This document shows positions 1 to 28,778 of a DNA stretch of 28,778 bases, piece by piece (position 1 is the stretch's first letter; each line of letters starts with the position of its first letter). This stretch comes from a virus. The stretch lies in the IMG/VR virus record IMGVR_UViG_3300042695_000329, positions 1 through 28,778 of that record. One strand, 5' to 3'. The notes under the pieces were generated by a model. The model saw only the letters and a program-made list of their open reading frames with translations. It was not told the origin of the DNA and searched no databases. Position numbers and translations under genes: made by a program.

Positions 1-34
1 CTGGGTCGGGGCCAGACGTCCTACCTATAGACGA

Positions 35-102
35 CCGCGAAGCGATGAGGTAACATTATACATTTTAAAGAGGTATTGAACCTCGGCCTCATCGCTGCGC
101 GG
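35..102. repeat. 16-bp inverted repeat with nested hairpin
   Basis: The arms at 35-50 and 87-102 are complementary over 16 bases with one mismatch. The 36-base centre holds a second small hairpin, GAGGT (70-74) with ACCTC (80-84). As RNA this would form a long stem with an inner stem-loop on either strand. It could be a noncoding RNA, a processing site or a cruciform. No T-run follows either arm, so it does not look like a terminator. Confidence 0.6.
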
Positions 103-294
103 ATAAGTTAACTAAGTATAGGATCTCTGATTACGTGTCTACAAGTGTAACGTCACCCCAAGTTTGCTATCTACTACCAACGAGATCTTTTTTCGCTACC
201 AGCAGATGGCGTTCTTACTTAAGTTCACCGTCATTGACTCTCTACGTTAGAACCTTGTCTTAGCATTGACTTGGCTTACTACTACTAACTATTG

Positions 295-302
295 TATTTA
301 TA
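295..302 (-). promoter_or_regulatory. T4-type late promoter motif
   Basis: The minus strand reads TATAAATA, an exact match to the T4 late-promoter core used by gp55, whose homologue is encoded in this window. It points left into the structured noncoding block and may drive a transcript that leaves the window. No protein-coding frame lies just downstream inside the window. Confidence 0.45.
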
Positions 303-306
303 AGGC

Positions 307-343
307 GAGGAGTAGTATCTCCGAACTACTACTCCTCTTTTTT
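307..343 (+). terminator. Rightward intrinsic terminator
   Basis: An 11-bp stem (307-317 with 327-337) closes a 9-base loop and is followed by six T residues at 338-343 on the plus strand. The minus-strand side has no T-run, so it should stop rightward transcripts coming from the left before they run antisense into the tRNA cluster. Confidence 0.8.
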
Positions 344-368
344 CTCTTCTTTTTTACGAGAAGAAATT

Positions 369-459
369 TGGTAGAAGTGGGTGGATTCGAACCACCTCAA
401 AGGCGCTAATCTGGCGCAAAGAGCTTATAAGACTCCTCTGACTACCAAGTCTCACTTCC
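369..459 (-). tRNA. Class II tRNA, anticodon apparently UAU (identity uncertain)
   Basis: A 91-base cloverleaf with CCA encoded. The acceptor stem GGAAGTG pairs with CACTTCT (G-U at the top), the discriminator is A, and the T arm is GGTGG-TTCGAAT-CCACC. A long variable arm (GCGC-CAGATTA-GCGC) marks class II, the type used for Leu, Ser and Tyr. The anticodon stem GGAGT/GCTCT closes the loop CTTATAA, which gives UAU after U33. UAU would read the isoleucine codon AUA, yet Ile tRNAs are class I. The D arm is weak and position 8 is not U. It may be a degenerate gene or an unusual Leu-type tRNA. Confidence 0.65.
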
Positions 460-460
460 A

Positions 461-613
461 TTATTTGTTTTTTAAAGTTTTAAGTCTATCTTTGATCCAG
501 TTTACAACCGTTACCCATTCTTCATCTTGATATGTAATATCTACTGTTTCAAGATTACTCAGCGCTATCATGAGACCGTGTTGTTCAGAATAGTCTAGAC
601 TGGATTTAGCCAT
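461..613 (-). CDS. Small hypothetical protein between tRNAs (50 aa)
   Basis: The product begins MAKSSLDYSEQHGL and ends in a lysine-rich helix, and I do not recognise its family. A longer frame upstream would run through two tRNA genes and is artefactual. The chosen ATG at 611-613 has an AGAGG ribosome-binding site six bases upstream, placed between the 3' end of the UAA tRNA and the start. The stop ends one base before the class II tRNA. It is therefore a tiny gene inside the tRNA transcript and is probably released when the tRNAs are processed. It is acidic in the middle and has no membrane segment or Cys/His cluster. Confidence 0.65.
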   Translation of the reverse strand: MAKSSLDYSEQHGLMIALSNLETVDITYQDEEWVTVVNWIKDRLKTLKNK

Positions 614-628
614 TAAAACCTCTAAAAT

Positions 629-705
629 TGGTGTCCCCGGTCGGACTCGAACCGACACTACGCAGATTTTAAGTCTGCTGACTCTACCTATTGGCCTACG
701 AGGAC
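629..705 (-). tRNA. tRNA with anticodon UAA (Leu by codon) but short variable loop
   Basis: A 77-base tRNA with encoded CCA. The acceptor GTCCTCG pairs with CGGGGAC, the discriminator is A, the anticodon arm is GCAGA-CTTAAAA-TCTGC, and the T arm is GTCGG-TTCGAGT-CCGAC. The anticodon UAA reads UUA leucine codons. The variable loop is only five bases (GTAGT), so the molecule is class I, whereas bacterial and T4 leucine tRNAs are class II. The D stem is weak (three pairs). The anticodon reading is secure, but the amino acid attached is less so. Confidence 0.85.
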
Positions 706-710
706 GATAT

Positions 711-787
<77 letters not shown>

Positions 788-796
788 ATTAATTCC

Positions 797-825
797 TATA
801 TATCACAACCTGTTGTAATTGTCAA
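797..825 (-). promoter_or_regulatory. Sigma70-type promoter for the tRNA cluster
   Basis: The minus strand reads TTGACA (825-820), a 17-base spacer, then TATATA (802-797). The predicted start is around 790, immediately before the tRNA-Arg 5' end. The promoter lies inside the 3' end of the small 803-913 gene. Confidence 0.8.
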
Positions 826-913
826 TACCATATTGTGCTACACGAGCAGGAATAGTAGAGACTTGATACCAGACAGTCCAGAAAATGATGTTCATGATTG
901 CGATCTCGATCAT
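803..913 (-). CDS. Small membrane protein (36 aa)
   Basis: The frame begins MIEIAIMNIIFWTVWY and encodes 36 residues, with one hydrophobic stretch over residues 2-16 followed by a polar tail. Its ATG overlaps the TGA stop of the glycine-zipper gene (ATGA), which suggests translational coupling and joint expression. Its 3' end contains the tRNA promoter. I do not recognise a family. The coupling to a secreted protein and the single membrane segment suggest an envelope-associated role, but that is inference. Confidence 0.55.
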   Translation of the reverse strand: MIEIAIMNIIFWTVWYQVSTIPARVAQYGIDNYNRL

Positions 914-1362
914 TTTACGAACTCCAGTGTGTGACGCTTTCCGTCTACAGTGAATGTGATAGTTGAGTAGCTATATTTACGAACGCTACTATCTTGATAG
1001 ACAACTTCTTCAAAGCACTGACGCTCAGTACGGTATCCTACGATTTCTTCAGTAGTCTTATTAGCTGCTCGATTAGCGCCAACGATAGCACCAAGAACAG
1101 TCATAGCATCTTGACCACTGCCACTTCCAAACTGATTACCAATAGCACCACCGATCAGTGCGCCGGCGAGAACATCACCATCAGAACCACGGCTATTGCG
1201 GGTTCCATATATAGGTACATCCACGTCACGGCATTCGTTAACGCGTACTGGATTTGATACTGTTTCCTTAACATAGACATCCTCAATAGTTGCTTTCACA
1301 CGGTCATTGGCGTGTGCTTGTGTTGCGAGTAGCAGTACAGTTGTTGCAGCTAAGATTTTCAT
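910..1362 (-). CDS. Secreted glycine-zipper protein (150 aa)
   Basis: Residues 1-18 form a signal peptide with an AHA cleavage site before Asn19. No lipobox cysteine is present. Residues 66-79 and 87-97 hold two glycine-zipper half-motifs (GALIGGAIGNQFG and LGAIVGAN), typical of the glycine zipper 2TM / 17-kDa surface antigen group, which inserts in or associates with the outer membrane. Cys44 and Cys115 may form a disulfide in the periplasm. Its ATG overlaps the stop of the upstream 59-aa gene (TAATG), and downstream it is coupled to a small membrane protein. The operon has early and late promoters. A role in the infected cell's envelope, superinfection exclusion or lysis is possible but unproven. 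Confidence 0.75.
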   Translation of the reverse strand: MKILAATTVLLLATQAHANDRVKATIEDVYVKETVSNPVRVNECRDVDVPIYGTRNSRGSDGDVLAGALIGGAIGNQFGSGSGQDAMTVLGAIVGANRAANKTTEEIVGYRTERQCFEEVVYQDSSVRKYSYSTITFTVDGKRHTLEFVK

Positions 1363-1541
1363 TAGTTTAACCTATTTTCCCAGAAGGCTTTTACGACTTG
1401 TTCTCGAGATACGAATGTTTGTAGCCAATTATCTTGAGTCATCAACCAGTCAACAATTTCTTCATCGATATCTGATTCCATATCACTACAGACAGACTGA
1501 GGATTGAGACGATTGATTTCTTCTTGGACTAGAGCATCCAT
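1362..1541 (-). CDS. Acidic hypothetical protein (59 aa)
   Basis: The 59-residue product begins MDALVQEEINRLNP, is acidic in its first half (EESDIDEE-like region around residues 21-28) and has several tryptophans. I do not recognise a family. The ATG at 1539-1541 has an AAAGGA ribosome-binding site nine bases upstream, and the TAA stop overlaps the ATG of the glycine-zipper gene by one base. Two promoter motifs lie just upstream. It is the first gene of the secreted-protein operon and probably cytoplasmic, since it lacks a signal or membrane segment. Confidence 0.7.
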   Translation of the reverse strand: MDALVQEEINRLNPQSVCSDMESDIDEEIVDWLMTQDNWLQTFVSREQVVKAFWENRLN

Positions 1542-1557
1542 GTTTGTTCCTTTACTC

Positions 1558-1565
1558 TATTTATA
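1558..1565 (-). promoter_or_regulatory. T4-type late promoter
   Basis: The minus strand reads TATAAATA, 17 bases before the ATG of the 59-aa gene. It would give late transcription of the 59-aa, glycine-zipper and 36-aa genes and could read on into the tRNAs. It lies just downstream of a sigma70-type promoter, so the operon has tandem early and late starts. Confidence 0.65.
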
Positions 1566-1570
1566 TTAAG

Positions 1571-1599
1571 ATACTAAACCATCTCGATCAGAATGTCAA
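1571..1599 (-). promoter_or_regulatory. Sigma70-type promoter
   Basis: The minus strand reads TTGACA (1599-1594), a 17-base spacer and TAGTAT (1576-1571). It is embedded in the last codons of the metallopeptidase gene and directs early transcription of the 59-aa/glycine-zipper operon. Confidence 0.7.
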
Positions 1600-1963
1600 C
1601 ATATTTTTTCACTAGTTCATCAGATTTTTTGTTGGCTTCTTCTTCCCACCAGACACTCTTGTAGTCATAGCCTTTCATTTCAATAAGATTTCCTAGATCT
1701 TGAAGCATGTATTGTTTGACGTGAACAATCTCGTGAGCTATGGTCTTATAGATCTCAGTGATGTTTCTGTCGCTGGTAGATACGACAATAGAATAGATTC
1801 CTTTATCAGCATCTACGTCTAAACAATAACCGAGTAACCCATCAGCGAGTTCATCGTATGCATCAATATACAGGACACTAGGTTTGATGTCAAGCGCATG
1901 GCAACAGAACGATGCAAAGTCGACAGTCAACCTTTCATCTAGATTCTTAACTTCTACTTTCAT
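1574..1963 (-). CDS. HExxH metallopeptidase-like protein (129 aa)
   Basis: The sequence has AHEIVHVKQ at residues 76-84, a zinc-binding HExxH helix (His77, Glu78, His81). A downstream acidic segment, WWEEEANKKSDEL (105-117), could supply the third zinc ligand, as in SprT-like or gluzincin folds. No signal peptide is seen, so it should act in the cytoplasm. The length is that of a minimal peptidase domain. Its ATG overlaps the TGA of the small basic gene upstream (ATGA). Such small peptidases occur in T4-like phages, but their targets are unknown. Family assignment beyond a zinc peptidase-like protein is uncertain. Confidence 0.7.
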   Translation of the reverse strand: MKVEVKNLDERLTVDFASFCCHALDIKPSVLYIDAYDELADGLLGYCLDVDADKGIYSIVVSTSDRNITEIYKTIAHEIVHVKQYMLQDLGNLIEMKGYDYKSVWWEEEANKKSDELVKKYVDILIEMV

Positions 1964-2049
1964 TTCTTGTTCTTCATTTTTGTTTTACGCTTGCCTGATC
2001 CGATCTTACGACGACCTTTTGGTGGGCGATTTTTTCTTGGGTGTGGCAT
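1960..2049 (-). CDS. Very basic microprotein (29 aa)
   Basis: The frame runs from MPHPRKNRPPKGRR to a lysine-rich end and contains at least 14 Lys/Arg residues in 29. An AAAGGA ribosome-binding site lies seven bases before the ATG, and the TGA stop overlaps the next gene's ATG. The organisation therefore fits a real gene between the gp52-like gene and the metallopeptidase. The composition suggests nucleic-acid or ribosome binding. I do not recognise a family and function is unknown. Confidence 0.6.
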   Translation of the reverse strand: MPHPRKNRPPKGRRKIGSGKRKTKMKNKK

Positions 2050-2060
2050 GTTTTATCCTT

Positions 2061-3410
2061 TTATTTGAAATTTAGATCATCAACGAATTGCTCTTTAGGT
2101 GTAGTCGACATCCAATATTCGAGTCGACTTTTGCATTCATTGATTTCTTGTTCAAGTTGTTTAACCATCTCATCGGTCAAGCTAAGAATATTGATTCGAA
2201 GCAGACGATCAATGTCGTTGTCATTAAGAGCTTCAGTGTTGCTATAGATTTGTTTTGCAACATCATCTTTCTTTTTGTTTTTGAACTCGATCTTGTTGTT
2301 AAGCACAGATTGAATAAACTGCATCTTTACTTTCAACCAACGAGCAAGCTCATTTTCTTCTTGAGTACGAATATCAATTCGCTTTTGAAGAATGCTAAGA
2401 CGATAATCACAGAAGTCCTTAACAAGAACACGTTCATCAGTGTATTCGCGAAGCTTACCATCAAAACCGATCACTGTTAGGTTTTCAGTAAGTGGCTTAC
2501 TCAACTTAAACTTTGAGATGATCTTATCATCATCCCAATTAGATGAGGTGTTCTGTTTCAGCTTAACTTCAAAACGAAAGCCAGTTTTATCACACTGATC
2601 TTCGTAAGATACAATATCACCTTTTTCTTCTAGATCGTCTAGAACGCTTACATAAGACTCACGATCAAACCCATAAGGAACTTCAGTGATAAGAATAACA
2701 GTCTTGCTCTTCTTTTCGAATTTACCGAAGACAACAAACCTGTTCTCAGCTTCATTGAAAGAAACGGTTCCATCAAACTCAGGAAAAGTTACTGGAATTC
2801 TCTTCGCAATGGTACCCTTTTGCAAGTATTCCTTGCATGCACGAGAGAGATCGTTTGAACTACGAGGAAGAATATTCGTAGCAAATCCAGTAGCAATACC
2901 CTTTGTTCCATTCGCAAGGACCAAAGGAATCACTGGAATATAGAATGCTGGTGGTTCGTGTTCAGGATCGTCATGAGCTGGTGCTAGATCAACATCCTTG
3001 ATATACTTCTCAAAGTTCTTATGAACTCGAGTGTAAACATAACGAGGTGCACCGGCTTCTTGTACAAGGCGAGTACCAAATGACCCACGACCTTCTACGA
3101 GACAAATGTTGTTGTTCCATGTAGCAGCCATAAGCTGACCAGCACCAGCAGCACTACCTTCTCCGTGGTTGTATCCATAATCAGAAATGATACCGGCTAC
3201 AGCAGAAACTTTCTTGAATTCTGTTTTTGAATTCAGAAGAGAAGAATAAAGATAGAATCGTTGAACTGGCTTGAGGCCATCGATCATATTAGGAATAGCT
3301 CGAGCCTCTACGGTGTACATAGCAAAGGACAACCATTCGTTCTTTGCAACCTTAGAGATCGGGTATTCGTTTGTGTCAGACTCGTCAGACATGAATTCGG
3401 TTAAGCTCAT
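2061..3410 (-). CDS. 52: DNA topoisomerase II medium subunit (T4 gp52-like)
   Basis: This is the GyrA/ParC-type breakage-reunion subunit of the phage type II topoisomerase, which passes duplexes through a double-strand break and helps start replication. The active-site Arg123-Tyr124 lies in GAPRYVYTRV, and the N-terminal GLKPVQRFYLY block (45-55) and FGTRL (111-115) are family hallmarks. At 449 residues it is close to T4 gp52 and lacks the C-terminal wrapping domain of bacterial GyrA. A GAGGA site precedes the ATG. It follows the large-subunit gene with two small genes between, and has its own sigma70-type promoter inside the end of the preceding gene. Confidence 0.95.
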   Translation of the reverse strand: MSLTEFMSDESDTNEYPISKVAKNEWLSFAMYTVEARAIPNMIDGLKPVQRFYLYSSLLNSKTEFKKVSAVAGIISDYGYNHGEGSAAGAGQLMAATWNNNICLVEGRGSFGTRLVQEAGAPRYVYTRVHKNFEKYIKDVDLAPAHDDPEHEPPAFYIPVIPLVLANGTKGIATGFATNILPRSSNDLSRACKEYLQKGTIAKRIPVTFPEFDGTVSFNEAENRFVVFGKFEKKSKTVILITEVPYGFDRESYVSVLDDLEEKGDIVSYEDQCDKTGFRFEVKLKQNTSSNWDDDKIISKFKLSKPLTENLTVIGFDGKLREYTDERVLVKDFCDYRLSILQKRIDIRTQEENELARWLKVKMQFIQSVLNNKIEFKNKKKDDVAKQIYSNTEALNDNDIDRLLRINILSLTDEMVKQLEQEINECKSRLEYWMSTTPKEQFVDDLNFK

Positions 3411-3433
3411 CTCAATTCCTCATTTATATGTAC

Positions 3434-3462
3434 ATTATATCATATGATAATGAATTTGTCAA
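3434..3462 (-). promoter_or_regulatory. Sigma70-type promoter for gene 52
   Basis: The minus strand reads TTGACA (3462-3457), a 17-base spacer and TATAAT (3439-3434), a perfect consensus. The TGA stop of the upstream 78-aa gene lies inside the -35 hexamer. A near late motif (TATAAATG, 3428-3421) follows but is too close to the start codon to be convincing. Confidence 0.85.
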
Positions 3463-3695
3463 CTGGTTTGTTCTAGCATTTTTAATTTGTTTTCGAGCTT
3501 TTCAATGTAGTCAGCAATTTTCCAATCAATAGAATCCATGCATTTAAACTTATGTTCTTCTCCAGCACGGTTGCGCAGGAATTGAACCATTGGACTTGGG
3601 TTCAACATTGGTTTCAGTTCAGCGTAAACTTTATCTACCACATCATGTTCGTTCTCTTCTTCTTCGAACCCATGTGTGTTGATTGTAGTTGTCAT
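3459..3695 (-). CDS. Hypothetical acidic protein (78 aa)
   Basis: Starts MTTTINTHGFEEEENEHD, then has a helical C-terminal half with a likely coiled coil (IADYIEKLENKLKMLEQ, about residues 60-76). I do not recognise a family. It overlaps the upstream membrane-protein gene by four bases (ATGA), and its own TGA stop forms part of the -35 box of the gene 52 promoter. Lying between the two topoisomerase subunits, it may be co-expressed with them, but there is no direct evidence that it binds them. Confidence 0.7.
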   Translation of the reverse strand: MTTTINTHGFEEEENEHDVVDKVYAELKPMLNPSPMVQFLRNRAGEEHKFKCMDSIDWKIADYIEKLENKLKMLEQTS

Positions 3696-3880
3696 CTTTT
3701 TTGTTCCTGTTTTTTTCTAATATTACAATAGTCGACAGTCCAAGCAGAATACACAAATCCTGCTAGTAGACCGTTTAAAATGTTTATCCAAAAGTTATCA
3801 CCAGTTAAACCGGCTACACTAAAAGCAACTATCAAGTCTGCTGCTATGACAGCAACAACCCAGTCATACCAACGTATCAT
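3692..3880 (-). CDS. Two-segment membrane protein (62 aa)
   Basis: Hydrophobic stretches at about residues 7-25 (VVAVIAADLIVAFSVAGL) and 31-50 predict two transmembrane helices with a short polar hairpin (TGDN) and a basic C-terminal tail (RKKQEQKR). That tail should face the cytoplasm. It overlaps both neighbours by ATGA junctions and sits between topoisomerase subunit genes. T4 topoisomerase has been linked to the membrane, so a tethering role can be imagined, but I do not recognise the family. Confidence 0.7.
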   Translation of the reverse strand: MIRWYDWVVAVIAADLIVAFSVAGLTGDNFWINILNGLLAGFVYSAWTVDYCNIRKKQEQKR

Positions 3881-5703
3881 GCGAACATATACTCCTTACG
3901 AGGTTGGCTGTCTTTACCAAACATCATTTCAAAGATCTTAGCATCGTCAACAGTTACAGTGTCGTACACTGGCTGGTTAATAATACGATCATATTCTTCT
4001 TCGGTCAACGAACCCAAGCCCTTAATGTAACGGTGCTTCCAACCGTTTTCATTCTTTTTAAATTCGTTTGCTTCTTCGTAGGAATAGAACCATTTAGTTT
4101 CTTTACCCTTAGTAGAGATCATAATGGGAGTACGAGTAATCTTTACACGCTTTTCCTTGAACAGTCGAGGCCAGTACTTGTAAAAGAAAGCCAGAAGCAA
4201 AGGACTGATGTGGCCAATACCATCGTGGTCTGCGTCAGTAAGCGTAGCGATGTTTTGGTATGTCATATCGTCGACACTATTTGGATTTGTAATATCCAAT
4301 CCAAGAACAGCAACGAGTTCACTGAGCTCTTTATTCTTGAGTACCTCAGAAGGCTTCATATCCCAAGTGTTCATGATAACACCACGAAGAGGATAAGCTC
4401 CAACTTTATTTGGATCACGAACTTTCAAAAGAAAGCCCATAGCCGAATCACCTTCTACAATCTTCAGTGTAGCACCATCTGAGTTTGCAGAAATATGTTT
4501 AGCTACTTTTACTTTACGAAGACCCTTTTGTGCAAGGGTTGCTGCACGCTTTTCAGCTGCTAGCTTCTTAGCAAGTTGAGCTTCGATAATAGGATCGATG
4601 ATTTCATTAGACGCAAAAACTTTCTTAGCAATCGAAAGAATATCTTTTACACCAGATGCCTCATAGTGCTCTTTCACATTACCCATAGGGTTAGTAAGAC
4701 GCTCTTTGGTTTGGCTATCAAACTTAGGATTCATAAAATTACGAGCAAACAAAACAAAAGTGATTCCACCTTTGATTGTCGACTTTGCAACTTCAATCTT
4801 ATGACGACGTTTAATAAGAGTAGCCAGCTCATCAATTACACCGTTGACGATGTAGTCGACATATGTCCCGCCTTGACGAGTATTAACACCGTTTACAAAA
4901 CTGTTAGAACGGAAACCATCTTCAGAAGGTGCAAAGAAAAAAGAAACATTTTCAGATTTTTCAATAACACAGGTATCACTGAAAAGAGCAGAATATTTTT
5001 TTAGATCATTTACTTTGATTCTCTTTTTGTTAAACGAGAAATCAATTTCTGGAAAGGCCATCTGAAGACCGACGAGACGATCTTCAACGAGCGAGATAGT
5101 ATCGAGGTTGTTGAGGTTCTCGACTTCAAATAGCGAGAAATCTGGAATAAAAGAAACTTCAGTACCAGATCCAACATCACATTCTTTAATACTAACACTA
5201 ATATTTTCACCGCCATCTGAACACTTAACCTCTACTCGCTTTCCATCTCGCCAGGTTTTACCAACGAAACGAGTCGAGAGAAAGTTAGTAGCAGCTGAGC
5301 CAACACCGTTAGTACCAATGGTAACTCGATTATCATCAAAGCTCGTACCGGCATTTACTTTTGTCCAAGCAGCAACAGGACGAAGAATTTTCTCTTTGCT
5401 CGTCTCGTCGTAGATCTCGTCTTGAGGAATGCCACGACCGTTATCTGTAACGACGATTGAATTATCAATTCGAATTGAAACATCAATCTTATTAGCGTAT
5501 TCAAATTTTGTACGAATAGCTTCGTCGATCGAGTTATCAAGAATTTCGTCAATCATCTTAGAAAGAGCAGGAACATACTTAGCCGTCTTCCATTGACCCA
5601 TAACAAAACGTTCGATTTCTTCTTTTGAACTCGAACCCATGTACATGCCGATGCGCTCGCGAACGTGCTGGCGAGCTGTCAAAATTCTAAAATTGTCAGA
5701 CAC
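3877..5703 (-). CDS. 39: DNA topoisomerase II large subunit, gp39/gp60 in one chain
   Basis: This is the GyrB/ParE-type ATPase subunit. The GHKL ATPase domain shows the magnesium-binding Asn57 in EILDNSIDEA, the DNGRGIP box (87-93) and the G-loop GTNGVGS (130-136). The TOPRIM domain has EGDSA (417-421) and DADHDG (490-495), which coordinate magnesium for cleavage. In T4 these domains are split between genes 39 and 60, and gene 60 needs a ribosomal bypass. Here 608 residues carry both in one frame with no visible break. Tandem late and sigma70-type promoters lie upstream, and the stop overlaps the next gene by ATGA. Confidence 0.96.
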   Translation of the reverse strand: MSDNFRILTARQHVRERIGMYMGSSSKEEIERFVMGQWKTAKYVPALSKMIDEILDNSIDEAIRTKFEYANKIDVSIRIDNSIVVTDNGRGIPQDEIYDETSKEKILRPVAAWTKVNAGTSFDDNRVTIGTNGVGSAATNFLSTRFVGKTWRDGKRVEVKCSDGGENISVSIKECDVGSGTEVSFIPDFSLFEVENLNNLDTISLVEDRLVGLQMAFPEIDFSFNKKRIKVNDLKKYSALFSDTCVIEKSENVSFFFAPSEDGFRSNSFVNGVNTRQGGTYVDYIVNGVIDELATLIKRRHKIEVAKSTIKGGITFVLFARNFMNPKFDSQTKERLTNPMGNVKEHYEASGVKDILSIAKKVFASNEIIDPIIEAQLAKKLAAEKRAATLAQKGLRKVKVAKHISANSDGATLKIVEGDSAMGFLLKVRDPNKVGAYPLRGVIMNTWDMKPSEVLKNKELSELVAVLGLDITNPNSVDDMTYQNIATLTDADHDGIGHISPLLLAFFYKYWPRLFKEKRVKITRTPIMISTKGKETKWFYSYEEANEFKKNENGWKHRYIKGLGSLTEEEYDRIINQPVYDTVTVDDAKIFEMMFGKDSQPRKEYMFA

Positions 5704-5727
5704 TAGGTCACTCCATTAATTGCAGTT

Positions 5728-5735
5728 TATTTATA
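5728..5735 (-). promoter_or_regulatory. T4-type late promoter before the topoisomerase operon
   Basis: The minus strand reads TATAAATA about 25 bases before the ATG of the large-subunit gene. Together with the sigma70-type promoter further upstream, it would keep the topoisomerase operon transcribed early and late. Confidence 0.6.
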
Positions 5736-5758
5736 GAAACCGCATAGGCTTCTATTCA

Positions 5759-5766
5759 GATAAATA
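5759..5766 (+). promoter_or_regulatory. Late-promoter-like motif before the tail gene
   Basis: The plus strand reads GATAAATA, seven of eight matches to the T4 late core, about 40 bases before the ATG of the tail-tube-like gene. A structural gene is expected to be late. It overlaps the -10 box of the divergent minus-strand early promoter. Confidence 0.45.
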
Positions 5767-5792
5767 TTATCATAGCTTCCACGTATTGTCAA
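5764..5792 (-). promoter_or_regulatory. Sigma70-type promoter for the topoisomerase operon
   Basis: The minus strand reads TTGACA (5792-5787), a 17-base spacer and TAATAT (5769-5764). It lies in the divergent region and should start transcription of the large topoisomerase subunit and the genes beyond it. Confidence 0.8.
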
Positions 5793-5806
5793 CAGGAATT
5801 TTTCAT

Positions 5807-6295
5807 ATGATTACAAACTACTTGTCGCCGGTATCCTTTACAGTGACCGTAGAGAGACTACCGAACGTAGAATTTTTTACACAAAAGGCTACCATACCAG
5901 GCTTGACCATGACTCCAACAGTACAGGCTTCGCCTCTCAAGACCTTATATAATACACCAGATAGACTCGAGTACGGGGAATTTGAACTAAGCTTCATAGT
6001 CGACGAAAGCATGGAGAACTACTTCGAGATTCTTTCATGGATGGAAGGTATGGGCCCACCCGAGTCGTCTACTCAGTTTGATAACTTGAAAAAAAGCAAG
6101 TATGGTCTATCGTCAGACATCACGTTATTAGTTCAAAACAGTAATCGTAGGCCAAACATAAAATTTACTTTCAAGGATTGCTTTCCTATCAGCCTAGCTC
6201 CGATTTCTCTCGATGTTACTCAACAGGATGTATTTTATCCAGAATGTAACGTCATCTTCAGACACAACGGATTTAAGTTCGAAAAATTTAGTTGA
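5807..6295 (+). CDS. Tail-tube-like structural protein (T4 gp19/gp54-type fold)
   Basis: The ATG at 5807 (MITNYLSPVSFTVT) is preferred over an upstream TTG because it has an AGGA site and lies after the promoters. The 162-residue product has the layout of the T4 tail-tube family: an N-terminal beta strand pair (VSFTVTVERLPNVEF), a 'KATIPGL' turn, a central EYGEFELSFIVDESMENYFEI segment resembling the strand-helix unit of gp19, and a C-terminal strand pair. It may be a tube, tube-initiator or baseplate protein. It is the only likely virion gene here and probably uses a late promoter. The overall fold is likely, but the exact gp number is not established. Confidence 0.6.
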   Translation: MITNYLSPVSFTVTVERLPNVEFFTQKATIPGLTMTPTVQASPLKTLYNTPDRLEYGEFELSFIVDESMENYFEILSWMEGMGPPESSTQFDNLKKSKYGLSSDITLLVQNSNRRPNIKFTFKDCFPISLAPISLDVTQQDVFYPECNVIFRHNGFKFEKFS

Positions 6296-6319
6296 CATTT
6301 TTGAGAACTAGTATATAAT
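6292..6319 (+). promoter_or_regulatory. Sigma70-type promoter for uvsY-uvsW
   Basis: TTGACA (6292-6297), a 16-base spacer and TATAAT (6314-6319). The TGA stop of the tail-tube-like gene at 6293-6295 is inside the -35 hexamer. Confidence 0.85.
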
Positions 6320-6357
6320 CATAATAGGAGAGATGTAACTTTTGAAAAGGCATTGTC

Positions 6358-6795
6358 ATGAGTACTGAAGACATAAGTGAGATTTGGGCGCAAGATTCTC
6401 GTTTAGATGAGACTAACCTATTGCAAGAATCAAAAAGAATTCCAGAGCTTCATAGTAAGTATTACAATATGTATATCAAAGAAGCGCTGAAAGTTAGAAA
6501 GCTGAAAGCAGATTATAAAGAACTTGAACACGCGAAGACTGAGTATTACAATGGTAATATGGATGAAGAAGAACTACGTGAGCGTGGTTGGAAACCGTTT
6601 CGCCTCAAAGTTATCCGTCAGGATCTAGATAAATATATTCAGGCAGACAAAGATATTATTAATCTAAGTCTCAAAATCGATCTTTATTCGGCTCGAGCAG
6701 ATTATCTCGAGGACATTATCAAAACAATTCATTCAAGAAATTTTATCATTAAAAATATGATTGATATCATGAAATTCCAGCATGGAGTAAGCTAA
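6358..6795 (+). CDS. uvsY: Recombination mediator UvsY
   Basis: A 145-residue, largely helical, charged protein. UvsY loads the UvsX recombinase onto gp32-coated single-stranded DNA and drives recombination-dependent replication. The family pattern is clear: ELHSKYYNMYIKEALKVRKL, then a KTEYYNGNMDEEELRERGW block (60-78), DLDKYIQADKDIINL, and a C-terminal LEDIIKTIHSRNFIIKN hexamerisation helix. The length is close to T4 UvsY (137). An AAAAGG site precedes the ATG. It is followed after four bases by uvsW, as in T4-type genomes where these genes are neighbours. UvsX is not in the window. Confidence 0.9.
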   Translation: MSTEDISEIWAQDSRLDETNLLQESKRIPELHSKYYNMYIKEALKVRKLKADYKELEHAKTEYYNGNMDEEELRERGWKPFRLKVIRQDLDKYIQADKDIINLSLKIDLYSARADYLEDIIKTIHSRNFIIKNMIDIMKFQHGVS

Positions 6796-6799
6796 TATT

Positions 6800-8293
6800 A
6801 TGACTGATGTGGTGCACGTAGAACAGATGAATGCTGTATATCTTAAGGTTACAGCAGACCCTGGCGTGCGTCAAGAGATCTCAAACTATTTCTCATTTAA
6901 GCCTGCTGGTTATCAGTTTACTCCTGCTTATAAAAATAAAGTATGGGATGGTGTAATACGTCTATACAATCCTATGAAACCGCTTCTTTATGTTGGTTTG
7001 TTTTCTCGTCTCAAACAGTTTTGTGAAAGTCTTGGTTATATTGTAGAAGCACCAGATCACTTAACTTTTGGAGAGGATATTCCAGATGATTACGGTTATA
7101 AACTCGCTAAAGAAATTCATTGCAAATTTGAACCAAGAGATTACCAAAACCAATACATTGTTGACGCAATTAGGGATTCACGATCACTGTCACTGTCTCC
7201 TACATCTTCTGGCAAATCGTTAATCATCTATTTAATCCAGCAACATTATTATAAAACTTATAAGCATCGTACTCTTGTTATCGTTCCAACAATTGGTCTA
7301 GTGCATCAGATGGCTGGTGACTTTGTAGACTACGGTTGCGATAAAGATATTATTTACAAGATTCAAGGTGGTGTAGATAAGAATACAGATCATCCGATTG
7401 TTATCAGCACTTGGCAGTCTCTTATTAAACTTCCAAAAGAATGGTTCGAACAATTTAAAGTTGTTCTCGGTGACGAGGCTCATTTGTTTCAAGCTAAGTC
7501 TCTTCAGAAAATTATGGAAGGCCTAGATGAATGCTACTATAGACATGGCTTCACTGGTACTTTGAAATCAGAAGAAAGCAAGACACATCGTCTTGTTCTC
7601 GAAGGTTGCTTTGGCTCTGTTCGTAAGCATGTGTCGACTAAAGATCTTATGGATGCTGGTACTGTTGCTGATTTTAATGTGAAAGCAATCGTTCTGTCTT
7701 ATAATCAAGATGCACGTAAGAACTTTAAAGCTGCGTTGAGTCAAGTAAAGCAAACAAGTAAAAAGTATCCAGCTGAACGAGAGTTTATTGTAAACAACCA
7801 TAAAAGAAATATTTTTATTCGTAATCTTCTATGGTCTCTCGAAGGACAAAATAATCTGGTTCTTTTTGATCTTGTTGAGAAACATGGTAAGATCTTAGAA
7901 CCCTTGCTTCGCAAGGACGGTCGTCAACTCCATTTCATTTATGGTGGAACTGACGGCAATGAGCGTGAACGCATTCGTCATATGATTGAGAATGATCCGA
8001 TCAAGCAACATGATATTCTTGCTTCCTTTGGTGTTTTCTCGACTGGTGTAAACTTGAAGAGACTTGATAACGTGATCTTTGCTTCTGGTTCTAAGTCTGA
8101 AGTCAAAGTGCTACAGTCTATTGGTCGTGCTCTTCGTAAAGGAAATGGATCTGATAAAGCTACGCTCTACGATATCGCTGACGATCTATCGATCGGTTCT
8201 TACGAGAACTACACTCTTCAACACTTCCGTAAACGTATCGAAATCTATGGTCAAGAGCAGTTTACATACAAAATCTATACAGTAGATATGTAG
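6800..8293 (+). CDS. uvsW: ATP-dependent helicase UvsW
   Basis: A superfamily 2 helicase of 497 residues. UvsW unwinds branched DNA and R-loops, helps reverse stalled forks and switches T4 from origin- to recombination-dependent replication. The small N-terminal domain (1-110) contains YQFTPAYKNKVWDGVIRLY. The helicase core shows the Q-like RDYQ (113-116), Walker A SPTSSGKS (133-140), DEAH (225-228), motif III FTGT (251-254), and motif VI QSIGRALRKG (439-448). The length matches T4 UvsW. It is read with uvsY from one sigma70-type promoter. A strong antisense promoter lies just past its 3' end. Confidence 0.95.
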   Translation: MTDVVHVEQMNAVYLKVTADPGVRQEISNYFSFKPAGYQFTPAYKNKVWDGVIRLYNPMKPLLYVGLFSRLKQFCESLGYIVEAPDHLTFGEDIPDDYGYKLAKEIHCKFEPRDYQNQYIVDAIRDSRSLSLSPTSSGKSLIIYLIQQHYYKTYKHRTLVIVPTIGLVHQMAGDFVDYGCDKDIIYKIQGGVDKNTDHPIVISTWQSLIKLPKEWFEQFKVVLGDEAHLFQAKSLQKIMEGLDECYYRHGFTGTLKSEESKTHRLVLEGCFGSVRKHVSTKDLMDAGTVADFNVKAIVLSYNQDARKNFKAALSQVKQTSKKYPAEREFIVNNHKRNIFIRNLLWSLEGQNNLVLFDLVEKHGKILEPLLRKDGRQLHFIYGGTDGNERERIRHMIENDPIKQHDILASFGVFSTGVNLKRLDNVIFASGSKSEVKVLQSIGRALRKGNGSDKATLYDIADDLSIGSYENYTLQHFRKRIEIYGQEQFTYKIYTVDM

Positions 8294-8317
8294 ATTAATT
8301 TATAGAGCCATAAGGCT

Positions 8318-8345
8318 ATTATACATAGCCCAGAAAGATTGTCAA
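8318..8345 (-). promoter_or_regulatory. Antisense sigma70-type promoter facing uvsW
   Basis: The minus strand reads TTGACA (8345-8340), a 16-base spacer and TATAAT (8323-8318). It sits in the gap after uvsW and would produce an RNA antisense to the 3' end of uvsW. The RNA's first bases could form an AGCC/GGCT hairpin. No minus-strand gene is evident downstream. Confidence 0.55.
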
Positions 8346-8396
8346 CTAGTTTTTTCAGATTTTTTAAATTATTTTTGTATTGATGTGTCAACACCA

Positions 8397-8404
8397 TATA
8401 AATA
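8397..8404 (+). promoter_or_regulatory. T4-type late promoter before the GIY-YIG gene
   Basis: The plus strand reads TATAAATA, 43 bases before the ATG of the GIY-YIG-like gene. Late promoters are known in front of T4 homing endonucleases, which fits. The surrounding 150-base gap after uvsW has no other gene. Confidence 0.65.
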
Positions 8405-8446
8405 AATATGTACATTTAATTGTTTACATAAAAGGAAATATGGGAT

Positions 8447-8878
8447 ATGATTATTAAACCTGGACAAACGAAGATAATATATGTAGGAAAAAAGAATGGA
8501 GAAATCAGATATGTAGGACGAGGCTACATATCAAGAGCAATAGGTCTTATGGAAGGTAATCACCACATAATAGACGAATTTGACGAGATTGAAGTACTTG
8601 GGCCTATGTCTCACGAAGAGTCAGTTGCTTTAGAAAAGAAAATGATTCTAGAACACTGTCCGCCTCTAAACAATATCCACAATAGGGAAAAGCATCCATT
8701 ACATGGATACGTTCCAACAGGAATTCCTAGAGGTAGGCCAAAAGGCCCTGATGAAAAAAGCCAACTCATTATTGATGAACTGTTAGATAGCGGATTGTCT
8801 CAAGCTGCCATTGCGCGCAAGTATGGCATATCAAGACAAGCTGTAAATAATGTGAAGCAAAGATACATCAACAGTTGA
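8447..8878 (+). CDS. GIY-YIG-like nuclease with C-terminal HTH (143 aa)
   Basis: The N-terminal 80 residues match the GIY-YIG nuclease layout: IYV (11-13) and RYVGRG (21-26) for the two tyrosine motifs, Arg30, the likely metal-binding Glu63 in VALEKKMI, and PLNN (73-76). The first GIY is altered to IYV, so activity is uncertain. Residues 90-103 form a basic linker (GIPRGRPKG). Residues 117-137 (LSQAAIARKYGISRQAVNNVK) look like a resolvase-type helix-turn-helix. This architecture resembles free-standing phage homing endonucleases that sit between core genes, here uvsW and gene 55. An AAAAGGA site lies about nine bases before the ATG, and a late promoter precedes it. Confidence 0.7.
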   Translation: MIIKPGQTKIIYVGKKNGEIRYVGRGYISRAIGLMEGNHHIIDEFDEIEVLGPMSHEESVALEKKMILEHCPPLNNIHNREKHPLHGYVPTGIPRGRPKGPDEKSQLIIDELLDSGLSQAAIARKYGISRQAVNNVKQRYINS

Positions 8879-8903
8879 CAATACCATAGAACTATGTTAC
8901 TAT
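8875..8903 (+). promoter_or_regulatory. Sigma70-type promoter for gene 55
   Basis: TTGACA (8875-8880), a 17-base spacer and TACTAT (8898-8903). The stop TGA of the GIY-YIG gene (8876-8878) is inside the -35 box. It should drive gene 55 and the coupled genes 47 and 46. Confidence 0.85.
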
Positions 8904-8921
8904 CTAATTAACTATAATAAC

Positions 8922-8936
8922 AAGGAGGCTTCGGCT
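8922..8936 (+). promoter_or_regulatory. Ribosome-binding site with CUUCGG hairpin, gene 55
   Basis: The Shine-Dalgarno AAGGA (8922-8926) lies 14 bases before the ATG, too far for an ideal site. GGC-TTCG-GCT (8927-8936) between them can form a short hairpin with a stable UUCG loop, which would shorten the effective spacing to about four bases. Similar hairpins are known in T4 messages such as gene 38. Confidence 0.45.
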
Positions 8937-8940
8937 CATC

Positions 8941-9444
8941 ATGGCAAAGCGTACTACTCGAAATTACGTAAACAACAAAGACCTGCTTGAAGCACTTATA
9001 GAATACAAAAAACAATGTAAAGAAGCCGAAGAGTCTGGTGATGAGCTTCCTCGTGTACCAGATTACATTGGCATGTGTATTTTTCAAATTGCTACAAGAT
9101 TGGCCACGAAACCTAATTTTTCTGGTTACTCGTACAAAGAAGATATGATTTCAGATGGAATCGAAAACTGTCTCCTCTACATTAATAACTTTAATGCAGA
9201 AAAATCTCAAAATCCTTTTGCATATTTTACACAGATCATCTGGTATGCATTCTTACGTAGAATTCAAAAGGAAAAGAAACAGATGTACATTCGCTTCAAG
9301 TCTTCACAGAGCATGATTGCTGCAGGTGAAACTTATTCTGGTGAAGATATTAGTATTCATCTCAATACAGCTGCAGACTATATGAATGATTTTATTACAG
9401 ACTTTGAAGACAAATTGACCAGAGACAAAGAAAAGAAAAAATGA
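8941..9444 (+). CDS. 55: Late-transcription sigma factor gp55
   Basis: The 167-residue product is a T4-type minimal sigma factor. gp55 binds the host RNA polymerase core and recognises TATAAATA late promoters, working with the gp45 clamp. The conserved sigma region 2-like part covers about residues 60-120: YKEDMISDGIENCLLYINNF, then NPFAYFTQIIWYAFLRRIQK. The charged C-terminus (TRDKEKKK) differs from T4, where a short hydrophobic tail contacts the clamp. The T4 protein is 185 residues. The stop overlaps gene 47 by ATGA. Several exact TATAAATA sites in the window agree with its expected specificity. Confidence 0.93.
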   Translation: MAKRTTRNYVNNKDLLEALIEYKKQCKEAEESGDELPRVPDYIGMCIFQIATRLATKPNFSGYSYKEDMISDGIENCLLYINNFNAEKSQNPFAYFTQIIWYAFLRRIQKEKKQMYIRFKSSQSMIAAGETYSGEDISIHLNTAADYMNDFITDFEDKLTRDKEKKK

Positions 9445-10505
9445 AAATAGCTATTATAACAGACATGCACATTGGAGTTCGTGGCGACTCTAAAATTTTT
9501 GCTGATCATCAAGAAAGATTTTTTAAAGAAATCTTCTTTCCATATCTAGATGAACATGGGATCAAAACTGTTTTAGATCTTGGCGATACGTTTGATCGTC
9601 GCAAGTTTGTTAATTTCGTTACTCTCAAGAGAAGCAAAGATTTTTTCTTCAATCAGCTTTGGAGTAGAAACATAGAATACCACGTTGTAGTAGGTAATCA
9701 CTCAGTGTATTACACTAATACGAATGAAGTCAATTCTATGGATTTGCTTCTCGGAGAGTACAGCAATTTTCATATCTATGAACAAGAACCGAAAGATTTG
9801 ACATTTGGTTCAACACGTGTTACTATGGTACCGTGGATTACAAAAGACAACGCTGAAGTTTGTTATAACGCTATCAAAGAGTCATCAGCGCATATCCTTA
9901 TGGGTCATTTCGAGATTAAAGGTTTCGAGATGATGAAAGGTCAATTGTGCGATCATGGTATGGATTTAAATGTATTCAAAGACTTTGAACAAGTATACTC
10001 TGGTCATTTCCACCATCCATCGAGCTATGGCAATATCAAGTACTTAGGTGCACCATATGAAATGACTTGGTCTGATTACAATGGTAAGCGTGGCTTCCAC
10101 ATCCTTGATACAGAAACACGTGAACTCGAATGGATCGAGAATCCTCTTAAAATCTTCCACAAGATAGAATATGATGACGCTGATATGTCCATCGATGATA
10201 TCGCAAATCTTAATACAGAAAATATTAAAGATGCTTATATCAAAGTCATTGTAAAGAATAGAAATAATCCTTACATTCATGATCTATTCATCAGTAAACT
10301 TACCGACGGTGGTGCTGCCGATGTTAAATCAATTGAAGATACTTTAAATATAGAGAATGAAGGTGTCGACGATATTCTTGATGAGACACAGGATACTAAA
10401 GACATCCTTCACTCATTTATCGATTCCTTAGAAACAAACATCAACAAATCAAACATTAAAAAATTGATTGATGAATTATATATTGAGGCTCAGAACGTTT
10501 CATGA
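9441..10505 (+). CDS. 47: Recombination nuclease subunit gp47 (Mre11-like)
   Basis: A calcineurin-type phosphoesterase of 354 residues. With gp46 it resects DNA ends and degrades host DNA. Metal-binding motifs are in order: DMHIG (8-11), DLGDTFD (46-52), VVGNHSVY (83-90), MGHFEI (near 155) and YSGHFHHPS (near 192). The C-terminal third is less conserved, acidic and helical, as expected for the part that binds gp46. It overlaps gene 55 upstream and gene 46 downstream through ATGA junctions, so the pair should be made in step. Confidence 0.95.
   Translation: MKIAIITDMHIGVRGDSKIFADHQERFFKEIFFPYLDEHGIKTVLDLGDTFDRRKFVNFVTLKRSKDFFFNQLWSRNIEYHVVVGNHSVYYTNTNEVNSMDLLLGEYSNFHIYEQEPKDLTFGSTRVTMVPWITKDNAEVCYNAIKESSAHILMGHFEIKGFEMMKGQLCDHGMDLNVFKDFEQVYSGHFHHPSSYGNIKYLGAPYEMTWSDYNGKRGFHILDTETRELEWIENPLKIFHKIEYDDADMSIDDIANLNTENIKDAYIKVIVKNRNNPYIHDLFISKLTDGGAADVKSIEDTLNIENEGVDDILDETQDTKDILHSFIDSLETNINKSNIKKLIDELYIEAQNVS
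9798..9826 (+). promoter_or_regulatory. Possible internal promoter in gene 47
   Basis: TTGACA, a 17-base spacer and TACTAT, as in the gene 55 promoter. It is embedded in coding sequence and would add transcription of gene 46 and beyond. It might be chance, given codon constraints. Confidence 0.4.
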
Positions 10506-12214
10506 AAATAACATTTAAAAAACTTCGATACAAAAATATTCTTTCTACCGGCAACGTATTCACAGAAATAGATCTAAACAAAAGCAATACAACACTCATA
10601 AGCGGTGGTAATGGCAGCGGCAAATCTACAGTGCTGGATGCCATCGTTTTTGCTTTGTATGGTAAGCCGTTTAGAAAAATCAATAAGCCGCAGCTTATCA
10701 ACTCTATCAATCAGAAAGATATGATTGTAGAGATTGAATTCAATATTGGTTCTAATCATTTTATGGTTCGTCGTGGTATTAAACCCGGTATCTTTGAAAT
10801 CTTTAAGAATGGTTCTCTTGTTGACCAAGAGTCTGCTACTCGTGATTATCAATTATATCTAGAACAAAACATTTTGAATCTTAATTACAAATCTTTTAAT
10901 CAAATCGTTATTCTAGGAAGCGCTACATATGTTCCTTTCATGGAACTACCAGCTCAAGCTCGTCGAGAAATCATCGAGGATCTTCTTGATATTCAAGTCT
11001 TTAGTACTATGAATACACTTCTCAAGGAAAAGATTTCTACGAACAAAGGTTCTATTACTGAGAACTCTTATCAAAAAGATCTAGCCGAATCTAAACTTGA
11101 ATCAGCTAAAGAGCATAACGAGTCTATTCGTAAAATTCGTGAAGACGAAGTGAATAAGATTAAAGAAAAGATGAGTGAACACATCACCAAGATTGAAGGT
11201 GAACAGGTTGCTATTAGCCAAACACAAGACACAATTGAAGAGCTCATCAAGACGATCGAAGATAAAACAACTGTAAAATCTAAACATGAGAAAGCAAAAA
11301 CTCTTGTTATGGAATTGCAAACAACTCTTAATAGTCATATGAAAGAACTTGCTTTCTATCATGATAACGATAGTTGCCCTACCTGTAAGCAAGGTATCGC
11401 CCACGACTTTAAAGAGAATGTTGTTACCTTAAAAGGTAAAAAGATTGATGAACTTGAGAATGGTCTTACAGATTTATCTAATAAGGTAAAAGAGTACAGC
11501 AATCGTATCGACGAGATTTCAAAAGTAGAAGACGAGATCAATGCGTTGAACCTGAAGATTGGTGACCATAGAGCAACTATTAAGGTCTCAAAGGGTGCTC
11601 TGCTTTCATTTAAGAATGAACTGACACGGGCTGAAGAAGAAGTAGAAGCTATTGATACCTCGAAGCTTAAAGAACTGGAAAAGCAACTCAAGCTTATCGA
11701 GAAAGATCAGACAGAACTCTACAACCACAAAGAAGTTTTGAATGTCGTAGCTACGATGTTAAAAGATGGTGGTATCAAAACAAAAATCATTCGTCAATAT
11801 ATTCCTGTGATGAATAAACTTATCAATAAGTATCTTGCCGCGTTTGATTTGTTTGTTGACTTCCATATTGATGAGAACTTTAACGAGGTGATTAAGTCTC
11901 GTTTCCGTGATACGTTCTCGTATTCTTCGTTCTCAGAAGGTGAAAAGCTTCGTATTACTCTTTCTATCATGTTAGCTTGGCGTACAGTTGCTAAGCTGCG
12001 TAACTCTGTATCAACAAATCTTCTTGTACTTGACGAGACACTTGATGGTGCTATGGATAGCGTTGGTGTTGAGAACTTGATCGATACACTCCACAATTTG
12101 AATTCAGATGATAACATCTTCGTCATTAGTCATCGTGGAGATCAATTTGGTGATAAGTTTGAAAATCATCTTAAATTCCAGAAGGTAAAGAATTTTAGCG
12201 AACTAGCAGCATGA
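10502..12214 (+). CDS. 46: Recombination ATPase subunit gp46 (Rad50-like)
   Basis: An SMC/Rad50-type ABC ATPase of 570 residues. The Walker A GGNGSGKS (35-42) lies at the N-terminus. A long coiled coil follows from about residue 175 and is interrupted by the zinc hook CPTC (292-295). The C-terminal half has the signature FSEGEKLRITLS, Walker B LLVLDETLDG and the H-loop VISHR. It powers gp47 in end resection and recombination-dependent replication. The length is close to T4 gp46 (560). The start overlaps the gene 47 stop by ATGA. Confidence 0.96.
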   Translation: MKITFKKLRYKNILSTGNVFTEIDLNKSNTTLISGGNGSGKSTVLDAIVFALYGKPFRKINKPQLINSINQKDMIVEIEFNIGSNHFMVRRGIKPGIFEIFKNGSLVDQESATRDYQLYLEQNILNLNYKSFNQIVILGSATYVPFMELPAQARREIIEDLLDIQVFSTMNTLLKEKISTNKGSITENSYQKDLAESKLESAKEHNESIRKIREDEVNKIKEKMSEHITKIEGEQVAISQTQDTIEELIKTIEDKTTVKSKHEKAKTLVMELQTTLNSHMKELAFYHDNDSCPTCKQGIAHDFKENVVTLKGKKIDELENGLTDLSNKVKEYSNRIDEISKVEDEINALNLKIGDHRATIKVSKGALLSFKNELTRAEEEVEAIDTSKLKELEKQLKLIEKDQTELYNHKEVLNVVATMLKDGGIKTKIIRQYIPVMNKLINKYLAAFDLFVDFHIDENFNEVIKSRFRDTFSYSSFSEGEKLRITLSIMLAWRTVAKLRNSVSTNLLVLDETLDGAMDSVGVENLIDTLHNLNSDDNIFVISHRGDQFGDKFENHLKFQKVKNFSELAA

Positions 12215-12221
12215 GGTGCTT

Positions 12222-12446
12222 ATGCGACACACAGTAGAAGATCTTATACTTAAAATAAATGCCATGAAAGATAAAGCTGTTCTTCTTCATCGAGAACGCA
12301 ATAGATACAGTGAAATTTCCGGTGAAGAGTACGACAAAATTCACTGTAACCATCTTCTTGATCAAATCCAACAGATGGCCTTAGAGATCGCTATGGATCG
12401 CGAAGGTAACGAGATCAAGACAGAAATGGATGAATGGAAAAAATAA
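12222..12446 (+). CDS. Hypothetical helical protein (74 aa)
   Basis: The ATG at 12222 (MRHTVEDLILK) is chosen over an upstream GTG because a GAGG site lies six bases before it. The product is helical and charged, with a likely coiled coil over residues 1-30 and no cysteine cluster or membrane segment. Similar small genes lie between 46 and 43 in T4 relatives, but I do not recognise a family. It starts eight bases after the gene 46 stop and probably shares its transcript, ending just before the gene 43 promoter. Confidence 0.75.
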   Translation: MRHTVEDLILKINAMKDKAVLLHRERNRYSEISGEEYDKIHCNHLLDQIQQMALEIAMDREGNEIKTEMDEWKK

Positions 12447-12449
12447 CTG

Positions 12450-12478
12450 TTTACAAGTTGATCGTTGTGTGTTATAGT
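12450..12478 (+). promoter_or_regulatory. Sigma70-type promoter for DNA polymerase
   Basis: TTTACA (12450-12455), a 17-base spacer and TATAGT (12473-12478), starting four bases after the stop of the small upstream gene. It should give gene 43 its own transcript. Confidence 0.75.
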
Positions 12479-12506
12479 TTGTCTTATATGAAACGTAAGG
12501 ATTGTC

Positions 12507-15053
12507 ATGTCTAATTTTTATACTAATGTTGAACGTTATGGTAACAGTATCCTATGGCGTGGTTACGAGAATGGCCGTAGGTTCGAACGTAAGGTTCAGT
12601 ATTCTCCTACTCTCTTCGTGACTTCAAGTGACAAAACTAAAGATACAGGATACAAAACTCTTGTAGGCGGTCTGCCTCTCATCCCGATGAAGCAAGACAC
12701 CATGAAAGATGCTAAGGAGTTTACCGAGAAGTACAAAGATGTACATGGTATGACTCTTGCTGGTAGTACGAACTACGTAGCGCAGTTTATTCAAGAACAT
12801 TATCCAAACAATGTCGAATTCGACGTTTCTCTTATCAACATCGCTTCTTTCGATATCGAAGTTGATATCAGCGATGGGTATGCTAACATCAACGAAGCAG
12901 ATAAAGAAATTACTTCTATCGCTTACAAATCTTCTAAGTCCGACACATATCACCTGCTCGGTCGTAAAGACTATGATAAGTCTAAAACCTTGCTCGATAT
13001 CGATCCGCAACACATTCAGTTTATGAAATTTGATACAGAAGAAGCTTTGCTCCGTCGCTTCAAGCAAATCTGGACAAATGATTATCCTGATATCGTTACA
13101 GGCTGGAACGTTGAGTACTTCGATATTCAATATATCGTTACACGTATGAAAGTTCTGTTCGGTGAAGAGTGGATTAAAGATCTATCTCCGTGGCGCACCA
13201 TTCGTCAGCAATCTCGAGAATTCTTTGGTAAGCAACAGTCAACTTATGAAATCGGTGGTCTGACTGTTATCGATTACATGGATGCTTTCAAAAAGTTTGG
13301 ATATAAGTATGGTCCTCAAGAGTCTTACAAGCTCGATCATATCGCTAACGTAGTTCTTGGTGAAAAGAAACTCGACTACTCAGAATATGGTTCTCTTACA
13401 GAACTTTACGAAAAGAACCCGCAACTTTACCTCGATTATAACCTTAAAGACACTTGGCTTATCCAGCGTTTTGAAGATGAAACCGGATTGCTTTCTCTTG
13501 TTATGACTGTTGCTTATGGTGGTGGCGTAAACTTCTCTGATGCGTTTGGCACGGTGGGTATCTGGGAAACAACCCTTTATCGTCGTCTTGTTAAAACTGG
13601 TATAGTACCACCAATTAAAGGTGGTCCTGGTGACCGTGCAGGTGAACTCGTCGGCGGCTTCGTTAAGGATCCTCGAGTTGGTATGCATCCTTGGATTGTA
13701 TCATTTGACTTGAACTCTCTGTATCCTCACTTGATGCTTCAATACAACATGTCGCCAGAAACATATCTGCCAGATCGTCGTGAATACGTAACACAAGAAA
13801 TGGTGCTGAACGACAAATATGAAAACAAAGACAAGTCAGTTTCTGTATGTGCAAATGGTGTATGCTTTACAAACCAATTTAAAGGTGTAATCCCAGAGAT
13901 CATTGATGAATATTATGGCAACCGTAAGATTATCAAAAAGAAAATGCTTGAGGTTGAACAAGCCCTCGAAAACGCTACAGACAAATCTGAAAAAGATAGA
14001 CTGAAGCGAGAAGCAAACCAGCTCCATAACTCTCAGATGGCTATTAAGATTGCTATGAACTCATTGTATGGTGCAACTGCAAACATCTACTTCCTATACT
14101 ATATTAACGAGATGGCCGAAGCTATTACAACATCGGGTCAGCTCTCGATTCGTTATGCTGAAAAGTCGGTCAATAACTATTTGAATAAAGTCTTAAAGAC
14201 CGAAGGTAAAGACTACATCATCTATATCGATACCGATTCTATCTACGTGGACATGGCTCCTCTTGTAAAAGCTTCATTCGGTACTGTTGATGTTGATCGT
14301 GCTAAAGGTGAAGAATTCCTCGATAAGGTTTGTAAGATGAAGATCGAACAGATTATCGAAGAAGGTTATGTAGAACTTGCTCGTAAGATGGGTGCTTATC
14401 GCCAAGCTATGGGTATGAAGCGAGAAAAGATTACAGATAAGTCTGTGTTCATCGCTAAGAAGCGTTACATCATGAATACTCTTAACTCAGAAGGTGTTCA
14501 TTACGAAACACCTAAGATTTCTGTAACTGGTCTTGAGTCTGTCCGTTCTTCTACACCAGAAGTTTGCCGTGATAAATTGAAAGATGCATTCAAAGTTATT
14601 ATGACACAAGATGAAACAGCTATTCAGTCATTCATCGAAGACTTCCGCCAAAAATTCTACAAGCTTCCACCAGAAGACATCGGTCGTAACTCTGGCACCG
14701 ATAACATTGACAAGTATCGTGATCGCAATACTCTATACAAGAGAGGTTGCCCGATGCATGTTCGTGGTGCTATTCTATATAATCATCATCTTAAAGAAAA
14801 AGGTCTTGATAAGAAGTTCGTATCGATCACGTCTGGTGACAAGATTAAATTCGTGTATCTCAAAGTTCCAAACCCAATTCGTGAAAACATCATCTCTTTC
14901 ACTGGTGTTCTTCCAGCTGAATTTGGTTTGAACCAATACGTTGATTACGAAACACAATTCGAAAAAGTATTCCTCAGCCCTCTAGAATCTATCCTCGAAG
15001 CTATCGGTTGGTCTGCGGTAAAAGTTAACACACTTGAAGATTTCTTTATCTAA
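12507..15053 (+). CDS. 43: DNA polymerase gp43 (family B)
   Basis: The replicative polymerase, 848 residues against 898 in T4. The exonuclease domain has FDIEVD (115-120), NVEYFD (201-206) and YNLKD (311-315). The polymerase domain has motif A DLNSLYP (401-407), motif [10 protein letters not shown] (514-522) and motif C YIDTDS (573-578), so both activities should be intact. The C-terminus ends LEDFFI, resembling the short hydrophobic tail that T4-type polymerases insert into the gp45 clamp. An AAGGA site precedes the ATG. It is followed by a YdcH-like gene and guaC in a likely shared transcript. Confidence 0.97.
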
Positions 15054-15063
15054 GGAGATATAA

Positions 15064-15261
15064 ATGGACGCCGAAACTAGACTGCAGAGACTTAAATCTA
15101 TAAAAACTCAACATGAAAAGCAACATGAGATTGTTGAAGCTCTTGAAGCCGAAAACGCACCAGAAGAAGCAATCATTAAAGCTAAAAAACTCAAGTTGAG
15201 TATGAAAGATGAGATCGTTGCTATAGAAACTAGTCTTAAATCAGAAGGTGTAAAATGCTGA
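15064..15261 (+). CDS. YdcH/DUF465-like small coiled-coil protein (65 aa)
   Basis: A 65-residue helical protein with the pattern of the YdcH/DUF465 family: [20 protein letters not shown] near the N-terminus and [18 protein letters not shown] near the C-terminus, a short antiparallel helical hairpin. The function of the family is unknown, although members occur in T4-like phages. The ribosome-binding site is AAGGAGATATAA before the ATG, and the 3' end overlaps guaC by seven bases, which suggests coupling. It has no catalytic motif. Confidence 0.65.
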
Positions 15262-16367
15262 TTGAAAATGATGTTAAACTTGATTATAAAGATGTATTGA
15301 TTCGCCCAAAGCGTAGTACGCTATCAAGCAGATCTGAAGTAGAGCTTAAACGAGAATTTAGTTTTCGTAATGCAGAAAACGAGTTTTCAGGTATTCCTAT
15401 CATGGCTGCTAACATGGATGGGGTAGGTACATTCGAGATGGCAGATGCTCTTGCAAAGCAAAGAGTGTTTACTTGTCTTGTTAAAACGTATTCAGAAACA
15501 GAACTAGTTTCGTTCTTTGATAACGGCAATGAAGACTACACTCGTACTAACTATGTTGCTATGAGCATTGGAATTGGTCATGAAGACGAAATGAAATTCC
15601 GTAATGTATACGAGCAAGCTGGTGCTTATCTCAAATACGTATGTATTGATGTCGCGAATGGATATACAGAACGTTTCGTCGAGTTCATCAAACACTTTCG
15701 TATGAACTATCCGTATATCGTAATCATTGCAGGTAACGTTGTGACTGCAGATCAAACACAGGAGCTTATTCTAAATGGAGCAGACATTGTCAAAGTTGGT
15801 ATCGGCCCTGGTTCTGTATGCACGACTCGAATCCAAACCGGCGTGGGTTATCCGCAGCTATCTGCTGTTATTGAGTGTGCAGATGCTGCTCATGGTCTTG
15901 GTGGCCATATCATTGCTGATGGCGGGTGTAGCACTCCTGGTGATGTAGCAAAAGCTTTTGCTGCTGGTGCTGACTTTGTAATGCTTGGTGGTATGCTTGC
16001 AGGTCATGATCAAGGTGGTGGAGAGATAATTAACAGAGCTTTCAAAACCGGCGAGATCCATTATGATAATGGTGATGAAGTCATCGAAACAAAAAAGTTT
16101 GTTAAGTTCTATGGTATGAGTTCAAAAACCGCAAACGATAAACACTTCAATGGTCTTAAGGATTATCGTTCTTCTGAAGGTCGAACTGTGTTGACAAAAT
16201 ACAAAGGTGATGTTAATATTACTATACAAGATATTCTTGGTGGTGTTCGTTCTACCTGCACTTATGTCGGCGCAAGTACTTTAAAACAACTATCTAAGTG
16301 TGCAACATTTATTCGTTGCACTGAGACACATAACCGAGTTTTTGAAAATTCTACTATTGGTAATTAA
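15255..16367 (+). CDS. guaC: GMP reductase (GuaC-like)
   Basis: An IMPDH/GMPR-family TIM-barrel enzyme that reduces GMP to IMP and ammonia with NADPH. The N-terminus ([12 protein letters not shown], 12-23), [10 protein letters not shown] (51-60), IDVANGYTE (131-139), the flap with catalytic Cys189 in [11 protein letters not shown] (183-192), [23 protein letters not shown] and YGMSS closely follow bacterial GuaC. There are no CBS domains, and a YRSSEGRTV segment carries the reductase-type glutamate, so GMP reductase is favoured over IMP dehydrogenase. The length of 370 exceeds the usual 347 because of a small insertion near residues 270-285. It returns guanine nucleotides to the adenine branch and sits beside a MazG-like gene. 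Confidence 0.92.
16191..16219 (+). promoter_or_regulatory. Internal sigma70-type promoter in guaC
   Basis: TTGACA, a 17-base spacer and TAATAT near the 3' end of guaC, placed to transcribe the MazG-like gene. The hexamers and the spacing match the other early promoters here. Confidence 0.5.
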
Positions 16368-16378
16368 GGAGATTTACA

Positions 16379-16834
16379 ATGAGTGATTGGGCAAACGACA
16401 TGTCGATGATGCACCAGAAGTTCGGTGTTCACGAATGGTTTGAAAAGAATAAGAACGACAAAGAACTTATGACTAAGTATTTTACTTTCCGTTTGAACAT
16501 GTGTCTCGAAGAACTTCTTGAGACAGGTACAGCTGCTGGGTTACTTCTTAAACAGAAAGATGACGGTAATTTTGCTTTTACCGAAACCAACAATGACTCA
16601 GATCCTGAAGAGATCGTTGACGGTCTTATCGATCTCTGCGTCTTTGCTATCGGTACTCTTGACGTGTTTGGTGTTGATGCTAACGAAGCATGGGATAAAG
16701 TTTACGCTGCAAACATGAACAAGAATGTTGGTGTGAAAGCAGGCCGACCGAATCCGTTTGGTCTTCCAGATCTTATCAAACCAGAAGGCTGGACTGCACC
16801 AAGCCACGAAGGTAACCACGGTGATCTAAAATAA
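16379..16834 (+). CDS. MazG-like nucleotide pyrophosphohydrolase (151 aa)
   Basis: The helical core has the all-alpha NTP pyrophosphatase pattern: EELLETGTAAG (residues 45-55) gives one metal-binding acidic helix, and EEIVDGLIDLCVFAIG (about 82-97) gives the second, with E/D pairs spaced as in MazG/HisE proteins. The C-terminal tail (GRPNPFGLPDLIKPEGW) is typical of phage versions. It probably hydrolyses a nucleoside triphosphate to the monophosphate and pyrophosphate. The substrate cannot be read from sequence. A modified or unwanted dNTP is possible, given the DNA-modification block. An AAGGAG site precedes the ATG, and an internal promoter lies in guaC. Confidence 0.65.
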   Translation: MSDWANDMSMMHQKFGVHEWFEKNKNDKELMTKYFTFRLNMCLEELLETGTAAGLLLKQKDDGNFAFTETNNDSDPEEIVDGLIDLCVFAIGTLDVFGVDANEAWDKVYAANMNKNVGVKAGRPNPFGLPDLIKPEGWTAPSHEGNHGDLK

Positions 16835-16858
16835 TTTGAAAAAAGTTTCGTGGAGGGG

Positions 16859-16887
16859 TTGACATTTCGTTTGGCATGACTTATATA
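16859..16887 (+). promoter_or_regulatory. Sigma70-type promoter with SD-hairpin leader
   Basis: TTGACA (16859-16864), a 17-base spacer and TATATA (16882-16887). The leader begins near AGGA (16896-16899), which can pair with TCCT (16913-16916). The Shine-Dalgarno AAAGGA (16904-16909) lies in the loop between them. Confidence 0.8.
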
Positions 16888-16918
16888 GATAATGTAGGAA
16901 CGGAAAGGAAACTCCTCC

Positions 16919-17269
16919 ATGATTACCATCTATCAAATTCGCCTCACTGACGAACAAATCCTTGCTGTTAACGCAGGTCGTGAAGTTGAAGCTTTCGATG
17001 TTCGCAATCGTATGCAGTTTGGTTTCGATAAGTCTAAGTTCTCTGAAACTTATCTGAAGCACTACTCGAAAGGTTGGATTGTTGACACTGACAATCTCGA
17101 AGAAGCTTTTGAAGTAGCAAACGGTATGGGTGATCGTTACAAAGGTACTCGTGTTGGTCGCTCTTACTCTGCCTCTGTCGGCGATATCTTCGTCAACGAA
17201 GAAAATGATTGCTTCATCTGCGATACTTTTGGTTTCGTAGCTGTTGGCCACTACAAGATGGAAGCATAA
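16919..17269 (+). CDS. Hypothetical protein (116 aa)
   Basis: The sequence begins MITIYQIRLTDEQILAVNAG. It appears to have an N-terminal alpha/beta part and a C-terminal beta-rich part around SASVGDIFVNEENDCFICD (residues 84-102), which resembles small soluble phage early proteins with a GDxF segment. I do not recognise a family. It is the first of a run of small genes each with a strong promoter and an AAAGGA site. Cys97 and Cys100 are close together, but no full zinc site is seen. It is probably early and cytoplasmic, with function unknown. Confidence 0.7.
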   Translation: MITIYQIRLTDEQILAVNAGREVEAFDVRNRMQFGFDKSKFSETYLKHYSKGWIVDTDNLEEAFEVANGMGDRYKGTRVGRSYSASVGDIFVNEENDCFICDTFGFVAVGHYKMEA

Positions 17270-17319
17270 GCCAATGCTTTCAAAGCAAAACTATTTTTCA
17301 TCTAAAATGAAAATAGTGG

Positions 17320-17348
17320 TTGACATTTGCGTAGTAAAGTACTATATT
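17320..17348 (+). promoter_or_regulatory. Sigma70-type promoter with SD-hairpin leader
   Basis: TTGACA (17320-17325), a 17-base spacer and TATATT (17343-17348). In the leader, TAGG (17356-17359) can pair with CCTA (17372-17375) around the Shine-Dalgarno AAAGGA (17365-17370). An AT-rich hairpin of about 11 pairs (17290-17317) lies just upstream and could mark the end of the previous transcript. Confidence 0.8.
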
Positions 17349-17377
17349 AATAATATAGGAAGACAAAGGAACCTACC

Positions 17378-17617
17378 ATGACTCAGAACCAAATCCTTCT
17401 CGCTCAAATCGGTCGCAATCTTATGAAAATGAGTGAATCAATGCCTATGAAAGGCTTGACTGATGCTCAGATTGCTCGCACCAATCGTATGAGCTCGTTT
17501 GGCGACGCTCTTACTCGCTTCGGTGCTACCTTCGGTCCTCGCAACTTGAAAGAAGTTCTTGAGCTTGGTGGGGTTTCTCTTGAAGAAGCTCAAGAATTCA
17601 TCCAGATCGGCAAATAA
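17378..17617 (+). CDS. Hypothetical protein (79 aa)
   Basis: A 79-residue, mainly helical soluble protein beginning MTQNQILLAQIGRNLMKM, with a central basic/polar part (ARTNRMSSFGDALTRFGATF) and a C-terminal helical segment (VSLEEAQEFIQIGK). I do not recognise a family. It has its own strong promoter, a ribosome-binding site in a possible hairpin loop, and is followed six bases later by a membrane-protein gene. No catalytic or metal-binding motif is visible. Confidence 0.65.
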   Translation: MTQNQILLAQIGRNLMKMSESMPMKGLTDAQIARTNRMSSFGDALTRFGATFGPRNLKEVLELGGVSLEEAQEFIQIGK

Positions 17618-17623
17618 GGATAT

Positions 17624-17833
17624 ATGAAAATGAAAACTCTTCTTGGAACTCTCGGTGTCACTTTTGTGATCATCATCTTTTTTCTAGCTTTTCTTTGGCC
17701 ACTTGCTATCATCTGGGCAGTGAACACTCTCTTTAGTTTTGGTATTGCGTACACTTTCTGGAATTGGCTTGCAGTTCTTGTTCTTACCATCTCGTTTGGT
17801 AAAGCAAATGTTTCTGTGAAAAAAGCTGGTTGA
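17624..17833 (+). CDS. Two-segment membrane protein (69 aa)
   Basis: Residues about 8-31 (GVTFVIIIFFLAFLWPLAII) and 36-59 are strongly hydrophobic and predict two transmembrane helices with a very short turn and a basic C-terminal tail (KANVSVKKAG). Either the first ATG or the second ATG, two codons on, could be used. The second has a better distance from AAGGA. The TGA stop lies inside the next promoter's -35 box. It may modify the host membrane early in infection, but no family is recognised. Confidence 0.7.
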   Translation: MKMKTLLGTLGVTFVIIIFFLAFLWPLAIIWAVNTLFSFGIAYTFWNWLAVLVLTISFGKANVSVKKAG

Positions 17834-17858
17834 CACCACTGTCGAATCAGTATAGATT
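17830..17858 (+). promoter_or_regulatory. Sigma70-type promoter with SD-hairpin leader
   Basis: TTGACA (17830-17835) contains the TGA stop of the upstream gene, with TAGATT (17853-17858) after 17 bases. The leader can form a six-pair stem, ATAGGA (17863-17868) with TCCTAT (17882-17887), which includes part of the ATG and places the Shine-Dalgarno AAAAGGA in its loop. Confidence 0.7.
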
Positions 17859-17885
17859 GATAATAGGAAAAGAAAAGGAAATCCT

Positions 17886-18125
17886 ATGACTCGCACTTCT
17901 GCTTATCGTTTCACCGTTCGCATGCTCAACGGCAAAGTTCATCCTGAAGATCAAGCCGCTGTTGATGGTCTTCGTACTGTCGTCAAGCTCGGTAACACCG
18001 CTTTTCAGACTCAGCAATATGTAAAGCTGCAGGGTCGTGGCCATCGTATGGGTGTTCGCCGTTACAACCAATCTTTGCCTCTTCCTTTGGCCACTTCGGC
18101 CGATGTTTATGTGTACAATCGCTAA
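17886..18125 (+). CDS. Basic hypothetical protein (79 aa)
   Basis: Starts MTRTSAYRFTVRMLNGK and is basic, with a GRGHRMGVRRYNQSL patch (residues 51-65). This could bind nucleic acid, but no known fold is clear. The ATG lies within a predicted leader stem, and codons ending in C are more common than in the replication genes. It follows the membrane-protein gene with only its promoter between. I do not recognise a family. Confidence 0.65.
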   Translation: MTRTSAYRFTVRMLNGKVHPEDQAAVDGLRTVVKLGNTAFQTQQYVKLQGRGHRMGVRRYNQSLPLPLATSADVYVYNR

Positions 18126-18140
18126 GTTTTAGCTTATAAT
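18112..18140 (+). promoter_or_regulatory. Probable promoter
   Basis: A perfect TATAAT (18135-18140) follows TGTACA (18112-18117, four of six matches to TTGACA) after 17 bases. It overlaps the end of the preceding gene and precedes the 79-aa gene at 18168, which has an AAAGGA site. Confidence 0.55.
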
Positions 18141-18167
18141 ACCTACATCACATCAAAGGATACGTAA

Positions 18168-18407
18168 ATGGATATCGCAGTACTTCAAAATCTTGACAAA
18201 ATGACTCTCTCGGCTGCTCAAGAAGCGGCTGTTACTTTGATCGACGTTCGTAAAACTAAAAAGATTGTTTTGGATCGCTTGCAACGTGACATCTCAAAAG
18301 CACCTACTGCTGCTGAGGTATCTCGCATCATGTGGCAGGTCTATATGTCTGGCACCGGTCTTGGTACCGTTGGTTCTGCTTGGAAAAAGCACTATCGGAG
18401 CGTGTAA
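18168..18407 (+). CDS. Helical hypothetical protein (79 aa)
   Basis: Begins MDIAVLQNLDKMTLSAAQEA and is predicted mostly helical, with an interior basic stretch (VRKTKKIVLDRLQRD, 27-41) and a polar C-terminus ending WKKHYRSV. No family is recognised. It is one base before the next gene's ATG, so the pair should be made together. It has no membrane segment, signal peptide or cysteine cluster. Confidence 0.65.
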   Translation: MDIAVLQNLDKMTLSAAQEAAVTLIDVRKTKKIVLDRLQRDISKAPTAAEVSRIMWQVYMSGTGLGTVGSAWKKHYRSV

Positions 18408-18408
18408 G

Positions 18409-18870
18409 ATGCCACGTAAAGAAACAGTAGATCATGAAGCAGAAATCCGCTCTCTAGTAAAAATGGCTAAAGTGATGTGCTCTGCTATTGAAAACGAACA
18501 CGACAAAAAAGTAGTCATTGGTCTATTGACTGATGGCATTTTTCAGCGTAAGCACTATCACACTGGTATGGCTTCTCGAGAAGCAAATAAGCTTCCTAAG
18601 GGGCAAGCAGCCACTAAAGAACATTTTTATGGCCGCAAAAAGACTGCCGCAGATCTAGTAGAAATGTTGATTCAAAATCCAGCATTAGATAATGAATTTC
18701 TGTTTAACTATGTGAAAACCCGTTGTCAAGTTCATTCTGTAACTAAAAAACAAAACATGGCTCTCCGCAACTTTACAAAAGAGAACCCTGAAGCAACGTG
18801 GGAAGAAGCATACACTCGTTGTAATGTGTTGCTCGAGAAAAAAATCGATAGGCGTAAAAAAATCGGTTGA
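18409..18870 (+). CDS. Hypothetical basic protein (153 aa)
   Basis: The ATG at 18409 (MPRKETVDHEAEIRSL) follows the upstream stop by one base. An earlier start in this frame would run inside that gene and is rejected. The protein is basic and helical. It includes a KKTAADLVEMLIQNPALD segment (about 78-95), a C-terminal NPEATWEEAYTRCNVLLEKK stretch, and a terminal KKIDRRKKIG tail. I do not recognise a family. The TGA stop falls inside the -35 hexamer of the next promoter. A nucleic-acid-binding role is possible from charge only. Confidence 0.65.
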   Translation: MPRKETVDHEAEIRSLVKMAKVMCSAIENEHDKKVVIGLLTDGIFQRKHYHTGMASREANKLPKGQAATKEHFYGRKKTAADLVEMLIQNPALDNEFLFNYVKTRCQVHSVTKKQNMALRNFTKENPEATWEEAYTRCNVLLEKKIDRRKKIG

Positions 18871-18895
18871 CATTCGTTTTGATATGTGTTAAAGC
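18867..18895 (+). promoter_or_regulatory. Sigma70-type promoter
   Basis: TTGACA (18867-18872), which contains the upstream TGA stop, with a weak TAAAGC (18890-18895) after 17 bases. The spacer shares TTGATATGTGTTA with the promoter at 19203, so the two look like copies. Confidence 0.6.
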
Positions 18896-18896
18896 T

Positions 18897-18917
18897 GGTC
18901 TCCTAACAACGGAGACC
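18897..18917 (+). promoter_or_regulatory. Leader hairpin sequestering a ribosome-binding site
   Basis: GGTCTCC (18897-18903) can pair with GGAGACC (18911-18917) around a TAACAAC loop. GGAG, the only Shine-Dalgarno for the ATG at 18921, is inside the stem, so translation may be held low unless the hairpin opens or transcription starts within it. Confidence 0.55.
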
Positions 18918-18920
18918 ATT

Positions 18921-19193
18921 ATGATTTTCTACACTGACACCGGCTCAAAATCTGACTTCGATCCTGACCTCGTCAACCGTCTTAACCCAAACACTATGTA
19001 CATCAAACATCTCGAAAACCTATTCATCCTTAAATTCCTCGAACTCAAATCCGACCAATTCGCAGAAAGAGCTCAGGCTAAAAGGGAAATTGAGATTTGC
19101 AACAAAAAACTAAAATTTTGGAAATACAAAATTACTAACCAGGAACTCATCGACGAAAAAATGAAACAACTCAAAATACTCTGGAATTCATAA
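18921..19193 (+). CDS. Lysine-rich hypothetical protein (90 aa)
   Basis: The ATG at 18921 (MIFYTDTGSKSDFDPD) is chosen over a TTG that lies in the promoter. The C-terminal half is lysine- and glutamate-rich (FAERAQAKREIEICNKKL and following) and probably forms a coiled coil. C-ending codons (CTC, ATC, GAC, AAC) are frequent, unlike the neighbouring replication genes. Its ribosome-binding site is in a hairpin stem. No family is recognised. Confidence 0.65.
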   Translation: MIFYTDTGSKSDFDPDLVNRLNPNTMYIKHLENLFILKFLELKSDQFAERAQAKREIEICNKKLKFWKYKITNQELIDEKMKQLKILWNS

Positions 19194-19202
19194 AAAAACT
19201 GG

Positions 19203-19231
19203 TTGACAACCTTTTTGATATGTGTTAGACT
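19203..19231 (+). promoter_or_regulatory. Sigma70-type promoter
   Basis: TTGACA (19203-19208), a 17-base spacer and TAGACT (19226-19231). It shares its spacer sequence with the promoter at 18867. The leader has TTAGA/TCTAA complementarity followed by an exposed AAAGGAG site. Confidence 0.65.
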
Positions 19232-19255
19232 AAAACTCTAACAAAGGAGAATGCT

Positions 19256-19603
19256 ATGTCTTTTACCTACACTCCCACCAATCGTTTTTTCGTCACTAAC
19301 CCCTACAATCCCGAACTCGATCGGGGCCGCACTCCTTTTACCAAACAACAAACCATCGACTTCATCAACTCCATCGATCCCTCCGAACATAACCACTACG
19401 GATATATTCTTATCGCTGAATATACTATCGACGGAAAATACCAATACACTGTCCACTCCTTCGCCCATGACATTTGGACTCCTACCGGTAAAATCAAACG
19501 CAACTTCGTCAAATATCTCGATCTGACACCTTATATTGAAAACTACATTCCTACCAACCTCTCTGAAACTACATACGAAAACTGGAATTCACAACATGCT
19601 TGA
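19256..19603 (+). CDS. Hypothetical protein (115 aa)
   Basis: Begins MSFTYTPTNRFFVTNPYNPE and is rich in aromatic residues and proline, with a likely beta-rich core (YGYILIAEYTIDGKYQYTV, around 48-66). C-ending codons are unusually common, as in the gene before it. A strong promoter and an AAAGGAG site precede the ATG. Its last eight bases overlap the ATG of the nuclease-like gene. I do not recognise a family. It is probably an early protein made at high level. Confidence 0.65.
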   Translation: MSFTYTPTNRFFVTNPYNPELDRGRTPFTKQQTIDFINSIDPSEHNHYGYILIAEYTIDGKYQYTVHSFAHDIWTPTGKIKRNFVKYLDLTPYIENYIPTNLSETTYENWNSQHA

Positions 19604-20402
19604 AACTCTTATCGAAACACAATATTTCGAATTGGAACTTCCCTTAGAAGCAGGGGAAGTTTCTAACATTTTTCACTATCATCGAAATCAAGAAAAATAT
19701 TGGAAAATGTCCAATAAGCCTTTGCGAGCCCTTCGTGAAGGCAAAATTGTTGCAGACTTTTCAAAGTGGTCTGATATAGCAAAAGACTCAAAAGTAAAGT
19801 ATGTCATTGACAAAAACTCTGATAAGTACACTTGGTTTCCAACGTTTATTATGAGCAAGAAAAACTTGTTCAAGCTTTATGACGCTAGATTTGCAAAAAC
19901 AGATCAAGGAATGATCGCTGTTATTCAAATTAACGAAGAGCCTTCAGCTATTCAAATCGTAACACCTGAAACTCGTGACGATACTACAGCTGTTTCTATG
20001 GGTGAAATTGGCGAGGAAGCCGTGGCATCACACTTCAATGCTCAGCGTTCAGAAGACTGGTATGATAGTGAAAAAGACGGTACAATTGGCGATCTTACAT
20101 ATGAAGTAAAGACGTTCCAACTTAACCATAGATATGAGGGATTTTTGATTGAGCAATCACAATGGCAGAAACTCGATGGAGTTGATATGCTTTTCTTTGT
20201 TCGTGTACCAGACAAAGAAGAAGATTTAGCAAAAGCTTATCTGATGATTAATCATAAGACCTGTTATCATCATGAATACGTAAAAGATACGAAACTTCGC
20301 TGTTATCCGTTGACAAATTGCCTTTATCAGTTTACAATTGACAAAGATAAGTCGAGTAAAATTCTTGCTCTATCAAAAGAAATTTCAACATGGAGAAAAT
20401 AA
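19596..20402 (+). CDS. PD-(D/E)XK nuclease-like protein (268 aa)
   Basis: The ATG at 19596 (MLETLIETQYF) overlaps the upstream stop. An earlier ATG inside the preceding gene is less likely. Residues 136-175 carry a plausible PD-(D/E)XK active site: EIGEEAVASHF with Glu140/141, then GTIGDLTYEVKTF with Asp166 and Glu170-Val-Lys172, followed by a strand and a helix (EQSQWQKLDGVDMLFFVRV). This is the layout of many restriction-type and phage nucleases. The N-terminal 130 residues are unfamiliar and may bind the target. It begins the block that leads into the DNA-modification genes. The target (host DNA or unmodified DNA) is unknown. Confidence 0.6.
   Translation: MLETLIETQYFELELPLEAGEVSNIFHYHRNQEKYWKMSNKPLRALREGKIVADFSKWSDIAKDSKVKYVIDKNSDKYTWFPTFIMSKKNLFKLYDARFAKTDQGMIAVIQINEEPSAIQIVTPETRDDTTAVSMGEIGEEAVASHFNAQRSEDWYDSEKDGTIGDLTYEVKTFQLNHRYEGFLIEQSQWQKLDGVDMLFFVRVPDKEEDLAKAYLMINHKTCYHHEYVKDTKLRCYPLTNCLYQFTIDKDKSSKILALSKEISTWRK
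20310..20338 (+). promoter_or_regulatory. Internal sigma70-type promoter before the modification genes
   Basis: TTGACA (20310-20315), a 17-base spacer and TACAAT (20333-20338), embedded in the nuclease-like gene about 65 bases before the DUF1599-like start. It may give the hydroxymethylase block separate transcription. Confidence 0.5.
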
Positions 20403-20782
20403 TGAGCAATCCTGAAAGTGTAAACGTTCTTCAAGAATGTATTGATTTGCAAACCCGCAAGTCTCGTGATTATCAAAATCCAAACTCGTCTGTAAAACAA
20501 GCAGACTATTATCCTAATGGTGTTCAAACGATTTATGATGTGATGCATGGTAAGATGCTTCGCATGAAGTCTGTTATGGAAGCGATGCAAAGCAAAGGTT
20601 ATGATCCGAACTTTGAAAGTCTCGAAGACAGCGCTAAAGATCTAATCAATTACGCAAGCTTCTTTGTTTCATATTGCCGTAATGGTATTCAAGGCCAAGC
20701 ACCAGGCCGTGATATCTTTAATAAAGAAATTAAAATTGAAGATCGTCCTGCTCTTGGTGATGCCAATGCAAACAGTAAGTGA
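20402..20782 (+). CDS. DUF1599 / Nmad1-like protein (126 aa)
   Basis: The ATG at 20402 (MSNPESVNVLQECIDLQ) overlaps the previous TAA. The helical sequence with KSRDYQNPNSSVKQADYY (25-42), HGKMLRMKSVMEAM and ESLEDSAKDLINYASFFVSY resembles the DUF1599 group, which has been grouped with DNA base-modification genes (Nmad1) by gene context. Its biochemical role is not established. It overlaps the dCMP hydroxymethylase gene by 17 bases, so joint action in nucleotide modification is plausible. The family match is moderate, not certain. Confidence 0.5.
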   Translation: MSNPESVNVLQECIDLQTRKSRDYQNPNSSVKQADYYPNGVQTIYDVMHGKMLRMKSVMEAMQSKGYDPNFESLEDSAKDLINYASFFVSYCRNGIQGQAPGRDIFNKEIKIEDRPALGDANANSK

Positions 20783-21458
20783 TATTCGTAAGCACTTTAT
20801 TGAAGAATTGAAAGCCGAACGTTTTACTACAGATAAAACCGGCCAAAAAACTATCGAGATCATCGGTGCAAGCTTCCTTGCCGATGAGTCTTCAATCTTT
20901 GGTACTCCTAATAAAGAGTACATCGATAAAGAAATCTCTTGGTACGAGTCTATGTCGACCAACATCTATGATATTAACAAAGAGTCGGGTGCAGATGCCC
21001 CGGCTGCTTGGCGTTATGCAGCAGATAAACATGGTAACATCAACTCGAATTATGGTCATCTGATCTTTAGTCCTAAGTATCATTATCAATTCATTCATGC
21101 GTTTGATGAACTATGGGCAAACCCAGACAGTCGTCGAGCTCAGATGGTGTATAATCGTCCTGAAATCTGGGTAGAATTCAACGAAGGTGGTAAGTCAGAT
21201 TTCATCTGTACTAATGCTCAAACCTTTTACATTCGTGATGGCAAACTTCATATGGTGTCACAAATGCGTTCAAATGATGTCGTGTATGGTTACAAGAATG
21301 ATTATGCTTGGGCTCGATATCTCATGGACAAGTTCATTCATCAATGGAACGAGATGGCTGCTATCTATGCAAAACATGGTGAAATCTCAAGAGGTGATTT
21401 GATCTGGCAGGTAATGAACTTGCACGTATACGAACGTCATTTCGACTTGGTGAAATAA
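20766..21458 (+). CDS. 42: dCMP hydroxymethylase (T4 gp42-like)
   Basis: A thymidylate-synthase-fold enzyme that adds a hydroxymethyl group from methylene-tetrahydrofolate to C5 of dCMP. The sequence follows T4 gp42: DKTGQKTIEIIGASF (23-37), NSNYG (93-97), NPDSRRAQMVYNRP (119-132), catalytic Cys148 in FICTN, and RSNDVVYGYKNDYAW (168-182). Asp179 occupies the place of the Asn that thymidylate synthases use for dUMP, which indicates dCMP specificity. Both key residues have the same numbers as in T4. The start at 20766 has a GGTG site. The C-terminus is about 16 residues shorter than T4's. It should supply 5-hydroxymethylcytosine for phage DNA. Confidence 0.88.
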   Translation: MQTVSDIRKHFIEELKAERFTTDKTGQKTIEIIGASFLADESSIFGTPNKEYIDKEISWYESMSTNIYDINKESGADAPAAWRYAADKHGNINSNYGHLIFSPKYHYQFIHAFDELWANPDSRRAQMVYNRPEIWVEFNEGGKSDFICTNAQTFYIRDGKLHMVSQMRSNDVVYGYKNDYAWARYLMDKFIHQWNEMAAIYAKHGEISRGDLIWQVMNLHVYERHFDLVK

Positions 21459-21459
21459 C

Positions 21460-21672
21460 ATGGATGAAATAGATTTTAATTCAGTAAAACTTACTTCAGA
21501 CCATAATCTTTTTGGAAAGTATACGATCATCACTCCACCAAAAATGGCTTGGAAATGCGAACTTCATTCTAGTACATATTTTCATGTTTCAGAAGGTAAA
21601 CAACCAAACGCGTTTCATCGCTTTATGCAAAGATTGTTCTTTGGTGTTAAGTGGTCAAGAGTAGATGACTGA
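21460..21672 (+). CDS. Hypothetical protein (70 aa)
   Basis: The ATG is one base after the gene 42 stop and the 3' end overlaps the deaminase gene by eight bases. The product begins MDEIDFNSVKLTSDHNLFG and has aromatic, basic C-terminal residues (FHRFMQRLFFGVKWSR). No family is recognised. Because it lies between two dCMP-metabolism enzymes it may assist them, but nothing in the sequence shows how. Confidence 0.6.
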   Translation: MDEIDFNSVKLTSDHNLFGKYTIITPPKMAWKCELHSSTYFHVSEGKQPNAFHRFMQRLFFGVKWSRVDD

Positions 21673-22198
21673 TCAAGAACGTTATCATGAATACATACTT
21701 CGTCGTACAAAGGAGTCAGATGAATTGAATAATCTAAAAGAATACCCTTATCCCAAGTGGGATTTCCGTTTTCTCAAGCTTGCAAAAGAAATTTCTACTT
21801 GGAGCAAAGACCCTTCAAGCAAGATTGGCGCAGTCATTGTAAATGATGAGCGTCGTATTCTTGCTACTGGATATAACGGGTTTCCTCGTGGCATCGCAGA
21901 CACGCATGAGCGTCTGAACGATCGTGAAGAAAAGTATCCTCGTATTATCCATGCTGAGATGAATGCTCTTATGAATGCCTTGTATAGTGGTGTATCTGTT
22001 AAAGGTGCTACATTGTACGTCTATGGTCTTCCAGTTTGTTCTGATTGCACTAAATCTGTTATTCAATCTGGTATTAAACGTATCGTTCTTTCTCCTCCAG
22101 AATTGGCTCCAGAAAAGTGGCGTGAAGCTTGGGAAAAGATTTCTGAACCTATGTTTAGAGAAGCTCGAGTAGATATCAGCAAGATCATTTTTGATTAA
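21665..22198 (+). CDS. cd: dCMP deaminase
   Basis: A zinc-dependent cytidine-deaminase-fold enzyme, 177 residues, that converts dCMP to dUMP and so feeds dTMP synthesis. The zinc site is HAEMNAL (His and catalytic Glu) with PVCSDC (two cysteines), and SSKIGAVIVNDERRIL matches the family core. The N-terminal 35 residues are polar and extra. It overlaps the 70-aa gene and is followed two bases after its stop by the UDG-like gene. Together with dCMP hydroxymethylase it shares the dCMP pool, so the phage can set the balance between thymidine and modified cytosine. Confidence 0.92.
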   Translation: MTDQERYHEYILRRTKESDELNNLKEYPYPKWDFRFLKLAKEISTWSKDPSSKIGAVIVNDERRILATGYNGFPRGIADTHERLNDREEKYPRIIHAEMNALMNALYSGVSVKGATLYVYGLPVCSDCTKSVIQSGIKRIVLSPPELAPEKWREAWEKISEPMFREARVDISKIIFD

Positions 22199-22200
22199 TC

Positions 22201-22566
22201 ATGCAAGATGTTATCGTCGTAGGGATTAATCCCTCGAGTGGCAAACAAAATAAAACGAGTCCATCCATCAAGAAATTAAATTGTTGGATGGACTCGTTTG
22301 GTATAGATTACTATTCTTTTACGAATGTGATCCATCAAACTGGTGCGTACAAACAATCTTTTGTTGACAAAAATGCACTTTTATGTTACATTAAAGGTTA
22401 TAAAAAGGTGATAGCGCTCGGACCGTTCGTGTCAAAAACGCTAAATAGTATCGGTGTTGACCATTACACGATGCCTCATCCTTCTCCTTTAAATCGACAG
22501 CTTAACGATAAAGAATATGAAGCGATGAAACTTGAAGAATGCAAAAAATTTATGGAGTCGGTATGA
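22201..22566 (+). CDS. Minimal uracil-DNA-glycosylase-fold protein (121 aa)
   Basis: Two motifs of the UDG superfamily are present in order: GINPSSGK (8-15), like motif 1 of the Mug group, and MPHPSPLNRQ (91-100), like motif 2 of UDG. The strand KKVIALGPFVSKTL (68-81) lies where the fold expects it. At 121 residues it is much smaller than typical enzymes (about 170-230), so it is a minimal or divergent member. Its substrate is unknown. It could remove uracil arising from dCMP deamination or act on another base. It overlaps the glycosyltransferase gene by ATGA and contains a promoter. Confidence 0.6.
   Translation: MQDVIVVGINPSSGKQNKTSPSIKKLNCWMDSFGIDYYSFTNVIHQTGAYKQSFVDKNALLCYIKGYKKVIALGPFVSKTLNSIGVDHYTMPHPSPLNRQLNDKEYEAMKLEECKKFMESV
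22364..22392 (+). promoter_or_regulatory. Internal sigma70-type promoter
   Basis: TTGACA (22364-22369), a 17-base spacer and TACATT (22387-22392), about 170 bases before the glycosyltransferase start. It may give the glycosyltransferase, mutase and methyltransferase their own transcript. Confidence 0.5.
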
Positions 22567-23660
22567 AAAAAATTCTTATTACTGGTATGAACAAACTCCA
22601 ATGCTCTAAAGATTTCTTTCTAAATCAAGAGCTTAAGGTTGTTCCATCACATTATTCTCTTATTCGTTGCCTCGAGGATATGGGGTATGAGGTAGACCAG
22701 AGGCCCGTCAGCCTTGGAGAGGACCTCTCTGGGTACGATGAAGTAATCGTTTATATCCACAGCATCCAAGCATTCTGTCAGTATCTGTGGGCAGGGTTAT
22801 ATGCTGTTTATGCGCGTCCTAACTGTATTATCGCCTTTGATGATTGGCAATTCAATCAGATCTATGGTGCTATTCAGACCTATCAAGAGAAGATGGAAGA
22901 AGACGATCCGGGTATTTTCCGTGATTATCTCTTTGATCTTTGGCAAGGTACTGAAGATAAAGAAACAGTCATGAAGTACAAGGACATTTATATCGAAGCT
23001 TGCAAGATTATTACAAGCAAGAGCAATCGTCTTCTCGTAAGTGCATTTTCTGGTGGTGATCTTGGTCTTCTGAATCTTGGATGGAATCCAGAAAACGTTT
23101 ATCAGTACAATCCAAATCCTTATCATTTGAATCGTCGTGCTGATAACTCATATGGCACCGGAGAAGTTAGTCTTGCAAGCTTCTTTGATGACGAGATTGA
23201 AAAAGAATTTAAATGGAATTTCGCGTCTCTTGTTCAAGAGAAAACGCGTAAATGGCTCAAAGCGCAGCAACCTGAAAAGTGGAAGTGGGAAATTATTTAC
23301 TATGGCGCTAAGCGTGGTAAGTATAAGTCGGAGCGTAAAACCGAACCCGAAATGGTAAAGGTCTTCGAGAAGCAGTGGGGATGCCTGATGCCAGGATATT
23401 TCCATGCCGGATCGGGATGGTGGCGAGCACGCCCGCTGCAGGTTGCTGACGCTGGGTCTATCATTATTGGTGACAAACCAGAAATGATGGTGTACTATAA
23501 AGATGAGGCTCTTGCTGGTCTCAGAGTTCAAGATGTAGAAGCTATGGATCTGTCTCAGCTTAAAGCAACAGCAAAAGCTCAACGTGATGCCATCTATGAT
23601 ATTCATCCTCTAGATAAAAAAGTACAACAAGAAGAATTGAAGAGGATCCTCGAAGCATGA
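22563..23660 (+). CDS. GT-B-like glycosyltransferase, candidate DNA sugar transferase
   Basis: The ATG at 22563 (MKKILITGMN) has a GGAG site and overlaps the previous stop. The 365-residue protein begins with a Rossmann-type strand, and PSHYSLIRCLEDMGYEV with VIVYIHSIQAF resembles the N-terminal half of phage GT-B enzymes. The C-terminal half has EIIYYGAKRGKYKSER and a basic motif followed by RPLQVADAGSIIIGD and YYKDE, as in nucleotide-sugar-binding domains of T4 beta-glucosyltransferase-type proteins. No close match to the T4 alpha or beta enzyme is evident. Its overlap with the UDP-galactopyranose mutase gene suggests that it uses that sugar donor, which is an inference. Confidence 0.6.
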   Translation: MKKILITGMNKLQCSKDFFLNQELKVVPSHYSLIRCLEDMGYEVDQRPVSLGEDLSGYDEVIVYIHSIQAFCQYLWAGLYAVYARPNCIIAFDDWQFNQIYGAIQTYQEKMEEDDPGIFRDYLFDLWQGTEDKETVMKYKDIYIEACKIITSKSNRLLVSAFSGGDLGLLNLGWNPENVYQYNPNPYHLNRRADNSYGTGEVSLASFFDDEIEKEFKWNFASLVQEKTRKWLKAQQPEKWKWEIIYYGAKRGKYKSERKTEPEMVKVFEKQWGCLMPGYFHAGSGWWRARPLQVADAGSIIIGDKPEMMVYYKDEALAGLRVQDVEAMDLSQLKATAKAQRDAIYDIHPLDKKVQQEELKRILEA

Positions 23661-24658
23661 ATATTTTAGTTGTTGGAGCTGGTTTATCTGGTGTAACGAT
23701 TGCTCGTGAGCTTGCAGAAGCAGGTCATATTGTAGATGTGATTGATAAACGCGATCACGTTGCCGGTAATGCTTATGAATACATAAACGAGTATGGTATT
23801 CGAGTACACAAATATGGCCCTCATCTGTTCCATACAAGCAATAAAACTGTATTCGATTGGCTGAGTAAATTTACTGAATGGGCAGAACACCGTCATAAGG
23901 TAAAAGCTCAGCTTCAGGATGGCCGTTACGTAACTCTACCAGTTAACAAAGAAACTAAAGAAATTGTTGGTGAAGAAAACGTTCTTGATATTTTCTTTAG
24001 ACCCTACACAAAGAAAATGTGGGGTGTAGAACTCGATGAACTCAATCCAGAGGTTATTAATAGAGTTCCTATCCGTGATGATATGAATGAGTATTACTTT
24101 CCTAATGATGAGTATCAAGCTGTTCCTCTTCATAGTTATACAGACATGGTAAATAACATTCTATCGCATATCAACATTACTGTGAAGTTAAACACTTCTT
24201 ATGATAAAGGTATGAACGCGCATTACGATCACGTATTTAACTCGATGCCAATCGATGAATACTTTGATTTTAAATATGGTCATCTTCCTTATCGCTCAAT
24301 TAAATTCGAGACAGTAACTCTGCCAATCTCAAGTGCTCTACCAGCTCCGACAGTAAACTTTACTCATGACGGGCCAAACACTCGAGTTACTGAATGGAAA
24401 AAAATTGCTGCGCATGGTTCGAATAAATATTACACAACGCTTACTTTTGAAGAGCCTTGCGATTATAAAGATAATAACATGGAACGTTATTATCCAGTCA
24501 AAGATCGTGACGGTAAAAATCGTGAGCTTTATGAAAAATATAAAAGTGAACAACCAGAGCACATGACCTTTATCGGCAGATGCGGACTCTACGCATATTT
24601 GGATATGCATCAAGCCGTAAGTTCTGCTCTGGCAACAGCGAGAAAGTTTTTATCATGA
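23657..24658 (+). CDS. glf: UDP-galactopyranose mutase
   Basis: A flavoenzyme that converts UDP-galactopyranose to UDP-galactofuranose. Some relatives also act on UDP-arabinopyranose. The FAD-binding GAGLSG (7-12) and DKRDHVAGNAYEY, the HKYGPHLFHTSN block, RPYTKKMWG, RVPIRDDMNEYYFPNDEYQ, YYPVKDRDGKN and FIGRCGLYAYLDMHQ with its substrate-binding Arg all follow bacterial Glf. The length of 333 is slightly below the usual 370-390. It overlaps the glycosyltransferase upstream and the methyltransferase downstream, both by ATGA. It gives a furanose donor for sugar transfer to DNA or another phage or cell component. Confidence 0.93.
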   Translation: MNILVVGAGLSGVTIARELAEAGHIVDVIDKRDHVAGNAYEYINEYGIRVHKYGPHLFHTSNKTVFDWLSKFTEWAEHRHKVKAQLQDGRYVTLPVNKETKEIVGEENVLDIFFRPYTKKMWGVELDELNPEVINRVPIRDDMNEYYFPNDEYQAVPLHSYTDMVNNILSHINITVKLNTSYDKGMNAHYDHVFNSMPIDEYFDFKYGHLPYRSIKFETVTLPISSALPAPTVNFTHDGPNTRVTEWKKIAAHGSNKYYTTLTFEEPCDYKDNNMERYYPVKDRDGKNRELYEKYKSEQPEHMTFIGRCGLYAYLDMHQAVSSALATARKFLS

Positions 24659-25863
24659 GCGAATTTACCCATGCAAGTATTGTGCCTTTGATTGGTGGAG
24701 AAACTATCGGATCACACAGAGCGTTCGGTGCACCACCAATTCATTTTATGTCATATGAAGCTTTTGCTGCTAATGACAAGCACATCTTAAATTATTACGA
24801 AAACAAAATCCCCTACTATGTACTCGATAAAGGAATGTCTCCTCCAGTAAATGAGAAGGCAGATGTTGTTGCATCTGTTTGCCCTTGTGCCGGTCTGTCC
24901 ATGATGTCGCATGGTTATGGAGACGACAACGAGAATAATAAATGGATGATAGAAACCACAAAGTACATTCTCGGCGATTATAAACCAAAGGTTCTTTGGG
25001 GTGAGAATGCTCCAGGTTTTGCCGGTAAGATCGGTAAAAACATTCGTGAAGAACTCAAACAGATTGGCAAAGATAACGGATACACTATGTCTGTTTATCG
25101 TACTAAATCTCTTCTTCACGGTGTTCCACAGGTTCGTGAACGTTCTTTCTATTTCTTTTGGAAAGGTACTCAAGTTCCTCTGTTCAATTACTATAATCGT
25201 GAGTACACGCCGATCGAAGATCTGATTCGTAATGTAAAATCGAACTATCAGATGGAACCGATTAACCCCAAGAAGCCATCCGAGAATCCATATTACAAGT
25301 ACATCCTTGAAGAAATTCATGGTGGTCGTACTCATAAAGAACATCATGAGGCTATTCCACTTACATCTGCTCGTGGTGTATGCGCTTTTAGTTATATTGA
25401 AAGTATGGGACATAACTATAAGCAAGTTGGTGAATGGATGGCTAAAAACGGCTTTGAGAAAGAAGTCGAAAAGTGTGATTACAAATACAAGAAACTCGAG
25501 GCTGGAAATAGCATCATGCGTCGAGGTGTAATTGTACCAAAAGATCGCATTGGTGCTTTCGTAGGCCACTATCCAGTGATGCTTACACACCCCGATGAAG
25601 ACCGTTTCATTACATACCGAGAAGCAATGTCAATCATGGGCCTTCCAGAAGACTTTGAGTTGGTCGATGCAAGCCCACGTAATGCTAACCATATATGCCA
25701 GAATGTACCAGTACAGACGGCCCAGGACATGGCTACAGAGGTTCTAGCGACACTCCGAGGCCAAAGAAATTGGGTTGACACCGATTACATTTTGCAGTAT
25801 AATACTACACAGAAGCTCGAATACGATGAGCAAAAGAATACGCTAGAGGAATTTTTTGTATGA
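24655..25863 (+). CDS. C5 cytosine DNA methyltransferase-like protein
   Basis: The ATG at 24655 (MSEFTHASIVPLIGG) overlaps the mutase stop. Motif I is present in altered form as LIGGETIGSHRAFG (12-25). The catalytic motif IV is VCPCAGLS with Cys78 after Pro77, motif VI is ENAPG (117-121), motif VIII is QVRERSFYFF, and the C-terminal motifs include YREAMSIMGLPEDFEL and QNVPVQTAQDMATEVL. All are consistent with a Dcm-type enzyme of 402 residues. The target-recognition region in the middle is unfamiliar. A C5 methylase beside a dCMP hydroxymethylase is unusual, because C5 would already be substituted. The product could act before full substitution, on host DNA, or differently. Confidence 0.8.
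   Translation: MSEFTHASIVPLIGGETIGSHRAFGAPPIHFMSYEAFAANDKHILNYYENKIPYYVLDKGMSPPVNEKADVVASVCPCAGLSMMSHGYGDDNENNKWMIETTKYILGDYKPKVLWGENAPGFAGKIGKNIREELKQIGKDNGYTMSVYRTKSLLHGVPQVRERSFYFFWKGTQVPLFNYYNREYTPIEDLIRNVKSNYQMEPINPKKPSENPYYKYILEEIHGGRTHKEHHEAIPLTSARGVCAFSYIESMGHNYKQVGEWMAKNGFEKEVEKCDYKYKKLEAGNSIMRRGVIVPKDRIGAFVGHYPVMLTHPDEDRFITYREAMSIMGLPEDFELVDASPRNANHICQNVPVQTAQDMATEVLATLRGQRNWVDTDYILQYNTTQKLEYDEQKNTLEEFFV
25775..25803 (+). promoter_or_regulatory. Internal sigma70-type promoter
   Basis: TTGACA (25775-25780), a 17-base spacer and TATAAT (25798-25803), a perfect consensus, in the last codons of the methyltransferase gene and about 60 bases before dexA. It should transcribe dexA and the GT-A gene separately. 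Confidence 0.7.
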
Positions 25864-26495
25864 GAACAGATTTTATTTTAGACTTTGAAACAATCGGGCA
25901 ATGCTCAAGGCTTGCTCCTGCTATCGATTGTTCTTATACAACATTTGTTTGGGAAAGATTTCTTGAACAACCTTATTCTTTTCAAGAGCTTGTAGACACG
26001 ATTCAAAAATCAAAATTGTCTATTAAAGATCAAGTTACTAATTATGACTTCTCTTATAAAGAAGAAGATCTGAACTGGTGGATGCAACAAGCGCCTGAAG
26101 TAAAGAAGAACATCAAGCCTCTTCCTACCGATCTTACCGTTCCTCAGTTTATTGAGACTATGATTTCTTATCTTCGCAAATCAGAAAAGATCTCTTACTG
26201 GTGGAGTCGTTCGAACGGGTTTGATCCTGTAATTTTGGATCATCTTTCGATGTCTGTTCATAAAGATAAGTTTCTAAACGAATACATTCCTTTTTGGAGA
26301 GTTCGTGATACTCGTACTTACATCGACGCATCATTCGATTTTAGTACAAAAAATGGATTTGTTCCAATCGCTGATGAAGAATATTGGAATAATAACTTTA
26401 AAGCTCATGATAGTGTACACGACGTAGCAGCTGATATTCTACGTCTTCAAACTATTCATAGAGCACAACACGATATGGAGCAAGTTGAGAGATGA
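25860..26495 (+). CDS. dexA: DexA-like 3'-5' exonuclease
   Basis: A DnaQ-fold exonuclease of 211 residues. The metal-binding residues are DFETIG (8-13), Asp in SNGFDPVIL, and HDSVHDVAADILRL near the C-terminus, with His and Asp in the ExoX-type order. WWMQQAPEVKKNIKP and RVRDTRTYIDA also match T4 exonuclease A. It may degrade host DNA or process ends. The ATG overlaps the methyltransferase stop, and the gene's own promoter lies upstream. The length is close to T4 DexA (227). Confidence 0.85.
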   Translation: MRTDFILDFETIGQCSRLAPAIDCSYTTFVWERFLEQPYSFQELVDTIQKSKLSIKDQVTNYDFSYKEEDLNWWMQQAPEVKKNIKPLPTDLTVPQFIETMISYLRKSEKISYWWSRSNGFDPVILDHLSMSVHKDKFLNEYIPFWRVRDTRTYIDASFDFSTKNGFVPIADEEYWNNNFKAHDSVHDVAADILRLQTIHRAQHDMEQVER

Positions 26496-27388
26496 AAATT
26501 GAAGTATCAATTCAAGATCTACAGAAATACAAAATTTTTGTAGGTACACCAATGTATGGCGGTAACTGCACCGGCATCTATACTAAGTCATGCACAGATT
26601 TAGCAATGATAACTGCAGCAAACGGTATCAATCTTCGCTTTTATTATCTATTTAATGAGAGTCTTATTCAAAGAGCTCGTAATTATATCGTAGATGAATT
26701 CCTGCGTTCTGACGCCACTCATCTTATGTTTATCGATGCTGATATTGGTTTTAATGCTAAAGATGTTTTGAGTCTTCTTGCCGTGTATCATACAGATCCA
26801 GCAAAATACAACGTACTAACTGGACCTTATCCAAAGAAAACTATTGCATGGGAAAAGGTAAAGAAAGCTGCAGATGCCGGCCGCGGAGATGAAAACCCGT
26901 TTGATCTTGAGCAGTACAGTGCTGACTTTGTTTTCAACCCTGTTCATAAGCTTGCAAGTTTTAATCTTTCAGAGCCACTTGAAATTGGTGAAGGTGGTAC
27001 CGGTTTCATGTTGATTCCTCGTGAGACCTTTGAAAGATACAAAGAAGCATATCCTGAACTATCGTATAAACCAGATCATGCCCGCACAGAGAATTTCGAC
27101 GGTTCTCGTGACATCATGGCTTATTTTGATTGCATAATTGATCCTGAAACAAAAAGATATTTGTCGGAAGATTATTTCTTCTGTAAAAAATCTCGTCAAG
27201 CTGGAATGCAAATCTTTATGTGCCCTTGGATGCAACTCAATCATGTTGGTTCTTATATCTTCAAGGGAAACATGGGCGCAATTGGTTCACTCGGTGTGTC
27301 TGCTACAGCAGATAAAACGAGTAATAAAAAGAACTATGAGAATAACCAGTTGACAAATAAGAAAAAACGTAGTAATATTAACAGATAA
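26492..27388 (+). CDS. GT-A glycosyltransferase (298 aa)
   Basis: The N-terminal half has the phage GT-A pattern: KIFVGTPMYGG (14-24), ESLIQRARNYIVDEFL (56-71) and a DxD motif in MFIDADIGF (79-87, Asp82/Asp84), which binds the metal and nucleotide sugar. ACG-like acceptor features cannot be read. EIGEGGTGFMLIPRE and SEDYFFCKKSRQAG carry the expected second-half acidic residues. The C-terminus after about 275 is lysine/asparagine-rich. A second glycosyltransferase near the mutase suggests a two-sugar chain or separate targets. Similar proteins are common in T4-like phages with unknown acceptors. It overlaps dexA by ATGA. Confidence 0.75.
   Translation: MKIEVSIQDLQKYKIFVGTPMYGGNCTGIYTKSCTDLAMITAANGINLRFYYLFNESLIQRARNYIVDEFLRSDATHLMFIDADIGFNAKDVLSLLAVYHTDPAKYNVLTGPYPKKTIAWEKVKKAADAGRGDENPFDLEQYSADFVFNPVHKLASFNLSEPLEIGEGGTGFMLIPRETFERYKEAYPELSYKPDHARTENFDGSRDIMAYFDCIIDPETKRYLSEDYFFCKKSRQAGMQIFMCPWMQLNHVGSYIFKGNMGAIGSLGVSATADKTSNKKNYENNQLTNKKKRSNINR
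27350..27378 (+). promoter_or_regulatory. Sigma70-type promoter for gene 45
   Basis: TTGACA (27350-27355), a 17-base spacer and TAATAT (27373-27378), inside the tail of the GT-A gene. It lies about 32 bases before the clamp ATG, whose GGAG site is well placed. Confidence 0.75.
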
Positions 27389-27409
27389 GAACCATAGGAG
27401 ATCTATATA

Positions 27410-28072
27410 ATGAAATTTTCTGAGCGCACTCTCACTATTCTCAAAAGCTTTTCAAGCATTAACAAATCTATCTTGATGAAAGAAGGTAATGTTCTTAAGA
27501 CTGTTACCCCTGAAAAAACTCTTATTGCCATCGCAGCGATTCCAGATCAGATCCCAGCTCAAGCTTGCATCTATGATTTGTCTCGCTTTTTGTCAATTTT
27601 GAGCCTCTACAAAGACCCCGATGTCGAGTTTCATGATAAATACTTTATGATCAAGGACGGCAAACAGCGCACAAAATATGTGTATGCCGATATCTCTATG
27701 ATCCATGCAGCCCCTGAAAAAGAAATCAAAATTCCTTCTTCAGACGTTGTAGTAAGTGTATCTTGGAATGATATGCAGTCTGTTATTAAAGCAGCTGGTG
27801 TTCTCCAATTTACTGAAGTTGCGTTCGTTGGTGAAGCCGGTAAGATCTATCTGAAAGCCATGAACAGCGCACAAGAAAATTCTGATGACTACGGCGTTGA
27901 AATCGGCGAGACATCAGATGAATTTAAGATTATTATCAAAACAGATAATCTTAAGCTCTTGCCTCAGGACTATCAAGTTACTCTTTGCGCAAAGGGTATC
28001 TCTGAGTTCAAGGGCAGCGACGTAACTTATTACGTCGGTATTGAAACTAAGTCGACTTATAAAAAAGGATAA
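27410..28072 (+). CDS. 45: Sliding clamp gp45
   Basis: A 220-residue trimeric clamp subunit that tethers gp43 to DNA and activates late transcription with gp55. The length and layout match T4 gp45 (228): MKFSERTLTILKSFSSIN at the start, YDLSRFLSILSLYKDPDVEF (54-73), a central YADISMIHAAPEKEI, and the C-terminal LKLLPQDYQVTLCAKGISEFKG. It precedes the gene 44 region, as in T4. An AGGAG site lies before the ATG. Confidence 0.93.
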   Translation: MKFSERTLTILKSFSSINKSILMKEGNVLKTVTPEKTLIAIAAIPDQIPAQACIYDLSRFLSILSLYKDPDVEFHDKYFMIKDGKQRTKYVYADISMIHAAPEKEIKIPSSDVVVSVSWNDMQSVIKAAGVLQFTEVAFVGEAGKIYLKAMNSAQENSDDYGVEIGETSDEFKIIIKTDNLKLLPQDYQVTLCAKGISEFKGSDVTYYVGIETKSTYKKG

Positions 28073-28077
28073 TTGAA

Positions 28078-28314
28078 ATGAGTGAACAAGAAAAAGTACA
28101 GCTTTCGCTGCAAGATATCGCAACAGTAATTCAAATGATCGATATCACTTCTCGCCGTGGTGCGTATGAAGGTCGTGAACTTGCCGGTGTTGGCATGCTT
28201 CGCAATAAGTTTGAAATGTTCCTTCAGCAAAATGCACCACAAGGTGAAAAGCCACAAGGTGCTATGCCGGCCGCAGTTCCAGAAGGACCTCTTGCTGACA
28301 AGGTTCAAGAATAA
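28078..28314 (+). CDS. Hypothetical protein between clamp and clamp loader (78 aa)
   Basis: An N-terminal helical part (LSLQDIATVIQMIDITSRRG and EGRELAGVGMLRNKFEMFL) is followed by a Pro/Gly/Ala/Gln-rich tail. Similar small proteins lie beside gene 45 in T4-like phages, but I cannot name a function. An AAGGATAATTGA segment with a ribosome-binding site precedes its ATG five bases after the clamp stop. It is followed by a terminator, so the transcript probably ends here in part. Confidence 0.65.
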   Translation: MSEQEKVQLSLQDIATVIQMIDITSRRGAYEGRELAGVGMLRNKFEMFLQQNAPQGEKPQGAMPAAVPEGPLADKVQE

Positions 28315-28316
28315 TT

Positions 28317-28337
28317 GAAGGGGCGTAAAGCCCCTTC
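28317..28337 (+). terminator. Terminator-like hairpin after the clamp genes
   Basis: GAAGGGGC (28317-28324) pairs with GCCCCTTC (28330-28337) around GTAAA, eight pairs with four GC in a row. The following TTACTCCTTATATT is only partly T-rich, so termination may be incomplete and let some transcripts reach gene 44. Confidence 0.6.
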
Positions 28338-28367
28338 TTACTCCTTATATTATGAAAATGGTGATGA

Positions 28368-28778
28368 ATGTCTATTGACACAAAAGCAAATGAAGTACTC
28401 TGGGTCGAGCGATACAGACCTCAGCTAATCAAAGATACTATTCTTCCTGAAAAAATGAAAACGACTTTTCAGAAATTTGTATCTGACGATTCAGTTCCAA
28501 ACCTTCTTCTTACTGGTGGACCGGGTGTAGGTAAAACTACAGTCGCAAAAGCCATGCTTAAAGAAATGGGTTGCGATTATATTGTTAAGAACGGTTCACT
28601 TAACGTGAATATCGATACTCTCCGTTATGAAATCTCTACATATGCATCAGCGGTATCTCTTACCGGTGGTCGCAAATATGTTATCTTCGATGAGGCAGAT
28701 TACCTTAACGCTGCATCTGTTCAGCCAGCACTTCGTAACTTTATCGAAGAATATTCTTCTAATTGTGGTTTTATCTTT
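28368..28778 (+). CDS. 44: Clamp loader large subunit gp44 (partial, runs off the window)
   Basis: The first 137 residues of an AAA+ clamp loader. LWVERYRPQLIKD (11-23) is the RFC N-terminal box, Walker A is GGPGVGKT (50-57), and Walker B is IFDEAD (106-111). It loads the gp45 clamp with gp62. The ATG at 28368 is favoured because upstream ATGs in other frames stop at once. The Shine-Dalgarno is weak (GGTG). The gene continues beyond the right edge. Confidence 0.93.
   Translation, partial: MSIDTKANEVLWVERYRPQLIKDTILPEKMKTTFQKFVSDDSVPNLLLTGGPGVGKTTVAKAMLKEMGCDYIVKNGSLNVNIDTLRYEISTYASAVSLTGGRKYVIFDEADYLNAASVQPALRNFIEEYSSNCGFIF

Follow-up and report, generated by a model that had tools for sequence, protein, structure and literature searches.

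The closest described counterparts of the locus studied here are the glucosyl-hydroxymethylcytosine (hmC) system of phage T4 (gp42, alpha-gt, beta-gt), the arabinose pathway of RB69/Mosigvirus phages, and the UDP-galactopyranose mutase (UGM)/galactofuranosyltransferase pathways of the bacterial envelope. The arabinose of RB69 is now reported to sit on 5-hydroxycytosine instead of hydroxymethylcytosine (PMC13390438), so that the original prediction for the DNA analyzed here is outdated in its premise that RB69 relatives contain arabinosyl-hydroxymethylcytosine. The viral DNA in question (IMG/VR record IMGVR_UViG_3300042695_000329, 28,778 nucleotides, hereafter the window) possesses a gene block that probably hypermodifies cytosine by means of a galactofuranose cassette. 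The activities, acceptor and donor of its hydroxymethylase, its UGM and a GT-B glycosyltransferase are inferred from the genes found, their conserved active sites and overlaps, synteny, the predicted fold, the pairing of GT-B with UGM and the exchange of cassettes.

Results

Layout of the gene block

All eight enzymes named in the original prediction are encoded on the + strand in the order that it gave, and the sliding clamp gene forms the right boundary of the locus.

20390..20782, + strand: small hydrolase-like protein (phrog_18404 'hydrolase', E 7e-14), a separate gene upstream of the hydroxymethylase gene
20766..21458, + strand: dCMP hydroxymethylase, T4 gp42 type (PF00303, E 1.7e-12; PDB 1b49, E 2.7e-62)
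21665..22198, + strand: dCMP deaminase (PF00383, E 5.6e-21; phrog_174, E 3.6e-46)
22201..22566, + strand: UDG-superfamily-like protein (PF03167, E 0.008, below cut-off; HPSPLN motif)
22563..23660, + strand: GT-B glycosyltransferase (phrog_14998, E 4.9e-31; predicted structure)
23657..24658, + strand: UDP-galactopyranose mutase (UGM/Glf; PF03275, E 3.9e-51, over cut-off)
24655..25863, + strand: cytosine-C5 methyltransferase-like protein (PF00145, 78.5 bits)
25860..26495, + strand: DexA-family exonuclease (PF16473, E 3.6e-9; phrog_255, E 9.6e-27)
26492..27388, + strand: GT-A-fold glycosyltransferase (phrog_1574; predicted structure)
27410..28072, + strand: sliding clamp gp45 (resembles annotated gp45 genes of related records)

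The block had been taken to begin at position 20402; the hydroxymethylase gene starts at 20766 (or 20760), and the sequence from 20390 to 20782 is the separate hydrolase-like gene. Five ATGA stop/start overlaps in succession link the UDG-like, GT-B, UGM, C5-methyltransferase-like, DexA and GT-A genes, and the synteny comparison that had been proposed as a check revealed that the gene order is kept in dozens of viral contigs. Because of these overlaps and this conserved order, the block represents more than a chance assembly of genes. The small hydrolase-like protein, whose gene was found in 45/80 GT-B loci, has no Pfam match; we suspect that it belongs to the MazG-like superfamily, and it might serve as a dNTP pyrophosphatase that supplies dCMP to the hydroxymethylase.

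Hydroxymethylase and accessory enzymes

The dCMP hydroxymethylase is 47.6% identical to T4 gp42, and a residue-by-residue alignment of the two proteins confirms the predicted conservation of both Cys148 and Asp179 (T4 numbering), along with that of the CTN and KND motifs. The window enzyme reads MRSND..GYKND, with MRSND as in T4, versus MRSQN..MQLDF in RB69; this motif comparison places it with gp42 and not with the thymidylate synthase relatives of the 5-hydroxy-dCMP synthase type. Judged from its sequence, it is an enzyme of the T4 hydroxymethyl type and not an RB69-type 5-hydroxycytosine enzyme.

The C5-methyltransferase-like protein passes the Pfam PF00145 cut-off of 22 bits. Its Cys77, ENA and QxRxR, and with them the catalytic PC and EN motifs, are invariant in 21 sequences; its SAM-binding motif I is atypical. 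The gene tracks that of the hydroxymethylase, which accompanies it in 12 of 12 such loci. The UDG fold claimed for the protein encoded upstream of the GT-B gene has a weak profile match, but the HPSPLN motif is present; this protein, seen in 29/80 GT-B loci, is possibly a repair glycosylase.

The GT-B transferase resembles T4 DNA glucosyltransferases

That the product of the next gene is GT-B-like had been a guess from its sequence, which the predicted structure now supports. Its AlphaFold model (pLDDT 92.6) finds its best match in T4 DNA beta-glucosyltransferase (BGT; 1qkj), with a Foldseek E of 7.8e-7 and a VIA Z of 17.5 (rmsd 3.7, 304 aligned residues, 13% identity), and the T4 alpha-glucosyltransferase (AGT) likewise ranks high among the structural matches. 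Since other GT-B families trail BGT by only about 1-2 Z, BGT is not set apart by the fold in itself. Nor do sequence profiles link the protein to it: there is no match to PF09198 (the T4 beta-glucosyltransferase family) or to the AGT profile, and searches of PDB sequences with the GT-B and GT-A alignments as profiles gave no meaningful match. The GT-B protein is almost absent from cellular genomes, with three matches, all in metagenome-assembled genomes. We predict that it is a DNA hydroxymethylcytosine furanosyltransferase.

Active site of the phage UGM

The phage UGM matches the GLF domain PF03275 with 174.1 bits (Pfam cut-off 26.3), and scores 284 bits against the NCBI equivalog TIGR00031, below the cut-off of 303.75 for equivalog assignment. 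The alignment shows that about 35 residues are missing between positions 102 and 108. The equivalents of Klebsiella pneumoniae W160, R174, N270, R280, Y314, R343, Y349 and D351 (numbering taken from the alignment), which we take to be conserved substrate and flavin (FAD, active-site) residues, are invariant in 22 phage UGM sequences. The enzyme is predicted to make UDP-galactofuranose. We rejected the idea that UGM by itself marks DNA modification, because 13/80 UGM loci lack the GT-B gene (a few of these are truncated where the contig ends) and because several lie in sugar-gene islands.

Sister phages exchange sugar cassettes at the same site

Sister phages differ in what lies after the hydroxymethylase and deaminase genes and before the C5-methyltransferase-like gene. 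This slot is filled by T4 AGT homologues in L186, L319, L299 and L334 (PF11440, E 1e-69 to 1e-76); L141/L158 have an RB69-type nucleotidyltransferase set there, and L132 has UDP-Glc dehydrogenase, epimerase and TAGT genes. As the loci were fetched through several anchors, the numbers per cassette type are not frequencies. RB69-type arabinose genes replace the GT-B-UGM pair in the slot and were not seen alongside it. From this natural swap of cassettes, which is the strongest new evidence for the DNA-sugar reading, it follows that the slot is a DNA-sugar slot.

Pairing of GT-B and UGM and the identity of the sugar

The GT-B gene adjoins that of UGM in 70/80 viral loci found by GT-B and in 66/80 found by UGM, in both gene orders. 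Aeromonas, Erwinia and actinobacterial phages show this adjacency too, as does phage C48C1, which has no thymidylate-synthase-superfamily match. Erwinia FBB1 and Aeromonas 25 possess gp42, UGM and GT-B together and gave no match to the alpha- or beta-glucosyltransferase families, both of which were recovered from T4 as the positive control; the T4 AGT and BGT profiles likewise found nothing in window-type records, nor did PF09198 in the GT-B/UGM records searched.

An epimerase gene, for which GalE is the best family, lies beside the pair in six loci of the window type and in three further ones. Galactofuranose is favored over arabinofuranose since this GalE-like epimerase would supply UDP-galactose, and since no RB69-type arabinose genes and no UDP-xylose/arabinose pathway genes were seen beside the pair. 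Bacterial UGMs accept UDP-arabinopyranose in vitro. It is nevertheless unlikely that the phage UGM isomerizes UDP-L-arabinopyranose (or GalNAc or another 4-epimer) to yield arabinofuranosyl-hmC or a base like it. RB69 relatives are reported to have arabinose on their cytosine (PMC6024577, PMC13390438), and a Gualtarvirus arabinose operon carries a GT-B homologue between its arabinose-5-P isomerase and nucleotidyltransferase genes, but the linked epimerases point to galactose, and the arabinose genes displace the pair from the slot.

Eight GT-B loci of one clade and eight of a second lack a nearby UGM gene, and the GT-B protein presumably can therefore use some other donor. Eight such genes lie directly upstream of the C5-methyltransferase-like gene, which, together with the likeness to BGT, would fit a T4-like glucosylation of hmC from host UDP-glucose, with UGM serving the capsid, a host-surface glycan or another target. 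We consider this quite improbable, given the tight coupling of GT-B and UGM by adjacency and ATGA overlap and the clade-coherent presence of UGM (4 changes, versus 14 on average when labels were shuffled). Moreover, the UGM-free clade beside the C5-methyltransferase gene differs in a C-terminal motif on the predicted donor side (WWRARPLQVAD against WWRSRVQQVVD). The residues separating UGM-linked from UGM-free proteins are suggestive only, because 8/15 UGM-free sequences belong to one clade.

Surface glycans are the best-known setting of UGM, and some phage UGMs lie in sugar-gene islands devoid of a hydroxymethylase gene, but modification of a surface glycan or protein by the pair is very unlikely, since homologues of the T4 DNA alpha-glucosyltransferase take the place of the pair in the slot, the GT-B fold is nearest to the T4 DNA glucosyltransferases, and the hydroxymethylase shares the stretch with GT-B in 59/80 loci.

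The GT-A transferase belongs to the clamp neighborhood

Structure prediction also supports the GT-A assignment (pLDDT 85.8; STIV A197, Z 16.9; LH3, Z 16.6). The sliding clamp gene lies downstream in all 63 loci with enough flank, the hydroxymethylase is missing from the stretch in 14/26 GT-A loci with enough upstream sequence, and a search for a T4-type hydroxymethylase in DLP_6, Cr30, OC and phiM12, which carry GT-A relatives, found none. Because the gene follows the clamp and not the hydroxymethylase, we rejected the GT-A protein as a sugar-extending enzyme. Of the furanose pathway originally proposed, a sugar-modified cytosine with a UGM-made donor is supported, with galactofuranose preferred; extension by a second transferase is unsupported.

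Discussion

In the pathway that we propose, the gp42-type enzyme would form 5-hydroxymethyl-dCMP, which would then be incorporated into phage DNA; the FAD-dependent UGM would convert UDP-galactopyranose to UDP-galactofuranose, and the BGT-like GT-B would move galactofuranose to the hydroxymethyl group of DNA cytosine, giving galactofuranosyl-hmC in place of the glucosylated base of T4. Counting against this pathway are the UGM score below the equivalog cut-off and the residues missing from that enzyme, the GT-B loci with no UGM nearby, the lack of a thymidylate-synthase-superfamily match in phage C48C1 despite its pair, and the UGM genes found in phage sugar-gene islands that have no GT-B. On balance, we lean towards the presence of this base in phage DNA and towards a general exchange site. 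There, sister phages would equip the same hydroxymethylcytosine with glucose or with arabinose-type, uronic-acid-type or inositol-linked groups. Our literature search, an incomplete check of prior publication, found nothing relevant on galactofuranose in phage DNA. If the proposal holds, the DNA sugars known so far would gain a hexofuranose, and phages would be seen to produce the furanose donor for their DNA themselves. The combination of gp42, UGM and GT-B provides a genomic rule by which the base is predicted for about twenty sequenced Aeromonas-type phage records and for Erwinia FBB1, and existing Aeromonas and Erwinia isolates with the same enzyme set make the prediction testable now. The exchange locus would allow the sugar on phage DNA to be read from the genome, which bears on phage escape from CRISPR, from restriction enzymes and from BrxU and other type IV enzymes. 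A galactofuranosyl-DNA transferase with its mutase would serve as a tool for labelling hydroxymethylcytosine.

The window locus resembles the T4 system in its hydroxymethylase type and the BGT-like predicted fold of its GT-B, and AGT homologues occupy the same slot in sister phages. T4 relies on host UDP-glucose alone, whereas the window phage has its own UGM, and its relatives also a GalE-like epimerase; the window GT-B matches neither the BGT nor the AGT profile, and the locus adds a C5-methyltransferase-like gene. With the RB69/Mosigvirus pathway it shares a phage-supplied unusual sugar nucleotide and, through the Gualtarvirus arabinose operons, a GT-B homologue. The RB69 base, however, is reported as 5-hydroxycytosine and is made by a distinct thymidylate synthase relative whose motif differs from that of the window enzyme, and the isomerase and NTP-transferase are absent from the window's block. 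The bacterial-envelope pathways have in common with the window the conserved FAD and active-site residues of UGM; they employ a GlfT-type GT-A transferase, whereas the window pairs its UGM with a phage GT-B that comes closest to DNA glucosyltransferases, and its predicted acceptor is DNA.

Gene Block and Predicted Base

Our in silico analysis bears out that the predicted block of genes lies on the + strand of the window, a T4-like phage fragment (28.8 kb) taken from a collection of viral metagenomes. Its order is hydrolase-like, dCMP hydroxymethylase, small gene, dCMP deaminase, UDG-like, GT-B, UGM, C5-MTase-like, DexA, GT-A, sliding clamp and clamp loader, with these coordinates for five of the genes:

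22563-23660, + strand, glycosyltransferase GT-B
23657-24658, + strand, UDP-galactopyranose mutase (UGM)
24655-25863, + strand, C5-methyltransferase-like (C5-MTase-like) protein
25860-26495, + strand, exonuclease DexA
26492-27388, + strand, glycosyltransferase GT-A

Five consecutive junctions, from the UDG-like gene through GT-A, are 4-base ATGA overlaps, so these six genes look translationally coupled. Elsewhere in the window, a GMP reductase gene (15255-16367; NF003470, 523 bits, above cut-off) lies downstream of the DNA polymerase, and a protein at 19593-20402 possesses an E..D..EVK pattern resembling PD-(D/E)XK nucleases; Pfam and PHROG profiles gave no match to it, and several other loci have its relatives at the corresponding position.

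The thymidylate-synthase-superfamily protein is, judged from its sequence, a T4 gp42-type hydroxymethylase: it shares 47.6% identity with T4 gp42 and as much as 50% with gp42 of Klebsiella phages, its top PDB match is T4 deoxycytidylate hydroxymethylase, and the predicted Cys148 and Asp179 are both conserved. Its Asp179 segment (MRSND..GYKND) is of the type found in T4, Erwinia FBB1 and Aeromonas 25; in the enzymes of RB69 and Morganella Rgz1, the equivalent segment is MRSQN..MQLDF. The motif type matters because RB69-type phages, following an original report of arabinosyl-hydroxymethylcytosine (PMC6024577), have since been reported to produce 5-hydroxycytosine that carries arabinose directly on C5 (PMC13390438). 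Since the window motif is of the T4 and not the RB69 type, the base made by this phage should be 5-hydroxymethylcytosine (hmC).

In one viral locus (L114:5746-8539), the gene directly after GT-B-UGM encodes another protein, which resembles thymidylate synthase more closely, shares 27% identity with the window hydroxymethylase and keeps the Asp179 position. Two rhizobial T4-like phages, Agrobacterium OLIVR5 (L005) and Ochrobactrum ORM_20 (L004), possess UGM and an RB69-type (hydroxycytosine) thymidylate-synthase relative without a GT-B of the window's family; such phages possibly contain furanosyl-hydroxycytosine.

The GT-B Transferase and Its Partner

The 365-residue GT-B protein has a single profile match, phrog_14998 (function unknown), and sequence profiles gave no link to the T4 DNA glucosyltransferases. 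An AlphaFold model built on 53 aligned viral sequences (mean pLDDT 92.6) retrieved T4 beta-glucosyltransferase (BGT) first in Foldseek (1qkj, E 7.8e-7). VIA gave Z 17.5 over 304 residues for BGT (13% identity), 15.4 for T4 alpha-glucosyltransferase (AGT) and at most 16.4 for glycogen synthase and others. By this ranking, the window transferase is a predicted GT-B enzyme whose closest solved structures are DNA glucosyltransferases, in agreement with its original designation as GT-B-like. DDWQ and GSGWWRxR motifs are kept across most of the family. In cellular genomes the protein is very rare, with three matches, in metagenome-assembled genomes.

A search with GT-B found 80 viral loci: UGM is its immediate neighbour in 70, sits no more than 1.1 kb away in two and is missing from eight, which form one clade; GT-B is adjacent in 66 of the 80 loci found by UGM. 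The pair occurs in phage C48C1, 19 Aeromonas and two Stenotrophomonas records, an actinobacterial phage and, in reversed gene order, FBB1 and Aeromonas 25. The latter two possess gp42, and an AGT/BGT family search gave no match in either (T4 matched both families). In the complete C48C1 genome, which contains the pair, no thymidylate-synthase-superfamily match was found; any modified base in this phage must have another origin. Gordonia phages possess GT-B homologues without UGM, and their hosts belong to a group making galactofuranose (Galf) for the cell wall.

UGM is a clear GLF-domain protein, about 35 residues shorter than the bacterial enzymes and scoring under the NCBI equivalog cut-off. 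Across 22 phage UGMs, no variation occurs at the positions that align with K. pneumoniae W160, R174, N270, R280, Y314, R343, Y349 and D351. An NAD-dependent epimerase adjoins GT-B-UGM in nine window-type loci, with GalE the best family for all six tested (E 2e-62 to 2e-67, under the strict GalE cut-off) and for three tested out of eight in a second group. GalE, UGM and the transferase would make up a full route from UDP-glucose via UDP-galactofuranose to the acceptor; genes of a UDP-xylose or arabinose pathway were not seen next to the pair. In four further loci (L222, L223, L226, L273), UGM genes with 66-76% identity to that of the window lie in islands that combine several sugar genes and methyltransferase genes and lack both GT-B and hydroxymethylase; here the phage probably uses UGM for something other than DNA.

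GT-A and the C5-MTase-Like Gene

GT-A has a predicted GT-A fold. That it extends the sugar, as originally proposed, found no support: a sliding clamp follows it in 63 of 63 testable loci, but a hydroxymethylase accompanies it in only 12 of 26. The C5-MTase-like protein has intact catalytic residues and an atypical SAM motif I (window 24655-25863; also viral locus L127:5363-6580). In one survey, all 12 loci with its gene possessed a hydroxymethylase, with or without GT-B-UGM; in an hmC phage, cytosine C5 would already be substituted. In Pseudoalteromonas phage XG4, this gene adjoins an RB69-type sugar cluster.

Cassette Exchange and Proposed Pathway

Loci fetched with the GT-A and C5-MTase-like proteins share a frame of hydroxymethylase, deaminase, a variable slot, C5-MTase-like, DexA, GT-A and clamp.

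Slot contents in the surveyed viral loci
GT-B-UGM: window-type loci
GT-B alone: L309, L311, L312
T4 AGT homologues: L186, L319, L299, L334 (PF11440, E 1e-69 to 1e-76); further loci assigned on sequence similarity
RB69-type nucleotidyltransferase, phosphatase-like and transferase-like proteins: L141, L158
TET-associated glycosyltransferase (PF20691), NAD epimerase and UDP-glucose dehydrogenase: L132:6162-8787; candidate uronic-acid (or derived) DNA sugar
Inositol-phosphate-synthase-like, phosphatase-like, 5-hmdU-DNA-kinase helical-domain and transferase-like proteins: L156:4287-8094, L135:4251-8294, L193:4734-8524; candidate inositol-linked cytosine modification

For the last type, the best NCBI family of the synthase-like gene (L156 tested) is inositol-3-phosphate synthase (E 6e-59, under cut-off), and the transferase-like protein has no Pfam match.

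Since sister phages possess a T4 DNA glucosyltransferase homologue at this position, the slot is, by homology, a DNA-sugar slot, and its exchange is the strongest evidence for GT-B-UGM acting on DNA. In the pathway that we propose, hydroxymethyl-dCMP would be synthesized, a step supported by enzyme family and residues, and incorporated into DNA by analogy with T4; UGM, judging from its residues and GalE, would supply UDP-Galf, and GT-B would transfer the sugar to DNA, to which fold, pairing and slot all point. We regard galactofuranosyl-hmC in the phage DNA as a likely outcome. In the RB69-type operon of Gualtarvirus, a GT-B homologue lies between arabinose-5-phosphate isomerase and nucleotidyltransferase, and the GT-B family therefore meets two independent sugar routes.
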